This document shows positions 1-64,000 of a stretch of DNA of 64,000 nucleotides, piece after piece; positions within the stretch are counted from its first letter, which is position 1; each line of letters opens with the position of its first letter. Source of the DNA: Aquabacterium sp. Its GTDB lineage: Bacteria > Pseudomonadota > Gammaproteobacteria > Burkholderiales > Burkholderiaceae_C. The position numbers and the translations under genes are program-made. The stretch covers positions 1 through 64,000 of the forward strand of contig NZ_JACRAH010000036.1 in NCBI RefSeq assembly GCF_016234775.1, read 5' to 3'. The notes beneath the pieces are model-generated. The model was not told where the DNA came from and ran no database searches. It was given only the letters and a program-made list of their open reading frames with translations.

Positions 1-512
1 AAGTTGAAGCCTCCAAGGGCGTGTCCGGCATGGTCGGCGCTGAACTGATGGGCTTCGTCAAGGAAGGCTTCCAGGCTGCAGCCATGGCCAAGGTGGCAAC
101 TTCTGCCATCGAAGCGCGCAAGTTCGGCTACCTGCTGGACAGCGACATCGTTGTGCCCAACAAGGACGAAGTCCTGTACGTGGCCATCGCTCAAGCCAAG
201 GCCATGTTCGAGTCCGGCTACCGCGCCCCTGCCAAGAAGCAGTTCGCTGTGGCTGGCCGCAACGTGAAGGCCACGCTGCAGTCGTCGCTGATCAACATGC
301 GTGACGGTGGTTTCATCTCCGCCCACGACTACTACATCAGCTCGGCCATCGCCGATGTGCTGACCGGCGGCGACGTCGATGGCGGCACCCTGGTGAGCGA
401 GGAATACCTGCACGCCCTGGAGCGCAAGCACTTCTGCGCGCTGTTGGACAACCCCAAGACGCAAGAGCGCATCATGGGCATGCTGTCGACTGGCAAGCCT
501 GTCCGCAACTGA
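1..512 (+). CDS. fadB: 3-hydroxyacyl-CoA dehydrogenase / enoyl-CoA hydratase, C-terminal part (FadB-like)
   Basis: The gene enters from outside the window and only the last ~170 codons are present. The open frame runs from base 3, so the ORF-track GTG at 21 is internal. The sequence resembles the C-terminal helical end of large beta-oxidation multifunctional proteins (FadB/FadN type), with SGYRAPAKKQ, a helical region and the end ALERKHFCALLDNPKTQERI. Such enzymes hydrate enoyl-CoA and oxidise 3-hydroxyacyl-CoA with NAD+ in the cytoplasm. A thiolase gene follows 18 bases downstream, the usual fadB-fadA order, so the two probably form one operon. The catalytic residues lie outside the window, so function rests on the C-terminal resemblance and the neighbour. 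Confidence 0.82.
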   Translation, partial: VEASKGVSGMVGAELMGFVKEGFQAAAMAKVATSAIEARKFGYLLDSDIVVPNKDEVLYVAIAQAKAMFESGYRAPAKKQFAVAGRNVKATLQSSLINMRDGGFISAHDYYISSAIADVLTGGDVDGGTLVSEEYLHALERKHFCALLDNPKTQERIMGMLSTGKPVRN

Positions 513-530
513 TCGATCGGAGACAAACAC

Positions 531-1754
531 ATGTCTAAGCAACTCCGCGACGTTTACGTCGTTGCCGCCACCCGTACCCCGATCGGCAAGTCTGGCCGTG
601 GCGTGTTCAAGAACACCCGCCCTGACGATCTGCTGGTCGCCACCATCAAGAACGCCCTGAGCCAGGTTCCTACGCTGGATCCGGCTGCCATCGAAGACGC
701 CATCGTTGGCTGCGCGATGCCTGAAGGCGAACAAGGCATGAACGTGGCCAAGATCGCCGCGCTGCTGTCTGGCCTGCCCAAGACTGTGGCCGGTGCCACC
801 GTGAACCGCTTCTGCGCGGCCGGTATCACTGCCGTGTCGATCGCAGCTGACCGCATCCGTGTGGGCGAAGCCGAAGTCATGATCGCCGGTGGCGTGGAAT
901 CGATGTCCATGGTCCCCATGGGCGGTTCCAAGCCTTCGTTCAACCCCGCTGTGGTGAACCTCGACGAAAACGTCGGTATCGCCTACGGCATGGGCATGAC
1001 CGCCGAGAAGGTGGCCGAGCAGTGGAAGGTGACCCGCGAAGAGCAGGACGCTTTCGCCACCGAATCGCACCGCCGCGCCATCGCCGCTCAGCAAGCTGGC
1101 TTCTTCGACGCTGAAACCACGCCGATCGAAATCGAAGTGCGTACGCCCAACCTGGAAACAGGCGAAGTGACGATCACCAAGAAGACCATCAGCCGTGACG
1201 AAGGCGCTCGTCCTGACACGTCGGTGGAAGGTTTGGCCAAGCTGCGTCCCGTGTTCGCTGCCAAGGGTTCGGTCACGGCCGGTAACTCGTCGCAGACGTC
1301 CGACGGCGCTGGCTGCCTGATCCTGGCTTCGAAGGAAGCTTGCGAGAAGTATGGTCTGAAGCCTCTGGCCAAGTTCGTGGCTTTCGCCGTCAAGGGCGTG
1401 CCACCCGAAATCATGGGTATCGGCCCGATCGAAGCCATCCCCAAGGCTCTGGAATACGCCGGCCTGAAGGCTTCGGACATGGACTGGGTTGAGCTGAACG
1501 AAGCGTTCGCTGCGCAGTCGCTGGCTGTGCTGAAGGACCTGGACAGCAAGGGCCACGTGCTGGACCGCGCCAAGGTGAACCCGATGGGCGGCGCGATCGC
1601 CCTGGGCCACCCTCTGGGTGCAACCGGTGCCATCCGCGCTGCGACCGTGGTGCACGGTCTGCGTCGCACTGGCGGCAAGTACGGCATGGTGACGATGTGT
1701 ATCGGTACCGGCCAAGGTGCTGCTGGCATCTTCGAGCGCGTTGACAGCCTGTGA
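531..1754 (+). CDS. fadA: acetyl-CoA C-acyltransferase (thiolase)
   Basis: A 407-residue thiolase, the normal length for the family. It carries out the last step of beta-oxidation, cleaving 3-ketoacyl-CoA with CoA. The nucleophilic Cys is C95 in NRFCAAG, the catalytic His is H360 in GHPLGATGA, and the second Cys is C390 in MCIGTGQG; all are intact. The ATG at 531 follows a GGAG at good distance. The gene is 18 bases after the fadB-like gene and is closed by a strong hairpin terminator at 1825, marking the operon end. Confidence 0.95.
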   Translation: MSKQLRDVYVVAATRTPIGKSGRGVFKNTRPDDLLVATIKNALSQVPTLDPAAIEDAIVGCAMPEGEQGMNVAKIAALLSGLPKTVAGATVNRFCAAGITAVSIAADRIRVGEAEVMIAGGVESMSMVPMGGSKPSFNPAVVNLDENVGIAYGMGMTAEKVAEQWKVTREEQDAFATESHRRAIAAQQAGFFDAETTPIEIEVRTPNLETGEVTITKKTISRDEGARPDTSVEGLAKLRPVFAAKGSVTAGNSSQTSDGAGCLILASKEACEKYGLKPLAKFVAFAVKGVPPEIMGIGPIEAIPKALEYAGLKASDMDWVELNEAFAAQSLAVLKDLDSKGHVLDRAKVNPMGGAIALGHPLGATGAIRAATVVHGLRRTGGKYGMVTMCIGTGQGAAGIFERVDSL

Positions 1755-1824
1755 TGAGCTGCTTCAAATTGGCTGTTGATCAGGTGCTTGTACGGGCCTG
1801 ATTGATGGTTGATTGAACTGCAAG

Positions 1825-1858
1825 AGCCCGCAATGGAGTGATCCTTGCGGGCTTTTTT
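1825..1858 (+). terminator. Rho-independent terminator after fadA
   Basis: A perfect 9-bp stem, AGCCCGCAA paired with TTGCGGGCT, 11-base loop, then six T residues. It lies inside the upstream extension of the next ORF (track start 1813), which argues that the hydrolase really starts at 1897. Confidence 0.9.
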
Positions 1859-1896
1859 ACAGGCGATATTTCTGCCTTGCTTCTGTTGGACGTTTC

Positions 1897-2757
1897 ATGG
1901 AAGCCCTGCATATCCTTACCGAAGATGGCCACATGCTGGCAGGCCGTTGTTTCAGGCCTCAAGGTGGCATCAACGTTCGCCGTGCGGTGATCGTGGCGTG
2001 CGCCTTGGGCGTGCCTCAAACCTTTTACGAACGCTACGCGAGCTGGCTGGTGCAGCAAGGTTGCGTCGTCTACACCTTTGACTGGCGCGGCATGGCTCAG
2101 TCAGCCCCGCCGAGCCTGGTCGGCTACAAGGCCCGGTTGGTGGACTGGGCACGTCACGATGCGCCAGCCGTGATGGAACTGGTGGCGCTGCGTCACCCCG
2201 GCTTGCCCATCACCTGGTTCGGCCACAGCATGGGTGGCATCCTGTTCGGCATGATGCCGCAGCACCCCCGCATCGACCGCGTGGCCACCTTGGGCAGTGG
2301 CAGTGGTTATCACGAGCATCTGGCGCGGCCGCTGCGTTATGTGATCGGTGCCTTCTGGCATGTCATCGTGCCTTTGAGCGTGGCGCGGCACGGCTACTTC
2401 GCCGGCCGCCGCATCCGTACGGTGGACGACCTGCCGCGTGGCGTGGTGGCGCAATGGAAGCGCTGGTGCGCCCATCCCGACTTCGTCGTCAGCGAGGGTG
2501 AAGAGGTCCGTCGGGCCTATGCCAACGTGAGGCTGCCCATCACGGCGGTCGTGTTCACGGATGACACCATGGCCAGCCCGCGTGGCGTCAAGGCGATGCA
2601 TGCGCACTACACCGGCACGCAGGTTGATCTTCAGGTCCTGCGGCCCGAAAAGCATGGTCTTCGCACCGTGGGGCATTTCAACTTCTTCCATGCCCGGACC
2701 GGCCCGCGTGGCTGGGCCATGAGTCTGCCCTGGTTGGGCTTGGCCACGGCGATGTGA
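1897..2757 (+). CDS. alpha/beta hydrolase, tandem copy 1
   Basis: A 286-residue cytoplasmic alpha/beta-hydrolase without signal peptide. The nucleophile elbow is GHSMGG with Ser111; an FDWRG motif precedes it, and a late Asp (FTDDTMASP) and His (VGHFNFF) fit the rest of a triad. I moved the start from 1813 to the ATG at 1897 because the longer form would read through the fadA terminator and the extra residues have no counterpart in the neighbour. It is a close paralogue of the next gene: almost the same length, the nucleophile at the same residue, and shared GVPQxFYE, TFDWRG, QW+RWC and ITAVVxxDD blocks. A decayed relative sits at 55485-56130. The substrate is unknown; an esterase or lipase-like role is plausible next to beta-oxidation genes. 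Confidence 0.85.
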   Translation: MEALHILTEDGHMLAGRCFRPQGGINVRRAVIVACALGVPQTFYERYASWLVQQGCVVYTFDWRGMAQSAPPSLVGYKARLVDWARHDAPAVMELVALRHPGLPITWFGHSMGGILFGMMPQHPRIDRVATLGSGSGYHEHLARPLRYVIGAFWHVIVPLSVARHGYFAGRRIRTVDDLPRGVVAQWKRWCAHPDFVVSEGEEVRRAYANVRLPITAVVFTDDTMASPRGVKAMHAHYTGTQVDLQVLRPEKHGLRTVGHFNFFHARTGPRGWAMSLPWLGLATAM

Positions 2758-2796
2758 CAGACGACGACCAACCCATCCGAAAGCCCGGAGCCACCA

Positions 2797-3660
2797 ATGC
2801 CTGCAGAAACCGTTCAGATCAGCACGCGCGATGGCCATGCACTGGTGGCACGCGTGTATGCGCCTGCCGGCGTCGTTCAGCGCGCCGTGCTGATTGGCGC
2901 TGCCATGGGCGTGCCGCAACGGTTCTATGAAGCCTTTGCCACGTGGTTGTCCCACCAGGGCGTGGGGGTGATGACCTTTGACTGGCGCGGCACGGGCGAG
3001 TCTGCCCCTCGGCGCTTGCGTGGCTTCAAGGCCAGCATCACCGATTGGGCCTCGAAGGACCTGCCTGCCGTGGTCGACGCTTTTTGTGCGCGCTGGCCCG
3101 ATGCGCCGAAGACCTATCTCGGGCACAGCCTGGGTGGCCAGTTGTTCGGCTGGCTGGATCAGCCCGAGCGTTTCGAGCGCGTGCTGACCGTGGCCAGTGG
3201 CAATGGCTACTGGCGGCTCAATGCGCCGCAGGTGCGCATGCAGGCGCCCTTGCTGTGGTGGGTGCTGGCCCCCGTGGGTATCGGCCTGGCTGGCTACTTC
3301 CCGGGCAAGAAGCTGGGGGCCGTGGGCGACCTGCCTGCCGCCGCCATGTGGCAGTGGCGCAAGTGGTGCCTGCATCCTGATTACCTCGGCTCCGAAGGGG
3401 CCGCTGTGCGGGCGCGTTACGCCAGCGTGCAAGTGCCCATCACCGCGGTGGTGCTCGAAGACGATGAGCTCGTGAGCCCTGCCGGTATCCGCAAGCTGTA
3501 TCAGCTATATGCGAAGGCCCCGGTGCATTTCGAACACTTGCATCCGCATCAGATGGGCATGAAGCGCATCGGGCACTTCGGCCTGTTCAAGGCCAGCTCT
3601 GCCGAACGCCTGTGGCCCGTGGCCCTGGACTGGTTGCAGGGGGAGCCAGGCAAGGGATAA
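2797..3660 (+). CDS. alpha/beta hydrolase, tandem copy 2
   Basis: A 287-residue alpha/beta-hydrolase, paralogue of the preceding gene. The nucleophile is Ser111 in GHSLGG; FDWRGTGES precedes it, an Asp sits in VVLEDDELVSP and a His in RIGHFGLF. The ATG at 2797 follows a GGAG (cccggagccacc). The 39-base gap from copy 1 suggests co-transcription. The substrate cannot be read from sequence. Confidence 0.87.
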   Translation: MPAETVQISTRDGHALVARVYAPAGVVQRAVLIGAAMGVPQRFYEAFATWLSHQGVGVMTFDWRGTGESAPRRLRGFKASITDWASKDLPAVVDAFCARWPDAPKTYLGHSLGGQLFGWLDQPERFERVLTVASGNGYWRLNAPQVRMQAPLLWWVLAPVGIGLAGYFPGKKLGAVGDLPAAAMWQWRKWCLHPDYLGSEGAAVRARYASVQVPITAVVLEDDELVSPAGIRKLYQLYAKAPVHFEHLHPHQMGMKRIGHFGLFKASSAERLWPVALDWLQGEPGKG

Positions 3661-3807
3661 CGCGAACCATCCCCCTGAACGGGCTATGACGTTAGCACCG
3701 ATGCGGGGCGTTAATCGAATCGACAGAATGCAGAGCAATTCAATCTGACGCGACGCCCTGCCCAGACCTGTGTGTATGACGCTGGCGTGTCCACCACGGA
3801 GCCACTC

Positions 3808-5136
3808 ATGCCACGCCTTGTCGTGCACCTGGGCCTGAGCGCCCTTGCCACCGTTATCGCTTCTTCCGCCTGGGCCGCCCCAGCCCCTTGGGTGCCCAAC
3901 ACCACAGGCAACGTTGGCCCTGCACCCACGACCTTCAACAAGTGGGAGGCCATCGAGGCCCCGGCGGCATCCGGCGCTAGCTGCGGCAATGGCTCCCCCT
4001 ATCGCTTCTTCGTCAACCGCACCACCAAGGCGGCCAATGCGAAGAAGACGGTGATCATGTTCGAGGGCGGCGGCGCCTGCTGGGAGCAGAACGCCTGCCA
4101 GATGAAGGGCGGCCTGCTGGGCGCCACCAACTACAACGGCATCCCCACCAACTACATGAGCTCGGGCCTGGCGCTGGGCGGCCTGATCACGCCGTTTACC
4201 TCGCGCACCCACCCCTTGCAGAAGGTGCAGACGCAAAGCTGGAACATCGTCTACGTGCCCTACTGCACGGGTGACGTGCACACCGGCAACAAGGTGGCCA
4301 CTTATGGCGATGCCGATCCGGCCAGCCCCATCACCTATTACCACCGCGGTTTCAAGAACGGCGAGGCCGTGGCCAACTGGGTGGGGCGCCATCTGCCCAA
4401 GCAGGACCAGTTGCTGGTCACGGGCTTCTCGGCTGGCGGCGTGGGGGCCACGGCCATGTACGGCTTGATCCGTCTGGCGGCGCAACCCAAGCAGTCGGCC
4501 ATGCTGGCGGATTCCGGCCCGCTGTTCCAGGTGGACCGCAATGCATCGCCTGAAGACGCGCCTTCCGTGCTGTTGCACAACAAGATCCGTGTGGCCTGGG
4601 GCCTCGATGGCGACAACGGCCTGGCGTCGCGCATGATCGCGACCTTCCCGACGGCGGGCACGGTGGACAACCTCGGCAGCCTGACAACGGGCCTGGCCAA
4701 GGTCTTCCCGCAGGATCGCCTGGGTTATGCGGTGTTCCAGGCGGACGCCGTGTTCTCGTCCTTCTCGTACACCAAGTTCTATCCCGAGATCGCGGCCGTG
4801 CCGGCAGGCGCCAAGCGCGATGCCTTGCTCAAGGCCAAATGGGTCAAGGAGATCGGCACCTGGGTGGACGCCATGAAGCCTTACGCCAACACGGGCTACT
4901 ACATCCCTTACGGTCGTGACTTCATCAAGTCCCACACGCTGACCACAGCCTCGTTTACCGGCACCGGCATCAAGGAGGCCAACCTGGCGGATGTGGGCGT
5001 GTTCGTGGACAACATCCTGGATCCGAGCCAGCCGCTGATCCGCGCTTACGAAACGCAGCGCACCACGCCCAACTCCAGTGGCATCGCCCTGATCAGCTGG
5101 ATCAACACCGCGTTCTACGCACTTTTCGGCATCTGA
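3808..5136 (+). CDS. secreted pectinacetylesterase-family (PAE/Notum-like) hydrolase
   Basis: A 442-residue exported protein. I chose the ATG at 3808 over the track GTG at 3772 because it follows a GGAG and opens directly into a signal peptide (RLVVHLGLSALATVIASSAWAAP). The mature part has the FEGGGACW block and the GFSAGG nucleophile elbow (Ser208) typical of the pectinacetylesterase/Notum family, plus paired Cys residues suited to the periplasm or outside. Family members remove acetyl or acyl groups from polysaccharides or proteins. Plant pectin need not be the substrate here. It stands alone, followed by its own terminator. Confidence 0.78.
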   Translation: MPRLVVHLGLSALATVIASSAWAAPAPWVPNTTGNVGPAPTTFNKWEAIEAPAASGASCGNGSPYRFFVNRTTKAANAKKTVIMFEGGGACWEQNACQMKGGLLGATNYNGIPTNYMSSGLALGGLITPFTSRTHPLQKVQTQSWNIVYVPYCTGDVHTGNKVATYGDADPASPITYYHRGFKNGEAVANWVGRHLPKQDQLLVTGFSAGGVGATAMYGLIRLAAQPKQSAMLADSGPLFQVDRNASPEDAPSVLLHNKIRVAWGLDGDNGLASRMIATFPTAGTVDNLGSLTTGLAKVFPQDRLGYAVFQADAVFSSFSYTKFYPEIAAVPAGAKRDALLKAKWVKEIGTWVDAMKPYANTGYYIPYGRDFIKSHTLTTASFTGTGIKEANLADVGVFVDNILDPSQPLIRAYETQRTTPNSSGIALISWINTAFYALFGI

Positions 5137-5155
5137 AGTCACGATGCTTCGAGCG

Positions 5156-5185
5156 GGCCCGGCGATGCCGGGCCTTTGCACTTTT
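5156..5185 (+). terminator. Rho-independent terminator after the PAE-family gene
   Basis: An 8-bp stem GGCCCGGC / GCCGGGCC with a 3-base loop, followed by TTT and, four bases on, TTTT. Confidence 0.8.
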
Positions 5186-5283
5186 GTCGCCAAAGCTTGC
5201 ATGCGGCTGTCGTGCAAACCACCCGAAAGTGGCGTCTAATTCAGGGTTCCCGAGAACTTGGAAGAACCTGGAGACATTGGGCC

Positions 5284-6057
5284 ATGAGCGAGATCCTGCA
5301 GCATCGTGAAGCTGGTGTACTGACACTGACCTTCAACCGTCTGGACAAGAAAAACGCCATCACCACGGCGATGTACACCCGCCTGGCTGAAGAGCTGGAA
5401 GCTGCTACGGCGGATGACAGCGTTCGCGTGGCCGTCATTCAAGGCGCGGTCGAAATCTTCACCGCCGGCAACGACCTGGCTGACTTCCTCAACAACCCGC
5501 CCATCAGCAAGCCCGGTGGCGAGGTGCCACCCGTGGTGCGCTTTCTCAACGCCATCCGCGACTTCCCCAAGCCCATCGTGGCGGCTGTGGCCGGCCCGGC
5601 TGTGGGCATCGGCACCACGCTGCTGCTGCACTGCGACCTGGTCTACGCCGGTGACAACGCCGCGTTCAGCCTGCCCTTCGTGAACCTGGGCCTGTGCCCT
5701 GAAGCCGGCGCCAGCCTGCTGCTGCCGCAGATCATCGGCTACCCGAAGGCTGCTGAAAAGCTGATGCTGGGCGAGGCTTTCTACGCCGAAGAGGCGCTGG
5801 AGATGGGCCTGATCAACCGCATCGTGCCGCCGCATGAAGTCAACAGCTATGCGCAATCACAAGCCGCCAAGCTGGCCGCCAAGCCGGCCGCATCGCTGCG
5901 GGTGACCAAGTCGCTGATGAAGATGGCCCAGACGCAACTGGCGCCGGTGATGACCGAAGAGCTCAAGCACTTCGGCCAGTTGCTGCAAGGCCCGGCCGCC
6001 AAGGAAGCCATCAGCGCCGTGATGGAAAAGCGCAAGCCCGACTTTTCCAAGTGTTGA
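5284..6057 (+). CDS. enoyl-CoA hydratase/isomerase family protein
   Basis: A 257-residue crotonase-fold protein of normal length. It has NRLDKKNA near the N-terminus, the oxyanion-loop region FTAGNDLADF, the AAVAGPAVGIGTTLLLHCD block and a Glu in LCPEAGAS. The ATG at 5284 is preceded by TGGAGA and starts at the family's conserved N-terminus (MSEILQHREAGVLTLTFNR), so the track start at 5176 is an upstream extension. It probably hydrates or isomerises enoyl-CoA in fatty-acid or aromatic breakdown; the exact substrate is not readable. An 8-bp inverted repeat (6067-6074 / 6094-6101, no T-run) follows the stop. Confidence 0.88.
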   Translation: MSEILQHREAGVLTLTFNRLDKKNAITTAMYTRLAEELEAATADDSVRVAVIQGAVEIFTAGNDLADFLNNPPISKPGGEVPPVVRFLNAIRDFPKPIVAAVAGPAVGIGTTLLLHCDLVYAGDNAAFSLPFVNLGLCPEAGASLLLPQIIGYPKAAEKLMLGEAFYAEEALEMGLINRIVPPHEVNSYAQSQAAKLAAKPAASLRVTKSLMKMAQTQLAPVMTEELKHFGQLLQGPAAKEAISAVMEKRKPDFSKC

Positions 6058-6136
6058 TCTGATCCGGCGTGAGCGGGGGCGACAGACGGTCTTGCTCACG
6101 CGATAATGCTTTTCATACAGCTTTCAGGACACCAGC

Positions 6137-8710
6137 GTGCCTGAGAAGCAAAAAATGGGAAGCATTCGGATGTCAGTCTGTGAATCTGGGGTGTGGCGCG
6201 TGCTTGCTCGCGCATTGGCGTGCTTGCTGTGTCTGGGTCTGTCGGCCCATGCGCAGCAGGCCGCGCCTCAACGCATCACGGTTGTCGTGGATGACAACTA
6301 CCCACCCTATGTGTTCCGTGATCACGCCGGGCGCCTGCAAGGCATACGCAAGGATGTCTGGGACCTGTGGGCGGCGCGCACGGGCGTCCAGGTTAATCTG
6401 GTTGGCCTGGATTGGGCCAAGGCCCAGGCGCAGATCCAGTCCGGGCAGGCCGATGTCATCGACATCATCTTCGAGACCGGGCCTCGCAAGAGCCTCTACG
6501 ACTTCGGCCCCGCCTACAGCGACATTGAAGTCCCCATCTTCTTCCACGAGAGTGTGGCAGGCATTGCCAATGCCGATTCGCTCAAGGGCTTCACCATTGG
6601 CGTGAAGGACGGCGATGCCTGCGTGGACTACCTGCAAAGCCAGGGGCTGGATTCCTTCCGTCGTTACCCCAGTTATGAAGCCGTGATTGACGCGGCCGCC
6701 GTGGGGGAGGTGAGGGTGTTTTGCGAAGACAAGCCGCCTGCAAGCTACTTCCTGGTTCGCAAGCAGCTCGAGCACCAGTACCGTAGCTCGCCGCCGCTGT
6801 TCATCGGGCAGTTCCACTGGGCTGTGCGCAAGGGGGATGCCGCCACCTACAAACTGGTGCAAGACGGCTTCAGCCGCATTACCAACTCGGAGATGATGGC
6901 GGTGCGTGATCGATGGATGGGCTCAGCCGTGGAGGTGTCGGGCGTGCCGGCTTACCTCCGTTATGGAGGCTATACCTTGCTGGCTGTCGGTGCCCTCGTG
7001 TTGTTGCTGGGGGCCTGGAACATCGCCTTGCGGCGACGGGTGGTCTTGCGCACGCGTGAACTGTCGACCTCATTGAAACAGTTGACCGAGTCCAAGCAGG
7101 ACGCTGAGCAGACACTCGCGCAACTCAACGCCACGTTGGAGGCCATACCTGACCTGATGTTCGAGGTGGATCTGGATGGCCGTTATGTGGATGTGAGGGC
7201 CAGTCGGGCAGACCTGCTGCTGCAGCCCCCTGAAAGCTTGTTGGGGCGCCGTGTCCAGGAGGTCATGTCTGTACAAGCGGCAGACGCTGTAATGCATGCC
7301 TTGCATGAAGCGGCGGCACATGGTTCGTCCTTCGGCACACAGGTCAGCCTGGACTTGCCCGTAGGGCTGCGCTGGTTCGAGCTGTCCGTGGCGCGCAAAC
7401 GCACAGGCAGTGGTCAGCGCGATCATTTCATCGTGCTGTCGCGCGATGTGACTGACCGCAAACTGGTTGAACAGGCACTGGCGCGCCATGGCGACGAGCT
7501 GGAGAAGATCGTTCAGGAGCGCTCACGGCAATTGGTCGAAGCGCGCGATGCATCCGAAAGCGCCAGTCAGGCCAAGAGCGAGTTTCTCTCCCGCATGAGC
7601 CATGAGTTGCGCACGCCCATGAATGCGATCCTGGGCTTTGCACAGCTCATCGACATGGATGTGGGCAGCGCCAGTCGATCAAAGGCACATGTACAGGAGA
7701 TCCTGCGTGCTGGCAAACATCTGCTGCATCTGATCAACGATGTCCTGGATCTGGAGCAGGTCGAAGCAGGGCGTTTGACCTTGCATCCAGAACGGGTCGA
7801 ACTGAGTGCTTTGGGGCGCGAGGTGCTTGCTCTGATGCAGCCCTTGGCGGATCAGCAGCATGTCGCGTTGAGCATGGGCGGCATGAATGATCTGGCCGTG
7901 ATGGCGGATGCGACGCGCGTTCGGCAAGTGGTGCTCAATCTGCTGTCCAACGCGGTCAAATACAACCGCCCTGGCGGCCAGGTGTGGCTGGAGGCTTGCG
8001 TGCATGGCGACGAGGTCATCCGCATCAGCGTGCGAGACACGGGGCCAGGCATCGCGGCGAAGTACCTCGATCAGCTGTTTCAACCGTTCAGCCGGCTGGG
8101 CGCGGAGTCAGGCCAGATCGAGGGTTCTGGCATCGGGCTGAGTCTGTGTCGACGCCTGGCCGAGTTGATGCAAGGCGCCATGGGCGTGCACAGTCAGGAA
8201 GGCGAGGGCAGCACCTTCTGGGTGGATTTGCCTCGGGCCATGCCGCAGCGAGCTTTGCAGGAAAACGTCATGAGGCCTGATGCGCAGTCAGCCATCGGGC
8301 CGACGGTGGCCGGCGGGCGCCCCTCGCCCCGGCTGGCTACTTTGTTGTATGTCGAGGACAATCCCGCTAACCTGCAACTCATGGAGCAGATTGTGGCGCG
8401 ACACCAGGGCGTGGAACTTGTGACCGCCCCATTGGGGCAAGCTGGCCTGGCGCTGGCCAGAAGCAGTCGACCGGATCTCATCTTGTTGGACATCCATTTG
8501 CCCGATATCGATGGTTATGCAGTCCTGGGCCAGTTGCGCAGTGATCCGCAGACCCGTGCCACGCCCGTGATTGCGGTGACAGCCAATGCCATGCCCATGG
8601 ACGTGCACCGCATTCGCGATGCCGGTTTTGACGACTATGTGTCCAAGCCCATCAAGGTCACGCACATCGACATGTTGATCCACGAGCGCCTTGGGAGCAC
8701 CCTTGCCTGA
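6137..8710 (+). CDS. hybrid sensor histidine kinase with periplasmic solute-binding domain
   Basis: An 857-residue membrane sensor. Order: signal peptide (~20-40), bacterial family-3 solute-binding domain (~46-265, ITVVVDDNYPPYVF), one membrane segment (~279-298), PAS-like domain (~331-445), coiled coil, HisKA with His489 in MSHELRTPMNAI, HATPase (DTGPGIA, GSGIGLSL) and a receiver with Asp785 in LLLDIHLPDIDG. It would bind a small periplasmic ligand and phosphorylate itself and its receiver. No separate output regulator is adjacent. The start may be GTG 6137, ATG 6155 or ATG 6170; all keep the signal peptide. The end overlaps the P-type ATPase gene, so the two are probably translationally coupled. 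Confidence 0.9.
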   Translation: MPEKQKMGSIRMSVCESGVWRVLARALACLLCLGLSAHAQQAAPQRITVVVDDNYPPYVFRDHAGRLQGIRKDVWDLWAARTGVQVNLVGLDWAKAQAQIQSGQADVIDIIFETGPRKSLYDFGPAYSDIEVPIFFHESVAGIANADSLKGFTIGVKDGDACVDYLQSQGLDSFRRYPSYEAVIDAAAVGEVRVFCEDKPPASYFLVRKQLEHQYRSSPPLFIGQFHWAVRKGDAATYKLVQDGFSRITNSEMMAVRDRWMGSAVEVSGVPAYLRYGGYTLLAVGALVLLLGAWNIALRRRVVLRTRELSTSLKQLTESKQDAEQTLAQLNATLEAIPDLMFEVDLDGRYVDVRASRADLLLQPPESLLGRRVQEVMSVQAADAVMHALHEAAAHGSSFGTQVSLDLPVGLRWFELSVARKRTGSGQRDHFIVLSRDVTDRKLVEQALARHGDELEKIVQERSRQLVEARDASESASQAKSEFLSRMSHELRTPMNAILGFAQLIDMDVGSASRSKAHVQEILRAGKHLLHLINDVLDLEQVEAGRLTLHPERVELSALGREVLALMQPLADQQHVALSMGGMNDLAVMADATRVRQVVLNLLSNAVKYNRPGGQVWLEACVHGDEVIRISVRDTGPGIAAKYLDQLFQPFSRLGAESGQIEGSGIGLSLCRRLAELMQGAMGVHSQEGEGSTFWVDLPRAMPQRALQENVMRPDAQSAIGPTVAGGRPSPRLATLLYVEDNPANLQLMEQIVARHQGVELVTAPLGQAGLALARSSRPDLILLDIHLPDIDGYAVLGQLRSDPQTRATPVIAVTANAMPMDVHRIRDAGFDDYVSKPIKVTHIDMLIHERLGSTLA

Positions 8711-11258
8711 GAGCGGCAGCTCCATCCACTCGGGCCTGAGCGAGACCGAAGCGCAGGCGAGGTGGCTGCAACATGGGCCCAATGAGTTGCCGCAGGCCAG
8801 CAAGCGCACGGCTTGGCGCATTGCGCTGGAGCTCGTGCGTGAGCCCATGCTGCAGTTGCTGCTGGTGGCGGGCGGCATTTACCTGGCCCTGGGGGATGTG
8901 GGGGAAGCCTGCATGCTGCTGGCCTTTGTGGCGCTGACCCTGGTGATTTCCTTTGTGCAGGAGGCCCGCACCGAGCGCGTGTTGGAGGCCTTGCGCGATC
9001 TCAGCAGCCCTCGTGCATTGGTGATCCGCAATGGCGAACGCAAGCGTATTCCCGGTCGGGAGGTGGTGCCGGGGGATCTCCTGTTGCTGGAGGAGGGTGA
9101 CAGGGTGCCGGCCGATGCGCGCTTGTTGTCCGCCAATGACTTTCTGGCGGACGAATCCCTGTTGACGGGTGAGTCTGTGCCCGTGTGCAAGGTGCCCTGG
9201 CTGACGACGCATGGTGATGTTCGCAGGCCGGGTGGCGATGACCAGCCCTGGGTGTACTCGGGTTCGATGGTGGTGCGCGGGTTGGGCATGGCTGAAGTCA
9301 CGGCCACCGGCCCGCACAGCGAGCTGGGTCGCATTGGTGTGGCCCTGCATCAGATCGAGCAGGCACCGCCCGCCTTGCAGCAGCAGACACGCGCCCTGGT
9401 GCGCACCTTTGCACTGGTCGGTATCAGCCTGAGTGTGCTGGTGGCGCTGCTTTATGTGTGGATGCGCGGCGATACCCTGGCGGCCGTGCTGGCAGGCATC
9501 ACCTTGGCCATGTCGCTGTTGCCCCAGGAGTTCCCGCTGATCCTGACCGTGTTCATGGCCATGGGGGCCTGGCGGATCTCTCAACAGCGCGTGTTGGTGC
9601 GGCGCGCCAGTGCCATCGAAGCCCTGGGCACGGCCACCGTGCTGTGTACCGACAAGACCGGCACGCTCACGCTCAATCGAATGAGCATCGCCGCCATGCA
9701 CGTGAGCGGGCAGACCTGGCGTGCACAAGAAACGTCGGCGCCCTTGCCGGAGTCCTTCCATGCCTTGCTCTTGCACGGCATCCTGGCCAGCGAACGCGAT
9801 CCCTTCGACCCCATGGAAAAGGCCTTCTGGGTGCTGGGGCAGGCCCAGTTGCCTCAGCAGATCGCACGACATGCCCCATGGCAACTGGTGCATGAATACG
9901 GGCTGAGCCCCGAGATGCTGGCCATGTCCCATGTGTGGCGCGCGCCTCAGCAGGACGGGCACCTCATCGCCACCAAAGGCGCACCCGAGGCCATCGCCGA
10001 TCTGTGCCATCTGAGTGATACGGCGCTGGCTGAAGTACGGCGTGCGGCTGACATGTTTGCCAGCCAGGGCATGCGCGTGCTGGGCGTGGCGAGGGCCCGG
10101 CACGATGGGCCTCAGCAAGGTGGTCAATGGCCCGCCATTCAGCATGACTTCGATTTCGAATTCATGGGGTTGGTCGCCCTGCAGGACCCTTTGCGCCCTG
10201 ACGTGCCGCAAGCCGTGCAGGCCTGTCGAGGGGCCGGCATCAAAGTGGTCATGATCACGGGCGATCATCCCGTTACCGCGAAGGCCATGGCTGAGCAGGC
10301 TGGCCTGGATGTCAGCGCCGATGTGGTGCGCGGTGAAGATCTGCAAGGCCTGTCGGACGAGGCGTTCAAGGCCTGTGTGGCGAAGGTCTCGGTCTTTGCG
10401 CGCGTGATGCCGGAGCAGAAGTTGCGCATCGTGCAGGCGCTGCAGGCGGGCGGTCATGTGGTGGCCATGACGGGCGATGGTGTCAACGATGCGCCGTCGC
10501 TCAAGGCGGCCGACATCGGCGTGGCCATGGGCTCGCGTGGCACGGATGTGGCGCGTGAAGCCTCCGCCATGGTGCTGCTGGACGATGACTTCGGCGCCAT
10601 CGTCAAAGCCGTTCAGTTGGGGCGCCGCATCGACGACAACCTGCGCAAGGCCATGGCCTTCGTGCTGGCCGTGCATGTGCCCATTGCAGGCCTGACCCTG
10701 CTGCCCTTGTTGATGGGCTGGCCGTTGCTGTTCATGCCCGTGCACATCGCCTTTCTGGAGTTGATCATTGACCCGGTCTGCTCCATCGTGTTCGAAGCCG
10801 AGCCTGATGAGCGCGACATCATGCGCAGGCCTCCACGCGAGATCGGCCGGCCCTTGCTGACCAGGTCGATGATGTTATATAGCCTGACGCAAGGCTTGCT
10901 GGCCCTGGGGGCGGTCGGTCTGGCGTATGCCTGGTTGTTGCAGCAAGGCCTGAGCGAGCCGCAGGCGCGGGCGGGTGGATTCATCGCACTTGTTGCCGTG
11001 AACATCCTGCTCATCGTCAACAACCGATCCTTGCATGGGCACGTGATGTCGGGCTTGTTGCGCCCCAATCCAGCCTTGTGGCGCATGCTGGCCTTGACCC
11101 TCTGCTTGTTGGGGGTGGTGTTTTTCGTGCCTGCCTTGAGTGGCCTGTTCAAGATGACCTTGCCGGGCGAATCGGGTGCCATCGCAGTGGGCGCCGCCAT
11201 GTTCTGTACCCTGATTTCGCTTCAGATTCTGCGGTGGATTCGCGCGGGCAAAGCGTGA
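8703..11258 (+). CDS. P-type cation-translocating ATPase (Ca2+/Mg2+-type, P2-like)
   Basis: About 850 residues with the full P-type layout: actuator motif LTGES, phosphorylation motif DKTGTLT, MITGDHP, hinge GDGVNDAPSLKAADIGVAMG, and C-terminal membrane segments with PVHIAFLELIIDPVCSIVFEAE. The helix-4 ion-site motif reads LPQEFP instead of the PEGLP of SERCA-like pumps; in relatives I recall, PxEFP occurs, so this may mark a subfamily. The ion is uncertain. I prefer the TTG at 8703 because GGGAG sits 5 bases upstream; the track TTG at 8691 lacks a good ribosome site. Either start overlaps the sensor kinase. Confidence 0.88.
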   Translation: MPESGSSIHSGLSETEAQARWLQHGPNELPQASKRTAWRIALELVREPMLQLLLVAGGIYLALGDVGEACMLLAFVALTLVISFVQEARTERVLEALRDLSSPRALVIRNGERKRIPGREVVPGDLLLLEEGDRVPADARLLSANDFLADESLLTGESVPVCKVPWLTTHGDVRRPGGDDQPWVYSGSMVVRGLGMAEVTATGPHSELGRIGVALHQIEQAPPALQQQTRALVRTFALVGISLSVLVALLYVWMRGDTLAAVLAGITLAMSLLPQEFPLILTVFMAMGAWRISQQRVLVRRASAIEALGTATVLCTDKTGTLTLNRMSIAAMHVSGQTWRAQETSAPLPESFHALLLHGILASERDPFDPMEKAFWVLGQAQLPQQIARHAPWQLVHEYGLSPEMLAMSHVWRAPQQDGHLIATKGAPEAIADLCHLSDTALAEVRRAADMFASQGMRVLGVARARHDGPQQGGQWPAIQHDFDFEFMGLVALQDPLRPDVPQAVQACRGAGIKVVMITGDHPVTAKAMAEQAGLDVSADVVRGEDLQGLSDEAFKACVAKVSVFARVMPEQKLRIVQALQAGGHVVAMTGDGVNDAPSLKAADIGVAMGSRGTDVAREASAMVLLDDDFGAIVKAVQLGRRIDDNLRKAMAFVLAVHVPIAGLTLLPLLMGWPLLFMPVHIAFLELIIDPVCSIVFEAEPDERDIMRRPPREIGRPLLTRSMMLYSLTQGLLALGAVGLAYAWLLQQGLSEPQARAGGFIALVAVNILLIVNNRSLHGHVMSGLLRPNPALWRMLALTLCLLGVVFFVPALSGLFKMTLPGESGAIAVGAAMFCTLISLQILRWIRAGKA

Positions 11259-11330
11259 ATACTGCATATGACATTTCGTATGTGACATTGATAATGTCGA
11301 ACTCATTTTGACCATATCAGGACTGGTGAA

Positions 11331-12266
11331 GTGCTGTTTTCTCACTTGTTGCCGGACCTTGTCCAGTCTGTTCTGGATGCCCTTCCCACACCCGTGTTCT
11401 TCAAGGACAGAGCGGGCGTCTATCAAGGTTGCAACCGAGCTTTTGCTCGGTTGATCGGGCGGCGTCGGCGCGAGATCATCGGCATGACCGTGTTCGACAT
11501 TTCGCCGCAGGAGTACGCCCAATCGCACTTCGACGCTGATGCAGTGTTGATGCAGTCAGGTGGAGAGCAACGCTACGAAGCCCAGATCAAGCGCTGCGAT
11601 GGCGAGCGTCGCCATGTGGTCTTTCACAAGGCGGCACTGTATGGTGCGGACGGTGAGGTTGCCGGTATCGTGGGCACCATCCTTGACATCACCGAACGCA
11701 AGGCCCTGGAGGTCAAGCTGGCCGCCATGGCAGAGCGCGATGCCCTCACTGGTCTTTTCAACCGCCGGGCCATCTTGGCCCATCTTGAGGCCCTGCACAG
11801 GGATCGAAGGCAGGCTAGCCAGCCCTTGTGCCTGATGATGTGTGATGTTGATTACTTCAAGAGCATCAACGACCGCTACGGCCATGGCGTGGGTGACGAG
11901 GTTCTGCGCAAGGTGGCGCACACCCTGTGTCAGAACCTGCGAGATGGCGATCGCGTGGGGCGCATCGGTGGCGAGGAGTTCCTGATCGTGCTGGCAACAG
12001 CCGATGTGGACGATGCCCGGCAGGTGGCCGAACGCCTGCGGCATCTCATTGCCAGCATGGACGTGCATGGCGGCGAGGGTACCAGCCTGAGCGTGACCAT
12101 CAGCATCGGCGTGGCCCAGAGCCTGCAGCACGATGAGGACTGGTCAGGCGCCGTCGCGCGCGCCGACGAAGGCCTGTATGCGGCCAAGCGAGCGGGCCGG
12201 GACAAGGTGGTGGTCACCGATGCGCAGACGCGCCTGGCACACCGCAAGGACTGGCATCAGCCCTGA
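11331..12266 (+). CDS. PAS-GGDEF diguanylate cyclase
   Basis: A 311-residue soluble protein with an N-terminal PAS domain (~8-125, ending DITERKALE) and a GGDEF domain. The active site reads GGEEF (213-217), which is catalytically competent. An inhibitory-site motif RxxD (RDGD, 204-207) lies five residues before it, as in product-inhibited cyclases, so cyclic-di-GMP feedback is likely. The start is GTG with a weak ribosome site. It lies 72 bases after the ATPase gene and may share its transcript. Cyclic-di-GMP would fit the surface-polymer genes elsewhere in the window. Confidence 0.92.
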   Translation: MLFSHLLPDLVQSVLDALPTPVFFKDRAGVYQGCNRAFARLIGRRRREIIGMTVFDISPQEYAQSHFDADAVLMQSGGEQRYEAQIKRCDGERRHVVFHKAALYGADGEVAGIVGTILDITERKALEVKLAAMAERDALTGLFNRRAILAHLEALHRDRRQASQPLCLMMCDVDYFKSINDRYGHGVGDEVLRKVAHTLCQNLRDGDRVGRIGGEEFLIVLATADVDDARQVAERLRHLIASMDVHGGEGTSLSVTISIGVAQSLQHDEDWSGAVARADEGLYAAKRAGRDKVVVTDAQTRLAHRKDWHQP

Positions 12267-12292
12267 CGGCAGCGCCTTCAAGGTTGGAGTGA

Positions 12293-14350
12293 TCACGGCA
12301 GACTGATACCCAACTTGATCCACCAGCGCCGACCTGCTTCGGGTACCTGCGCGGGCAGCTTGCTGCCCAGGTTGGCCCATGAGCCGTCACTGCTGTGGTT
12401 GAGGTGCTCCACATAGTAGCGATCGAACACATTGTCCACGCCTGCCGCTACCTGCACCTGCTTGTTGAACTTGTACTCGCCCTGGATGTCCCACACGCTG
12501 AAGCCTGGTGTGGCGGCCACATCCAGACCGTTGGTGCTGCCATGGTTGCGGTCAATGCGCTGCTGGCCATCGGCCATGCGCGTGATGAGCTTGAGGCCGA
12601 TTGCATCCTGCTTCCATGCGGCATACAACCGGGCTTGTGTCGGAGGGGTCTGTGCGAGTGCCACATGATCGGTTTTGTTGGCGGCCCAGACCAGGCTCAG
12701 GTTGCCGCCCAGCGCAATGGTTGGGCTGGCTGCCCAGTTGAGCTCACCTTCAAAACCTCGGCGTATGGCATCCACACTTTTTGCGCTGGTGCCACTGGTG
12801 ACCAGCATGAAATTGTCGATCAGGTTGATGAAACCGTTGACGCTGGCGCTGAGTTGGCCGGCGTTGTAGCGCAAGCCAGCATTGAGCTCCTTGTGTTGTT
12901 CCAGGGCCAGGTCATAGCCCTGCAAGCTGCCGATTTCGACATAGTCGGGCCCTCTCTCTGACTGGCCGATGGCCGCATGAGCCTGCCATTGCGCGTCCAG
13001 TCTGTGTTCTGCGCGGACGAAGGCACTGTGCAGGGTCATCTGGCGGCGGCTGCCCTGACCCTTGACGGGGGTGGCGTTGGCCGCGATGCCGCGCACATCC
13101 CCTGCGCGGGATTGCCTTGAGTCAATGCGCAGGCCCGAACTCACGGATGTCGAACCCAGCGTGGCCAGCCATTCGGCGTAGGCGCCGGTCTGCTGGATGC
13201 GGATGTCGTAGTAGGGGGCGATGCCAAGATCATCCGGGGGGAGGCAGGTGACCTCGCTGCCCAGGTCAAAACATACCGTGTTGATAAAGTGATTCTGTGC
13301 GTGGTAGCTGTCTAACCGGCCATCCAGGCCCAGCCGAATCACGTGGTCGTCTGCAATATCCAAGTCCACTCTCAGGCTGGCGGCACGGGAGCGATTGCGT
13401 TGCAGCATGATCTCGCGTGTGCGGTTGATGCCATCGGCCTGATAAGTGCCTTCCTCACCCCGCAGGGTGAAGTTGTCCATGGCGTGGTCCACACTTTGCC
13501 AGCGCACCTGGGCCTCGGCCTGCTTTACCCATGGCGACAGTCGTTGCGCACGCCACTGCAGCCCCAGGCTGTCCGACAGAAAGCGCGTGCCATCCATGTG
13601 ATACGCGGGGTAGACGGCCCAGCCATCGCTGCGTGTCAGTTTGGCTGACAGCGTTTGCTCCTCGCTCAAACGCCAGCCCAGTTCCAGATCGTGGTTGTCG
13701 CGCAAGTAGCTTGACGGGATGCGTTGGCCGTGCCCGTCTCTTTCGTCGCCACTTTGCAGGTGTCGGTTGGTGACCCTCGCCCACATGGTTTCGCTGTTGA
13801 CAAGGCCTTCTGCATGAGTCTGCTGTTTGCCGAAGGCGGCCAGCGTCTGGCTGAGTGTCAACGCCGAGGGCGCATCGGCAGACGGGGGCTTGCGTTCAAA
13901 TACCAGGGCACCGGCCAGCACCCCCGCATAGCGCACGGTACTGGGCCCTTTGATCACCGTGCCCTGGTCAACCGCTTCCGGGTCGATGTAGGAGGTGGCC
14001 GGGTCCATGCCATGGTTGCAGGCGCCTTCCATGGCGATGCCATCGTTGAGCACGGGCAGGCGAGAGCCACCGAGGCCTCGCACCAGCACCGTGCCTGCGG
14101 TACCTGACTGTCGGTTGACCTGCACGCCGCCCACTTGCCTGAGCAACTGCGCCACATCGTCTTGCTCGTCGGTCTGCCCTTTGAGCTTCACCTTGCTTTG
14201 CGAGGCCTGCTGCCTGGGCCTGGCCTTGATCGACACCGTGGGCAACTGGTCCTTGTCTGCCGTGGTGTCGCTGGTTTGTGCCGTCGCGTCCAGCGTCAGC
14301 AGCAGGCTCAGGCAGGCCCATCCGATCGTCCGGTATCGCATCATCATCAC
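12293..14350 (-). CDS. TonB-dependent outer-membrane receptor, copper-receptor (OprC-like) type
   Basis: A 685-residue receptor with signal peptide (WACLSLLLTLDATAQ), plug domain (~40-150) and barrel ending in WWIKLGISLP. The plug contains EGACNHGMDPATSYIDPEAV followed by VIKGPSTVRY; a Met-Asp-Pro stretch with nearby Cys/His is typical of OprC/NosA copper receptors. It would import copper or a copper complex with TonB energy. Its start overlaps the stop of the preceding PEP-CTERM gene by 4 bases (ATGA), so the two are translationally coupled. Zinc rather than copper remains possible. Confidence 0.85.
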   Translation of the reverse strand: MMMMRYRTIGWACLSLLLTLDATAQTSDTTADKDQLPTVSIKARPRQQASQSKVKLKGQTDEQDDVAQLLRQVGGVQVNRQSGTAGTVLVRGLGGSRLPVLNDGIAMEGACNHGMDPATSYIDPEAVDQGTVIKGPSTVRYAGVLAGALVFERKPPSADAPSALTLSQTLAAFGKQQTHAEGLVNSETMWARVTNRHLQSGDERDGHGQRIPSSYLRDNHDLELGWRLSEEQTLSAKLTRSDGWAVYPAYHMDGTRFLSDSLGLQWRAQRLSPWVKQAEAQVRWQSVDHAMDNFTLRGEEGTYQADGINRTREIMLQRNRSRAASLRVDLDIADDHVIRLGLDGRLDSYHAQNHFINTVCFDLGSEVTCLPPDDLGIAPYYDIRIQQTGAYAEWLATLGSTSVSSGLRIDSRQSRAGDVRGIAANATPVKGQGSRRQMTLHSAFVRAEHRLDAQWQAHAAIGQSERGPDYVEIGSLQGYDLALEQHKELNAGLRYNAGQLSASVNGFINLIDNFMLVTSGTSAKSVDAIRRGFEGELNWAASPTIALGGNLSLVWAANKTDHVALAQTPPTQARLYAAWKQDAIGLKLITRMADGQQRIDRNHGSTNGLDVAATPGFSVWDIQGEYKFNKQVQVAAGVDNVFDRYYVEHLNHSSDGSWANLGSKLPAQVPEAGRRWWIKLGISLP

Positions 14351-15024
14351 TGTTGCTCGCGCTGTGGTGAACGACGAGCCTGGCGGCGACGTGCCACGGC
14401 ACCCATGGCCAGCAAGCCCAGGCCCATCTTCGCCCAGGTCGAGGCCTCTGGGACGGCCGGGGTCTCGTGCAGGCTCAGGTGCAGGCCGATGGTGTCACGC
14501 ACGGGGTCACCCATGCCGGGCATGGCATGGTGGTGGTACATCGACGCGTTCAGGTTGACATACACGTGGTCGGCATCAAAGGTCAGGGCCGTAGCCGGAT
14601 CGAAGCCTTCCAGCAGATTGCCCTGCACATTGGGCACATACCTTGTGTTGCTCACCACCGCGCCTTCGATGGCGGCGATGCTGTTGCCGCTGTCGACAAG
14701 GCGAAAGCCCAGCTTGTCAGGCGAGCCGAAGTTCATGAAGTCGCCGCTGCCAACGTAGCTGAGCACCACGTCGGTGCCGCTGACGTCGATGTTCCACTGG
14801 ATGGTGTTCTTGCTGTCGATCGACCAGTTGCTGACCTCCTGGCCTGCGCCCACGGTGAAGGTCCGGGACTTGATGGTCTGCCAACCTGCGCCGGCATCCA
14901 GACCGTATTCGATGGTCAGGGTGCTGCCATCGAGCGAGCCGTGGGCTTGTGCCTGGCCACTCAGGGTCAGCAGGGAAACAGCCAGCAGCGAAGCGCGGCG
15001 GACGAAGTGAGAGATGGTTTGCAT
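14347..15024 (-). CDS. PEP-CTERM protein, probable metal-associated surface protein
   Basis: A 225-residue exported protein with signal peptide (LLAVSLLTLSGQAQA) and a C-terminal sorting signal (PEASTWAKMGLGLLAMGAVARRRQ). The middle is beta-rich and includes MYHHHAMPGMGDP, a His/Met cluster that could bind copper or zinc. It is coupled by an ATGA overlap to the TonB receptor gene, so it likely works with the receptor in capturing or delivering metal. I recall a Zur-repressed PEP-CTERM family with a similar context (all3515 type) but cannot confirm membership here. An exosortase elsewhere in the genome would process the C-terminus. Confidence 0.78.
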   Translation of the reverse strand: MQTISHFVRRASLLAVSLLTLSGQAQAHGSLDGSTLTIEYGLDAGAGWQTIKSRTFTVGAGQEVSNWSIDSKNTIQWNIDVSGTDVVLSYVGSGDFMNFGSPDKLGFRLVDSGNSIAAIEGAVVSNTRYVPNVQGNLLEGFDPATALTFDADHVYVNLNASMYHHHAMPGMGDPVRDTIGLHLSLHETPAVPEASTWAKMGLGLLAMGAVARRRQARRSPQREQQ

Positions 15025-15054
15025 GTGCGTTCCTCTTGTGTTGGTGGTGATCGA

Positions 15055-15843
15055 TCAGCGCAGCTTGCGACGGCGTGCGCCCATCAGCAGGCCGGCCAGC
15101 CCCAGTGCGTACAAGCTCACGGTGGCGGGTTCCGGCACGCTGCTGACCTGGATGCCTACGCTCATGCCGTAGGCGGTGGCCAAGTTGGGGTTGCTGCCGA
15201 GTTGGGCTTCGTAGTCGGCTCCGCCGACGATGAGGGAGTAGGTGCCAGCGCCCAGCGCAAACGTTTTGCTGGTGATGCCGTCCAGCAGACCATCGCCTGT
15301 GCCGCCTTGAACTGCACCCACGCCATCAACCGAGTAGCCTTTGAAGCTCAGTGTGTTGATGGCGCCAAAGTCGTTGCCGATCTGAAAGTCACCCACGGCA
15401 TGCCAGACGCCTTCAACGGGGAAGGGCAGGGAGGCCTTGTAGGCGGTGGATGCGGTGGATGTGTCATACGACAGATAGCTCACGGCGGCGTTGCTCGGAT
15501 CCACGCTGGTGGGCGCAATGCCCTGGTAGATCGAGAAGCCGGGCAGCAATCCGCCAACCGATGTGCTGGTGGCGCCGGCATGGGCGCTGACGGTCAAGGC
15601 GACCAGCGCATCGCCCGTGAGCGTGAACTTGAACCACTTGCCTTTGTGGCTGTCGCCCCAGTCCGCATCGGCGGCATCGGCCCAGCCGTAGTTGCCGCTC
15701 ACGGCCTGGTTGCTGATGGTGTTGCTGGTCGAACTGAGGCCATCGTAGGTGCCCAGATCGCGGCCAGTGTAAGAGACGTGTGCAAGGGCGGGCAGAGACA
15801 AGCTGGCCGCACTCAGGGCCAGGACGAAATGACGGGTCAACAT
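15055..15843 (-). CDS. PEP-CTERM sorting-domain protein
   Basis: A 262-residue exported protein when started at the ATG at 15843 (signal peptide MLTRHFVLALSAASLSLPALA); the 54 extra track residues are not secretion-like. The C-terminus VPEPATVSLYALGLAGLLMGARRRKLR is a textbook PEP-CTERM signal. The body is Ser/Thr/Gly-rich with KGKWFKFTLTGDALVALTVSA, suggesting a beta-sandwich. It lies 30 bases before the other PEP-CTERM gene and in the same direction, so it probably belongs to the metal cassette. No enzymatic motif is visible. Confidence 0.8.
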   Translation of the reverse strand: MLTRHFVLALSAASLSLPALAHVSYTGRDLGTYDGLSSTSNTISNQAVSGNYGWADAADADWGDSHKGKWFKFTLTGDALVALTVSAHAGATSTSVGGLLPGFSIYQGIAPTSVDPSNAAVSYLSYDTSTASTAYKASLPFPVEGVWHAVGDFQIGNDFGAINTLSFKGYSVDGVGAVQGGTGDGLLDGITSKTFALGAGTYSLIVGGADYEAQLGSNPNLATAYGMSVGIQVSSVPEPATVSLYALGLAGLLMGARRRKLR

Positions 15844-16049
15844 GTGTGAAAAATCCTGATGCGCAGATCCTTGCTGTCGGCGATCGGCGTGATCTGGCTC
15901 GACAGGTCTGCGTGTGTGATGAACGTGTGTGTGGCAGCGCGGTCTGGCACGCCATGGCTGGCGCACAGAGATGGCCCGGGCATGGCGCCCGAGCCAGCTG
16001 ATCACGTAAGGATCAGCGCGTTGTCAACAAAGGAGTGGGGGCAGGCCGA

Positions 16050-16454
16050 TCAGGCCTGCGCAACAGGAGGGGCTCGGGCCTGGGCCGGCGCCCAGATGGG
16101 CATCGGCCCAGGCGCGTCCAGGAACAGGCGGGGGACTTCGTGCTGCAGCCCGGTGAGGGGCAGCGCCGCCATCTGCGCAGGCGGCATGCCTGCATGGTCA
16201 CCTTGCATGACGCACAGTGGGCAGTGATCCAGCCAGGCGTGATGAGCTGGTTGCTCCTGCATGGGCTTGATCACGATGATGGAAGGCAAGCCTTCACGGC
16301 TCACGCACACCTCGGCAGACGGTACTGCAGATCCTTGAGTCAGGTGGTGGGTGGCCAGCCAGCGGGAAACCGCAGGGGCGATCGCACTCAGCAGGATGAC
16401 CATGGCAGTCATCCAGACCATCCAGCGAAGATGGGGGCTGGTGCGTGAAATCAT
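16050..16454 (-). CDS. DUF2946-type small membrane/periplasmic protein
   Basis: A 134-residue protein starting at the ATG at 16454, which opens into a membrane or signal segment (WMVWMTAMVILLSAIAPAVS). The mature part has DHCPLCVMQGDHAG, a CxxC with flanking His/Asp/Met typical of DUF2946 proteins, which often neighbour copper genes. The role is unknown; metal binding is inferred. It is the first gene of the minus-strand cassette leading to the TonB receptor, separated by ~200 bases from the next gene. Confidence 0.65.
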   Translation of the reverse strand: MISRTSPHLRWMVWMTAMVILLSAIAPAVSRWLATHHLTQGSAVPSAEVCVSREGLPSIIVIKPMQEQPAHHAWLDHCPLCVMQGDHAGMPPAQMAALPLTGLQHEVPRLFLDAPGPMPIWAPAQARAPPVAQA

Positions 16455-16590
16455 GTGTGGCAGTGTAAAGCACACTTTTGAGTGTCTCGCAAAGCCTGTT
16501 TTGTGCGGGGTCAATGCGTGGCGAGATGCATGACTGATTTAAAATGGGAACATCACACATTTCATTGGGTGGAATGCCCTGGTCCCCTTG

Positions 16591-17481
16591 ATGCCTTCTT
16601 CTGCCGGTTCCCCGCAGCCCTCCGATCACGACGCGCTGGCTGATGCCATCCAGTCCGTTCTGGCGCCTTTGGCCGATCTGGCTGTGGCCAGAGGCCTGAC
16701 GTACGCGGTTGTCGAAGAGTCTCTGAAACAGGCCTTCGTGCGCGCCGCGCAGGAGGCGCAGTTGGCGCAAGGGTTGCCCGCACATCGCCTGGTCAGCCGC
16801 ATCAGCGCCGCCACGGGCATCAATCGCCGGGAGGTCACGCGTTTGACACAATCCGATCCGGGTGCCCCAAGTCCTGCCGGTGCGTCACTGGTGTCCCAGT
16901 TGTTCACGCGCTGGATCTCGGATCGCAAGTTGCGCGTCAAAGGCAAACCACGCGCCTTGCCACGTCAAGGTGACGCGCCCAGCTTTGAAGCACTCGCTCG
17001 CTCGATCACGCAAGATGTACACCCCCGAACCATGCTGGACGAACTCTGCCGCCTGGATCTGGCCCGTTGGGATGCCGAGACCGATACCGTCAGCCTGATT
17101 CAGGATGGCTTCACACCACGCGGGGATCTGCAGCGCATGGTCGAGTTCCTTGGCGACAACGTGGGTGACCACCTGCACGCTGCGGTCGAGAACGTGATCG
17201 GCGATGAGCCAACTCATTTCGAGCAGGCCGTTTTCGCGCAAGGCCTGTCAGCGGATTCGGTCGAACAGGTGCGTCATCTGGCGCGCAAGCACTGGAAGGC
17301 CCTGGTCACCGAGGCGGTGCCGCTGTTGGAGCAGCGTATAGACCTGGACGCGCAAACGCCTGATACCGCGACACAACGAGTGCGTCTGGGGCTGTTCACC
17401 TATCACCATGACTCGGCACGGACCGAGCCAGAAACGGGCAGTGCCGGCGTGGTGCCGCGCCGTATGCCCAGCGGGAAATGA
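16591..17481 (+). CDS. DUF6502 family protein
   Basis: A 296-residue soluble protein. The track begins at TTG 16588 but an ATG follows immediately at 16591. The N-terminal half (VEESLKQAFVRAA, RLVSRISAATGINRREVTRL) looks like a winged-helix-like DNA-binding domain, which matches my memory of DUF6502. The next gene, a DUF5666 lipoprotein, begins 2 bases after its stop, so the pair is one operon. It may be a regulator; no target is evident. Confidence 0.72.
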   Translation: MPSSAGSPQPSDHDALADAIQSVLAPLADLAVARGLTYAVVEESLKQAFVRAAQEAQLAQGLPAHRLVSRISAATGINRREVTRLTQSDPGAPSPAGASLVSQLFTRWISDRKLRVKGKPRALPRQGDAPSFEALARSITQDVHPRTMLDELCRLDLARWDAETDTVSLIQDGFTPRGDLQRMVEFLGDNVGDHLHAAVENVIGDEPTHFEQAVFAQGLSADSVEQVRHLARKHWKALVTEAVPLLEQRIDLDAQTPDTATQRVRLGLFTYHHDSARTEPETGSAGVVPRRMPSGK

Positions 17482-17482
17482 C

Positions 17483-18685
17483 ATGCTGAGACACCTGAAA
17501 TGGACCTTCCTGCTGAGCCTGGTGCTGGTGCTCAACGGGTGTGGCGGCGGTGGCCCTGGTGATACCCAGGCCAATGGCAGTGGGGTGGGAACAGGGGGCA
17601 CGGGCTCTTACACCAATGGCCCGGTGTCAGGCCTGGGTTCGATCATCGTCAACAACGTGCGTTATGGGGTGGACTCGGCGCGCATCCGTCGCGATGACGA
17701 TGTCGATGGCAGTGCCAGCCATGCTTCGTCAGAGCTGAAGCTGGGCATGATGGTCGAAGTGCAGGGGTCCGGCGTGACGCCGGCTGCGACGCCAGGTGCC
17801 ACACCGGTTGCGATGGCCAGCACGGTGCGTTATGGCAGCGTGTTGGTGGGGCCTTCCGCCAATGTGGCAATCAATCTGGACGGCTCGCTGGCCTCCTTGA
17901 CTGTGCACCAGCAGCGTGTGAATGCCAATGCCCGGACGGTCGTGGCGCGCATGCCGAGTTCAGGCGATTTCGTCGAGGTGCATGGCTTGCTGGATGCCTC
18001 AGGTGTGTACACGGCGACTCGCATTGACGTGTTGAGCAGCCCGCCAGCAACCTACAAGATGGTGGGTTACGTCTCGGCCGCTTCCGATCGATATGTTTAC
18101 GTGGGACAGTCAACCGTAGTGCAGGCGATCGACTACAGAACGATGCTGGGCAGCTTGCCAGCTGGTGCGGGTGCCACGGCACGCATCCGAGTGTGGTTCA
18201 GTCCGACCCTCACTGCTGGTGCCTGGGTGGCCAGTCGCATCGTGGTGGATCAACCTCTGGTTGATGACGTGGATGAAGCCAGCGTGGAAGGCCTGGTTAC
18301 CCAGTTGCCCGATGCATCAGGCCTGATGAAGGTGGATGGGCAACTCGTGAACGTGCGTGGCATCACGTCGGCGATGGCCTTGACCTTGGGTGAGAGGGTG
18401 CGCGTAGAAGGTCGCCTGCAAGCGGGCGTGCTGATTGCCTCAGAGCTGGAGAGCGACAGTGAACTGGAGCAAGAAGCGAGTGGCACCGAGCTGCATGGGC
18501 AGATCAGCCAGGTCACGGCGCAAACGTTGGTGGTGCGGGGCGTGACGGTGGCCTACACCTCAGGTGTCGTGCAAAACAACCGGACGCTCCATGACGGTGA
18601 TTGCGTGGAAGTGCACGGCCAGGGCTACAACAGCGCAGCTCAGTTGATCGCGATCGAAATCGAGGTGGGCGACTCCTGCAATTGA
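17483..18685 (+). CDS. DUF5666 lipoprotein
   Basis: A 400-residue exported lipoprotein. The ATG at 17483 gives a lipoprotein signal, LLSLVLVLNGCGGGG, with the lipid Cys in LNGC; the track start at 17408 lies inside the DUF6502 gene. The mature protein holds several repeated small beta-domains built on G-x-V-x-x-G-x-Y and V+VEG motifs (GLVTQLPDASGLMKVDGQ, VRVEGRLQAGVLIASELE), as in DUF5666 OB-like repeats. Function is unknown. It is probably anchored in the outer membrane facing the periplasm. Confidence 0.78.
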   Translation: MLRHLKWTFLLSLVLVLNGCGGGGPGDTQANGSGVGTGGTGSYTNGPVSGLGSIIVNNVRYGVDSARIRRDDDVDGSASHASSELKLGMMVEVQGSGVTPAATPGATPVAMASTVRYGSVLVGPSANVAINLDGSLASLTVHQQRVNANARTVVARMPSSGDFVEVHGLLDASGVYTATRIDVLSSPPATYKMVGYVSAASDRYVYVGQSTVVQAIDYRTMLGSLPAGAGATARIRVWFSPTLTAGAWVASRIVVDQPLVDDVDEASVEGLVTQLPDASGLMKVDGQLVNVRGITSAMALTLGERVRVEGRLQAGVLIASELESDSELEQEASGTELHGQISQVTAQTLVVRGVTVAYTSGVVQNNRTLHDGDCVEVHGQGYNSAAQLIAIEIEVGDSCN

Positions 18686-18723
18686 GGCATCAGGCAGATT
18701 GTCGTCTAGCCTTGCCGTGCAAG

Positions 18724-19968
18724 TTACTGCACGGCACTCTTGATCTCGATGGTCACGTTCTGAGCGCCCGTTTTGATGGCGCCGGACTGACCAATCCAGT
18801 CTCCAGATTGGGGCATGGCATCGCCGCCTTTCGACACGCGCGCGGTGACGATCACATCGCTGAAGCCTGAGAGTTTGAACTGTGGCGCCATGGCCTGGGC
18901 ATCGTTCAACTCGAATTGGTAGGGTAGATCTCGCACCTGTTTGCGGATGATGGCCAGTGGCATCTTGGGGCCTTGTGCGGCCTTGGCATAGATGAACACG
19001 GTGTCATCGGGAGACACCTTGCCTGCCAGTTGTGCGGACAGGGTCACGGTGCCGGTGATTTGCTTGTGGCCGACGCTGATCCCGGCGTCGCCTTGTGCTG
19101 CTTCTGGCTTCAGGACAGGCAGGCCCGCCCGCTGCCGCGCATCATCCAACGCAGCTCGCATCTGGCGAGCCAACGCTGGATTGTCCGCTGGGGCATGTTG
19201 CACGGCCCGCTCCCACAGCGATGCGGCCGTCTTGTAGTCCTGCTTGTCATAGGCGATGGTGCCGGACAGCGACAAGGCCTTGAAGTTGTTCGCGTCCAGG
19301 CTCAAGGCCTTGTCGATCAGCTTGATGGGCTCGCCCTCCAGCTTGCGGCCTTGTGTCACCGCCAGCGCGTCGGCGTAGTCGGCATACAACTGGGCCTCAT
19401 CGGGGCGCTGCTCGATGGCCTTGCGATAGGCCGGCAACGATTCATCAAAGCGGCGCAGCGCGGCATAGGTGCGCGCCAGCATGGCCCAGCCTTCCGGGTT
19501 GTTGGGTTCAGCCTTGAGTTTGGCCACCAGGCTGTCGACCATGCCTTTGATCTGGTCTTCGTTCATGGCGTGTGGCGCACTGCTGCCTGACGCAGCACTG
19601 TTGCCGCTCGTGGCCTCACCATCGGCGGCAGCCGTGCTCACGGTAGTCCCACTGGGGCCAATCTGCCAAGCACTGGGCGTACCGACCAGGTAGTACCCCA
19701 TGGCGCCTGTGGCCACGACAAAGGCGGCCATGCCCCACATCAGCTTGCGAGAGACGCGGGGTGGCGCTTCCGGTGCCGAGGACACCAGCTTAGCTGTGGC
19801 ACTGGCTGCGCTTGCATGCACCTCGGCGCCGCTCATCACGGCATCGAGCAGTTGACGCTCCAGCTTGGCCTTGGCCTCCTGATAGGCGGTATCGGGCAGG
19901 GTGCCGCTGGCATGCAGATCGGCCAGTTGGCGCAACTGGGTCTTGAGGTGGTTGATGTCCAGGCTCAT
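18724..19968 (-). CDS. ccmI: cytochrome c biogenesis protein CcmI (TPR apocytochrome chaperone)
   Basis: A 414-residue protein: short cytoplasmic helix pair (LKTQLRQLADLHASGTLPDTAYQEAKAKLERQLL), one membrane segment (~89-110, LMWGMAAFVVATGAMGYYLVG), periplasmic TPR repeats (NPEGWAMLARTYAALRRFDESLPAYRKAI) and a C-terminal beta domain. CcmI presents apocytochrome c to the heme ligation complex. It is the last gene of the Ccm run, 6 bases after ccmH. Confidence 0.9.
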   Translation of the reverse strand: MSLDINHLKTQLRQLADLHASGTLPDTAYQEAKAKLERQLLDAVMSGAEVHASAASATAKLVSSAPEAPPRVSRKLMWGMAAFVVATGAMGYYLVGTPSAWQIGPSGTTVSTAAADGEATSGNSAASGSSAPHAMNEDQIKGMVDSLVAKLKAEPNNPEGWAMLARTYAALRRFDESLPAYRKAIEQRPDEAQLYADYADALAVTQGRKLEGEPIKLIDKALSLDANNFKALSLSGTIAYDKQDYKTAASLWERAVQHAPADNPALARQMRAALDDARQRAGLPVLKPEAAQGDAGISVGHKQITGTVTLSAQLAGKVSPDDTVFIYAKAAQGPKMPLAIIRKQVRDLPYQFELNDAQAMAPQFKLSGFSDVIVTARVSKGGDAMPQSGDWIGQSGAIKTGAQNVTIEIKSAVQ

Positions 19969-19974
19969 GGTGTC

Positions 19975-20478
19975 TCAAGGCTGCTCGGGCAGATCAGGGG
20001 TATCAGGATCGAAGGCATCGGCTTGCATGCGGGCGCGGCGGCGCAGCGTCCACCACAGGAAGGCCAGGCCTCCCACCGCCAGCAGGCCTGGGCCGAACCA
20101 CAGCAGCGCCGTGCTGCGATCCACCGGCGGGCGGTAGAGGATGAAGTTGCCGTAGCGAGACGTCATGTAGTTGCGGATCTGTTGCTCGTTCTGCCCGCGT
20201 TGCAACTGTTCGCGGATCTCCTGGCGCAGGTCGACGGCCAGCCCGGAGTGCGAATCGGCCACCGTCTGGTTCTGGCAGACCAGGCAGCGCAGTTCGCCGG
20301 CAATGGCCATCATGCGGGCTTCCTGTTCGGGGTTCTCGGCCAGCAGGGCGGCTTCACCGGCCCAGGCGTTCGGTGATGTCACCGTGAGGTGCAGGCACAG
20401 CACCAGGCCACACCAGGCCAGCATACGCAGGGCTGGCCGGACCCATGAGTGTGCGTGTGGGACAGCAAGATCAGCCAT
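19975..20478 (-). CDS. ccmH: cytochrome c biogenesis protein CcmH (thiol-disulfide protein)
   Basis: A 167-residue protein with signal/membrane segment, the redox motif LRCLVCQNQ (Cys65, Cys68), a helical domain (RQEIREQLQRGQNEQQIRNYMTSRYGNFILYRPP) and a C-terminal membrane helix. It keeps apocytochrome CxxCH thiols reduced for ligation. Its start overlaps the ccmG end by 8 bases. Confidence 0.95.
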   Translation of the reverse strand: MADLAVPHAHSWVRPALRMLAWCGLVLCLHLTVTSPNAWAGEAALLAENPEQEARMMAIAGELRCLVCQNQTVADSHSGLAVDLRQEIREQLQRGQNEQQIRNYMTSRYGNFILYRPPVDRSTALLWFGPGLLAVGGLAFLWWTLRRRARMQADAFDPDTPDLPEQP

Positions 20479-20995
20479 TGAGTTGCCTCAGCAGGGGTTC
20501 GATTTCATTGACCAGCACGTCCGGCGTGATGGGGCCGATGTGCTTGTGGCGGATCACGCCCGCCTTGTCGATGATGAAGGTCTCGGGCACACCATAGACG
20601 CCGAAGTCGATGCCGATGCGGCCCTCATGATCGAACAAGGATTCAACATAAGGGTTGCCGCCATCACGCAGCCAGGCCAGGCCATCCGGGCGCTCGTCCT
20701 TGTAGTTCAGGCCATAGATGGGCACGACGTTGCGGCGCGCGAATTCAACCAGCACAGGGTGCTCCTGCCTGCAGGCGCCACACCACGATGCCCACACATT
20801 GAGCATCCAGACCTTGCCCAGCAGGTCTTCCTTACGCAGGCTGCGGCTGGTGTCGCTCAAGGCGGGCAGATTGAAGGCGGGCGCGGGCTTGCCGATCAGG
20901 GGGGAGGGGACTTCGCGCGGGTCACGTTTGAGGCCCAGGCCGAGGAACACGGCCAGCGTCAGGAAGATGCCCAGCGGCAAGAGGAAGCGTTTCAT
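20471..20995 (-). CDS. ccmG: thiol:disulfide protein CcmG/DsbE
   Basis: A 174-residue membrane-anchored thioredoxin-like protein: N-terminal anchor (LLPLGIFLTLAVFLGLGL), active site WASWCGACRQEHP (Cys72, Cys75) and the conserved GVPETFIIDKAG cis-Pro loop. It reduces CcmH or apocytochrome in the periplasm. It overlaps ccmF by 4 bases (ATGA). Confidence 0.95.
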   Translation of the reverse strand: MKRFLLPLGIFLTLAVFLGLGLKRDPREVPSPLIGKPAPAFNLPALSDTSRSLRKEDLLGKVWMLNVWASWCGACRQEHPVLVEFARRNVVPIYGLNYKDERPDGLAWLRDGGNPYVESLFDHEGRIGIDFGVYGVPETFIIDKAGVIRHKHIGPITPDVLVNEIEPLLRQLNG

Positions 20996-22935
20996 GCTGT
21001 GGCTCCTGTTGCTGTGGGTGTGGAGCGCTCAACCGGCTTGCGGACTCGGTAGCGTCGGTCACTGGCTGCCATCATGCCGCCGATGGCCATGATCAGGCAG
21101 CCTCCCCAGATCCAGTCCACAAAAGGCTTGTGATAGACGCGGATGATCCACTCGCCCGTCTCCAGTTGTTCACCCATCGACACATACAGGTCACGCGTGA
21201 TGCCTGCATCAATGGCGGCTTCGGTCATGGGGTTGCTCTGCACCTTGTAGATGCGCTTTTCGGGGTAGAGGGTGCTCACCGTCTTGCCATTGCGTGTGAT
21301 GCGCATCTCACCACGGGCTGCCACGAAGTTCGGGCCTTGCACCTCGCGCACATCCTGCAGCTGGAAGACATAGCCGCCCACCTCGGTGGTGTCGTGCAGC
21401 TTCATCTTCACATCGCGTTCTGTCTCGTAGGTGCGCACCATGCTGACGCCAAACGCAAAGGCAGCCACACCCAGGTGGGCCACGATCATGCCGGCCATGG
21501 CCAGAGGGATCTTGCGCCAGCCCTTTTCGTGCAGGTCCACCGCGATGGAGGCCACGATCCAGAAGGCCATCCACAAGCCGATGGAGGTGCCCAGCGAGAT
21601 CTTGCCGGCCAGCCATTGCGTGGCCAGCGCCGCCACGATCGACACCGCCAGCGCCCAGCGCAGTCGCACGGCCAGATCAGGCAGCTCGGCTTGCTTCCAG
21701 CGTGCCAGCGGGCCCACCCCCATCAGGAAGACCAGTGGCGTCATCAGCGGCACGAACACCGTGTCGAAGTAGGGTGGTCCCACCGAGATCTTGCCCAGCC
21801 CCATGGCATCGAGGAACAGCGGGTAGAGCGTGCCCAGCAGCACCGAGCCCATGGCCACGATCAACAGCACGTTATTGGCCAGCAGCATGGATTCTTTGGA
21901 GACCAGGCCGAAGCGCTGGCCCAGGCCCACGGTGGGCGCACGCCAGGCATACAAAGTGAGTGATGCGCCGATCACCACCACCAGGAAGGTCAGGATGAAC
22001 GCGCCTCGCAGTGGGTCGGTGGCAAAGGCATGGACGGACGACAGCACGCCCGAGCGGACCAGGAAGGTGCCCAGCAGCGACAGCGAGAACGCCGTGATGG
22101 CCAGCAGCACCGTCCAGTTCTTGAAGCTGCCGCGCTTCTCGGTCACGGCCAGCGAGTGCATCAAGGCCGTGCCAGCCAGCCAGGGCATGAAGGAGGCGTT
22201 TTCAACCGGATCCCAGAACCACCAGCCACCCCAGCCCAGCTCGTAATAGGCCCACACGCTGCCCAGCATGATGCCAATCGTCAGGCAGATCCAGGCGGCA
22301 ATCGTCCAGGGGCGCGTCCAGCGGGCCCAGGTGGCATCGAGTTGGCCGCCCAACAGGGCCGCAATGGCGAAGGCGAAGGCCACGGAGAAGCCCACATAGC
22401 CCATGTACAGCATGGGCGGGTGCGCCACCATGCCGGGGTCCTGCAGCAGCGGGTTCAGGTCTCGGCCATCCAGCGCCATGGGCAGCAGGCGCTCGAACGG
22501 GTTGGAGGTTGCCAGCATGAACAGCAGGAAGCCGAAGCTGATCATGCCCATCACGGCCAGGATGCGGGCCAGCACGGCTTGCGGCAGGTGCTGGCTGAAT
22601 TGCGCCACAGCCAGCATCCAGAAGGACAGCATCATCACCCACAGCAGCAGCGAGCCTTCGTGGCCACCCCAGACACCAGCGATGCGATAGGGCAGTGGCA
22701 GCGCGCTGTTGGAGTTGGAAGCCACGTACAGCACCGAAAAATCATGGCGGATGAAGCTGGCCATCAGGGCGATGAAGGCCGCGCCGATCAGCACGAAGAG
22801 CACGCGCGCCAGCGGTCGGGCCAGGCCCATCAGGGCGGCATCATCCTTGTAGGCGCCCCACAATGGCATGGCCGACAACAGCATGGAGACGGCGAGCGCC
22901 AGCACCAGCGCGATCTGGCCCAGTTCGGGAATCAT
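20992..22935 (-). CDS. ccmF: heme lyase CcmF
   Basis: A 647-residue polytopic membrane protein of normal length. The tryptophan-rich heme-handling WWD motif is [20 protein letters not shown], and conserved His residues lie in the flanking segments ([11 protein letters not shown] region, [11 protein letters not shown]). It performs heme ligation to CxxCH with CcmH and CcmI. It overlaps ccmE by 4 bases. Confidence 0.96.
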
Positions 22936-23393
22936 TTGTGCTCCTTGTGTTGGCCGGCTTCGATGCGGGCGTTGGCGTCGGCCGCGCGCTTGAGGGCTTC
23001 GGCGGCTTCGGGCGGCATGTAGTTCTCATCGTGCTTGGCCAGCACCTCTTGCGCAACGAACACGCCGTCCGTGCCCAGCTTGCCTTGCGCCACCACGCCT
23101 TTGCCTTCCTTGAACAGGTCGGGCAGGATGCCCTGATAGCGCACGGGCACCTTGCGGAAGGTGTCGGTCACCACGAAGTTGACCATCACGCCGTCTCGCG
23201 TCACCGAGCCTTTTTCAACCAGACCACCAAGGCGGAAGGTGCGGTCCAGCGGGGCCTCCTTGGCCACGATCTGCGAGGGCGTGAAGAAGAACACCAGGTT
23301 CTTCTGAAAGGCGTTGAGGACCAGTGCGGCCGCGATGCCCAGGATGGCCAGGCCACCCAGGATGAGCATCAGGCGCTTCTTGCGGGGTGTCAT
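22932..23393 (-). CDS. ccmE: heme chaperone CcmE
   Basis: A 153-residue membrane-anchored OB-fold protein. The start is the ATG at 23393 ([14 protein letters not shown]); the track extension upstream runs into ccmD. The covalent heme ligand is the His in [13 protein letters not shown]. It carries heme from CcmABCD to CcmF. Confidence 0.95.
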
Positions 23394-23394
23394 C

Positions 23395-23577
23395 TTATGT
23401 ATCCTCTTGTTCGCTGCGGCTGGCCAGCTGGGCATGGCGCCAGGCCTGGCGTCGGCGATGGGTGGCCATCAGCGGCTCGACCAGCATGCACAGCAAGGTG
23501 ACGCCATAGGCGCCCCAGATGTACAGGCCGTAGCCGTCCATGGCGATGAAGTCGGAAAAGCTCTGCCATTGCGACAT
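23395..23577 (-). CDS. ccmD: heme exporter protein CcmD
   Basis: A 60-residue single-pass protein ([23 protein letters not shown] followed by a basic HRRRQAW tail), the size and layout of CcmD, between ccmC and ccmE. It stabilises the CcmC-CcmE heme complex. Confidence 0.92.
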
Positions 23578-23584
23578 GGTTCAT

Positions 23585-24343
23585 TCACTCCTGGCGACCG
23601 TTCTGATGACCATGGACGAGCGCTTGCACCCACTGGGTCTCGCTTTCGCGCTCCAGCACGATGGCCCGCGTGCGGGTGAAGACCACGGCAAAGGCGTAGG
23701 CCCAGAAGGCGATGGTCATGAGCAGCATGGCGGTGAGCATGGTCGAGGCCATGGTGGGGGCGGCCGTCATGCTGATGGACGCGCCCTGGTGCAAGGTATT
23801 CCACCAGCGCACCGAGAAATAGATGATGGGCACGTTGATGGCACCAACCAATGCAATCAGGGCGCCAGCGGCATCGGCACGGCGCGGGTCATCGATGGCT
23901 TCGACCAGGGCCATGTAGCCCAGGTACAGAAAGAGCAGGATCAGCTCGGAGGTGAGCCTGGCATCCCAGACCCACCAGGCGCCCCAGGTGGGTTTGCCCC
24001 AGAAAGCGCCGGTCCACAGCGCGATGAAGGTGAACAGGGCACCCGTGGGCGCAATCGCGCGGGCCAGCATGGAGGCCAGCCTCACCTTGAAGGCCCAGCC
24101 TGTGGCAGCCCAGAAGGCCATGGCCATGTACAGCACCATGGACATCCAGGCAGCAGGCACGTGGATGAAGATGATGCGGTAGGACTGACCTTGCTGAAAA
24201 TCCGTCGGCGCGACGATGAAGCCCATGTACAGGCCTGCCGCGCTCATCAACAGGCAGACGGCCCATAACCAGGGCATGAGGGCCCCGGCCAGGCGTTCGA
24301 ACTTCGAGGGCGCGGCGAAAGTGGTCCAGTTCAGCTTAGACAT
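23585..24343 (-). CDS. ccmC: heme ABC-type permease CcmC
   Basis: A 252-residue, six-helix protein with the heme-presenting WWD motif GKPTWGAWWVWDARLTSELILLFLY and conserved HVPAAW. It loads heme onto CcmE. It lies 7 bases before ccmD. Confidence 0.95.
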   Translation of the reverse strand: MSKLNWTTFAAPSKFERLAGALMPWLWAVCLLMSAAGLYMGFIVAPTDFQQGQSYRIIFIHVPAAWMSMVLYMAMAFWAATGWAFKVRLASMLARAIAPTGALFTFIALWTGAFWGKPTWGAWWVWDARLTSELILLFLYLGYMALVEAIDDPRRADAAGALIALVGAINVPIIYFSVRWWNTLHQGASISMTAAPTMASTMLTAMLLMTIAFWAYAFAVVFTRTRAIVLERESETQWVQALVHGHQNGRQE

Positions 24344-24346
24344 CCA

Positions 24347-25003
24347 TCAATCCAGTGCAATCTTGAGCGCAGCGGCGGTCGCCCAGGGGGCGCCCAACAA
24401 GGTCAGTAGCAACAGCGCACCTAGCAGGGACAAGTGGCCTTCCGGCGAGAGCCCCGCAGAGACCGCCACCACGGCCCCCGCCCCGAAAATCAGCACGGGC
24501 ACGGCCAGTGGCAGCACCAGCAGCACGATCAGCATGCCACCGCTGCGCAGGCCCAGCGTCAGGGCCGCGCCCACGCCACCCAGCAGGCTGAGGACCGGCG
24601 TGCCCAGCAGGAGGCTGAGCACGAGGGTGGCCAATTGTCCTCCTTGCAGGTCGAACAGCAGGCCCAGTACGGGCGATGCCAGCACCAGGGGCAGGCCATT
24701 GATGCTCCAGTGCGCCATGGCCTTGGCCAGGGTGAGGCCCGGCAGTGACTGGCCAGACAGCAGCATCTGCTCCAGGCTGCCATCTGCAAAGTCCGATCCA
24801 TACAGGCTGCCCAGGGACAGCAGCGAGGCCAGCAGTGCACACACCCACACCACGCCAGGGGCGATGGTGCGCAGCGTCTGGGGTTCCGGTCCCACACCCA
24901 GGGGGAACAGGCTGGCCGCCACGATGAAGAACACCAGGGGCAGCAGGGCCTCCACCCGGCGGCGCATGGCCAGCTTCCAGTCTCGCAGGATCAAAGGCCA
25001 CAT
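24347..25003 (-). CDS. ccmB: heme exporter permease CcmB
   Basis: About 218 residues, six hydrophobic segments, with LILRDWKLAMRRRVEALLPLVFF and the SLYGSDFADGSLEQMLLSG motif of CcmB. The ATG at 25003 follows the ccmA stop; the track TTG at 25012 would overlap it. Confidence 0.92.
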   Translation of the reverse strand: MWPLILRDWKLAMRRRVEALLPLVFFIVAASLFPLGVGPEPQTLRTIAPGVVWVCALLASLLSLGSLYGSDFADGSLEQMLLSGQSLPGLTLAKAMAHWSINGLPLVLASPVLGLLFDLQGGQLATLVLSLLLGTPVLSLLGGVGAALTLGLRSGGMLIVLLVLPLAVPVLIFGAGAVVAVSAGLSPEGHLSLLGALLLLTLLGAPWATAAALKIALD

Positions 25004-25008
25004 GCTGC

Positions 25009-25602
25009 TCAACCCTTCCGCACCAGACTGAGGTCCAGCTCGATGGCCCCAGGCAGGGACAGCGCCTGGTGACTGGTCAGGATCACGGCGCCCCCGTTCT
25101 GACAGTGCTGCTGGATCAACTTGTTGAGCGTGGTGATGCCTTGATCGTCCAACGCGTCAAAAGGTTCGTCCAGGATCCAGAGCTTGCTGGAGGCAGACAG
25201 ACACAGCCGAGCCAGGGCCACCCTGCGCTTCTGCCCCTGTGACAAGGTACGCACAGGCGAAAGCCGTTGCCTGTGCACACCCATGTGGGTCAGCGCCTCG
25301 GTGCAGGTCTGATCGTCAAAGGGCAGATCGTGCAGGCGCAGCAGGAAGCTCAGAGCTTCGATGGCGTTGAGGTCGTCCTTGAGCCCATGCTGGTGACCGA
25401 TGTAGGCCAGGGGCACGGGGCGGTCGATCTGGCCGTCGGCGGCTTGTGACAAACCCGCCAGCAGCCGCAAGAGGCTGGTCTTGCCTTGCCCATTGGGCCC
25501 GCGCACCCACAGCAGCTGGCCAGGCATGACCGCCATGTGCAGATGTGCAAAAAGCAGCCGACCACCGCGCCGACAGGCCAGATCCTGGGCGTGCAGGTGC
25601 AC
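25009..25602 (-). CDS. ccmA: heme exporter ATPase CcmA
   Basis: A small ABC ATPase with Walker A GPNGQGKTSLL, signature LSQGQKRRVALAR and Walker B LWILDEPFDALD. I place the start at the GTG at 25602 (VHLHAQDLACRRGG), giving 197 residues, the family size, and starting just after the stop of the preceding barrel gene. The track start (25701) would bury ~33 codons in that gene. No strong ribosome site is visible, so translation may be coupled to the upstream gene. Confidence 0.9.
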   Translation of the reverse strand: MHLHAQDLACRRGGRLLFAHLHMAVMPGQLLWVRGPNGQGKTSLLRLLAGLSQAADGQIDRPVPLAYIGHQHGLKDDLNAIEALSFLLRLHDLPFDDQTCTEALTHMGVHRQRLSPVRTLSQGQKRRVALARLCLSASSKLWILDEPFDALDDQGITTLNKLIQQHCQNGGAVILTSHQALSLPGAIELDLSLVRKG

Positions 25603-25612
25603 CGGAGTGTGA

Positions 25613-28099
25613 TCAGTAGTCGTAGCGGTAGCCAAGGAAGTAGGTGTAGCGGGTGCTTTGGTCGTTGTTGGCCACGCCTTCGGTGCGCGTGTAATCCACA
25701 TTCAGGTTGGATTCCAGCGTGACGGAGGGCCGAGGCTTGAATGATGCCTTCAAACCGGGGCCCCATGCTACCGTGGTGATGTTCAGTCCCGTTGTGGTGT
25801 CCTGGCTGATGTTGCGTTGCCAGCGCAGACCGGGCTCCAGCTGCCAGGTATCTGTCAGTGGCGTCATGTTGTTGTAGTTGAGCATGTAGGTTTTGATCTG
25901 CTTACCCCGCATCAACGAAACGGTGAACACATTCGTGTCGCGTGCCGAGTACAGGTTGGAGCCGATGGCCAGCAGGCTCAAGGTCTTGGACAGACCGCTG
26001 GCGGCCTGCCCTTGCGGCAAGACGGCGTTGGGGGCGATGGCGCCTGTGCGATTGAAATCGAGTGTGGCACCGGTCTGCCATTGCGGCGAAACCGGCGTCG
26101 TGACGGACAGCATCGAGTGTGTCCAGTAAGACGTGTTGGCGCGTACCAGTTCCCTCAACTGATCGACGGTGTAGCCCCGGTTCTTCAGATCGGTGATGGT
26201 TTGAGGGATGATGCCCGCGTCCGTGAACTCCTGGTACTGGAAGAACAAGGTCTGGCTGAGCGATGCGGGCGCCAGGCTGCGGCGCTCATAGGTCGCCAGG
26301 ACCGTCGTGTTGTCCTCCGCCGTGTAAGTGCCCTGCAGGCTCACCACGTTGATCTTCTTGAAGATGACGTCGTAGTCCGTGGAGGCCATCAATGACGAGC
26401 TCTGCGTGAAGTAACGCAGGTCGGCGCCCGTTGCGCGACGGTCCACCTCGCCATCGATGTTGCGCTGCAGGACGAACAGGGAGGCACCCATATTAGGCGT
26501 GAGCGCATCGGCGTCAATCGAGGTGCCGAAGAACTGCCGTTTGGCTGCACCCAGCTTGTCCGTCGGTTGGCCTGCCGCGGCCGATACCTTCCACTTGGGC
26601 CTGAAAGCGTAGCTGCCTGAGGCGCCGTCATAGCGGCCTTCGCCGCCCCACATGGCAGATTGGCGACCCAGTCTGCCACGCAAGCCATTCTTGAGCCCCT
26701 GGTAGTCGAAGTAGGCGGCGTTCAGTCGGTTGCGGTCGCGGGACTTGCCCTTGAGTTGGGCATCGCTGAGCATGTTGTAGTCGAACTGATCGCGGAACAC
26801 CAGTTTGATGTCACGGTCAGCGTCGCGGGAGCGCCAGGTGGTGTCGACGTTGGTGGACAGCAGGCGCTGATCGGTCGTGCTGATGGGCGCCTTGCTCCGG
26901 TTGTTGATCTCGTCCGCTGACAGCAGCGTGCCATCCGTGTCTCGCACGGCTTGTGTGGCCGTGGTGGACTTGCCGCCGTAGTAGTACTGAGAGATAGAGC
27001 CCGTGGTGGTGATCGCGCCTTCCGGTGTCTTGATGGACTCGATGGTGGGCACCAGCTTCAGATCGGCAGGCTGTATCCCGGCCAACAAGCCTTTGACACG
27101 CTCTGCGCCAGGCCCGCTGGGGTATTGCTTGAGATAGGATTCGAACTCCGCCTGCGCCTTGGCCTGTTCGCCCTGAGACAGCCGCACCATGCCCAGCAAC
27201 TCCTGCGCATCCGGCGTGACGGCGGTGGCCGGCAGATCGAGCAACTGGTTGAGCAACCTGATGGCTTCTTCCGGCTTCTGTTGTTCGTAGGCCTGGCGCG
27301 ATTGATCCAGCAGGTCGCGGGCTTGCTGATCGGCGGTGGCAGCGGGCGCTGTCGCCTGGCCTGGCGCTGATGCTTTGCTGGCAGTGGCGTCGCCCAGCTT
27401 GACAATCACCGCGGCGGGAAAGCGCGACAGTTGTTTCATCGCCGCTTCCGCCTCTGCCAGGGTGCTGAAATAGCCCAGATCCATTTCGTGGACCTGTTTG
27501 CCGTCCACCACCCGGCGAGCCGTGAACACCTGGTAGTTCTGCAGTGATTGCGGGATGGGCGCATCGATTTCCAGCTTGGGGTCAGCCGAACGAGCCAGCG
27601 CGATCACGTAGCGCTGACTGGGCATCCGCTCTTCCTGTGCTTTACCGGTGATGGGCTTGACGGCCGAGCCCAGACCCTCGAGCACGACTTCGATGCTGCG
27701 GTCGCCCTTGCCGGCGCGCACCTTGAAGTTGCCGGCCTGGCTGAACGAGATCACCAGGCGGCGGTTGATGTCGTCGAGCTTGTCCGTGCGAACGGGCTCG
27801 TCGGAGATGGTGATGACAGGCAGACCATCCACCTTGACGATACGGCGCTCGCCTGCCACGAAGCCCGGGTCGATATCGGTCAGACGAAGTTGGTAGTAGG
27901 CCTGGGTCAGGTCCCGGGTTCGCGACGCGGTGGTGCGCAGGACGCTCACTGGCGTGCTCAGGCGGATCTGCACGACGGCATGGTTGCCCTCTCGGCGCAA
28001 ATCAACCTCATCCAGCATTTCGGCGTGCAGCAGCGAACAGGCGGGGAGCGCAAGCAGGGTGGCCAGCCATCTGGCGCGGTGGGTGGACTTCATGGTCAT
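25613..28099 (-). CDS. large outer-membrane barrel with AMIN-like, SPOR-like and TPR N-terminal domains
   Basis: About 828 residues from the ATG at 28099 (signal peptide ending SLLHA). The N-terminal ~110 residues resemble an AMIN-like beta domain (VVQIRLSTPVSVLRT). A SPOR-like segment follows (RYVIALARS...MDLGYFSTLAEAEAAMKQL), then TPR-like helices (AYEQQKPEEAIRLLNQLLDL), then ~480 residues of alternating beta-strands rich in Arg, Tyr and Asp, ending YTYFLGYRYDY like an outer-membrane barrel. It lies 14 bases after the 29-heme cytochrome gene and 10 before ccmA. By position it is the best candidate for the pore that holds a multiheme cytochrome across the outer membrane, but it lacks obvious similarity to MtrB. 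Function is inferred from context. Confidence 0.7.
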   Translation of the reverse strand: MTMKSTHRARWLATLLALPACSLLHAEMLDEVDLRREGNHAVVQIRLSTPVSVLRTTASRTRDLTQAYYQLRLTDIDPGFVAGERRIVKVDGLPVITISDEPVRTDKLDDINRRLVISFSQAGNFKVRAGKGDRSIEVVLEGLGSAVKPITGKAQEERMPSQRYVIALARSADPKLEIDAPIPQSLQNYQVFTARRVVDGKQVHEMDLGYFSTLAEAEAAMKQLSRFPAAVIVKLGDATASKASAPGQATAPAATADQQARDLLDQSRQAYEQQKPEEAIRLLNQLLDLPATAVTPDAQELLGMVRLSQGEQAKAQAEFESYLKQYPSGPGAERVKGLLAGIQPADLKLVPTIESIKTPEGAITTTGSISQYYYGGKSTTATQAVRDTDGTLLSADEINNRSKAPISTTDQRLLSTNVDTTWRSRDADRDIKLVFRDQFDYNMLSDAQLKGKSRDRNRLNAAYFDYQGLKNGLRGRLGRQSAMWGGEGRYDGASGSYAFRPKWKVSAAAGQPTDKLGAAKRQFFGTSIDADALTPNMGASLFVLQRNIDGEVDRRATGADLRYFTQSSSLMASTDYDVIFKKINVVSLQGTYTAEDNTTVLATYERRSLAPASLSQTLFFQYQEFTDAGIIPQTITDLKNRGYTVDQLRELVRANTSYWTHSMLSVTTPVSPQWQTGATLDFNRTGAIAPNAVLPQGQAASGLSKTLSLLAIGSNLYSARDTNVFTVSLMRGKQIKTYMLNYNNMTPLTDTWQLEPGLRWQRNISQDTTTGLNITTVAWGPGLKASFKPRPSVTLESNLNVDYTRTEGVANNDQSTRYTYFLGYRYDY

Positions 28100-28113
28100 A
28101 CGGGATACGGGTA

Positions 28114-30591
28114 TCAGTCCCAGTTGCGATAGGTGTTGCCTTTGTTGCCCAGAGGCCGATGGCAACCGGATTGAGAGCAATCGGTGACACCTGTTCTTTG
28201 CTGGTGTGTCAGCGACTTGCGTTCCATGGAGCCCTGGTAGGCGGTGCCGGCGTTATGGCAGGCATAGCACCAGCCCGAGCCACTGCCCATGCTGTTGTTG
28301 TGGTTCATCACGGCGGTGCCGAAACCGCCCGGGTTGGTGCTGGTGTGACACGCCTTGCAGTCCATGTTGACCCCGTTGAGCAACTGCGCTTCAGGGATGT
28401 GGTTGTTGGGCTTGGCGGTGGCACCCCAGCCCGCATGCGCTGGCGTGTGGCAGGTCTTGCAAGACTGCGCGCTCATGGCAGTGTGATTGGTGGTTACGCT
28501 GGTAGCCCAGGCTTGCTGGGACTTGTGGCAGCTGTCGCACTTCACGCCCCCGACCTGGAGGGGGATGTGGTTGCCGGGCTTGCCGGTAGCCGTGCTGCCG
28601 TTGTGGCAGTTGTCGCAGGTGCCCGTGCCCACGGCATTGGTCGGTGCGTGGGTGTAGACCACGTTGCTCCATGACGCGGTGGACTTGTGACAGGACTCGC
28701 AGCCGCTGCTGATGCCCGCATGCACGGCATTGTTGGGCTTGCTGGTCAGGCCATAGGCGGCGCTCAAGTGACAGGTCGAGCATTGGCCAACGATGCTGAC
28801 GTTGGCGTGGAAGCGGCCCGGGCTCCAGCTGCTGTAGCCACTCTTGTGGCAGGTGTCGCAATTGGTGATGGCAGCGCCCGCCAGCGATTGGTAGGCGATG
28901 TGGTTGGATGGGCGGCCGTCTGCAGGTGGAAAGGCCCCGGAGTGGCAGGTCGAGCAGGCGTTCGTGACGGTGACCTGGGTGTGGTTCCACTTGGTAGGCG
29001 TCCAGCCGGTGGTGTTGTGGCAGCTGTAGCAGTTGGCGGTCACCGGGATGTGGCTGCCAGGCTTGCCCGTGGTTGCACTGCCGTTATGACAGCTAGCGCA
29101 TTGCGTGGTCGAATTGAACAGGCTGTGGTTCACCTTGGCGCCTGCCCAGCGGCTGGTGTTGTGGCAGGACTCGCAGCCGCCGGTCACGGTGCTGTGCACG
29201 GCGTTGGCTGGCTTGCTGGTCAGTCCATAGACTGCTGTCAGGTGGCACGAAGCACATTGCCCGACGATGCTGACGTTGGCGTGGAAGCGGCCGGAGTTCC
29301 AGCTGCTGTAGCCACTCTTGTGGCAGGTGTCGCAGTTGGTGATGGCGGCACCCGCCAGCGATTGATAGGGGATGTGGTTGGAGGGGCGCCCGTCAGCCGG
29401 CGGGAAGGCACCCGAGTGGCAGGTCGAGCAGGCATTTGTGACGGTGACCTGCGTGTGGTTCCACTTGGTGGGCGTCCAGCCCGTGGTGTTGTGGCAGCTG
29501 TAGCAATTGGCGGTCACGGGGATGTGGCTGCCGGACTTGCCTGTGGCCGCACTGCCGTTGTGGCAGCTTGCACACTGTGTGCTCGCATTGAACAGGCTGT
29601 GGTTCACCTTGGCCCCAGCCCAGCCACTGGTTTTGTGGCAGGACTCGCAACCGCCTGTGACCGTGCTGTGCGTGGCCGTGTTGGGCTTGCTGGTCAGCCC
29701 ATAGGCCGACGTCAGGTGGCACGATGCACATTGCCCGACGATGCTGACATTGGCGTGGAAGCGGCCCGGGTTCCAGCTGCTGTAGCCACCCTTGTGGCAG
29801 GTGTCGCAGTTGGTGATGGCGGCACCCGCCAGCGATTGATATGGGATGTGGTTGAACGGGCGGCCATTGGCTGGCGCGAACGAGCCGGAGTGGCAGGTCG
29901 AGCAGGTACCCGCGACCAGCGTTTGTGTGTGATTCCAGTTGGTGGGCTTCCAGCTGTTGACACTGTGGCAGCTGATGCAATTGGCCGTGACAGGGATGTG
30001 GTTGGCTGCCTTACCGCTGGCGGTCGCGCCGTTATGGCAGGACGCGCAGTTGGTGCTGCTGTTGAAGCCACGGTGATCGGGCCTGGCGCCGTTCCAGTTG
30101 CGGGTGTTGTGGCAGGAGTCGCAACTGGCGCGCGTGGCGATGTGGTTGCCGGATTTGCCTTGGGTGCGGACCCCATCGTGACAGGTTTGGCACGCCGTGC
30201 CGGGCGGGATGCCTGTGGTGTGACTGAAGCGCGGATTGCTGAAGGACTGCGTGCCGTGGCAGCTGTCGCAGCCCTGCATCGACGAGTTCGTCGGAATGTG
30301 GGTGGGCGGTATCACCACATTGGATCTGGCCTGACGCGAGCCCTGTGTGTGGCAGGTCTGGCAGTCTCTGGGGGTGCCTCTGAAGATGCCGTTGGTGTGG
30401 CAGCTTTCGCAGCGCTGGGTGGCGTGGGCGCCATTCAGCGGGAACCCGGTTTTGAAATGATCGAACTTGCTGTTGGCTGCGCTCTGGGCTTCAGCCCGCC
30501 CCGGCACCACGCCCAGCACCACGCACATGACCAGCAGCAGCAAGAACGCTGCCTCGCGGTACCAGGTGTGAGCGTGCGGGGAGGGTGTCAT
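28114..30591 (-). CDS. 29-heme giant cytochrome c with tandem hexaheme modules
   Basis: 825 residues with signal peptide (LLLLVMCVVLGVVPGRAEA). I count 28 CxxCH motifs and one C-terminal CSQSGCH (CX4CH) variant, so up to 29 c-type hemes. Residues ~179-652 are three near-identical 158-residue modules, each with six CxxCH (NCASCH, CISCH/CYSCH, CSTCH, CDTCH, CASCH/CSTCH, CESCH). Many extra His residues (NHIPYQSLAG, RFHANVS, WNHTQ) could be distal ligands. It is probably a periplasmic-to-surface electron wire. It follows the 24-heme gene and overlaps it by ~100 bases; a palindromic operator candidate lies 42 bases upstream of its start. Redox partners and substrate are unknown; extracellular metal or another insoluble donor or acceptor is the leading idea. 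Confidence 0.9.
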   Translation of the reverse strand: MTPSPHAHTWYREAAFLLLLVMCVVLGVVPGRAEAQSAANSKFDHFKTGFPLNGAHATQRCESCHTNGIFRGTPRDCQTCHTQGSRQARSNVVIPPTHIPTNSSMQGCDSCHGTQSFSNPRFSHTTGIPPGTACQTCHDGVRTQGKSGNHIATRASCDSCHNTRNWNGARPDHRGFNSSTNCASCHNGATASGKAANHIPVTANCISCHSVNSWKPTNWNHTQTLVAGTCSTCHSGSFAPANGRPFNHIPYQSLAGAAITNCDTCHKGGYSSWNPGRFHANVSIVGQCASCHLTSAYGLTSKPNTATHSTVTGGCESCHKTSGWAGAKVNHSLFNASTQCASCHNGSAATGKSGSHIPVTANCYSCHNTTGWTPTKWNHTQVTVTNACSTCHSGAFPPADGRPSNHIPYQSLAGAAITNCDTCHKSGYSSWNSGRFHANVSIVGQCASCHLTAVYGLTSKPANAVHSTVTGGCESCHNTSRWAGAKVNHSLFNSTTQCASCHNGSATTGKPGSHIPVTANCYSCHNTTGWTPTKWNHTQVTVTNACSTCHSGAFPPADGRPSNHIAYQSLAGAAITNCDTCHKSGYSSWSPGRFHANVSIVGQCSTCHLSAAYGLTSKPNNAVHAGISSGCESCHKSTASWSNVVYTHAPTNAVGTGTCDNCHNGSTATGKPGNHIPLQVGGVKCDSCHKSQQAWATSVTTNHTAMSAQSCKTCHTPAHAGWGATAKPNNHIPEAQLLNGVNMDCKACHTSTNPGGFGTAVMNHNNSMGSGSGWCYACHNAGTAYQGSMERKSLTHQQRTGVTDCSQSGCHRPLGNKGNTYRNWD
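28636..30057 (-). repeat. three tandem 474-bp in-frame repeats (158-residue hexaheme module)
   Basis: The spacing is exactly 474 bases: the conserved xTTGGCGTGGAAGCGG stretch recurs at 28801, 29275 and 29749. The encoded modules are nearly identical in protein, especially the two nearer the C-terminus, while the DNA differs mostly at third codon positions. Partial, more diverged units flank both ends. Confidence 0.93.
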
Positions 30592-32479
30592 GAGTCAACG
30601 GCGGGGACGACCTACTTCTACTGCCAACTGCAAAATGTGAGAACTGCACATTTATTGTACGGTATCCGTCCTGCTGTAGCACCGAGTGTTTTTCAAGTTG
30701 TTTCCAGTCTTTTGTGCTGTGGCACTGCTCGCAGCGCCCGCCAAACTGGCCGTCATGGGTGTCGTCCTTCTGGTGGCAGTCGATGCAGCGTTGGCCTGTT
30801 TCGGCAACCGCCTTGCCGGCGGGGGCTGCCTGGGTGTGACACGCTTCACACTTCACGGTGCGGTGGGCGCCGGTTAGTGGGTAGTTTGTTTGCCGGGCAT
30901 GGTTGAAGTCCCAGGATTTCCAGTGACGGGTGTTGTGGCAACTCTCGCAACGGGTACCCAAACGGGCCTTGTGCTGGTCGTCTTTTCGGTGGCAGGCGAC
31001 GCATTCGCGCTGCGCGTCCTTGAAACGCTTTGTTACGTGGCAATCTTTGCATTCAACACGTCCATGGCTACCGGTTAAGGGGAACCGTGTCTTGCCGTGG
31101 TCGAACACGGTCGCCTTCCAGTCCTTGTCGCCATGGCATTGCTCACATTGCTGGCCCTGTGTGCCTTCGTGCTTGTCGTCCTTCTTGTGGCAGGCGAAGC
31201 AGCTCATCGCGGTGTTGCGGAAGGCTTTCAGGTCGCCCTTGTGGCAGTCGCTGCACCTGATCTGGCTGCGAGCGTGGGCATTGCGCAAGGCAAAGCGGGT
31301 CTTGTCGTGGTCGAAGCGGCCCGCCGTGGCGCGCCAGTCGCGTTCGGAGTGGCAATCCACGCAGGTCTTGCCCAGTGTGCCCTCGTGCTTGTCATCCTTT
31401 TTGTGGCACGAGAAGCAGTCCATGGGCGCCTCCTTGTACATGGCGCTCTTGTGGCAGTCCGAGCAGCTCGCCTTGCCGTGCTTGCCCAGCAGCGGGAAGC
31501 GCGTTTTGTCGTGGTCGAAACGAGGCGGGTCTTTCCAGCCGCTTTCGCTGTGGCAGGAGGCGCAGTCCTTGCCCAGACTTTCCTTGTGCTTGTCGTCCTG
31601 CCTGTGGCAATCCCAGCATGGCTCGGGCAGCTTCTGTTTGTACAGCGGGCCGGTGTGGCAGTCGGTGCAGGCGGTCTTGCGGTGCTTGCCGCGCAAGGCG
31701 TAAGAGGTGTCGGTGTCGTGGTTGAAGTCGATGGCCTTCCATAACTTGGCGCCGTGGCAGGTCTCGCACTTGCCGCCGAACTGGCCTTTGTGCTCGTCTT
31801 CCTTCTTGTGGCAAGCAACGCAGGTCTTGGGCGTGTCCTTGAAGCGGCCATTGGCGTGGCAGTCATCGCACTTGGCCTTGGTGGCGTGCTTGTCTTCCAG
31901 CGCGAAGTGGGTCTTCTTGCCGTGGTCGAAGTCGGTGGTTTTCCAGCCGATTTCGCTGTGGCAGTCCGAGCACTTGCCGCCAATGCCGCCTTTGTGTGCA
32001 TCGTCTTTCTTGTGGCAGCTCAGGCATTCGCCGGCGGCTTGCCAGTACTTCTTGCTGCTGGTGTGGCACTTGTCGCAGGCCACATCCAGGTGTTTGGCCT
32101 TAAGCAGGTAATCCGTCTGTTTGTGGTCAAAGCGTTTGGTGTCGAGCGCCACGATACGGGCCTGGCGCCCCTTGTGGTCGGTGTGGCAGTTGCGGCAGGT
32201 GGCGTCGGGCTTCTGGCGGCCATGGAAGCCTGTACGGGCCTTCATGTCCTGGCCGACCTCCTTGTGGCAGACCACGCACTGGGCGTCCTGGCCCTTTGGG
32301 TTGAAGCGCACATGGCAGTTGGCGCATTCATGTTCGACCTTGGCGTGGCCGCTGATGACATCACCCGGCGCCAGCACCGATTCGATCGATTGCGCATGGG
32401 CGGGCCCGCCCAGTACCAGCAGGAGCAAGGCAAGCAGCAGCAGGCCCAGGTGCAGCCAGCGTTTTGGATTCCGGGGCAT
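30491..32479 (-). CDS. 24-heme cytochrome c with three-heme repeats
   Basis: About 662 residues starting at the ATG at 32479 (track TTG is two codons earlier), with signal peptide (LLLLALLLLVLGGPAHA). I count 24 CxxCH motifs. From heme 4 on, seven triplets of ~70 residues recur: CxxCH, then CxxCHKKDDxHKG, then CxxCHSExxWK, then FDHxKTxFxLxGKH. Lys and His are plentiful, unlike the Ser/Thr-rich next cytochrome. It is probably periplasmic, taking electrons between the cytochrome b and the 29-heme protein. After the last heme (CEQCHSTKDWKQLEK) ~55 residues have no heme pattern and run across the next gene's operator and start, which looks like a lost stop codon. It lies 27 bases after cytochrome b. 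Confidence 0.88.
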   Translation of the reverse strand: MPRNPKRWLHLGLLLLALLLLVLGGPAHAQSIESVLAPGDVISGHAKVEHECANCHVRFNPKGQDAQCVVCHKEVGQDMKARTGFHGRQKPDATCRNCHTDHKGRQARIVALDTKRFDHKQTDYLLKAKHLDVACDKCHTSSKKYWQAAGECLSCHKKDDAHKGGIGGKCSDCHSEIGWKTTDFDHGKKTHFALEDKHATKAKCDDCHANGRFKDTPKTCVACHKKEDEHKGQFGGKCETCHGAKLWKAIDFNHDTDTSYALRGKHRKTACTDCHTGPLYKQKLPEPCWDCHRQDDKHKESLGKDCASCHSESGWKDPPRFDHDKTRFPLLGKHGKASCSDCHKSAMYKEAPMDCFSCHKKDDKHEGTLGKTCVDCHSERDWRATAGRFDHDKTRFALRNAHARSQIRCSDCHKGDLKAFRNTAMSCFACHKKDDKHEGTQGQQCEQCHGDKDWKATVFDHGKTRFPLTGSHGRVECKDCHVTKRFKDAQRECVACHRKDDQHKARLGTRCESCHNTRHWKSWDFNHARQTNYPLTGAHRTVKCEACHTQAAPAGKAVAETGQRCIDCHQKDDTHDGQFGGRCEQCHSTKDWKQLEKHSVLQQDGYRTINVQFSHFAVGSRSRSSPPLTHDTLPARSHLVPRGSVLAAAGHVRGAGRGAGAG
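30633..30653. promoter_or_regulatory. palindromic operator candidate upstream of the 29-heme cytochrome
   Basis: Perfect 7-bp inverted repeat AAATGTG-N7-CACATTT, 42 bases upstream of the 30591 start. The same left arm, the same N7 spacing and CACA recur at 33502-33522 in front of the cytochrome b gene. The shared layout suggests one regulator; its identity is unknown. The site resembles a CRP box but is one base shorter. Confidence 0.5.
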
Positions 32480-32506
32480 CACCAAGGCCTGATCAGGTCG
32501 AGCGGA

Positions 32507-33430
32507 TCAATACGCATGCACCGCCACGACATGGAAGATCGCGCACAGCACCATGATCCACACGAAGGGCACATGCGCCACGTGCCACATGGAAAACAAG
32601 CGCTCGAAGGTCTGGAACTGGGCGGCACGCTGCACCGACAAGGCGTAGCTGTCGATCTGCTCGCAGCAGCTGCGGTAGCGGGTGAGCGCTTGTTGCTTGC
32701 TCCACTTCTTGTCGGCCACCGCCTGCTTGATCAACTGTTTGACGTCGGCCTTGCATTGCTGGGCCACGCGTTGGCGCTGGATGGGCAGCACGAACAAACG
32801 CCACAGGTGCCGGGCTCCCTGATTGGCGCCATCAACCAGGGTTTGCCGCTCGAAGGCCTGCATGGCCTGCAGCACGCCGGGCATGCTCTGGAACTGGGTG
32901 TCTGCGGCCTGTTGTTCCTGGCCCATGGCGCTACGCAGGCTGGCGAGGGTGGCTTTTTCGCCGCGCAGATCGGCATGCAGGCGAACATACAGGAAGCGCC
33001 CGATCACCCCGCTGAGTGCCACGATGATCATGGCAAACAGCGCCACGGCGGCGTTGGTGGAGCCAATGTGGAAGGTGGAGTGCAGCAGGATCAGCCAGGG
33101 CCCCAGGATGCCCAGCACCATGTGGGCCGCAAACCAGTACTTCGAGGCGCCCCAGCTGTAGGTGACGCGCCAGCGCTTGCGCAGGGGGTAGGTGAAAAGC
33201 AGCAGCATCGAGACACCGCCCGCCACGCCCAGCCAGTAGCCCGTTTGCGACCAGGAAGTGAACCAGCCTTGGGCCGAGATCCACCACGCCGCCAGCGTCA
33301 GCGCCGTGATGGACAGGTAGATGAGCAGGTCAGTGCGCAAGCGCGCCTGAACCTGCGGTGCCTGTTGCCCGAGCGTGCTGCGCCCAGGTGGTGTGGCGCC
33401 AGGGGTGACGGTGGAGGTTGTGGCGCTCAT
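32507..33430 (-). CDS. cytochrome b-type membrane electron carrier
   Basis: A 307-residue integral membrane protein. Hydrophobic segments lie at ~35-55, ~65-83, ~98-117, ~125-145 and ~280-303. Paired His residues in helices (AAHMVLGILGPWLILLHSTFH and MWHVAHVPFVWIMVLCAIFHVVAVHAY) fit two b-hemes, as in ferric-reductase-like or NapC-independent quinol cytochromes. A long charged loop with two Cys (RSCCEQ) separates them. It is the first gene of the cytochrome/Ccm run and probably links the quinone pool or the divergent flavoprotein to the multiheme cytochromes. Confidence 0.75.
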   Translation of the reverse strand: MSATTSTVTPGATPPGRSTLGQQAPQVQARLRTDLLIYLSITALTLAAWWISAQGWFTSWSQTGYWLGVAGGVSMLLLFTYPLRKRWRVTYSWGASKYWFAAHMVLGILGPWLILLHSTFHIGSTNAAVALFAMIIVALSGVIGRFLYVRLHADLRGEKATLASLRSAMGQEQQAADTQFQSMPGVLQAMQAFERQTLVDGANQGARHLWRLFVLPIQRQRVAQQCKADVKQLIKQAVADKKWSKQQALTRYRSCCEQIDSYALSVQRAAQFQTFERLFSMWHVAHVPFVWIMVLCAIFHVVAVHAY

Positions 33431-33501
33431 GGGGGCCCGATTTCACTGCTTGACGGCCCGTTCGGGCGGTGCAAAAAATTCTATCGACAGTGTATGGTTG
33501 A

Positions 33502-33522
33502 AAATGTGCAATTTGCACACGT
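33502..33522. promoter_or_regulatory. palindromic operator candidate between cytochrome b and Fe-S oxidoreductase genes
   Basis: The core TGTGCAATTTGCACA has perfect 7-bp arms around one base. Aligned to the 30633 site it gives AAATGTG-N7-CACACGT. It sits 72 bases before the cytochrome b start and 85 before the divergent oxidoreductase start, so it could control both directions. Confidence 0.55.
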
Positions 33523-33606
33523 TTAACATCGCTTACATGAAATCCGGTTGAAGCCATCATCCGGATCGAGTCTGCTTCGGTGTGTTGTTGCCTGCCTTGT
33601 TGTCCC

Positions 33607-34920
33607 ATGTTGATTCCTGCTTACCTGACTTTGTATGGTGGTGTTGCTGCCCTGGCCGTGGGTGTGCACCTGGTGCTGAGGCAACGCCGTCGCAAGGCGG
33701 ATGCGGCTGCGCTGGCGGAGGCCAGCCAGGCTGGCCTGAACCAGCCCGCCTCTCTGCACCCGGTGGTCGATCCCACTCGGTGTTTTGGCTCCGGCGCCTG
33801 CGTCAAGGCCTGCCCGGAGGAGGCGCTGGGCATCGTGGACGGCAAGGCCACACTGGTGAATGCGTCTGCGTGCATCGGGCATGGGGCCTGTGTCACGGCC
33901 TGCCCGAGTCAGGCCTTGTCACTGGTTTTTGGCACCTCGGAGCGCGGGGTCGAGATTCCCGTGCTGAGCAAGGAGTTCGAGACCAATGTGCGCGGCATCT
34001 TCATTGCTGGCGAACTGGGCGGCATGGGGCTGATCCGCAAGACCACGGAGCAAGGTCGCCAGGCCATGAACGGCGTGCGCCAGCGTGTGGCAGAAAGCCG
34101 CGCCGATGCGCCGCTGGATGTGGTCATCGTGGGCTCTGGCCCGGCCGGCATCTCGGCGGGCTTGAGCGCCTTGCAGCACAAGCTGCGCTACCGCATCCTG
34201 GAGCAGGAGGATTCGTTGGGGGGCACGGTGTACCACTACCCGCGCAAGAAGGTGGTGATGACGGCGCCAGCCAAACTGGACCTGGTGGGCAGCATGAGCC
34301 TGGGCACCGAGGTGGCCAAGGAGGCCTTGCTGAGCTTCTGGCACGACGTGGTCGGCAAGACCGGCCTGAGCTTCCAGTTCGGCGAGCGCCTGGAAGGGAT
34401 CGACCCGCAAGCGGACGGCAGCTTCATCGTGCGCAGCAGCAAGGGCGAGCACCACACCAAAGCCGTGTTGCTTGCCTTGGGCCGACGGGGCTCGCCCCGC
34501 AAGCTGGATGTACCCGGTGAGGAGCGCAGCAAGGTGGTGTACCGCCTGATCGACGCCGAGCAATACCGTGGCCAGCGCATGCTGGTGGTGGGCGGGGGCG
34601 ACAGCGCCATGGAGGCCGTCATCGACCTGGCGCAACAACCTGGCTCGCAGGTGACGCTGTCCTACCGCAGTCAGGCCTTTTCGCGCGTGAAGGAGAAAAA
34701 TCGCCAGCAGCTCAAGCAGCTGCAGGACGAGGGCCGCATCCTGGTGTGGCTGCAATCACAGGTGCTGCGCATTGAAGACGATCACGTGGTGCTGCGCACC
34801 CAGGATGGCGAGCAGACCTTGCGCAATGACGGCGTGATCATTTGCGCAGGCGGCGTGCTGCCGACGCCTTTGTTGCAGGCCATCGGCATACGCATGGAGA
34901 CCAAGTACGGCACCGCCTGA
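33607..34920 (+). CDS. membrane-anchored ferredoxin-like / FAD-NAD(P) oxidoreductase fusion
   Basis: A 437-residue protein from the ATG at 33607: N-terminal membrane helix (YLTLYGGVAALAVGVHLVL), a two-cluster ferredoxin-like segment (59-100) and a thioredoxin-reductase-like flavoprotein with two dinucleotide folds (VIVGSGPAGISAG and MLVVGGGDSAMEAV). It lacks the CxxC of true thioredoxin reductases. Each Fe-S motif has three Cys before CP but the second Cys is replaced: CFGSGACVKACP (Ser62) and CIGHGACVTACP (His92). It probably moves electrons between NAD(P)H and a membrane carrier. It is divergent from the cytochrome operon across a shared operator candidate, which suggests a joint role. Confidence 0.8.
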   Translation: MLIPAYLTLYGGVAALAVGVHLVLRQRRRKADAAALAEASQAGLNQPASLHPVVDPTRCFGSGACVKACPEEALGIVDGKATLVNASACIGHGACVTACPSQALSLVFGTSERGVEIPVLSKEFETNVRGIFIAGELGGMGLIRKTTEQGRQAMNGVRQRVAESRADAPLDVVIVGSGPAGISAGLSALQHKLRYRILEQEDSLGGTVYHYPRKKVVMTAPAKLDLVGSMSLGTEVAKEALLSFWHDVVGKTGLSFQFGERLEGIDPQADGSFIVRSSKGEHHTKAVLLALGRRGSPRKLDVPGEERSKVVYRLIDAEQYRGQRMLVVGGGDSAMEAVIDLAQQPGSQVTLSYRSQAFSRVKEKNRQQLKQLQDEGRILVWLQSQVLRIEDDHVVLRTQDGEQTLRNDGVIICAGGVLPTPLLQAIGIRMETKYGTA

Positions 34921-34932
34921 GCGGCTGGCCAC

Positions 34933-35667
34933 TCAGGTTGGATCCTGAAACGCCTGCTGCCTGAAGGTCAGCACCAGCGTGTCGCGCCAACCGTGTTCGC
35001 CAATCGGCTGAATCGGCGTGGACTCGTGGATCACCCGCTCGTCATCGAGCAGCAGGGTGCTCCAGGGTTCGGTCAGCGTGAAGCGCACGCCATGCGGGCC
35101 ATCGGCTTCGAACACGCGCGTTTCACCGCCTTTGACCTGGTGACGCTCCAGCATCAACACGGCCACGAAGTCCACGCCATCGCGGTGGGCGCCTTCGGGC
35201 GTGGGGCGGCCGATGCCGCCGGTCGTGTCCACGCGGAACTGGTGGGCTTCGATGAACCAGGTCGGCACAGGCTTGGTTTCGGCCAGCAAGCCGCCAAGGT
35301 GTTTGAGCAGGGCTTGCCACACGGGGTGGGCACAGATGGCTGGTTCGATGGCTTGGAACATGCGTTCGAAGCCACCGTGCAGGGCGTTGTAGGTCACCGG
35401 CTGCCAGTGCGCGCGGTGGGGCGTCTGGGTCAGTTCGCCTGTGGCGGTGTCCAGGCGGAAGCAGCTGTGACGGCGAAAGCGGTAATGGCCGCCATCACGC
35501 AGGTGTTGATCAGGTGGGAGGTCGTTCCAACTGGCATGCACGGCATTGGCGGTGGCCAGATCGGTGTGCAGCGCGGCAAGCAGGGTGGCGGCGTTGATCA
35601 CGGCCCAGCCCTGCTTGCGCAGTGTGGCAGGGACCTGATCCAGCGAATTCGGGTTCAAGGCATCCAT
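34933..35667 (-). CDS. 2OG-Fe(II) oxygenase family protein
   Basis: A 244-residue soluble protein starting at the ATG at 35667; the track GTG-type extension adds 22 non-conserved residues. It has the iron-binding pair HRDGVDF (His and Asp), a distal His in ERVIHEST and an Arg in WRDTLVLTFR for 2-oxoglutarate, as in the PF10014 group that includes free amino-acid hydroxylases. It probably hydroxylates a small molecule such as an amino acid. It is convergent with the oxidoreductase gene and unlikely to belong to the electron-transfer system. Confidence 0.8.
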   Translation of the reverse strand: MDALNPNSLDQVPATLRKQGWAVINAATLLAALHTDLATANAVHASWNDLPPDQHLRDGGHYRFRRHSCFRLDTATGELTQTPHRAHWQPVTYNALHGGFERMFQAIEPAICAHPVWQALLKHLGGLLAETKPVPTWFIEAHQFRVDTTGGIGRPTPEGAHRDGVDFVAVLMLERHQVKGGETRVFEADGPHGVRFTLTEPWSTLLLDDERVIHESTPIQPIGEHGWRDTLVLTFRQQAFQDPT

Positions 35668-35736
35668 CCCGCAATCCTCGCATGAATGCGGCGCCCCGCC
35701 TGGTGGCAGGGCTTGAGGTCGGTCAACGGTCAACGG

Positions 35737-36159
35737 TCAAGCAGGACGAACAGGGCGTGGCTTGCCGTTCTGATCGATGGCCACATAGGTCAGGTTCGCT
35801 TCGGTGACCTTGACCAGGATGGGGTCCGACGGGCGGCGTTCGGCCCAGGCCTCGACGTGGACGGTGATCGACGTGTTGCCAATGCGGGTAACACGCGCAT
35901 AAAGCGTCAGCAGGTCACCGACCGACATCGCATTGCGAAAAACGAACTCATTGACGGCGATGGTGGCGATTCGGCCGCGCGAGATGCGCCCGGGCAGCAC
36001 GCAGCCTGCCAGGTCCACCTGGGACATGATCCAGCCGCCGAAGATATCGCCGTTGCCATTGGCGTCGGCGGGCATGGGCATGACGCGCATGACCAGTTCC
36101 ATTTCCGGGTGCAAATCGGGCGGCGTCAGCAGGGTGTTCGGGGATGGGGATACGGTCAT
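35737..36159 (-). CDS. acyl-CoA thioesterase, hotdog fold (YciA-like)
   Basis: A 140-residue hotdog-fold protein from the ATG at 36159. It has MPMPADANGNGDIFGGWIMSQVDLAG, where the Asn-x-x-Gly-Asp-x-FGG block and following Asp form the acyl-CoA site, and VNEFVFRNAMSVGDLL. It hydrolyses acyl-CoA in the cytoplasm. Chain-length preference is unknown. Confidence 0.9.
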   Translation of the reverse strand: MTVSPSPNTLLTPPDLHPEMELVMRVMPMPADANGNGDIFGGWIMSQVDLAGCVLPGRISRGRIATIAVNEFVFRNAMSVGDLLTLYARVTRIGNTSITVHVEAWAERRPSDPILVKVTEANLTYVAIDQNGKPRPVRPA

Positions 36160-36215
36160 GGGCAATCCGGTCGACAATCGACCTCTACAACATCAGACAA
36201 AGCATTGTTCCTTAA

Positions 36216-38060
36216 ATGCGCCGCTTCGCACACGCACCCGTTCCCGAAAACCCGAACTCCGGCACGAATAGCCCCCGTTCGGACCGTGACACCCTGGCCC
36301 GCCTGTGGCCCTATCTGTGGGCTTACAAGGGCCGCGTGGTGCTGGCGCTGGCTTTCATGATCGGCGCCAAGGTGGCCAATGTGGGCGTGCCCTTGCTGCT
36401 CAAGAACCTGGTGGACAAGCTGGCGCCCCATCCCAGTGCCGCCCAGGTCATGCTGGCCGTGCCGGTTGGCCTGCTGGTGGCCTACGGGCTGTTGCGGCTG
36501 TCGACCTCGCTGTTCACCGAGTTGCGAGAACTGGTGTTTGCCAAGGCCACCGAAGGTGCCGCGCGCAGCATATCGCTGCAGGTGTTTTCGCACCTGCATG
36601 CCTTGAGCCTGCGCTTTCACCTGGAGCGCCAGACCGGCGGCATGACCCGCGACATCGAGCGCGGCACGCGCGCCGTGCACTCACTGATCTCGTACTCGCT
36701 CTACAGCATCGTGCCCACGCTGATCGAGGTCACACTGGTGCTGACCCTGCTGGGTACGAAGTTCGACATGATGTTTGCCTGGATCACGCTGGCGGCATTG
36801 GTGGTCTACATCGCCTTCACGGTGACCGTCACGCAATGGCGCACGCGCTTTCGGCGTGAGATGAACGAGCTCGATTCCAAGGCGCATTCGCGTGCGATCG
36901 ATTCGCTGCTCAATTACGAGACCGTCAAGTACTTCAACAACGAAGACTTCGAAACCCGCCGTTATGACGAAGCGCTGGAGCGTCTGCGCCAGGCTGGTGT
37001 GAAGACACAGCAGACCCTGTCTCTGCTCAATACGGGGCAGCAGACCATCATCGCCATCGGCCTGATCGCCATGCTGTGGCGCGCAACCGATGGCGTGGTC
37101 GAAGGTCGTATGACGGTGGGGGATCTGGTTATGGTCAATGCCTTCATGATCCAGCTCTACATTCCCTTGAACTTTCTGGGTGTGATCTACCGCGAGATCA
37201 AGCAAGCCCTGACGGATCTGGACAAGATGTTCACCTTGATGGAGCGTGATCGCGAAGTGGCCGATGCGCCTGATGCGAAACCCTTGCTGCTCAAGGACGG
37301 CCCCCATCACCCACCGTCCGTGCGTTTTGATCATGTCGAGTTCGCGTATGACCCGGCTCGCCCCATCCTGCATGACGTGAGCTTCGAGATCCCGGCCGGT
37401 CAGACGGTGGCGGTGGTGGGGCCTTCAGGATCGGGCAAGTCCACCCTTGCACGTTTGCTCTATCGCTTCTATGACGTGCAGGGGGGGCGCATCACGGTCA
37501 ACGGCCATGACATCCAGCACCTCACACAAGACAGCCTGCGGCGCAACATCGGCATCGTGCCGCAGGACACCGTGCTGTTCAATGACACGGTGGCCTACAA
37601 CATCGCCTATGGTCGCCCAGAGGCCACGCATGATGAAGTGATCGCGGCGGCGCAATCAGCGCGCATTCACGAGTTCATCAGCCACACGCCCAAGGGTTAC
37701 GACACCATGGTGGGTGAACGGGGCCTGAAGCTATCGGGCGGCGAAAAGCAACGCGTGGCCATCGCCCGCACCTTGCTCAAGAACCCGCCCATCCTTGTGT
37801 TTGACGAGGCCACGTCGGCGCTGGATTCCGCCAACGAGCGGGCCATTCAGGCCGAGCTGTCTGCAGTGGCGCAAGGCAAGACCGTGCTGGTGATCGCGCA
37901 CCGCCTGTCCACCATCGTGCATGCCCACGAGATCCTGGTGATGGAGCATGGCCGCATCGTCGAGCGGGGCACGCACCCCGCTTTGATGATCGCCAATGGC
38001 CAATACGCGCAGATGTGGCGTCTGCAGCAAGCAGGCGGTGAGCACACTACAGCCGGCTGA
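36216..38060 (+). CDS. Atm1-type ABC exporter (fused permease/ATPase)
   Basis: A 614-residue half-transporter: six membrane helices (~35-320), then ATPase with Walker A GPSGSGKSTLARL, Q-loop GIVPQDTVLFNDT, signature LSGGEKQRVAIAR, Walker B LVFDEATSALD and H-loop IAHRLST. Features such as NYETVKYFNNEDFE and RLRQAGVKTQQTLSLLNTGQ are typical of the Atm1/HMT1 group, which exports glutathione-related sulfur or metal compounds. Two subunits would form the transporter in the inner membrane. Its 3' end overlaps the convergent dapA-like gene by 14 bases. Confidence 0.92.
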   Translation: MRRFAHAPVPENPNSGTNSPRSDRDTLARLWPYLWAYKGRVVLALAFMIGAKVANVGVPLLLKNLVDKLAPHPSAAQVMLAVPVGLLVAYGLLRLSTSLFTELRELVFAKATEGAARSISLQVFSHLHALSLRFHLERQTGGMTRDIERGTRAVHSLISYSLYSIVPTLIEVTLVLTLLGTKFDMMFAWITLAALVVYIAFTVTVTQWRTRFRREMNELDSKAHSRAIDSLLNYETVKYFNNEDFETRRYDEALERLRQAGVKTQQTLSLLNTGQQTIIAIGLIAMLWRATDGVVEGRMTVGDLVMVNAFMIQLYIPLNFLGVIYREIKQALTDLDKMFTLMERDREVADAPDAKPLLLKDGPHHPPSVRFDHVEFAYDPARPILHDVSFEIPAGQTVAVVGPSGSGKSTLARLLYRFYDVQGGRITVNGHDIQHLTQDSLRRNIGIVPQDTVLFNDTVAYNIAYGRPEATHDEVIAAAQSARIHEFISHTPKGYDTMVGERGLKLSGGEKQRVAIARTLLKNPPILVFDEATSALDSANERAIQAELSAVAQGKTVLVIAHRLSTIVHAHEILVMEHGRIVERGTHPALMIANGQYAQMWRLQQAGGEHTTAG

Positions 38061-38916
38061 TGGCCTCCAGGCAGGCTTGCTGAGCCGATTCGCTGCCGGA
38101 TAGCAATGGAGACCGCACAGCTGGCGTGCCCAGGCCTTGTGCTGACAAGGCGACCTTGATCAACGCAGGATTGGGTTCGGCGAACAGCGCGCGAATCACC
38201 GGGCTGAGACGGTGATGCCATTGCCGACCCTCAACCAGTTGATCCGATTGGAGTGCCTTGAACATCGCCATGAAGGCCTGCGGGCACACCTGTGCCGCTG
38301 CCGTGATGGCGCCAGCGCCGCCCAGGCACAGGTTGTGAAAGATCTGCGCGTCCTCACCTGCCAGCACTTGCAGACGGCCATCAGCGATCAACTGCTGGGT
38401 CTTGTCCAGTGAGCCACCACAATCCTTGATACCGATGATGTGGGGGTGATCGGCCAGGGTCAGGATGGTGCGCAGGTCCATTGCCACACCGGTGCGGTAG
38501 GGGATGTCATACAGCACCAGTGGCGCGCGTGATCGATCCGCCAGATCGTTGAAATGCTGAACCAGTGCCGCTTGAGAGGGGCGCACGTAATAGGGGGCTG
38601 GGCTGAGCACGGCGTGCAAGGGCAGGGTGTTCAGATGGGTCAGCCGCGCATGCAAATGGCCCACGTGGTTGCCCGCCAGGCCGGCTATCACGGGCAGGCC
38701 TTGGGCCGCGTCCAGCACGGTGTTGAGCACGGCATCCTGTTCGGCATCGTCCAGCGCCGCGGCTTCGCCCGTGCTGCCCAGCGCGACCAGGCCGGTGACT
38801 TCCGCTTGCCGCAGGTGCTGAACCAGTCGGCGCAGCGCCGCGTGATCCACGCTGTGCGCAGCATCGTTGTGAAAGGGGGTGACGATGGCCACCCAGATCC
38901 CTGAAAGGTCAGACAT
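38047..38916 (-). CDS. dapA: 4-hydroxy-tetrahydrodipicolinate synthase (DapA family)
   Basis: A 289-residue class I aldolase from the ATG at 38916. It has the GSTGEAAAL loop, Tyr136 (VLYDIPYRTGV) and the Schiff-base Lys164 (IGIKDCGG). It condenses pyruvate with aspartate semialdehyde in lysine and peptidoglycan synthesis. Relatives acting on other aldehydes share these motifs, and no lysine genes are adjacent, so a DapA-like aldolase of another pathway is possible. Confidence 0.85.
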   Translation of the reverse strand: MSDLSGIWVAIVTPFHNDAAHSVDHAALRRLVQHLRQAEVTGLVALGSTGEAAALDDAEQDAVLNTVLDAAQGLPVIAGLAGNHVGHLHARLTHLNTLPLHAVLSPAPYYVRPSQAALVQHFNDLADRSRAPLVLYDIPYRTGVAMDLRTILTLADHPHIIGIKDCGGSLDKTQQLIADGRLQVLAGEDAQIFHNLCLGGAGAITAAAQVCPQAFMAMFKALQSDQLVEGRQWHHRLSPVIRALFAEPNPALIKVALSAQGLGTPAVRSPLLSGSESAQQACLEAISRL

Positions 38917-39173
38917 GAATGAGATTCCCACGCGAAACAAACGACCGGTTTGAAGAACCGTCCGGATGGCGAGGGAGATGTCTGGTGGGGTGGGGCGCCA
39001 AAGCCCTGAACCGTTTGCAGGCTGTTTCCGTCGCTCATCTGACGGAAGCAGCTGCCCCGGTCAGACGAGCGGCTGTTTTTTGGCTTTGCTGGACACGCCT
39101 GCACCTTCGCTGGCGCGAAGGCAGTTGGAGGCGTTCAGGCGGATGTCCATGCCGTGCATTCTAGGGGAAAGTC

Positions 39174-40010
39174 TCAGTGCTTGCCATCCACCTGGATGAA
39201 GGGCACCGTGCCACCCGTCACGTTGGGCAGCTTGCCGTCCCACTTGCGAATGGCCTCGCGCTCGTTTTCGATGCGGCGCAGTGCCAGCAGGTCGGTGGTG
39301 ATCTGCTGGCGTTGCAAGGCCAGGGCATCGGCTTCGGCGCGGGCGCTGGCCACCTTCTGCTTGGCCTCCACCTCGATGCGTTGCAGGTCGCGTTCGGCCT
39401 TGAGTTTCTCTTGCTCGGCCTTGACCTTGGCTTCGATGGCTTCCGCGAACGACTTGGAGAAGGCGAAGTTGACGATCGCGAACTCGTCGAGCAGCAGGCC
39501 GTGGCGCTGCATCTTTTCACGCAGCAAGGCGCCGATGGCATCGCGCACTTCCGTGCGACGCGACACCAGTTCTTCCGCTGTGAAGCGAGCTGTCACAGCC
39601 TTCACGGCTTCCTGTGCGGCGGGGATGATGATGCGGTCGGCCGCGATATCGGCGCTGGGGCCAATGTTGCGAAACACCGTGACCACTTCCTTGGGATCAA
39701 GGTGGTAGTTGATGGCAATGCGGGTGTGCACGGACTGCAGATCCTTGGAGGCCGCGTCACCTTCGCCTTCGCCCTTTTGCAGGCGCACGTCCATCATGTG
39801 CATGGATTGCGCCAGGGGGATGCGGAAGTGGATGCCCGGCGCGTAGACCTGATCTTCGGCGCGGCCGAAGGTGGTCATCACGCCCCGATCGCCCGCTGTG
39901 ATCACGACGACAGGGCTCAGCAGGTACAGGCCGAACAAGACGAAGCCGGTTGCCGCTACCTTGCGGATCAGGCTCTGATTGTGGCTGGGGAAGTTATCAA
40001 TAACGGGCAT
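39174..40010 (-). CDS. prohibitin/SPFH-domain membrane protein
   Basis: A 278-residue protein with an N-terminal membrane anchor (VAATGFVLFGLYLLSPVVVITAGDRGV), an SPFH/Band-7 domain (GVMTTFGRAEDQVYAPGIHFRIPL) and a long coiled coil (AEAIEAKVKAEQEKLKAERDLQRIEVEAKQKV). Such proteins form membrane rings that organise proteases or lipids. The 257-base gap on its downstream side (38917-39173) holds no gene I can support. Confidence 0.9.
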   Translation of the reverse strand: MPVIDNFPSHNQSLIRKVAATGFVLFGLYLLSPVVVITAGDRGVMTTFGRAEDQVYAPGIHFRIPLAQSMHMMDVRLQKGEGEGDAASKDLQSVHTRIAINYHLDPKEVVTVFRNIGPSADIAADRIIIPAAQEAVKAVTARFTAEELVSRRTEVRDAIGALLREKMQRHGLLLDEFAIVNFAFSKSFAEAIEAKVKAEQEKLKAERDLQRIEVEAKQKVASARAEADALALQRQQITTDLLALRRIENEREAIRKWDGKLPNVTGGTVPFIQVDGKH

Positions 40011-40112
40011 GAGGCCTCCTTCAATCTGTTTGCAGATGATTCTGGCACGGCCCAGGTTCGCGGATGAAACCCGTGATCATACCGATTGGCGTCAAATGAA
40101 TTGCGATCAAGA

Positions 40113-41165
40113 ATGCGGCTCATGCTGATCCGAACCTCGTCGCCACTTCATGCACCGCGCACGCTGCACGTGACGTATGCGCGCATGCTGCTGAGCCAGT
40201 TGCAGCAGGCCAGGCCAGATCTGTTGATGAACTTGAATCCGGATTGCTTGCGGCTGCTGGATGAAGTTGATCCCCTGGCGCGATGCACCTTGGCGGAGTG
40301 GCATGCCTTGATGGATCAGGTTGAGCACTTGCTGGAGATGCCCGATCTGGTGCCGCAACTGGCTGAGCAGTTCAAGCCCTGGCATGCCGGCTTGCTGGGT
40401 TTCACGTTGATGACCAGCGGCACGGTGGTCGAGATGGCCGCCTTGCTGCAGCGTTTTCACCACCTGCTCAACGATGTGTACCGGGTGGACCGAGGGCTGG
40501 ACGGCGCCCGTTTTTATTTGCGTTTGAGTGCCACTTCCGGCGAGCGATCCAGGCGTCTGGCACGCTTGTCCTTGTCTGTCTGGGCCTTGCGCCTGCGCTG
40601 GTTGACGGGGCAGGCCACACTCAAGCTCGATGCCAGCTTTGAGGGGCCGGCGCCGGATGATGTGGCCCCGTATCGCCGTATCTTTGGTGGCGCCGTGCGC
40701 TTCGATCAGGAGCAGGACGCCATGTGGGGTGACGCCTCATGTGTCGACCTGCCCATCGTGTCGCGTGATACCTCCAGCCACAGCCTGCTGCAGAGCCAGG
40801 CCCTCAAGCAGCTGGAGCAACTGTCCAGACAGGAGGATCGTCTGGTCGACAAGGTGCAGTCCTTGATCCGCAGTCGGCTGGATTCGGGTGAGCTCAGCCT
40901 GGAAGACATCGCTGCGGCCTTGAAGATGCCCTCGCGGACCTTGCAGCGGCGGCTGGAAGAGGTGGGCGCCAACTTCAGGTTGATGGTCGATGAAGTCCGC
41001 AGGGCGCAGGCTGAGCACTACCTGAGCATGACCACGGTAACCCTGTCCGAACTGGCCGGGATGCTGGGCTTTGCCGATCACGCGAGTTTCAATCGGGCGT
41101 TCAAGCGCTGGACGGGTGTGTCGCCTGGTGCTTTCCGGCGCGCATCCCCGCTGCCCAAGGCCTGA
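40113..41165 (+). CDS. AraC-family transcriptional regulator (OruR/ArcR-type layout)
   Basis: About 350 residues with an N-terminal AraC-binding-type domain (~30-215) and a C-terminal double helix-turn-helix (ELSLEDIAAALKMPSRTLQRRLEEVGANFRLMVDEVRRAQAEHYLSMT...LAGMLGFADHASFNRAFKRWTGVSPGAFRR). I prefer the ATG at 40113 (or 40122) over the track TTG at 40086. It is divergent from the prohibitin gene and convergent with the lipase-chaperone-like gene, so it could regulate the hydrolase locus, but nothing proves this. Confidence 0.85.
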   Translation: MRLMLIRTSSPLHAPRTLHVTYARMLLSQLQQARPDLLMNLNPDCLRLLDEVDPLARCTLAEWHALMDQVEHLLEMPDLVPQLAEQFKPWHAGLLGFTLMTSGTVVEMAALLQRFHHLLNDVYRVDRGLDGARFYLRLSATSGERSRRLARLSLSVWALRLRWLTGQATLKLDASFEGPAPDDVAPYRRIFGGAVRFDQEQDAMWGDASCVDLPIVSRDTSSHSLLQSQALKQLEQLSRQEDRLVDKVQSLIRSRLDSGELSLEDIAAALKMPSRTLQRRLEEVGANFRLMVDEVRRAQAEHYLSMTTVTLSELAGMLGFADHASFNRAFKRWTGVSPGAFRRASPLPKA

Positions 41166-41861
41166 TCACGGTTTGTTGGTCCGCTGCGGCCGCTTCTGCC
41201 AGTCTTCCTGGGCTTGCTCGGCCTTTTCTTCCAGCGAGAGCTTGGGGTCGCTTTGTTTGCGCATCAATTCCAGCAACTCTTGCGCGGTCTTTTCTTCTTC
41301 GCCAAACAGGTTTTGAGCCAGTTCTTCGCCAAAGTACTGACGCCGCAAATCCTTGAGCCCATTGAACTGCCGGGTGGCATCGTCCAGTGCGCCTGTGTTT
41401 TGTTCAGGCGGGAAGGTCTGCGTGACGGCTTGCGCGTATTGCGCATATTTCTGGAACAGGTCCTTGAGTTCGCGTCGTGCCTGATCGGGCAGTTCGCTGG
41501 ACTGGCTTTCCAGTTTGGCCCGGGCTTCGTCGCGGGGGAAGAGTGCATAGATGCGCTCGACATCCAGCCGTGTTTGCTGATCGATGGCGAGGCTGCCCTT
41601 GGCTGTGGCTCTGAATATGGGCAGGATCATGGTGTCCAGAGGAGTGGCCGGTTTGATGGCCTCTGTGCGTTGAAGGCCGGCGCTGGTCGCATCGGATGCG
41701 GGCTGAGCAGGCGTCGGGCTGCCGCGCCCGAACCAGGATGCGACGCCATCCAGGGTGCGGGGCGATTCACGGGGGGATGTGGTGGGGCTCAGGCTCCACA
41801 AGCCTGTTGCCATGAGGGCGGCGATCAGGGCTGATATCAGCCACCACTTCTTCTGTGACAC
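41166..41861 (-). CDS. short lipase-chaperone (Lif)-like membrane protein
   Basis: About 231 residues from the GTG at 41861, which has AAGGAG 9 bases upstream; the track GTG at 41882 lacks one. It has an N-terminal anchor (WWLISALIAALMATGLWSL), a Pro/Ser/Thr-rich linker, then helices with KDLRRQYFGEELAQNLFGEEEKTAQELLELMRKQ, a signature of steric lipase foldases. Classical Lif proteins are ~340 residues and carry an RxxFDY motif; here that position reads RLDVERIYALF and the second mini-domain is missing or very short. It probably faces the periplasm and helps fold a secreted esterase. The PETase-like gene upstream is the natural candidate client, though classical clients are true lipases. Confidence 0.7.
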   Translation of the reverse strand: MSQKKWWLISALIAALMATGLWSLSPTTSPRESPRTLDGVASWFGRGSPTPAQPASDATSAGLQRTEAIKPATPLDTMILPIFRATAKGSLAIDQQTRLDVERIYALFPRDEARAKLESQSSELPDQARRELKDLFQKYAQYAQAVTQTFPPEQNTGALDDATRQFNGLKDLRRQYFGEELAQNLFGEEEKTAQELLELMRKQSDPKLSLEEKAEQAQEDWQKRPQRTNKP

Positions 41862-41870
41862 CTTGAGAAT

Positions 41871-41876
41871 CTCCTT
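41871..41876 (-). promoter_or_regulatory. ribosome binding site that sets the Lif-like start
   Basis: AAGGAG on the minus strand, 9 bases before GTG 41861. It lies inside the longer track ORF and supports the shorter protein. Confidence 0.6.
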
Positions 41877-41890
41877 GGCCACGCGCCATG

Positions 41891-41925
41891 AAAAAGGAGA
41901 CCGGGGCAGTTGGGCGCCGGTCTCC
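41891..41925 (-). terminator. Rho-independent terminator between the PETase-like and Lif-like genes
   Basis: Minus-strand stem GGAGACCGG / CCGGTCTCC (9 bp, 12-base loop) followed by TTTTT. It lies 40 bases after the hydrolase stop and ~30 before the Lif-like start, so it should reduce read-through into the chaperone gene. Confidence 0.85.
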
Positions 41926-41965
41926 AGCTTGCACCAGGTCAGGTGCTCAAGCCATCACAATCCCG

Positions 41966-42784
41966 TCAGAAGGGGCCGTTCGATACAAAGCTCGACAGGG
42001 CTGCATCCTGGCCATTGAGGAACGGGCTGTAGCGGGTGTCGCCATCGGCGAAGCGCTTGGTCCAGGAGATGTTGCTGTAGCTGGCCGGCTCGCTGGCCTT
42101 GGTGGGGAAGAAGTGATCAGCACCATTGATGACCGGCAGCATCTTGGGTGTGGTGGCCGGGATGGCGTCGTAGAACTTCTGCGAGTGACCGGAGACCGAT
42201 GCCACCACATCAGAAGAACCGCCAATGATGGCCGCTGGCACCTTGTTGGCCTTCATCTTCGTGGTCGAGGTGTGCCACGGTGCGTAGGCCACGGCGGAGA
42301 CAAGGCCCGGCGTCAAGCTTGCCGCTTCCAGCGTGCCGCCGCCACCCATGGACCACCCCGACACGCCCTGGCGCGAGGTGTCCATCTTGCCGGCTACGGG
42401 GCCGGTGGTCAGTGCCGTCGTTGTCTTGAGCGCGGCCAGCAGTTGCGTGGCGCGGCTGGATGGGAAGTCAAACAGGGTGTTGGTGGCAATGGTCACGACC
42501 ACGAAGCCGTGCGTGGCCAGACGCTTGCTGATGGCCGTCATCGAACTTTCAGCCGAGACAAAGCCAGGGCACACGGCCACCACGGCGTACTTGCCGGGCG
42601 TGTTGGGTGAGTAAACGGTGCCCGCGCCGAAGCCATTGCCCTTGATTGTTTGCGAAGACACGGCATAAGGGCCATCGGCCTTCAGCGCATCCAGGGTGGG
42701 GGTGGGGCCGTTCTGAACGGCGTGGGCGGACAGGGCAACCAGGCTCAGGCCGATGGCACCAAGCGTGTGTTTCATGGACATCAT
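41966..42784 (-). CDS. PETase/cutinase-like secreted polyester hydrolase
   Basis: A 272-residue exported alpha/beta-hydrolase; the ATG at 42784 has AGGA 7-9 bases upstream and a signal peptide MKHTLGAIGLSLVALSAHA. The layout matches polyester hydrolases: PGF with the oxyanion residue F75, GWSMGGGG with Ser145, APW with Trp170, Asp192 (GSSDVV), His224 (ADHFF) and FADGDTRYSPF near the end. Spacing is within one or two residues of the Ideonella PETase triad. It combines the PETase-type Trp before the Ser with a cutinase-type Phe after the His. It has one Cys (C72), so both disulfides of Ideonella PETase are absent. It probably cleaves polyesters or lipids outside the cell; plastic activity is untested. 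Confidence 0.87.
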   Translation of the reverse strand: MMSMKHTLGAIGLSLVALSAHAVQNGPTPTLDALKADGPYAVSSQTIKGNGFGAGTVYSPNTPGKYAVVAVCPGFVSAESSMTAISKRLATHGFVVVTIATNTLFDFPSSRATQLLAALKTTTALTTGPVAGKMDTSRQGVSGWSMGGGGTLEAASLTPGLVSAVAYAPWHTSTTKMKANKVPAAIIGGSSDVVASVSGHSQKFYDAIPATTPKMLPVINGADHFFPTKASEPASYSNISWTKRFADGDTRYSPFLNGQDAALSSFVSNGPF

Positions 42785-42992
42785 CTTGTCTTCCTTTCAG
42801 TGATCAATAGAGGTCAGCGGAGGTGTCGCTCATTCCCAGGCGGGCTGAACGAGTGACCGCATTGTTCTGAAGGACAACAGATGATTCTTTACTTTGAGCG
42901 CGGCAGGCTTGTCTCTGCACGCCAAGTGCGGGTATCTCCTGCTGGGGGTATCGATATAGACCGAAAGGGTTGTATGCCTTGCCGATGAGGGC

Positions 42993-44060
42993 TCAGTTGA
43001 CCTCTGTCGGCATGGTGCATTCCGCGTCGGCCGGGTTGATCTTGCAGCGGATGCGCTTGAGCAGCTTGAGGCCTTGCTTGTTGTAGATGCCCTGGTCGAT
43101 CAGTTCAACACGGGTCTGCCTGAGGAACTCGGCGTACTTGGGCGTGTTCTCTGCTGACAGTTCCATCCAGACGGAGGCGGGCAGTTCGGCCTCGGCCTTG
43201 TTGACGCGCGCCAGAACCTCGTCAAAATGGCTCAGCCAGTACTGGCGGGAGGCTTCGGCAAAGCCAGGTGCAAAGCGTGTGCGGTCGATGATGAGCTGGT
43301 AGCTCACGATCATGTAGGGGAAGTGGCTGACTGCACCTTGGGGCCCCATGCCTTTGAGCAACTCCAGTGGCTTGAAGGCGATGGCCGGCGCGGCAGCCAT
43401 ATCGGCCATGCCGTTGTTGAACTTGTTGGCAAAGTTGGTGATGTCGGCGTTGACAGGTTGTGCCCCGGCCTTCTGAATCAAGGCGGCCTGGGCTTTGTCA
43501 TGGTCAAAGGCGAGGATCTTCTTGCCCGCCATGGCCTCGGGGGTGTTCATGCGCCTGTCTCGCACGACGGCATACACCGCACCCACGTCGATGAGCCCGG
43601 CCAGTTCGTACTTGCCCTGCACCACATAGCTGGACGCGCCTGGTGAGTTGAAGATCTGGCTGGCGGTGCGGATCACCTCGTGGCCTGCGGCATGGTCCAC
43701 CTTGCCTTGGCGCAGGATCAGCGCGGCGCCGAAGGAGTCGGTGGCTGCGGTGACCGGGTTGAAAGCGCGGGTGCGAAAGGCAGTGGCCAGCAAGGCGTCA
43801 CACTGGCCGGTTCGGAAGTCATCGGCTGCCACGCGCTCATCCACATACGACTTCAACACCAGGGGGGGGGCTTTGGCCTGCATGGCCAGGGCGTAGTCCT
43901 TGGTGGCGTTGAACATGTCGCCACTGGCGCCTTGCAGGTCAAACACACAGAGCTTGGGCTCTGCGACCGGCGCGGCCCACGCTGCGTGCGCGCACAGGCC
44001 CGCAATCAGGGCAAGGCATGAGGTGGTCCGGCGCAACGATGATGGGGGGATGGCAGTCAT
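42993..44060 (-). CDS. DUF6091-type periplasmic solute-binding protein
   Basis: A 355-residue exported protein with signal peptide (LALIAGLCAHAAWAA). The fold signature is that of TRAP-like solute-binding proteins: LCVFDLQGASGDMF, DFRTGQCDALLATAFRTRAFN, MAGKKILAFDHDKAQ. I recall such proteins as DUF6091, putative solute binding. No transporter membrane genes are adjacent, so the ligand and partner are unknown. A nine-C run encodes APPL at residues ~63-66, a slip-prone tract. Confidence 0.72.
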   Translation of the reverse strand: MTAIPPSSLRRTTSCLALIAGLCAHAAWAAPVAEPKLCVFDLQGASGDMFNATKDYALAMQAKAPPLVLKSYVDERVAADDFRTGQCDALLATAFRTRAFNPVTAATDSFGAALILRQGKVDHAAGHEVIRTASQIFNSPGASSYVVQGKYELAGLIDVGAVYAVVRDRRMNTPEAMAGKKILAFDHDKAQAALIQKAGAQPVNADITNFANKFNNGMADMAAAPAIAFKPLELLKGMGPQGAVSHFPYMIVSYQLIIDRTRFAPGFAEASRQYWLSHFDEVLARVNKAEAELPASVWMELSAENTPKYAEFLRQTRVELIDQGIYNKQGLKLLKRIRCKINPADAECTMPTEVN

Positions 44061-44105
44061 GCTGCCACCCTAATGGAAGCGCAGAGGCACGTCGAGAGGA
44101 AAGCG

Positions 44106-44137
44106 ACAAAAAGGGCCTTCGCGTCGCGAAAGCCCTT
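44106..44137 (-). terminator. terminator after the cohesin gene
   Basis: Minus-strand hairpin AAGGGCTTTCGCG / CGCGAAGGCCCTT with a short loop and TTTTT. A second perfect 10-bp repeat (ATGCGGCGCC / GGCGCCGCAT, 44140-44173) lies between it and the gene stop. Confidence 0.8.
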
Positions 44138-44195
44138 CCATGCGGCGCCAGATGTCGCCTTCCGGCGCCGCATGCCGCCTGGCCTCAATGCGCCA

Positions 44196-44747
44196 TCAGC
44201 TGTGACGACGGCGCGTGACCAGTGCCATGCCGCCCAGTCCTGCCATCAACAAGGCCAGGCTCGATGGTTCAGGAACGGCGGTGACCGTGGCACTGCCGCT
44301 CACGTAGCTGATCGCCACCGGGTCCCCGAACTCGTTGCCGAAGGGGAAGGAGGGTGACTCGCTCAGCGTGATGGCCGAGGTGCCCGCGCCAATGGCCTTG
44401 AACGTCAAGCTCGCGGTCAGGAAATCACCTTTGATCGGCGCCACGAAGGTGTTGAAGTAGATGTCGCTGACGGTGCCTGATGCGGGGTCGAGCAGGCCGG
44501 TTGACTTGGCAAACTCCCACGATGCCGGGATGGTGATGGCATCGAGTTGCAGGATGCTGGGGTCGAACGCCAGGTTGTAGCCCCCGCCGAAGATCTTGTC
44601 GGGGAAGCCGGCGGCCTGGATGTCCACAGAGAAGCTGTCACCCAGGTTGACATCGGTGTGGATGGGGTTGACGGACACCGTCTGAGCTTGAGTGGCAAAG
44701 GCAGCGAGCAGGGCGATGGACGCCATCAGGGTGTGATGCATTTTCAT
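44196..44747 (-). CDS. cohesin-like PEP-CTERM protein (anchored scaffold candidate)
   Basis: A 183-residue exported protein with AGGAG before the ATG and a signal peptide (LMASIALLAAFATQAQ). Residues ~22-150 form a cohesin-like beta-sandwich: VNLGDSFSVDIQAAG, GGYNLAFDPSILQLDAI, GDFLTASLTFKAIGAGTSAITLSE. The C-terminus VPEPSSLALLMAGLGGMALVTRRRHS is a PEP-CTERM signal for exosortase processing. It lies 30 bases after the dockerin-bearing protease gene and is followed by a terminator, so the two form an operon. Cohesin domains bind dockerins, so it probably holds the protease at the cell surface or in the matrix. A generic carbohydrate-binding or adhesin role is the alternative. Confidence 0.8.
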   Translation of the reverse strand: MKMHHTLMASIALLAAFATQAQTVSVNPIHTDVNLGDSFSVDIQAAGFPDKIFGGGYNLAFDPSILQLDAITIPASWEFAKSTGLLDPASGTVSDIYFNTFVAPIKGDFLTASLTFKAIGAGTSAITLSESPSFPFGNEFGDPVAISYVSGSATVTAVPEPSSLALLMAGLGGMALVTRRRHS

Positions 44748-44777
44748 GATGTTGAACTCCTGTTGAGGATGAGGGGT

Positions 44778-47447
44778 TTACTTGCGGGTGATGGTGTCGA
44801 GATGGAGGGCCGAGGGGCCAGGGGGCTTGCCGAACAACTTGGCGAACAGGCTGATGTCCAGCGAGTTGACGATGCCGTCACCGTTGAGATCGCCAGGGAC
44901 GCTGCGCTTGCTGAACTGGTTGCGCATCGCGGACAGATCGAGCGAGTTGACGAAGCCATCGTTGTTCAGGTCGGCGTCGCAGGCATTGCCATAGCCATCA
45001 CCATCGGTGTCGAGCTGCGTCTTGTTGGGCACGTACATGCAGTTGTCGCGGCTGTCAGGGGTGCCATCACCGTCGCCGTCTGTCTCTGTGGATGCCGCCT
45101 GTGTGGTCGCACCATCTGGTGAGCCCACACGGATCCACACGTTGTTGCCCTTGAAGTCACCCAGATCGATCGAGCCGTCGCCGTTGTCGTCGATCAAGCC
45201 ACGTCCCACGGTGCCGCCGGTGATCGGGTCAATGGCGATGGCCGTGATCCATTCAGGCTTGGGCATATTGGGCGGGCAGGTCAGGCAACCAGGCTGGAAG
45301 GGCACCTTGATCTTCACCAGGTTCGACTCCAGTGCGATCAGGGGGAGGCTGAACTTCCACGGGGGCGAGACGCGCAGCTTGACGGTGGGGTCACCCAGCA
45401 GGTTGTAGATGTTGAGTTCCTGTCGCAGGTTGACGATGCCGGGTCGGACCTGGTTGGCGTTCAGTGGGTGCTGGTTGGTTTGCGAACCGTTGGCCACGTC
45501 ATGCACATAGGTCTTGGCGTAGTTCAGCAGGTCACCCAGGCGTTGCACGGGGCTGTTGGTGCCGAAGCTGTTGATCAGGCCTGGGAACACACCATCAAAC
45601 AAACCCAGGGTGAGCTGGTTGTTGTCAGTGGTGCTGCTCTGGCGTGTGTCGCCAATGACGGCCAGGGCGCCGTCGGCCTTGCGCAGGAAGCTCTCGGCCC
45701 AGTAGGTGCTGCTGGCCGATATGCCGTAACCCGTGCTCCAGATGTTGGCAGGCAGGTCCACCGTTTCGTTGTCGAACACACCGCTGGCGCAGTTGATGCT
45801 GAAGACAACCGGGAACTGGTTGTTGGTGACCGACACGAGCGACAGGTCACCGGTCAGGAAGGACGGATCCCCCCAGCCATCCCACCAGCCGTGGTCGCGG
45901 TGGTAGACCAGCGCCGAGCCTTTGTTGATGGCCGCTGCCATGCCGGCCTTGGAGCCGTTCCAGGCAAAGGCAGGCTTCTTCAGCTCATTGGGTATGGCAT
46001 CACCGTTGTTGTAGAACAGCGGGTTGGCATCGGCGTCTGCCGTGTAGAAGCGGTTCACCTCGTATCCCTTGCCAATGGCGTGGTCACGCACGATCTCCGA
46101 AGTCTCCACGAACCAGCGGCGGTCTCGCGTCAGGCTGGTGCCGGTGCTGTCACGTACCTGGTAGAAAGAGCCGAAGGTCAGCCGGCTGTAGAAGTCCTGG
46201 CCAAACAGCGAGTTGAGCGGTGGCGCGTTCTCGAATGCGATCACCTTGGAGACGATGGTGTTGGCTTGTGCCAGCGTGTCCACCGGGAAGCGGCCGATGC
46301 CGAAGGGCGGGATCGTGGTGGGGCCATCACCAGCCTGGAACTGGCCGTACCACATGTCACCAGCGTTGCGCGCCATGTCCCAGATGTTCTTGTTGGCGTC
46401 GTAGTGTGTGGGCACGTATTCCGCGTCGCCCATGAACAGCACCCACTTCGGGCGCACCAGGTGCGAGGTGTAGTAGTTGCTGATCCAGTTGCGGATCTGG
46501 CTCTCGGTGGCGCTGGCGCCTGCCCCCGTGATCTCGGCCGTGGTCACCACGCGGGTCGAGATGCCCAAGGCTTCCTTGTGCGCCTTGAGTGCATCTGCGG
46601 CAGCCTTGAAGTTGGGGTGGGTGACGATCAGGTAGCGCGCACCCAGGAAGGCCGGGTTGATCGTGATGGGGGGCGCACAGGTCAGCTCGGCCACCAGGCC
46701 TTTGTTGAGCGCGAATTGCACGGCAGGCAGCGCCAGCCTTTCGATGCGTTGATCGATGCCATCAAAGCCGGCGCTTTGCGTGGTGCCGGTGACGCCCTTG
46801 AGCTTGAGCCGGTCATAGCGGAAGCAGGAGCCCGGGTGCTTGATGGTGATCAGGTAACTGGGGTAGTAGGTGATCAGCTGCTGGGCCGGGTCATAGCCAT
46901 AGGGACTGAGCTGATAGCCCTGCACATTGGCATCGCCGTGGAAGACGCTGCGTTCGCCTTGCTTTTGCCCAGGTGTTTTGTAGCCCTTGGCCCATATGTC
47001 TGCGTTGAACTGAAACTTGGTGTCGTTGTCGGCACCCGTTCGTGATGACATGGGGGGCTGGATGGGGTAGAGACGGGCTGGCAGGCGCTGGATGCCGCCT
47101 TCGGGCACGATCTCGACCGTGCCGCCTTTGCCATCCACCGGCAGGGCCAGCGAGAAGCCGGCCACGGGCACTTCGGGCAGACCGACATCATTGCTGTCGC
47201 TGCTCACGGCACCGGTGCTGCCCTTTTGCGCAAAGCGCTGGAACAAGCCGCTGGTGGTCTCCACATTGGCCAGCAGGGGGGTGGGTACGGTCACGCGCAG
47301 CACGGTCTGGTCTGCGCTCATCGATACGGTGTCAACGCGCACACCGGGCGCAGTCTGCGCCAGCGAGGTCTGGCTCAGCGCCAACTGTGCCAGCAGCGCT
47401 AAGCCGCCTTGCGCACAGGCCCGAAGCCTGGGATTCATCAAGTTCAT
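44778..47447 (-). CDS. C25 (gingipain-like) cysteine protease with TSP3 linker and C-terminal dockerin
   Basis: About 889 residues from the ATG at 47447, which has a perfect GGAGG six bases upstream. Layout: signal peptide; N-terminal beta region; C25 caspase-like domain (YLIVTHPNFKAAADALKAHKEALGISTRVV to INCASGVFDNE) with candidate catalytic His in YHRDHG and Cys in FSINCASG; Ig-like region; a thrombospondin type-3 calcium stretch (DSRDNCMYVPNKTQLDTDGDGYGNACD); and a dockerin with two calcium loops, DLNNDGFVNSLD and DLNGDGIVNSLD. Both loops carry Ser-Leu at the recognition positions. It would be secreted, activated and docked onto the cohesin protein encoded next. Substrate is unknown. Confidence 0.88.
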   Translation of the reverse strand: MNLMNPRLRACAQGGLALLAQLALSQTSLAQTAPGVRVDTVSMSADQTVLRVTVPTPLLANVETTSGLFQRFAQKGSTGAVSSDSNDVGLPEVPVAGFSLALPVDGKGGTVEIVPEGGIQRLPARLYPIQPPMSSRTGADNDTKFQFNADIWAKGYKTPGQKQGERSVFHGDANVQGYQLSPYGYDPAQQLITYYPSYLITIKHPGSCFRYDRLKLKGVTGTTQSAGFDGIDQRIERLALPAVQFALNKGLVAELTCAPPITINPAFLGARYLIVTHPNFKAAADALKAHKEALGISTRVVTTAEITGAGASATESQIRNWISNYYTSHLVRPKWVLFMGDAEYVPTHYDANKNIWDMARNAGDMWYGQFQAGDGPTTIPPFGIGRFPVDTLAQANTIVSKVIAFENAPPLNSLFGQDFYSRLTFGSFYQVRDSTGTSLTRDRRWFVETSEIVRDHAIGKGYEVNRFYTADADANPLFYNNGDAIPNELKKPAFAWNGSKAGMAAAINKGSALVYHRDHGWWDGWGDPSFLTGDLSLVSVTNNQFPVVFSINCASGVFDNETVDLPANIWSTGYGISASSTYWAESFLRKADGALAVIGDTRQSSTTDNNQLTLGLFDGVFPGLINSFGTNSPVQRLGDLLNYAKTYVHDVANGSQTNQHPLNANQVRPGIVNLRQELNIYNLLGDPTVKLRVSPPWKFSLPLIALESNLVKIKVPFQPGCLTCPPNMPKPEWITAIAIDPITGGTVGRGLIDDNGDGSIDLGDFKGNNVWIRVGSPDGATTQAASTETDGDGDGTPDSRDNCMYVPNKTQLDTDGDGYGNACDADLNNDGFVNSLDLSAMRNQFSKRSVPGDLNGDGIVNSLDISLFAKLFGKPPGPSALHLDTITRK

Positions 47448-47557
47448 GGTCGCCTCCAAAAGCGGTCTCACAACAACACCGAACCCGGACTGGCTCGGTA
47501 TGGGAGCGAAGACTAGGCAGTGGGGGTGGGCTCCACAAGACCATGCAGCGCGTGCTT

Positions 47558-47638
47558 CCCTAAGGGTGGGGGCCTGAAGCCTTCTGCAGACCTAGAACAG
47601 GGGCCCTAACTCAAGGGCGGGCACCCCCACCCTTAGGG
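47558..47638. repeat. long inverted repeat upstream of the protease-cohesin operon
   Basis: CCCTAAGGGTGGGGG (47558-47572) and its exact complement CCCCCACCCTTAGGG (47624-47638), 51 bases apart, in the gap between the minus-strand protease gene and plus-strand pyrC. Each arm contains the near-palindrome CCCTAAGGG. It could be a double operator or a cruciform; the rest of the 269-base gap shows nothing further. Confidence 0.75.
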
Positions 47639-47716
47639 AAAAAGCCAAAGGTCATGTCGGAAATGAGAAAATTCCTGTTTTCGCCCTTTTAGGGCTTCTC
47701 TCACCGCACGATCGCC

Positions 47717-48760
47717 ATGACCGCCACCACATCCCCAACCCTGGTTCTGACCCGCCCTGATGACTGGCACTTGCACGTGCGTGATGGCGCAGCCATGGCG
47801 GCGGTGGTGCCCGCTACAGCGCGGCAATTTGCGCGGGCCATCGTCATGCCCAATCTGCGCCCGCCGGTGATCACGGCCGAGCAGGCCCAGGGCTACCGCG
47901 AGCGCATCCTGGCGGCCGTGCCTGCCGGCCTGAAGTTCGAGCCCTTGATGGTGCTCTACCTCACTGACAACACGCCCGCAGAAGAGGCCGCCAAGGCCAA
48001 GGCCATGGGGGCGGTGGCCTTCAAGCTCTACCCCGCCGGGGCCACCACCAACAGCGATGCTGGGGTGACCGATCTGCGCAAGACCTACAAGGTGCTGGAG
48101 GCCATGCAGCGCGAAGGCCTGGTGCTGTGCGTGCACGGCGAAGTGACCGACGGCGATGTGGACGTGTTCGATCGCGAGAAGGCCTTCATTGACGACAAGC
48201 TGATCCCGCTGCGCAAGGACTTTCCTGAGTTGAAGGTGGTGTTCGAGCACATCACGACCAAGGAAGCCGCACAGTATGTGAACGAGGCCGACCGCTTCGT
48301 GGGCGCCACCATCACGCCACAACACCTGCTGTACAACCGCAATGCCATCTTCATGGGGGGCGTGCGCCCGCACTACTACTGCTTGCCCATCCTCAAGCGC
48401 GAAGAGCACCGCGTGGCTCTGGTGCAAGCCGCCACCAGCGGCAGCCCCAAGTTCTTCCTGGGTACCGACAGCGCGCCGCATGCCTCGCACTTGAAGGAGC
48501 ACGCATCAGGCTGTGCCGGCTGCTACACCGCACCGTGCGCCATCGAGTTGTATGCCGAAGCCTTCGAGGCAGCCGGCGCCCTCGACAAGCTCGAAGCTTT
48601 TGCCAGCTTCTACGGTGCCGATTACTACGGCCTGCCTCGCAACACCGACAAGATCACCTTGAAGCGCGAAGACTGGACTGTGCCCGAGGTGCTGCCTTTC
48701 GGCGAGGCCGAGATCAAGCCACTGCGTGGTGGCGAGACGCTGCACTGGCGCCTGGTCTGA
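47717..48760 (+). CDS. pyrC: dihydroorotase (class II)
   Basis: A 347-residue metal-dependent amidohydrolase, the PyrC size. Zinc ligands are in DDWHLHVRD; the carbamylated Lys is in [13 protein letters not shown]; later ligands are in VCVHGEV-type (LCVHGE) and VFEHIT, and the active-site Asp in LGTDSAPH. It cyclises carbamoyl aspartate in pyrimidine synthesis. Confidence 0.96.
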
Positions 48761-48762
48761 TC

Positions 48763-49533
48763 TCAGGCGTCGCTGGCGCGCCGGCCCTTTCGCGTACTGG
48801 GTGTGGCGCGTTTGCGTGAGGTCGATGACGCGGGTGTGGCTTGTGTGGCCACATGCTGCTCGCCCTTCTGCTTGTAGACCCCGTCCAGGCTGCGGAAGAT
48901 CAGCATGTTGTGCGCCAGGATGTCGTCAAGCGAATACTTGAAGCCCGACTGCGTCCAGTTCTTGGCGATGTAGATGGTGGCCCCGGCCAGGCCTGAGACG
49001 ATCACGTCCAGATCGATACCGTACTTGCCCATGTCGGGGTAGAGCATGCTCACGAAGGTGCGCAACATGCCCTTGAACTCGTTGATGGCAGCTTCGGCGC
49101 CGCGCATCCCGCTTTCACTCACGCTCACCGCATCGACCAGCATGATGCGGGCGCGGCGAGGGTCTTCATGCAAAAACGCGTACCAGGCTCGCAAGGAGCC
49201 TTCGCCCATGGCCAGTGGGTCAGGCTGCACCAGGCCCCGGGCCATGATGGCCGCCATCACCTTTTGCTGAACCTGGCCACGCAGTTCGGCATAAACAGCG
49301 TCGAACAACTCGCCCAGCGTTTTGAACGACTCGTAGAAGTAACGTTCAGTCAGCGCCGCCTGTGTGCAGATATCTCGCACGGTTGACAGGTGGTAGCCAC
49401 GCCTGCCGAAGACCTCCAGGCCCGCCTCAATCAGCTTGCGCTGTCGCTCCCGACGGCGCTCGGCGGCATCGACACCGCCATAGCGGCGTGTGACGGTGGC
49501 GGCTCTCTTTTTCTTGGCTGGTCGATCAGACAT
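48763..49533 (-). CDS. TetR/AcrR-family transcriptional regulator
   Basis: A 256-residue regulator with an N-terminal helix-turn-helix (RQRKLIEAGLEVFGRRGYHLSTVRDICTQAALTERYFYESF) preceded by a basic tail, and basic, low-complexity ends. The ligand domain is typical in length. It ends 3 bases after pyrC on the opposite strand; the target is unknown. Confidence 0.9.
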   Translation of the reverse strand: MSDRPAKKKRAATVTRRYGGVDAAERRRERQRKLIEAGLEVFGRRGYHLSTVRDICTQAALTERYFYESFKTLGELFDAVYAELRGQVQQKVMAAIMARGLVQPDPLAMGEGSLRAWYAFLHEDPRRARIMLVDAVSVSESGMRGAEAAINEFKGMLRTFVSMLYPDMGKYGIDLDVIVSGLAGATIYIAKNWTQSGFKYSLDDILAHNMLIFRSLDGVYKQKGEQHVATQATPASSTSRKRATPSTRKGRRASDA

Positions 49534-49658
49534 GGGTTCAGCGAATCAGGCGCAGGGCATGGTCTGATTCTGCCGGAGCCTTGAATGCTTGACGGTGGAT
49601 GTGCTGCCCCATGTCGTGGATGGACGGGCGAAACCCTGACGCGGGCTGGCCCTTGGGG

Positions 49659-50501
49659 CTAGTGATGCTCTGTGTCTGGCTGCTTTGGCCTGCTGCTGGT
49701 TGTTGGCGACACGGACGCCTGCTGTTGTTCTCGCTTGGCCGATTCGATGCTGAGTCGCAACTCGGCGATTTCATGCCGCACTTCCTTGAGTTGCATGTGC
49801 ATGTCATGCAGGATTTCGCTTTCGACCTTGCGCTCTTGCGATCCCACGAACATGGCTGCGATGCTGGCCGTGACCAGGGACAGCAGACCATAGCCGAGCA
49901 GCACCACAAACACCGAGAAAATGCGTGAAGCGGTGTTACTGGGCACGATGTCCCCGTAACCCACTGTGGCGGCCGTCGAGAAGGCCAGCCACAGCCCGTC
50001 GTGCAAGGAGTTGACTTCCGGATCCAGCCAGTAAAAACCGATGCCGCACAGTGCCAGCACGGTCGCACCCATGGCCAGCAACCTGGCCAGGCCGGTTTCC
50101 GTGAACAGCGGCTTGCTGATCTTGAGCAGGCGATAGAGCATCAGCACCGCGATGATCAGTCGCCAGATCAGGGAGGGTTCGGATTCGTTGCTTTGGGGTA
50201 GCACCGCGTTGAGGAGCAAGGCCGCTCCCAGGAACCAGTCCAGCTTGAGCTCCAGCGGGTGGTGGCCCCAGGGGCGGGTCTTGCCTGTGTGCGCGGATCG
50301 CGTTCGCCCCTCCACCAGCCGTTGTACCCGCCACGCCGAAATCAGCACCACCGCCCCGCTCACCACGTACATCCACGTCGCCCAGGTGGCCGGCGTCGGC
50401 ATCATCGAGTCGTAGAAGGCCGGCACGCTGGCGATCAAGGCGATCAGCATGGGCCAGGGGGAGGTGGCGGCGTCTAGAAAGTGTCGGCTTCGGTTGGGCA
50501 T
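49659..50501 (-). CDS. two-helix potassium channel family protein
   Basis: A 280-residue membrane protein with a voltage-sensor-like N-terminal set of helices, a pore loop with the selectivity filter TAATVGYGDIVP, a following helix (IFSVFVVLLGYGLLSLVTASIAAMFVG) and a C-terminal coiled coil (LHDMHMQLKEVRHEIAELRLSIESAKREQQ) that could assemble the tetramer. It probably conducts K+ across the inner membrane. Confidence 0.9.
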   Translation of the reverse strand: MPNRSRHFLDAATSPWPMLIALIASVPAFYDSMMPTPATWATWMYVVSGAVVLISAWRVQRLVEGRTRSAHTGKTRPWGHHPLELKLDWFLGAALLLNAVLPQSNESEPSLIWRLIIAVLMLYRLLKISKPLFTETGLARLLAMGATVLALCGIGFYWLDPEVNSLHDGLWLAFSTAATVGYGDIVPSNTASRIFSVFVVLLGYGLLSLVTASIAAMFVGSQERKVESEILHDMHMQLKEVRHEIAELRLSIESAKREQQQASVSPTTSSRPKQPDTEHH

Positions 50502-50530
50502 GGGCGAGGAAGGCGGGGCAAAGAGGCAGG

Positions 50531-51448
50531 TCAGGCCGGCAGGAAACCTTCCACCGACAGGTAGCGCTCGCCTGTGTCGTAGCAGAAACCCAGCACGCGG
50601 GCGCCATATGGCAAGTCTGGCAGCTTCTGGGCGATGGCGGCCAGGGTGGCGCCTGAGGAAATCCCTACCAGCATGCCTTCTTCTCGCGCGGCACGACGAC
50701 CGAATTCGCGGGCGTCCTCCGCATCCACCTGGATCACGCCGTCCAGCAACTCGGTTTTCAGGTTGACGGGAATGAAGCCGGCGCCGATGCCCTGGATGGG
50801 GTGGGGAGCGGGTTGACCGCCGGAGATCACGGGGGAGGCCTTGGGCTCGACCGCGAACACCTTCAGATTGGGCCAGGCCGCCTTGAGGACCTTGGCGCAG
50901 CCGCTGAGGTGGCCGCCTGTGCCCACACCGGTGATCAGCGCATCCAGGCCTTCGGGGAAATCGGCCAGGATCTCCTGGGCCGTGGTCTGCTCGTGAATGG
51001 TGATGTTGGCAGGATTTTCGAACTGCTGGGGGATCCAGGCCAGCGGGGTTTCGGCGGCCAGTTCCTGGGCACGGGCGATGGCGCCCTTCATGCCCTTTTC
51101 TCGGGGTGTCAGGTCGAAAGTGGCGCCATAGGCCAGCATCAGCCGGCGGCGTTCGATGGACATGCTGTCGGGCATGACCAGAATCAGGCGGTAGCCCTTG
51201 ACGGCGGCCACCATGGCCAGCCCTACGCCGGTGTTGCCCGATGTCGGCTCGATGATGGTGCCGCCGGGTTTGAGGGCGCCGCTGCGTTCAGCCTCTTCGA
51301 CCATGGCCAGCGCAATGCGGTCCTTGATGGAGCCGCCCGGGTTGGCCCGCTCGGCCTTGATCCAGACCTCCGGGCCGGTGCCGAACAGCCGGTTCATGCG
51401 CACGTGCGGGGTCTTGCCGATGGTTTCGAGGATGGAGAGGGCTTTCAT
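50531..51448 (-). CDS. cysK: cysteine synthase A
   Basis: A 305-residue PLP enzyme from the ATG at 51448 (AGGAG upstream). The PLP Lys is in [11 protein letters not shown], the substrate loop is [12 protein letters not shown], the phosphate-binding loop is [10 protein letters not shown] and the C-terminal Ser is in [10 protein letters not shown]. It makes cysteine from O-acetylserine and sulfide. Confidence 0.93.
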
Positions 51449-51516
51449 CTTGGGCTCCTTGACATGAGCAAAGCAAATGGACACATACCGAACAGGATAA
51501 GCCCAGCCCGGGCAGA

Positions 51517-53193
51517 ATGTCGGCCATGAACGAGATCAAGTGGATTGTCGCGCCTTGGCGCGTGTTGTGGCTGATCCTGAGCATGTTCCTGATGCTCCTG
51601 GTGGGGCCTTTGCAGGCGCAAACCTTTCTACCGCCCGAGAAGGCTTTTCAGGCGCGGGTGAGCCAGAGCGGTCCGCACGCGCTGCAGGTGGATTTCACTT
51701 TGGCGCGTGGTGTGTACCTGTACCGTGAGCGTCTGGAAGCCCGTCTGGATGCGGGTTCCGGGGCATCGCCCATTCTGTTGAAGTGGGATCTGCCTCCCGG
51801 TCAATCCAAGCATGATCCGACCTTCGACAAGGTGCTGGAGGTCTATCACGGTGATGTTTCAGGGACCGTTTCGGTGCCCGACAGCCTGCATGGCGAGCAT
51901 GAGTTGACCGTGGTTTATCAGGGCTGTGCGGACGCTGGCCTTTGTTATCCACCTCAGAAAAAACGGGTGCTGTTGAAGCTCAATGACCAGGGGCAAATCC
52001 AGGCGGTGGGGTCAACTTCTGCTGCCTCTGCGTCGGTATCTGCCGCTGTATCAGACAACACCGAGCCTGCTGCTGAGGATGATGGCGGTATCAGCCGTGC
52101 GCTGGCCTCGGGCCAATGGTGGACAGTGGTGCCCGTGTTCCTGCTGGCCGGTGTGCTGCTGTCCTTGACGCCGTGCGTGTTGCCCATGGTGCCCATCCTG
52201 TCGTCCATCATCGTCGGGCAGAAGGAGCACGTCAGCCGGGCGCGTGGTTTTGCCCTGGCCCTGAGCTACTCGCAAGGCATGGCCCTGGTTTACACCGCGC
52301 TGGGTGTCGCCGCCGGTCTGCTGGGGCAGGGGCTGGCGGCCTATCTGCAGCATCCCTGGGTGGTGCTGGTTTTTGCGGCCTTGATGGTGCTCCTGGCCTT
52401 GTCGATGTTCGGTCTGTATGAGTTGCAGTTGCCGGCTTCGGTGCAAAGCTGGCTGGGAGCGGGCTCCAGCCACCTGCCTGGCGGCAAGTTCATCAGCGTG
52501 TTTGCGATGGGCGTGGTGTCGGCCCTGGTGGTCAGCCCCTGCGTGTCCGCGCCGCTGGCGGGGGCTTTGCTCTACATTAGCCAGACGCACGATGTGGTGC
52601 TGGGCGGGGCGGCCTTGTACGCCATGGCCTGGGGCATGAGCGTGCCCCTGCTGCTTGTGGGTTTGTCTGCTGGCAGCCTGTTGCCGCGTACCGGCCCCTG
52701 GATGAAAGCCGTCAAGGCCTTGTTTGGTGTGCTGATGCTGGGCATGGCCGTGTGGGTGGCGCGGCCCGCGTGGCCTTATCTGCAATCCTTGGTGGGCGCA
52801 ACGCCAGCGGCCTCGGCACACCACAGTGCCCTGCCGTTCGAGCGCGTGCGCACGGTGGCGGAACTCGACGCAGCACTGGCCCTGGCCAAGGCGCAAGGCA
52901 AGCCGGTGATGCTGGACTTCTATGCCGACTGGTGTACATCCTGCCTTGAGATGGAGCGCGAGACCTTCTCTGATCCGCAGGTTCAGGCGCACTTGAAGGG
53001 GGCGGTGGTGTTGCAGGCCGACGTGACCGTCAACACGGCGGACGACCGGGCCTTGCTTCAGCGCTTCAAGCTGTTCGGCCCGCCTGGCATCATCTTTTTT
53101 GACGCCCAGGGCCAGGAGCGCACGGCGGCCCAGGTGGTGGGCTTCCAGAAGCCGCAGGATTTCCTGCGCAGCCTGCAGCAAGCCGGTTTTTGA
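51517..53193 (+). CDS. dsbD: thiol:disulfide interchange protein DsbD
   Basis: A 558-residue membrane protein with all three DsbD parts: periplasmic N-domain with [11 protein letters not shown], eight-helix core with [10 protein letters not shown] and [12 protein letters not shown], and a C-terminal thioredoxin domain with [11 protein letters not shown]. It moves electrons from cytoplasmic thioredoxin to the periplasm, including to CcmG, which matters for the large cytochrome operon here. The start is ATG 51517 or 51526. Confidence 0.95.
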
Positions 53194-53230
53194 TCCCCTG
53201 CGCCCGATATGGGGGGATAATCGCGCCCGT

Positions 53231-53609
53231 GAAGTCAGCCAGACCGCCGCTGGTGCAAGGATCGAAAGGTCGCACTGGAGGAAGGTCCGGACTGCACAGG
53301 GTAGCGTAGGAGGTAACACCTCTCCACCGCAAGGTGAGGATCAGAGCAACAGAGACGAGTCTCTGCGGCCTTGGGCGGGGCGAAAGCCACGTCAAAGGCC
53401 ATTCGAAAGAATGGCCCGGGACGCAGAGGGTGAAACGGGCAATCTCTACGCGCAGCAACACCAAATAGGCACACATTGACCTGTCCCGGGGAGTGTGCGG
53501 GTAGGTGGCATCGAGCCGTTCTGGCGACAGGCGGCCCAGAGGAATGGCGGTCACAGCTCAGCGTCGCGAGACACGGGGCTGCACAGAATCCGGCCTATCG
53601 GCTGACTTC
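53231..53609 (+). ncRNA. rnpB: RNase P RNA, bacterial class A
   Basis: The 5' end GAAGTCAGC pairs with the 3' end GCTGACTTC (helix P1). The conserved core GGAGGAAGGTCCGGACTGCACAGGGTAG, the late ACAGAATCCGG and the overall length (~380 bases) fit class A RNase P RNA. A short T-run (CTTTTTTC) follows the 3' end. It is the catalytic part of RNase P, which trims tRNA 5' ends. Confidence 0.95.
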
Positions 53610-53687
53610 ACACTTTTTTCACATCGCAGGCATTCAAGTTCGGCGTTTTACTGGCCGAAATCTCCGTCGTATTGCGGAGAGTCGATC

Positions 53688-54914
53688 ATGATGGATGCGT
53701 TGCGTGTACGTTTGGCCCAAGTCTTCACACTGGCTGCCAGCATGGCCCTGGTCATGGGCGCCTATGCGGCAGACGGGCATGGGCATGGGGATGCGCCGGC
53801 CGACGGCGGGGATACCAAGGAGGCGAGCATCAAGCCCTCGCTCAAGCCCAATCTGAAAGCCGAAGCGCAGAACGCCGAAGGTCGCCGGGCTGAAGGTCGA
53901 TCCGATGAGCGTGCATCCGAGCCCAGGGGTGAAACCTTACGCAAGGGCGAAGGGAAGGATGCTCGCCGCGAGGCCAGTGGCCGCAGTGAGGGTGCATCCG
54001 AAGCCCGCTCGAATGTCTCCATGGCCGAGTTGCGCGATCTGATCGATCAAAAGATTGCCGAAGTGCGCACAAAGCGGGAGCCAGCACCGGTTGTACGCTT
54101 GCGTCCCAAGCCGGTGGTGAAGGCCAAACCCGTTGCGAGCACGCACGATGCACATGGCGCGCTGCTCCCTGTCGACCCCCATGGTGGCCCTGCCAGCAAG
54201 CACGGAGGTGATGCGCGCTCACCCAATCCCCACGGCCACGATGTGCACTGGGCCTATAGCGGCGACACCGGCCCCGAGAGCTGGGGGCGGCTTAAGCCGG
54301 AGTTCCAGCAATGCATGCTGGGCAAGCGCCAGAGCCCCATCGACATCCGAGAAGGCATCCCCGTTCAACTGGACCCGATCCAGTTCGACTACCGCCCCTC
54401 CAACTTCCGCGTGATCGACAACGGCCACACCGTGCAGGTCAATGTGGAGCCGGGTAATGGCATCACCGTGATGGGGCGCCGCTACGAATTGCTGCAATTC
54501 CACTTCCATCGCCCCAGCGAGGAACGCATCAATGGCCGCCAATACGAAATGGTGGCGCACCTGGTGCACAAGGACATGGATGGCAAATTGGCCGTGGTAG
54601 CCGTGCTGATGGACCAAGGCAAGGCCCACCCGCTGGTGCAGCAAGTCTGGAACAACCTGCCGCTGGAGAAGAATTCGGAGCAAGGTGCGATGACCCAGAT
54701 TGACCTGACGCACCTCTTGCCAGAGCAGCGCCAGTACTACACCTACATGGGCTCATTGACCACGCCGCCGTGCTCGGAGGGCGTACTGTGGATGGTGATG
54801 AAGCAGCCGGCAGGGATGTCGCGCGAGCAGATCGGCGTGTTCTCCAAGCTTTACCCGATGAACGCCCGCCCGGTGCAGTCGGCTGCCGGGCGCCTGATCA
54901 AGGACGGTCAGTAA
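53688..54914 (+). CDS. exported alpha-carbonic anhydrase with charged N-terminal region
   Basis: A 408-residue exported protein; the ATG at 53688 has GGAG upstream and a signal peptide ([16 protein letters not shown]), while the track start lies inside rnpB. Residues ~25-185 are His-rich then Lys/Glu/Ala-rich and charged ([21 protein letters not shown]). The anhydrase domain (~185-400) has [21 protein letters not shown], zinc ligands in [12 protein letters not shown] and AHLVHKD, and [16 protein letters not shown]. It converts CO2 and bicarbonate in the periplasm. Alpha-carbonic anhydrases are usually ~220-260 residues, so the long linker is unusual. Confidence 0.9.
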
Positions 54915-55462
54915 ACGCGCCCGCCCTTGATCTGGGCGTGCGTGCGGCGTGACAGGTCAGTCGCCTTGGCCATCTGTGCCATGGCGTGGCCCGCATGTGC
55001 GTGGCAGATGGCCAGGCCCAGCGCATCGGCCGCGTCGTTGTGAGGCTCACGCGGCAGGTTCAGCAGGCGCATGACCATGTGCCGGATCTGGGCCTTGGCC
55101 GCATGGCCATGCCCCACCACGGCCTTCTTCATCTGCAAGGCGGTGTATTCAGCGACGGCAGGTGATGCAGGGGTGGACAACAAGCCAGCGATGGCCGCGC
55201 CGCGTGCCTGGCCCAGCAGCAGCGTGGACTGCGGGTTCACGTTCACGAACACGATTTCGACCGAAGCCTGCTGGGGCTCATAGCGGCCCACCACTTCGCG
55301 CACACCCTCGAAGATCAGTTTGAGCCGGGTCGGCAGATCGCCTTGAGCGGCCTCTTTGGTCTTGATGGTGCCGCTGGCCACGTAGTGCAGGCGCGGGCCA
55401 TCGGATTCGATGACGCCAAAGCCGGTGGTCTGCAGACCGGGGTCGATGCCGAGAATGATCAT
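54908..55462 (-). CDS. ruvC: Holliday junction endonuclease RuvC
   Basis: A 184-residue nuclease with acidic active-site residues in [20 protein letters not shown] and [18 protein letters not shown]. It resolves Holliday junctions with RuvAB, which are not adjacent here. It overlaps the convergent carbonic anhydrase gene by 7 bases. Confidence 0.95.
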
Positions 55463-55484
55463 GAGGCCGACAGGATAAGCCCTG

Positions 55485-56130
55485 TCAGGCCTGGCCGCGC
55501 AGCGATGACGCGATCATGGGCCACAGCGCCTGGTGCGAGGCGCGGAACCAGTCGATGTGACCGATGGCCTTGAGCCCGTGGCTGGCCGGCTTGATCCGCA
55601 TGGATTGCTTGTGAGCGGCCGGGAAGGTGCACAGCAGGTCGGCCACGGTGGCGGGGGTGGCGATGTCGTCGTCTTCGGCGTACAGCACCGTGATGGGCGT
55701 GCGCACCATTGGCCCCACTGGCGCGCCACGCCCGCGGGCAGGTCTTCACCCAGGCCGACGGCCGACGTCGGCCCATAGCCTTTGACCAGGGTGCCCAGGG
55801 GCACCAGGCAGCGCAGGCCCAGGCGGGCCTTGAGCCGAAAGCCCAGGCGCATGCGGTTGAACCAGCCCGTGGAGGCCGACACCCCCACCAGGCGCGCCAC
55901 GCGGCGGTGGTTGGGCAGCAGGCCGATAACCTGGCCGCCCGCGCTGTGGCCCAGCATCAGCACCTGGTCGCGGCCGGTGCGTTGCAGCAGCCAGTCGAGC
56001 GCAGCCACCTGGTCCAGCTGGCCCCAATCGGCCAAGGTAGCCTTGTTGTGCTTGAGGTGGCCGTGGCGGGACAGGTGATGGTGACGCGCTCGGGCGTGGC
56101 GCTGTCCGGTGTCGGCGTGGGCTGGCTCAT
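55485..56130 (-). pseudogene. decayed alpha/beta hydrolase, third family copy
   Basis: The ATG at 56130 overlaps the marR stop (ATGA), so the original gene was coupled to it. It opens MSQPTPTPDSATPERVTITCPA but then lacks ~60 residues, jumping into another frame at KATLADWGQLDQ. GHSAGG, the AGVARQWGQW block and then, after a second frame change and a loss of about 30 residues, VRTPITVLYAEDDDIATP and IGHIDWF follow. It aligns with the hydrolases at 1897 and 2797 (GHSxGG, QWxxWC, ITxVxxxDD, IGHxxxF). Two internal deletions that both break the frame make a working product unlikely. The gap between ruvC and this remnant holds nothing else. Confidence 0.85.
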
Positions 56131-56609
56131 GAGGTGGCTTTCGGTGGGGTGGTGGCGTCCAGTTGCTGAACATGGGTCAGCCAGCGCGCCACCGTCTGCA
56201 ACTCGGCTTCGGTGAAGCCGGCGGTGAGTTGTTCGTTGATGTGGGACAGGGTCTTGCGCAGCGGCGCCAACTGGGCGCGACCGCGCGCCTGCAGCCAGAC
56301 GCGTTGCGTGCGCGCGTCTTCAGGGCAGGGGCGCCGTTGCACCCAGGCCAGGGCCTCCAGACGCTGGATCAGGCCTGACACGGCCGAGGGCGCGAGGTTC
56401 AGCTCGGTGGCCAACTGGCCCATGGTGGTGCCGTCCTGCCGCGCGAGCACGAACAGCACGCCGGCTTGCGCGGCCGTGGGCGCGGCCTGGCCTTCATGGG
56501 CGGTTTGCGCGTGCAGCGCGCCCATCCAGGCTTGCAGCCGCCGCTGGGCACTGTTGAGCAGGAAGACCAGGCGTGGGCGAGGGGTGCTGGAAGGGCGTGC
56601 TTCGGTCAT
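56127..56609 (-). CDS. MarR-family transcriptional regulator
   Basis: A 160-residue winged-helix repressor from the ATG at 56609 (track start is 18 codons earlier, across the operator). It has APTAAQAGVLFVLARQDGTTMGQLATELNLAPSAVSGLIQRLEALAWVQRRP with the DxRxxRV wing (EDARTQRVWL). A perfect 18-bp palindrome just upstream is probably its own operator. Its stop overlaps the start of the decayed hydrolase, which was likely its regulated partner. Confidence 0.9.
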   Translation of the reverse strand: MTEARPSSTPRPRLVFLLNSAQRRLQAWMGALHAQTAHEGQAAPTAAQAGVLFVLARQDGTTMGQLATELNLAPSAVSGLIQRLEALAWVQRRPCPEDARTQRVWLQARGRAQLAPLRKTLSHINEQLTAGFTEAELQTVARWLTHVQQLDATTPPKATS

Positions 56610-56617
56610 GTTCAATT

Positions 56618-56635
56618 TATTTCGCATGCGAAATA
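56618..56635. promoter_or_regulatory. marR operator, perfect 18-bp palindrome
   Basis: TATTTCGCATGCGAAATA is a perfect palindrome, 9 bases upstream of the marR ATG. The size and position fit autoregulation by a MarR dimer. Confidence 0.8.
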
Positions 56636-56646
56636 TGTAGGCAAAC

Positions 56647-56673
56647 AAAAACCGACGTCGCAAGTCGGTTTTT
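56647..56673 (-). terminator. terminator after purH
   Basis: AAAACCGAC / GTCGGTTTT stem with a 7-base loop, and T-runs on both sides, so it may act in both directions. It lies 44 bases after the purH stop. A short GCCGGC hairpin (56677-56694) precedes it. Confidence 0.8.
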
Positions 56674-56716
56674 GCGGCCGGCGTGAAGCCGGCTCGCGTG
56701 ATGCAGCGTTTGCTGA

Positions 56717-58306
56717 TCAGTGACGGAAGTGACGCGTGCCCGTGAACACCATGGCAATGCCACGCTCGTCGGCTGCGGCGATGACTTCATCGTCGCGCAT
56801 CGAGCCACCGGGATGGATCACGCAGGTCGCGCCAGCGTCCACCACCACGTCCAGGCCATCGCGGAACGGGAAGAATGCGTCCGACGCCACGGCCGTGCCT
56901 TGCAGGGTCAAGCCAGCATGGCCAGCCTTGATCGAGGCGATGCGGGCCGAATCCAGGCGGCTCATCTGGCCAGCGCCCACACCCATGGTCATGCCGTCCT
57001 TGCAGAACACGATGGCGTTGCTCTTGACGAAGCGGGCCACGGTCCAGGCAAACAGCATGTCCTTGAGTTGCTGCTCGGTAGGTTGCAGCTTGGACACGAC
57101 CTTGATGTCACCGACCAGGTCGATGTTGTCAGCCGATTGCAGCAGCATGCCGCCGCCCACGCGCTTGAAGTCCAAGGCGTTGGACAGGCCACGCGTGGCG
57201 TCAGTCAAGGGCACTTCCAGCAAGCGCACGTTCTGCTTCGACGCATAGGCCGCGCGGGCAGCGTCGGTGAACTTCGGCGCGATCACCACTTCCACGAACT
57301 GCTTGTTGGCGTTGATGGCTTCGATCACATCGACATCCACCGTGCGGTTGAAGGCCATGATGCCGCCGAAAGCCGAGGTCGGGTCGGTCTTCAGGGCCTT
57401 GGAATAAGCTTCCAGCGGGCCGGCACCGATGGCCACACCGCAGGGGTTGGCGTGCTTGATGATCACGCAGGCTGGGACGTCAAAGGCCTTGACGCATTCC
57501 CAGGCCGCATCGGCATCGGCGATGTTGTTGAAGGACAGTTCCTTGCCTTGAATCTGTGTCCAGTTGGACAGCACGCTGACAGCAGGCGAAGCCTCGCGGT
57601 AGAAGGCGGCCGACTGGTGCGGGTTTTCGCCGTAACGCATGCCTTGCACCTTGTGCAGCTGCAGGTTGAACACCGCAGGGTAGGCTTCCTTGGCCGGCAC
57701 GGCTTCGGTCTTCAACTCCGAGCCCGCTTCCAGCGACGTCAGGTAGTTGGTGATCATGCCGTCGTAGGCGGCGGTGTGGGCGAACACCTTCTTGGCCAGC
57801 ATGAACTTGGTCGAACGGGTGATGCCGTCAGTCTTCATTTCAGACAGCACTTGTTCGTAGTCCACCGGATCGATGATCACGGCCACGTCCTGCCAGTTCT
57901 TGGCAGCGGCGCGCAGCATGGTGGGGCCGCCGATGTCGATGTTCTCGATGGCGTTTTCCAGTGTGCAGTCGGCCTTGGCGGTGGCCTGGGCGAAGGGGTA
58001 GAGGTTGACCACCAGCATGTCGATGGTTTCGATGCCGTGTTCCTTCAGCGCGGCCATGTGCTCGGGCAGATCACGGCGGGCCAGGATGCCACCGTGCACG
58101 CGTGGGTGCAGGGTCTTGACGCGGCCGTCCAGCATCTCGGGGAAGCCGGTCACCTCGGACACTTCGGTCACGGGCAGGCCCTTTTCGGCCAGCAGCTTGG
58201 CGGTGCCGCCGGTGGACAACAGGCGCACGCCCTGGGCGTTCAGGGCCTGGGCAAATTCAACGATGCCGGTCTTGTCGGACACGGACAGCAAGGCGGTCAA
58301 AGCCAT
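56717..58306 (-). CDS. purH: bifunctional AICAR transformylase / IMP cyclohydrolase
   Basis: A 529-residue enzyme with the cyclohydrolase domain ([61 protein letters not shown]) and the transformylase domain ([38 protein letters not shown]). It catalyses the last two steps of purine synthesis. It is downstream of fis with a 44-base gap. Confidence 0.97.
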
Positions 58307-58350
58307 GGTTTTTCCTTCAGTTCAAAGAGCGGGGATACAGGGGAAAAGAA

Positions 58351-58587
58351 TCACTTGATGAGCTTGTGCTCGAGCAGTTTGCGGCGCAGCGTGTTGCGGT
58401 TGATGCCCAGCCATTCGGCGGCCTTGGACTGGTTGCCCTCGGCACGTTGCATCACCACCTCCAGCATGGGGCGCTCCACCGCGTTGACGACCATGTCGTA
58501 CACGGCGTTCGGCTCGGCGCCACGCAAGTCATGGAAGTAACCTTCCAGGTTGTCTCGGATGCAGTCTTGGATGTTCTTCTTGCTCAT
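58351..58587 (-). CDS. fis: nucleoid protein Fis
   Basis: A 78-residue Fis from the ATG at 58587, with the C-terminal helix-turn-helix GNQSKAAEWLGINRNTLRRKLLEHKLI. It is short, as in beta-proteobacterial Fis proteins. It lies 10 bases after dusB, the usual dusB-fis pairing. Confidence 0.95.
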   Translation of the reverse strand: MSKKNIQDCIRDNLEGYFHDLRGAEPNAVYDMVVNAVERPMLEVVMQRAEGNQSKAAEWLGINRNTLRRKLLEHKLIK

Positions 58588-58597
58588 GATGCTCGGG

Positions 58598-59707
58598 TCA
58601 GTTCGCCGCACAGGAGGCAGCGCTGGCTTCCTGGGCGTCGTCTTCTTCGTCGATGGCGAGCACCGTGTCCGGCAGCCGGTCGTGGTGCAGGCCGAGTTCG
58701 TCGAAGAAATGGGTCACGGCCTGGATCTGGCTGTCAATGCTGTCCAGGGTGTTCATGTGGGCACGGAATTCTTCACCACCTGGCAGGGCGCGCACCGCCC
58801 AGCCGATGTGTTTGCGTGCCGTGCGCACGCCGGCAAATTCGCCGTACAAACCATAGTGTTCGTGCAGGTGCTCGATCAGCCACTGCCTGACCTGCAAGGT
58901 CAGGGGCCGGGCGCGGTGCGTGCCGGTGGCCAGGTAGTGGGCGATGTCGCCGAAGATCCAGGGGCGGCCTTGCGCGGCGCGGCCCACCATGATGGCATCC
59001 GCCCCGGTGTAGCGCAGCACCAGGGCGGCCTTTTCGGGGGAGGTGATGTCGCCATTGGCCACCACGGGCACCTTCACCGCAGCCTTGACGGCGGCGATCG
59101 TGTCGTACTCGGCCTGGCCCTTGTAACCTTGCTCGCGCGTGCGGCCGTGCACGGTCAGCATGGCCACGCCGGCGCTTTCTGCTGCACGGGCAATGCGCAC
59201 CGCATTCTTGTTTTGCTGGCTCCAGCCGGTGCGCATCTTCAAGGTCACCGGCACATTGTGGGGCGCACAGGCGGCCACCACGGCCTCCACGATCTGGAGC
59301 GCCAGGGCCTCGTCCTGCATCAGCGCCGAGCCGGCCCATTTGTTGCACACCTTCTTGGCGGGGCAACCCATGTTGATGTCGATGATCTGGGCGCCGCGGT
59401 CGATGTTGTAGGCGGCAGCCTCGGCCATCATGGCCGCGTCCGTACCCGCGATCTGCACCGAGATGGGCGCGGTTTCACCTTCGTGGTTGGCGCGCCGGGA
59501 TGTTTTCAGGCTGTTCCACAGGTCCTTGCGCGAGGTCACCATCTCGCTGACCGCATAGCCCGCGCCCAGTCGCTTGCACAACATGCGGAAAGGGCGGTCT
59601 GTCACGCCGGCCATCGGCGCCACGAACAGGCGATTGGGCAACTCGATCGAGCCGACCATCAGCGTGCCGGTGGGGAGTGACGTACTGGACATGAGGGTGC
59701 GTTGCAT
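58598..59707 (-). CDS. dusB: tRNA-dihydrouridine synthase B
   Basis: About 369 residues. FMN enzyme with LFVAPMAGVTDRPFR, the catalytic Cys in MGCPAKKVCNKWAGSALM, KMRTGW, VHGRTREQGYKG and NGDITSPEKA. It reduces uridines in tRNA D-loops. The start may be the ATG at 59707 or 59692; the GTG at 59731 is also open. It forms an operon with fis. Confidence 0.94.
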   Translation of the reverse strand: MQRTLMSSTSLPTGTLMVGSIELPNRLFVAPMAGVTDRPFRMLCKRLGAGYAVSEMVTSRKDLWNSLKTSRRANHEGETAPISVQIAGTDAAMMAEAAAYNIDRGAQIIDINMGCPAKKVCNKWAGSALMQDEALALQIVEAVVAACAPHNVPVTLKMRTGWSQQNKNAVRIARAAESAGVAMLTVHGRTREQGYKGQAEYDTIAAVKAAVKVPVVANGDITSPEKAALVLRYTGADAIMVGRAAQGRPWIFGDIAHYLATGTHRARPLTLQVRQWLIEHLHEHYGLYGEFAGVRTARKHIGWAVRALPGGEEFRAHMNTLDSIDSQIQAVTHFFDELGLHHDRLPDTVLAIDEEDDAQEASAASCAAN

Positions 59708-59766
59708 GGCGTGCCCATTTATTTCGGACACTGGAATCTGACCTGAAACCTGAGCTGAAAGACAGC

Positions 59767-59798
59767 GCAGCCCTGACCGGCAGGGCGATCAGGGCTGC
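59767..59798. repeat. 10-bp inverted repeat upstream of dusB
   Basis: GCAGCCCTGA / TCAGGGCTGC with a 12-base loop, in the likely dusB leader. It lacks a following T-run on either strand, so it is not an obvious terminator. Confidence 0.5.
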
Positions 59799-59953
59799 TT
59801 AAAAAGGAGGCAGAGTATAGCCGCGCGGGGGAACCCTGTGCACCCCCTTTGATCAAATTTTGACCGGCAGATCCCTTCCGTGAGATGCGTCACGGTTCCG
59901 CCGGCTTGAGGGGGGTGTCACCTGATGATTGCATTGTTTGTGTTGCATACAAT

Positions 59954-59968
59954 CTGCAACTGTTGCAG
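59954..59968. promoter_or_regulatory. inverted repeat upstream of ompW-like gene
   Basis: CTGCAA-CTG-TTGCAG, flanked by AAT and TTT, about 60 bases before the OmpW start. It could be an operator. The 300-base gap between dusB and this gene shows no other feature I trust. Confidence 0.4.
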
Positions 59969-60028
59969 TTTGACTGTAACAAGCATGACCAGCTGCCCAT
60001 GACGGGCCTCCATCTCCTCCGCGAAGAC

Positions 60029-60832
60029 ATGAACATCACAATTTCCAGCATCGGCAAGCACGCCGCCCTGTGCGCGCTGACCCTCGTTTCTGCCTCGGCT
60101 CTGGCGCAGACCTATACCTTCAAGATTGGTGGTGGCTACATTGATCCGCGCGCCACCAGCAGCGATATCAAGGGCACGCTGCCAACTGGTGTGGGCGCGC
60201 TGCCGCTGTATCCCGTTCCTCCCGGCAATCAGTTGCAGGTGCAACCCAAGTCCACCTTGCTGTTCAGCATTTCGCGGAGCTTCAACGACAATTGGGAGGC
60301 TGAACTGGTGCTGGGTGTGCCGCCAGAGCACGATGTGAAACTGCGCGTTGGCGATGGCGTCAAAGCCACCGCAGCGACTCCCAATGGTGTGGTGGCAACC
60401 CTGCCATTGCAGTCGCAGGTCGGTGTCGGTGTCGCTCGCCATGTGGCTGCGTACGACGGCGTTGTGGTGGCCAAGGTCAAGCAGACAGCCCCCACATTGT
60501 TCCTGAACTACAAGTTCCTGGATGCTTCTTCTGCGCTGCGTCCGTATGTCGGTGTGGGCTTCAACTACACCCACTTCAAGGTGACGTCCACCGCTGCGGG
60601 TGATGCGCTGTATGACGATGGCCCGGTGCGCATCAGCTCGACTGATTCCATTGGTCTGGCGTTCCAGGCGGGGGCCAATTACAAGTTTGATAAAAATTGG
60701 TCTCTCAATGCCGCTTGGGCTACTGCTGGCGTGAAGAACAATGTCACGATCAACACGAACTCTAGCGAGCAGACCCTGAGCTATCGCTTCCACCCCTCCG
60801 TGTTCTCGCTGATGGTGGGTTATCAGTACTGA
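60029..60832 (+). CDS. ompW: OmpW-family outer-membrane protein
   Basis: A 267-residue protein from the ATG at 60029 (signal peptide ALCALTLVSASALAQ); the track start is far upstream in non-coding DNA. It has the OmpW pattern KIGGGYIDPRATSSDIKG near the N-terminus, PTLFLNYKF, LRPYVGVGFNYTHF and the end FSLMVGYQY. An eight-strand barrel for small hydrophobic molecules in the outer membrane is expected. It is closed by its own terminator. Confidence 0.92.
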   Translation: MNITISSIGKHAALCALTLVSASALAQTYTFKIGGGYIDPRATSSDIKGTLPTGVGALPLYPVPPGNQLQVQPKSTLLFSISRSFNDNWEAELVLGVPPEHDVKLRVGDGVKATAATPNGVVATLPLQSQVGVGVARHVAAYDGVVVAKVKQTAPTLFLNYKFLDASSALRPYVGVGFNYTHFKVTSTAAGDALYDDGPVRISSTDSIGLAFQAGANYKFDKNWSLNAAWATAGVKNNVTINTNSSEQTLSYRFHPSVFSLMVGYQY

Positions 60833-60868
60833 ATATCCATTCGGGCCCTTCCTCTTGCATGAATGACA

Positions 60869-60894
60869 GGCCGGGCTCAGTCCCGGCCTTTTTT
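60869..60894 (+). terminator. Rho-independent terminator after ompW
   Basis: GGCCGGG / CCCGGCC stem, 6-base loop, then six T residues. Confidence 0.92.
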
Positions 60895-61001
60895 CTTCAG
60901 GTGTGTGTCAACGGGCGGTCCCATGGCGTGGGTGTGCCACCACCCAGTCCGACCCAGCAGGTCGCCGTCGCCGGCATTGAGGTTATTGAAACCCCCGCAC
61001 A

Positions 61002-61538
61002 ATGCGTCTCATGGAAGACGCGTTGACGGCGGGGGTTGCCGCCTTGTTGCAGTGGTTGTCGATGCCCGAAGTCGGGCTCGGGGCCGTGTTTGTGATCGCC
61101 TTTGTATCGGCGACCTTGTTACCGATGGGCTCTGAGCCTGCCGTGTTCGGACTGGTCAAGCTGCAGCCAGACATTTTCTGGCCAGCCGTTCTGGTGGCCA
61201 CGGCAGGCAATACCTTGGGCGGCATGGTGACCTGGGGGATGGGGTTGGCCGCCCGGCAAGCGGCCGACAAGGTGCGTCATATCGATATGAGCGATGCAGC
61301 GACCGCGCCAGCCTTGCAGCCCGGCCATAACAAAGCCGCTGATCACAGGGCCCTGCGCTGGTTGCAGCGCTACGGTGCGCCGGCTTGTCTGTTGTCATGG
61401 TTGCCGGTGGTGGGGGATCCCCTTTGCGCGGTAGCCGGCTGGCTGAAACTGCCGTTCTGGCCATGCGTGCTGTTCATGGCCATTGGCAAGCTGGGCCGGT
61501 ACGTGACCATGACCGCTTTCCTGATTCATGTGACCTGA
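61002..61538 (+). CDS. YqaA-family (DedA-related) membrane protein
   Basis: A 178-residue inner-membrane protein with several hydrophobic segments and the YqaA/DedA-like blocks LPMGSEPAVFGLVKL, GNTLGGMVTWGMG and LQRYGAPACLLSWLPVVGDPLCAVAGWLKL. The related families handle lipids or membrane potential; the role here is unknown. The start is ATG 61002 or 61011. Confidence 0.85.
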   Translation: MRLMEDALTAGVAALLQWLSMPEVGLGAVFVIAFVSATLLPMGSEPAVFGLVKLQPDIFWPAVLVATAGNTLGGMVTWGMGLAARQAADKVRHIDMSDAATAPALQPGHNKAADHRALRWLQRYGAPACLLSWLPVVGDPLCAVAGWLKLPFWPCVLFMAIGKLGRYVTMTAFLIHVT

Positions 61539-61749
61539 TTTCATCTGGTGCAAGTGGCTGTGGTCACATGAACATGGGATTTCATCTTGTAACCATTTCA
61601 GGCGTGTTTTTGTCCACTTTGACATGGTCTGACACTAGACTTGATTCAACTGCACAACTCAAAGGCGGCATGTGTCGCCAGATACAACAAGTGCAGATTT
61701 GACGCTGTCTATAAATGAATCAGGTCCAGGGAGGACTAATGCAGCGGAC

Positions 61750-61787
61750 AAGGCCCTGTTGGTCGCCAGCAGGGCCTTTTCTTTTTT
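61750..61787 (+). terminator. Rho-independent terminator in the YqaA-CusF gap
   Basis: AAGGCCCTG / CAGGGCCTT stem with an 11-base loop, then TTCTTTTTT. It is 210 bases after the YqaA stop. A GGGAGGA followed by an ATG (61739) lies just before it, so it may end a small RNA or leader transcript. Confidence 0.75.
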
Positions 61788-61804
61788 GGGTGATGACGTG
61801 CGGT

Positions 61805-62098
61805 TTATTTGCGCACTTCAATGGCGGTCACGGTGAACTGGCCGCCGATCTTGTCGGCCGAGAAACGCACCTTGTCACGCACTTGCAGGGTCTTGAGCCA
61901 GTTGGCATCGCTCACGCGAAATGACATCTGCATGGCGGGGATGTCCAGATTCTTGATTTCACCGTGCTTCAGTGTGATCTTGCCGGCGTCCTGATCGATG
62001 CGGATCACCTCCCCATCGACGGGCTGCGCCCAAACTGCCAATGCCACGCCCATGCCGAGGAAAAGGCCACCGAGGGTGCGGGCGATATTGCGTTTCAC
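61805..62098 (-). CDS. CusF-like periplasmic copper-binding protein
   Basis: A 97-residue exported protein (signal peptide GGLFLGMGVALAVWA). The metal site of CusF is recognisable: His45, Met56 and Met58 in KHGEIKNLDIPAMQMSF, with CusF spacing. The Trp that caps the copper in Escherichia coli CusF is Ile53 here. It probably binds Cu(I) or Ag(I). No CusABC efflux genes are adjacent. It may connect with the copper receptor cassette at 12-16 kb. Confidence 0.88.
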   Translation of the reverse strand: MKRNIARTLGGLFLGMGVALAVWAQPVDGEVIRIDQDAGKITLKHGEIKNLDIPAMQMSFRVSDANWLKTLQVRDKVRFSADKIGGQFTVTAIEVRK

Positions 62099-62268
62099 GT
62101 TTTTGCTCCTTCAAAGGGAATGGCTCCCAAGCATTCAACGGGCCAGGGTGCGCCGTCGTTGACCGCACAAGGGTACCCCCATGAATCGAGGGTTTTCATT
62201 TACTTACAGCCTTCAGGGGTGACGCTCTCCTAATATCGCGGCTCACGCTTCGGCGATAACGAATTTTC

Positions 62269-62294
62269 ATGGCGCACAAACGCGCGCCATTTTT
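62269..62294 (+). terminator. terminator-like hairpin just before the PEP-CTERM gene
   Basis: ATGGCGC / GCGCCAT stem, 8-base loop, then five T residues, ending 14 bases before the ATG at 62309. It could act as an attenuator or stop upstream transcripts. Confidence 0.45.
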
Positions 62295-62308
62295 GGGGAG
62301 TCTCCTAT

Positions 62309-62962
62309 ATGACCAAGTCGATTTTCCGCTCGCTCAGCGCCATCGCTGTCGCTGCCAGCCTGGTGACCGTGTCTCCTGCTGCCATGGCCGCCACCAAGGC
62401 CGATGTGGCTTTTTCGGCGGACATCATTACCTCCTTCACGATGTTCAACGTGTTTTTCACGGCCTCTGGCTCGGGCACGTACGCCAACAACACGTTCAGC
62501 AGCGCCGCGTCGGACGTGGCGGCCGGTGCGACCCAGCTGGTGTGGGATCCCGCCTCGGCATTGACGCTGTCCATCGCTGGCAACGGCGCGATGACCTTTG
62601 ATGGCCTGGTGTACGACGCCGGCAAGTCTGCCGTGATCGGTGACGTGCACTTCGTGAACGGCACGACCAAGTTCGACTTCGCCGATGTGTCCGTGTTCTC
62701 GGTTGGCCCCCTGACGCCTGCGTTCTCCACCCTGAGCACCGGCGGCACGGTGTCCGGTGATTTTGCGCTGAGCACAACGGGTCTCGGCGGGGTGGCCAAG
62801 ACACTGGGGATCACCGTGCCTATTCCAGCCCAGAACGTGGGCAAGCTGACCATGACTTCCACCGCTGCCCCCGCTGTGCCTGAGCCCTCTACCGCCGCTC
62901 TGGGCCTGTTGGGCCTGGCTGGCATCGTGACCACGCTGGCTCGTCGCCGCCGCCAAGGCTGA
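62309..62962 (+). CDS. PEP-CTERM sorting-domain protein
   Basis: A 217-residue exported protein; GGGGAG before the ATG, signal peptide (LSAIAVAASLVTVSPAAMA), a beta-rich body and the C-terminal signal VPEPSTAALGLLGLAGIVTTLARRRRQG. No enzymatic motif is visible. It is probably an exosortase-processed surface or matrix protein. It stands alone between the CusF-like gene and argB. Confidence 0.85.
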   Translation: MTKSIFRSLSAIAVAASLVTVSPAAMAATKADVAFSADIITSFTMFNVFFTASGSGTYANNTFSSAASDVAAGATQLVWDPASALTLSIAGNGAMTFDGLVYDAGKSAVIGDVHFVNGTTKFDFADVSVFSVGPLTPAFSTLSTGGTVSGDFALSTTGLGGVAKTLGITVPIPAQNVGKLTMTSTAAPAVPEPSTAALGLLGLAGIVTTLARRRRQG

Positions 62963-63105
62963 TCCTTTCGCGTTTGGCCGGCCTGCTGGGCTGGCATGAA
63001 TGCGCGCAGCGCCACATGCCGGACAAGTGTCCGCGTGTGGCGTTTCACATTGCGGGCTGTGATGGCTCTTAAAATGCCGCTTCCGTCTTTCGTTACGAGT
63101 TGTCC

Positions 63106-64000
63106 ATGACCGCCACCCACCACCCGCAATCCGACTCCGTTGCCAACATCGCACCTCGTGACAAGGCCGAAATCCTGGCCCAGGCCTTGCCCTACATCCG
63201 CAAGTTCCATGGCAAGACGATTGTGATCAAGTACGGCGGCAACGCCATGACCGATCCCGAACTGCAGGCCGATTTCGCTGAAGACGTGGTGCTGCTCAAG
63301 CTGGTGGGCCTCAATCCCGTGGTGGTGCACGGTGGCGGCCCCCAGATCGACTCGGCGCTCAACAAGATCGGCAAGAAGGGGCAGTTCATCCAGGGCATGC
63401 GTGTCACCGACGAAGAAACCATGGAAGTGGTGGAGTGGGTGCTGGCCGGTGAAGTGCAGCAGGACATCGTGGGCCTGATCAACGCTGCGGGTGGCAAGGC
63501 CGTGGGCCTGACGGGTCGTGACGGCGGGCTGATTCGCGCGCGCAAGCTCAAGCTGCTGGATCTGGAGGATCCCACCAAGGTCCATGACGTGGGCCAGGTG
63601 GGCGAGATCGAATCGATCGACCCCAGCGTGGTCAAGGCTTTGCAGGACGACCAGTTCATCCCCGTCATCAGCCCCATCGGCTTTGGCGTGAAGAACGAGA
63701 GCTACAACATCAACGCCGACCTGGTGGCCTCCAAGCTGGCTCAGGTGCTCAAGGCCGAGAAGCTGATGCTCCTGACGAACATCAAGGGCGTGCTCAACAA
63801 GCAAGGCGAGTTGCTGACCGACCTGACGGCCCGCGACATCGACGATCTGATTGCTGACGGCACCATCAGTGGCGGCATGATCCCCAAGATCGAAGGCGCG
63901 ATTGATGCTGCCAAGAGCGGCGTGCATGCCGTGCACATCGTGGATGGCCGCGTGCCCCACGCCATGCTGCTGGAAATCCTGACGGAATCGGCCTACGGCA
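63106..64000 (+). CDS. argB: acetylglutamate kinase, runs off the window end
   Basis: Missing from the ORF track because the stop is outside. From the ATG at 63106 the frame reads ~298 codons with [48 protein letters not shown] and [13 protein letters not shown], all typical of ArgB. It phosphorylates N-acetylglutamate in arginine synthesis. Nearly the whole ~300-residue protein is present. A long antisense ORF (62305-63960) is a shadow of this gene. Confidence 0.95.

Follow-up and report, generated by a model that had tools for sequence, protein, structure and literature searches.

How a cytochrome chain made of near-repeated heme-binding modules is used, and how it grows or shrinks during evolution, are the questions raised by a gene in a 64,000-nucleotide stretch of Aquabacterium sp. 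DNA (hereafter the window). The gene, the modules and caps into which its product can be divided, and the neighboring genes are as follows.

28114-30591, minus strand: outer multiheme cytochrome of PCC3, predicted extracellular; 825 aa, 28 CxxCH and one CX4CH
30058-30468, minus strand: N-terminal cap (aa 42-178); five CxxCH, with a spacing of 16-31-26-23-25 that is constant in six same-genus genomes
29584-30057, minus strand: hexaheme module 1 (aa 179-336)
29110-29583, minus strand: hexaheme module 2, interior (aa 337-494); interior modules are those duplicated in relatives
28636-29109, minus strand: hexaheme module 3, last (aa 495-652); positional orthologue in six species
28117-28635, minus strand: C-terminal cap (aa 653-825); five CxxCH and the invariant CX4CH, terminus ...YRNWD
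30491-32485, minus strand: PCC3 periplasmic multiheme cytochrome; 24 CxxCH, C-terminus uncertain
32507-33430, minus strand: PCC3 inner-membrane protein; 307 aa, two WX3HX13H and SGXXG (family definition in PMC5566968)
25613-28180, minus strand: predicted PCC3 porin; TPR region at the N-terminus followed by an amphipathic-strand domain that ends in an aromatic Tyr
25009-25701, minus strand: ccmA
24347-25012, minus strand: ccmB
23585-24343, minus strand: ccmC
22932-23435, minus strand: ccmE
20992-22935, minus strand: ccmF
33580-34920, plus strand: FAD/NAD(P) oxidoreductase carrying two [4Fe-4S] motifs; divergently oriented and conserved next to the cluster

A hexaheme array in a PCC3 cluster

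The original prediction placed three tandem hexaheme modules at 28636-30057, and these coordinates proved exact: a 158-residue unit is repeated three times in one frame on the minus strand with an exact period of 474 bp, and each unit contains six CxxCH motifs at intervals of 23-25-32-26-27-25. Period 474 scores 1784 in TRF, indicating that the repeat is not due to chance, and diverged part-modules border the array on its flanks. The copies had been described as almost the same in protein, which overstates their similarity, because amino acid identity is only 66-80% (79, 80, and 66% for module pairs 1-2, 2-3, and 1-3, respectively, with 81, 80, and 71% identity in DNA). The 825-aa protein matches Pfam Cytochrome_C7 with an E value of 4.6e-47, and its N-terminus forms a helix resembling a signal peptide.

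The gene encodes the multiheme outer subunit (predicted extracellular) of a PCC3 porin-cytochrome cluster. PCC3 was described by He et al. in 2017 (PMC5566968) and surveyed by Hoover et al. in 2023 (PMC10734462); in the accessible parts of both papers it consists, like the window cluster, of a porin, an extracellular multiheme cytochrome, a periplasmic cytochrome with 21-27 hemes, and an inner-membrane protein with WX3HX13H and SGXXG motifs, and Aquabacterium sp. NJ1 is named there among the carriers. In the window, the genes for the inner-membrane protein, the 24-heme cytochrome, the outer cytochrome, the porin, and ccmABCEF follow one another in this order on one strand. The adjacent genes with 28 and 24 CxxCH fit the outer and periplasmic PCC3 pair, whose locations are putative. 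The inner-membrane protein has WX3HX13H at residues 99 and 282 and SGXXG at residue 140, and these motifs were found in the window and in 93 of 95 relatives. The neighbor set is kept in the relatives wherever the contig extends far enough. An aromatic C-terminal residue in 25 of 30 porin homologues and a strand-like alternation of 0.37 (0.20 for shuffled sequences, SD 0.04) are suggestive only of a barrel-like region, and a family search of the porin gave no porin-family match, the MtrB family included.

Several further features of the neighborhood were observed. The ccmABCEF genes (20992-25701) stand directly after the porin gene on the same strand, and ccmA adjoins the cluster in 24 distinct loci, counting the relatives and the window; this adjacency suggests joint expression of the wire and the heme-attachment machinery. 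The FAD oxidoreductase gene (33580-34920) is found beside the cluster in many relatives at approximately 56-94% identity and, with its two [4Fe-4S] motifs, is a candidate for connecting the cluster with the NAD(P)H pool. The ORF of the periplasmic cytochrome overlaps that of the outer cytochrome by 101 bp (30491-30591), and its true end is uncertain because the length of the C-terminal tail differs among relatives.

Module number and diheme register

The outer cytochrome is present in 7 of 42 genomes of the genus. In six of them, including that of the window, it has 28, 28, 34, 34, 40, and 40 CxxCH motifs, which correspond to 3, 3, 4, 4, 5, and 5 modules, and the cap spacings are equal in all six (16-31-26-23-25 in the N-terminal cap and 28-26-26-34-30 in the C-terminal cap). 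The seventh has 46 CxxCH motifs and an eight-heme repeat, and a same-family relative (G183) has ten modules of related type with 70 CxxCH motifs. The module had been proposed to be covalent and extendable, and relatives with three, four, or five modules, or ten of related type, agree with this. Because related species have different whole module numbers between fixed ends, these results suggest that evolution lengthens or shortens the heme wire one complete module at a time. Across Burkholderiales, modules have 2, 4, 6, or 8 hemes, and similar caps enclose other modules, namely, diheme (23-24 or 23-25), tetraheme (26-26-23-28), and hexaheme (26-24-25-32-26-20) ones.

The number of hemes follows a simpler unit than the module. 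All 33 complete homologues sharing the C-terminal cap, a set that is not phylogenetically independent, have an even number of CxxCH motifs (14-70) and one CX4CH. With hemes numbered from the N-terminus and hemes 5 to n-3 considered, Trp followed 426 of the 446 odd-numbered hemes but none of the 413 with even numbers. The alternation also holds in additional diheme-type arrays, most of which are cut by contig ends; three exceptions with Trp at even positions all lie in one 24-CxxCH protein (L153), which is probably a periplasmic subunit. The even counts and the Trp at odd hemes indicate that the elementary unit is a diheme and that the hexaheme module is three dihemes. In the proteins compared, changes in length thus preserve the diheme register, and the array never slips. 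A stricter rule, by which the heme number is 4 modulo 6, is true within the genus but fails across the order (20, 24, 26, and 38 hemes), and we therefore replaced it with the even, diheme rule. Each module has exactly twelve invariant His residues (83 module pairs), six in CxxCH motifs and six elsewhere, with no other conserved His; twelve is the number expected if the six hemes are all bis-His ligated, as judged from the alignment.

Other arrangements were found in more distant relatives. Three order-level relatives (L146, L147, and L148) have an identical spacing pattern with 62 CxxCH motifs, and this frozen arrangement shows that the length of the outer cytochrome is not labile everywhere. 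A second type of outer cytochrome adjoins the same periplasmic subunit in L103, L105, L107, and L113; it is built of heptaheme modules of approximately 267 aa (spacing 28-29-34-36-40-44-56) in up to approximately 12 copies and reaches 90-97 or more CxxCH motifs, which exceeds the 85 reported for PCC3 (PMC5566968). The Trp diheme register is absent from these heptaheme-type cytochromes, and we treated them as a separate type. Contigs of the relatives often break within the outer cytochrome gene (L053/L054, L060/L061, L063/L064, and many others), so short-read assemblies probably under-report how many modules it has. L086, L131, and L142 contain exact internal repeats of 466, 439, and 158 bp, respectively.

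Selection and homogenization among the copies

Amplification of the module, as had been predicted, is supported, and purifying selection on it is supported by the substitution rates. The dN/dS values (NG86) among the three modules of the window gene are 0.27, 0.20, and 0.30; the range is 0.20-0.32 between copies and 0.06-0.21 between positional orthologues. In a maximum-likelihood tree of the modules, the last modules of six species, which rank as number 3, 4, or 5 in their own proteins, form one group with a support of 98/100. The modules of the window are therefore not recent copies, since the last one clusters with its counterparts at the end of the array in five other species. The tree thereby rules out a recent homogenization of all three window modules, which we had considered, and only a weak form confined to silent sites was kept.

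The gene conversion proposed in the original prediction holds in part. We compared codons at same-amino-acid sites between two modules of one gene and between modules at the corresponding two positions in different genomes. The penultimate and last modules share 0.755 of silent codons within a gene versus 0.672 across genomes (p=0.003), and the first and penultimate modules share 0.704 versus 0.637 (p=0.0014); because penultimate modules are not strictly orthologous in every species, the test is somewhat weakened. The first and last modules show little excess (0.659 versus 0.637, p=0.049) despite common codon usage. Meanwhile, dN is 0.03-0.17 between positional orthologues and 0.14-0.26 between paralogues of the window gene, at similar dS. 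These results indicate that selection holds the amino acids by position while the silent sites of neighbors are partly homogenized, and they point to some partial gene conversion between neighboring modules.

The same data could be read as the trace of unequal crossing-over alone, with module number and register being neutral by-products and with no selection on length or stacking. Recombination between homologous repeats would keep the register automatically, the silent sites of neighboring modules are homogenized, and the tree contains species-specific duplications of interior modules (m2/m3 in L048 and m2/m3 in L049). However, every CxxCH and distal His is kept, dN/dS is 0.06-0.32, and the end modules are distinct. 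These observations indicate that the modules themselves are under selection; for module number this is unproven, and since recombination alone would keep the register, so is selection on the heme stack. We regard the neutral explanation as possible, with the balance leaning against it.

A second explanation concerns function: the outer cytochrome may be mainly an electron store, or capacitor, in which extra modules serve to hold more electrons and reach is of secondary importance. Large multiheme cytochromes have been suggested to act as capacitors (GSU1996, PMC10138318; PCC3, PMC10734462), and the module number of the outer cytochrome varies while its periplasmic partner is constant, having 24 CxxCH motifs in almost every full-length protein (27 in L055 and L151). 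By contrast, the strict diheme register and the constant caps suggest an ordered chain. Storage as the main role therefore seems rather unlikely to us, and the two functions are not exclusive. Finally, that the three modules result from collapsed or false repeats in the assembly is very improbable even though many relatives' contigs end inside the gene and the assembly containing the window is a draft of 68 contigs, because the longest exact repeat within the gene is 51 bp and fits well inside a short read, the modules differ by approximately 20-29% in DNA, a relative (G019) likewise has three modules, and whole-module variation also occurs on multi-megabase contigs (G009, G131, and G048).

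The outer cytochrome as a covalent heme chain

We conclude that the outer cytochrome of the PCC3 conduit is a covalent chain of bis-His c-type hemes and most likely a wire to a donor or acceptor outside the cell (probability roughly 0.7). Covalent multiheme wires are already known from GSU1996 (PMC10138318) and from PCC3 cytochromes (PMC5566968). GSU1996, the dodecaheme cytochrome of Geobacter, also consists of tandem domains joined covalently, and its four triheme domains make up one linear heme wire; however, it is periplasmic and has one His-Met heme in each domain, whereas the window protein is diheme-based with all hemes bis-His according to the count of conserved His. The NCBIfam model nanowire_3heme (TIGR04257) scored 38.9 against a cut-off of 40, and the repeat unit of the window protein has two or six hemes. 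The OmcS filament of Geobacter likewise has six hemes per repeating unit and a wire role, but its separate subunits polymerize non-covalently, whereas the window modules lie in one chain; OmcS was absent from the matches of the module profile. MtrCAB, MtoAB, and PioAB share the logic of a porin with multiheme cytochromes, and the module profile matches MtrA (6r2q_A) at an E value of 1e-10 with successive CxxCH motifs aligned, a score affected by large composition bias. The window system differs from them in having far more hemes (24 and 28, versus decaheme MtrA-type proteins) and no match to the MtrB porin family. In the family-model search, the DmsE model (119.9; cut-off 192.2) and the OmcA/MtrC model (69.8; cut-off 209.3) stayed below their cut-offs, and phmmer of the outer cytochrome against the PDB gave no match.

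AlphaFold2 models of the whole protein (20 homologues; pLDDT 35.9) and of a module pair (83 rows; pLDDT 52.5, pTM 0.26) were too poor for heme distances, and heme spacing is therefore inferred. Neighboring hemes in MtrA alternate between parallel and perpendicular packing with edge distances of 3.9-6.5 Å, and its ten hemes span 80 Å (PMC7198977); the alternating arrangement is general among multiheme cytochromes (PMC12954529). If the pitch equaled that of MtrA, a hexaheme module would add approximately 50 Å, and the window protein would extend to approximately 250 Å.

A mechanism can be proposed on this basis. The first diheme of the N-terminal cap (30334-30468) shares homology with the unit that is repeated in the periplasmic cytochrome, with 40-49% identity and an E value of 4e-12 in a comparison of two sequences. 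This homology suggests that the N-terminal end is where the protein meets its periplasmic partner, with which the cap would make contact at the porin. Interior modules would then be added or removed by unequal crossing-over between modules, and only whole dihemes would be tolerated, such that the alternating parallel and T-shaped heme stack is preserved. We tentatively extend this to PCC3-type wires in general, which may change length only by whole dihemes between conserved caps because the stack must stay in phase. As for the reaction served, the putative function usually proposed is Fe(II) oxidation, and no demonstrated function of PCC3 is reported in PMC12442390, PMC10734462, or PMC13386937.

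Much of this picture is already published, including the repeats of PCC3 cytochromes, heme numbers that are large and variable, proposed roles as wire or capacitor, and an extended reach. The accessible parts of PMC5566968 and PMC10734462 describe repeat units that have one or more hemes, low residues-per-heme ratios, and a range of heme counts; those parts do not describe whole-module steps, the diheme register, end-module orthology, or the adjacent ccm genes. None of the open-licence main texts searched described whole-module steps between fixed caps, end-module orthology, or the diheme register, and the whole-module steps, fixed caps, and register look new.

Most known heme wires come in a single length or polymerize endlessly, which makes it difficult to test how electron transfer along such a chain depends on its length. 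Here, close relatives have three, four, or five modules of the same type enclosed by identical ends, and ten are found in a more distant relative, which makes a natural length series. If length does change in fixed steps, the PCC3 family would be a natural series for measuring conduction against wire length, and the unbroken diheme register would be a testable design rule for multiheme proteins.

What the first reader, a model, noticed from the sequence alone, without database searches (positions are those of the whole stretch)
44196..47447. Cohesin-dockerin pair joined to exosortase sorting: a surface-docked gingipain-like protease
A secreted C25 protease ends in a two-loop dockerin (both loops with Ser-Leu at recognition positions). 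The next gene, 30 bases on, is a lone cohesin-like domain with a PEP-CTERM signal. This reads as a minimal one-to-one docking system that anchors an enzyme at the surface via exosortase, outside cellulose breakdown and in a beta-proteobacterium.
Basis: partly seen in the sequence, partly recalled or inferred. Interest (0 to 1): 0.85.

Follow-up and report, generated by a model that had tools for sequence, protein, structure and literature searches.

The report
Exosortase-anchored cohesin with dockerin enzymes
A secreted protease and the small protein encoded next to it look like a plug and a surface-bound socket, and the same plug-and-socket gene pair recurs across many related bacteria with quite different enzymes, pointing to an apparently undescribed general way for Gram-negative bacteria to hold secreted enzymes at the cell.

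Summary
At 44778-47447 (-) lies a C25 protease with an intact His519/Cys553 dyad, thrombospondin-3 repeats and a two-loop type I dockerin (Ser-Leu in both loops). Thirty bases on, 44196-44747 (-) encodes a signal peptide, one cohesin domain and a PEP-CTERM signal. The cohesin is below Pfam's cut-off on its own. Its family profile hits only cohesins in the PDB at E<=0.001, and its predicted fold matches cohesins in all 50 best structures.

The pair is not a local oddity. Every C25/dockerin protease of this type found in the family has a cohesin-PEP gene beside it. Relatives of the cohesin sit beside dockerin proteins with unrelated catalytic domains: M12B protease, GH10, phosphatase, phospholipase C, PQQ dehydrogenase, subtilase. 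A blind Pfam-against-Pfam count gave 17 of 25 small cohesins with a dockerin within 6 kb, against 0 of 17 secretin-like cohesins. Six of six held-out loci were paired. Cohesin and dockerin divergence correlates across different enzymes (r 0.62; 0 of 5000 permutations).

Best reading: an exosortase-processed single-cohesin anchor that holds one dedicated enzyme. Binding and surface location are inferred, not shown; the docking model was inconclusive. New variant of a known kind.

The parts
44778..47447 (-). Secreted C25 (gingipain-family) cysteine protease, 889 aa, C-terminal dockerin
   Evidence: a GTG start at 47471 is also open
47358..47447 (-). N-terminal signal peptide of the protease (about residues 1-30)
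   Evidence: read from the sequence; no signal-peptide program was available
46842..47324 (-). Propeptide_C25-like region, residues 42-202
   Evidence: PF08126 E 2.5e-4, 20.6 bits, just below the cut-off of 22
45375..46634 (-). Peptidase C25 catalytic domain with His519 (45891-45893) and Cys553 (45789-45791)
   Evidence: the only His and Cys invariant in 10 homologues
44973..45086 (-). Thrombospondin type 3 repeat region before the dockerin
44829..44972 (-). Two-loop type I dockerin, Ser-Leu at the recognition positions of both loops
44757..44761 (-). AGGAG Shine-Dalgarno of the cohesin gene in the 30-base intergenic gap
   Evidence: read from the sequence
44196..44747 (-). Single-cohesin PEP-CTERM protein, 183 aa
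44283..44684 (-). Cohesin domain
44205..44279 (-). PEP-CTERM sorting signal: VPEP, hydrophobic helix, RRR
   Evidence: helix 161-182 in the model
44107..44139 (-). Hairpin followed by a T run after the cohesin gene, likely intrinsic terminator
   Evidence: -21.2 kcal/mol, z -5.0; the consensus scan did not list it
47556..47640 (.). Inverted pair TTCCCTAAGGGTGGGGG / CCCCCACCCTTAGGGAA upstream of the protease, candidate operator
   Evidence: CCCTWAGGG occurs 3 times in the whole genome, 2 of them here

Best explanation
The two genes form a bicistronic docking module. Both products cross the inner membrane by Sec signal peptides. The 183-residue protein is a single cohesin carrying a PEP-CTERM tail; one of the cell's exosortases removes that tail and sends the cohesin to the outer surface or its exopolysaccharide. 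The C25 protease, probably exported through the type II secretion system, is held there by its C-terminal calcium-loaded dockerin plugging into the cohesin. The module is one case of a general design in Gammaproteobacteria (in the GTDB sense, which includes the betaproteobacteria): a dedicated exosortase-tagged cohesin encoded beside a dockerin-tagged enzyme. Steps shown here: gene structure, domains, predicted cohesin fold, recurrence with many enzymes, parallel divergence. Steps inferred: binding, calcium dependence, exosortase processing, final location, export route.
For: Domains. Cohesin fold: all 50 best PDB matches are cohesins, E down to 2.7e-10; model core pLDDT about 94; the family profile hits only cohesins at E<=0.001, best 4.5e-13. 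Pairing in the family: 8 of 8 C25/dockerin genomes with intact contigs have the cohesin next door. Relatives of the cohesin sit beside dockerin proteins with unrelated catalytic domains. Blind Pfam-against-Pfam count: 17 of 25 small cohesins have a dockerin within 6 kb, against 0 of 17 cohesins in 700-1100 aa ORFs; Fisher 4e-6; about 0.1 expected by chance. Class-wide: 15 of 20; held-out sample 6 of 6. Gene order varies (enzyme first, cohesin first, divergent) yet the pair persists. Parallel divergence: four matching groups, Mantel r 0.62 with one pair per enzyme class, 0 of 5000 permutations. Genome G196 holds two pairs whose cohesins fall in different partner clades. Four exosortases, 40 PEP-CTERM matches and GspD are present.
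Against: No binding evidence of any kind. The single-chain dockerin-cohesin model had pTM 0.57 and gives no interface reading, so it neither supports nor refutes docking. The window's cohesin scores below Pfam's cut-off alone. Many dockerins in the family have no cohesin nearby, and a few cohesin-like PEP-CTERM proteins have no dockerin nearby (L085-L088). Co-inheritance of neighbouring genes can by itself produce parallel trees. The destination of PEP-CTERM proteins is not established here.
Confidence: 0.72

Rival explanations
1. The cohesin and dockerin bind, but the cohesin works as an export or folding partner in the periplasm and lets the enzyme go, rather than anchoring it at the surface.
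For: Both proteins have signal peptides; where exosortase products end up is uncertain; the protease has a weak propeptide match, so a retention step before release is conceivable.
Against: Partners include quite different enzymes such as GH10, phosphatase and dehydrogenase, with no evident shared folding need. A sorting tail on the cohesin alone fits placing better than chaperoning.
Confidence: 0.12
2. The two genes are co-inherited neighbours without physical contact: the dockerin binds calcium and stabilises the enzyme or binds something else, and the cohesin-like protein is an unrelated matrix protein.
For: Cohesin-fold domains occur with no dockerin nearby, for instance at the end of secretin-like proteins. 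Lone dockerins exist in the same family.
Against: Pairing recurs with unrelated enzymes, in three gene orders and across many families of the class. Parallel divergence across different enzymes.
Confidence: 0.1
3. The cohesin is a shared socket: several dockerin proteins in the cell dock on it, as in a small scaffold.
For: Some relatives carry two dockerin genes by one cohesin (L112, L113), and G035 has a second dockerin protein elsewhere with Ala-Leu loops (L099).
Against: In the window's genome a six-frame search found one dockerin protein only, though the assembly is 94.7% complete.
Confidence: 0.06

Closest known systems
Single-cohesin surface anchors of cellulosomes (ScaE of Ruminococcus flavefaciens; OlpA of Clostridium thermocellum)
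   Same: One cohesin on a cell-anchored protein that holds a dockerin-bearing partner. ScaE and OlpA cohesin structures are among the matches. Their anchoring types are from general knowledge: ScaE by sortase, OlpA by S-layer domains.
   Different: Gram-negative host, exosortase PEP-CTERM tail instead of sortase or S-layer anchoring, one dedicated non-cellulosomal enzyme encoded next door, no multi-cohesin scaffold.
Non-cellulosomal cohesins and dockerins
   Same: Cohesin and dockerin outside cellulose breakdown. [quoted passage not shown] 2009. PMC2386152 notes dockerin-like and cohesin-like ORFs in Saccharophagus and leaves binding open.
   Different: Here each partner is assigned to a specific neighbour gene, with a sorting signal and a recurrent rule.
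PEP-CTERM/exosortase system (Haft et al. 2006, PMC1569441)
   Same: Same sorting signal, exosortases present in the genome.
   Different: [quoted passage not shown] here the tagged protein is a docking socket in an operon with an enzyme.
Gingipains of Porphyromonas gingivalis (C25, type IX secretion)
   Same: Same protease family with conserved His and Cys; surface attachment.
   Different: No type IX C-terminal sorting domain was found in family scans; a dockerin takes its place.

Membership tests
Cohesin domain (PF00963) | Sequence match above the curated cut-off | tested here: inconclusive
   Window protein 21.8 bits against 24.1; relatives up to 53 bits; 23 of 30 members match at E<=0.01 and no other fold family does
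Cohesin domain (PF00963) | Cohesin beta-sandwich fold | tested here: met
   Model pLDDT 87.7; 50 of 50 best PDB matches are cohesins, TM by target up to 0.77
Cohesin domain (PF00963) | Binds a dockerin | not testable with these tools
   Read-through construct pTM 0.57, no interface reading
Type I dockerin (PF00404) | Two calcium loops, each followed by a helix, above cut-off | tested here: met
   36.1 bits against 22.9; two helices in the model
Peptidase C25 | Catalytic His and Cys, full-length domain | tested here: met
   E 7.5e-50 over positions 1-374; H519 and C553 invariant in 10 homologues
PEP-CTERM / exosortase system | Tail with PEP motif, hydrophobic helix, basic end, and an exosortase in the genome | tested here: met
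Cellulosome | Scaffoldin with several cohesins | tested here: not met
   One cohesin in the protein; no Pfam cohesin match elsewhere in the genome
Type IX secretion substrate (gingipain type) | Type IX C-terminal sorting domain | tested here: not met
   No such match at E<=10 in Pfam or NCBIfam

The most novel reading that the evidence does not exclude
Gammaproteobacteria (including the betaproteobacteria) carry a general, modular system in which exosortase-processed single-cohesin proteins act as dedicated sockets for dockerin-tagged enzymes of many kinds (proteases, phosphatases, lipases, xylanases, dehydrogenases), with partner specificity kept by co-evolution. This would be a main non-cellulosomal use of cohesin-dockerin in Gram-negative bacteria and a concrete job for part of the PEP-CTERM proteome.
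Probability: 0.6. Interest if true: 0.82.

Novelty: new variant of a known kind. Interest (0 to 1): 0.72.

Why it matters
The role of cohesins and dockerins outside cellulosomes, and what most exosortase-sorted proteins do, are both open. A recurrent rule that pairs an exosortase-tagged cohesin with a neighbouring dockerin enzyme would answer part of both, would predict the partner of dozens of unnamed PEP-CTERM proteins, and would add a set of new, probably orthogonal, protein-protein connectors for display on Gram-negative cells. The claim is directly testable with two short purified domains.

Tried and rejected
(1) Direct search for cohesins in the own genome with PF00963 found none, because the window's domain is just below threshold; the family profile repaired this. 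(2) A dockerin-cohesin complex was modelled as one chain, using the in-frame 30-base gap with TAA read as Q. Dockerin helices formed at moderate confidence, but pTM was 0.57 and the tool gives no coordinates, so it was set aside as inconclusive. (3) Sigma-54 promoter motif upstream, as described for other PEP-CTERM genes: not found in the regions checked. (4) Cohesins in 700-1100 aa ORFs were first thought possible scaffolds. Three read in full look like secretins with a C-terminal cohesin-like domain, and none of 17 has a dockerin nearby, so they serve as a contrast group. (5) The idea that parallel trees merely reflect adjacent coding ends was weakened: in the M12B and GH10 groups the dockerin lies 2.8-4 kb from the cohesin and gene order differs. 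(6) Literature: no paper in the held library has cohesin, dockerin and PEP-CTERM together; exosortase with dockerin or cohesin gives one archaeal review. Peer et al. 2009 is not held, so prior mention there cannot be excluded.

Full report
WHAT IS THERE. The window is part of a 4.27 Mb genome (68 contigs, 94.7% complete) whose nearest relatives of the locus are Aquabacterium metagenome bins L008 (88% identity) and L007 (75%). On the minus strand, 44778-47447 encodes an 889-residue secreted protein: signal peptide, weak C25 propeptide match, full-length Peptidase_C25 (E 7.5e-50), thrombospondin type 3 repeats and a C-terminal type I dockerin. His519 and Cys553 are the only His and Cys invariant among ten homologues, including a distant one, in the order known for the C25 dyad. 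Both dockerin loops read NSLD at the recognition positions. After 30 bases with an AGGAG site, 44196-44747 encodes a signal peptide, one domain of about 134 residues and a canonical PEP-CTERM tail. A hairpin with a T run follows. So this looks like a two-gene operon.

IS THE SMALL PROTEIN A COHESIN? By Pfam alone it falls just short: 21.8 bits against 24.1. Three further tests agree that it is. Relatives from paired loci reach 53 bits, and 23 of 30 match cohesin with no competing family apart from PEP-CTERM. A profile of the family, with or without signal and tail, finds only cohesins in the PDB at E<=0.001, best 4.5e-13 and 2.2e-12. The AlphaFold model (pLDDT 87.7) matches cohesins in all 50 best PDB hits, E down to 2.7e-10 and TM up to 0.77 by target length.

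DOES THE PAIR RECUR? Across 301 genomes of the same family, a search with the small protein and a separate search with the C25 family converge. All eight genomes with an intact contig and a C25 protease of this type have the cohesin-PEP gene beside it (the window's own genome is one of the eight). A ninth, G124, is a 3.4 kb contig and cannot be judged. More telling, other relatives of the cohesin stand beside dockerin proteins with different catalytic parts: PQQ dehydrogenase with diheme cytochrome (L060), purple acid phosphatase (L061, L065), M12B metalloprotease (L062, L063, L072, L073), GH10 (L074, L078, L084), phospholipase C (L079), metallophosphoesterase (L067), VWA7-like (L066), and others; in another family of the class, a subtilase (L123). 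Every first-round locus brought in by the cohesin showed a dockerin protein next door, and the wider family total is about 37 loci.

IS IT MORE THAN CHANCE? A count blind to the window used only Pfam Cohesin and Pfam Dockerin hits in the 301 genomes. Of 25 cohesins in ORFs up to 700 aa, 17 have a dockerin within 6 kb. Of 17 cohesins in 700-1100 aa ORFs that are not themselves dockerin proteins, none has. Fisher p is 4e-6, and about 0.1 pairs are expected by chance placement. Three of the large ORFs read in full look like secretins. Two more of the eight misses, L066 and L089, have a dockerin by motif or below threshold. In the wider class 15 of 20 examined loci are paired, often with other exosortase-like tails such as VPLP types. 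A last sample drawn across the phylum gave six new loci outside the family, all in the same class, and all six are paired.

DO THE PARTNERS CHANGE TOGETHER? The cohesin tree sorts by partner enzyme: C25, M12B and GH10 each need one change against shuffled means of 7.8, 4.7 and 4.8. Genome G196 holds two pairs, and its cohesins fall into the C25 and M12B clades. The dockerin tree gives the same four groups: C25 with the dehydrogenase; phosphatase with phospholipase C; VWA7 with metallophosphoesterase; M12B, GH10 and the rest. With one representative per enzyme class, so that the catalytic domains are mostly unrelated, identities correlate at r 0.62 and no permutation of 5000 reached it. Caution: I named the four groups after seeing the cohesin tree, and linked genes travel together. 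Against pure linkage, gene order varies between enzyme first, cohesin first and divergent, with the dockerin up to 4 kb from the cohesin.

MECHANISM. The most likely reading is an anchor and a plug. Exosortases (four in the genome) process the PEP-CTERM tail of the cohesin (one of 40 such matches). The protease leaves the cell, perhaps through the type II system whose secretin is present, and docks by its dockerin. It lacks a type IX sorting domain, so docking would replace the anchoring used by gingipains. In this genome the socket has one client, because only one dockerin protein was found. Elsewhere sharing is possible: two dockerin genes lie by one cohesin in L112 and L113, and G035 has a second dockerin protein, with DUF11 and TSP3 repeats, away from its pair (L099).

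WHAT REMAINS OPEN. Nothing here measures binding. A single-chain model of dockerin plus cohesin gave pTM 0.57, which I treat as no information on docking. Where PEP-CTERM proteins end up is not settled by these data. Some dockerins in the family have no cohesin neighbour, so pairing is a common rule and not a universal one.

KNOWN OR NEW? The parts are known and the combination appears not to be described in the library searched: no paper holds cohesin, dockerin and PEP-CTERM together, and exosortase with either word gives a single archaeal review that calls the non-cellulosomal function unknown. The closest working analogues are single-cohesin surface anchors of Gram-positive cellulosomes. 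I file it as a new variant of a known kind. One older review of non-cellulosomal modules could not be read.

Noticed in passing
window 47556-47572 (+) and 47624-47640 (-): Perfect 17-base inverted repeat with palindromic core CCCTWAGGG between the protease and the pyrC-like gene. The core occurs only three times in the genome, twice here; the third is inside a coding gene. Both arms are kept in L008 with a shorter spacer, one exact arm in L007 and L052. Candidate operator of the protease operon.
   Followed up: partly
window 41966-42784 (-): PETase-family polyester hydrolase-like protein (PF12740, E 1.8e-75) with a GWSMGGGG nucleophile motif and signal peptide, two genes downstream of the pair.
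   Followed up: no
window 42993-44060 (-): AdeT-like solute-binding protein (PF19582, E 7.5e-69).
   Followed up: no
L132:2902-5379, L133:469-2910, L134:655-3117: Secretin-like proteins with a C-terminal cohesin-like domain and no dockerin nearby; 17 cohesin ORFs of this size class in 301 genomes. The role of a cohesin fold on a secretin is unexplained.
   Followed up: partly
L091:7777-9525, L094:6124-7824, L101:6034-6663: A recurrent dockerin protein of about 570 aa without a cohesin neighbour.
   Followed up: no
L099:5918-8935: Second dockerin protein of G035 with DUF11 and TSP3 repeats and Ala-Leu loops like those of its C25 partner; possible second client of the same socket.
   Followed up: partly
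window 15067-15141 (-) and 62873-62953 (+): Two further PEP-CTERM tails in the window.
   Followed up: no
window 53505-54914 (+): Eukaryotic-type carbonic anhydrase (PF00194, E 1.6e-41) with a long charged N-terminal region.
   Followed up: no
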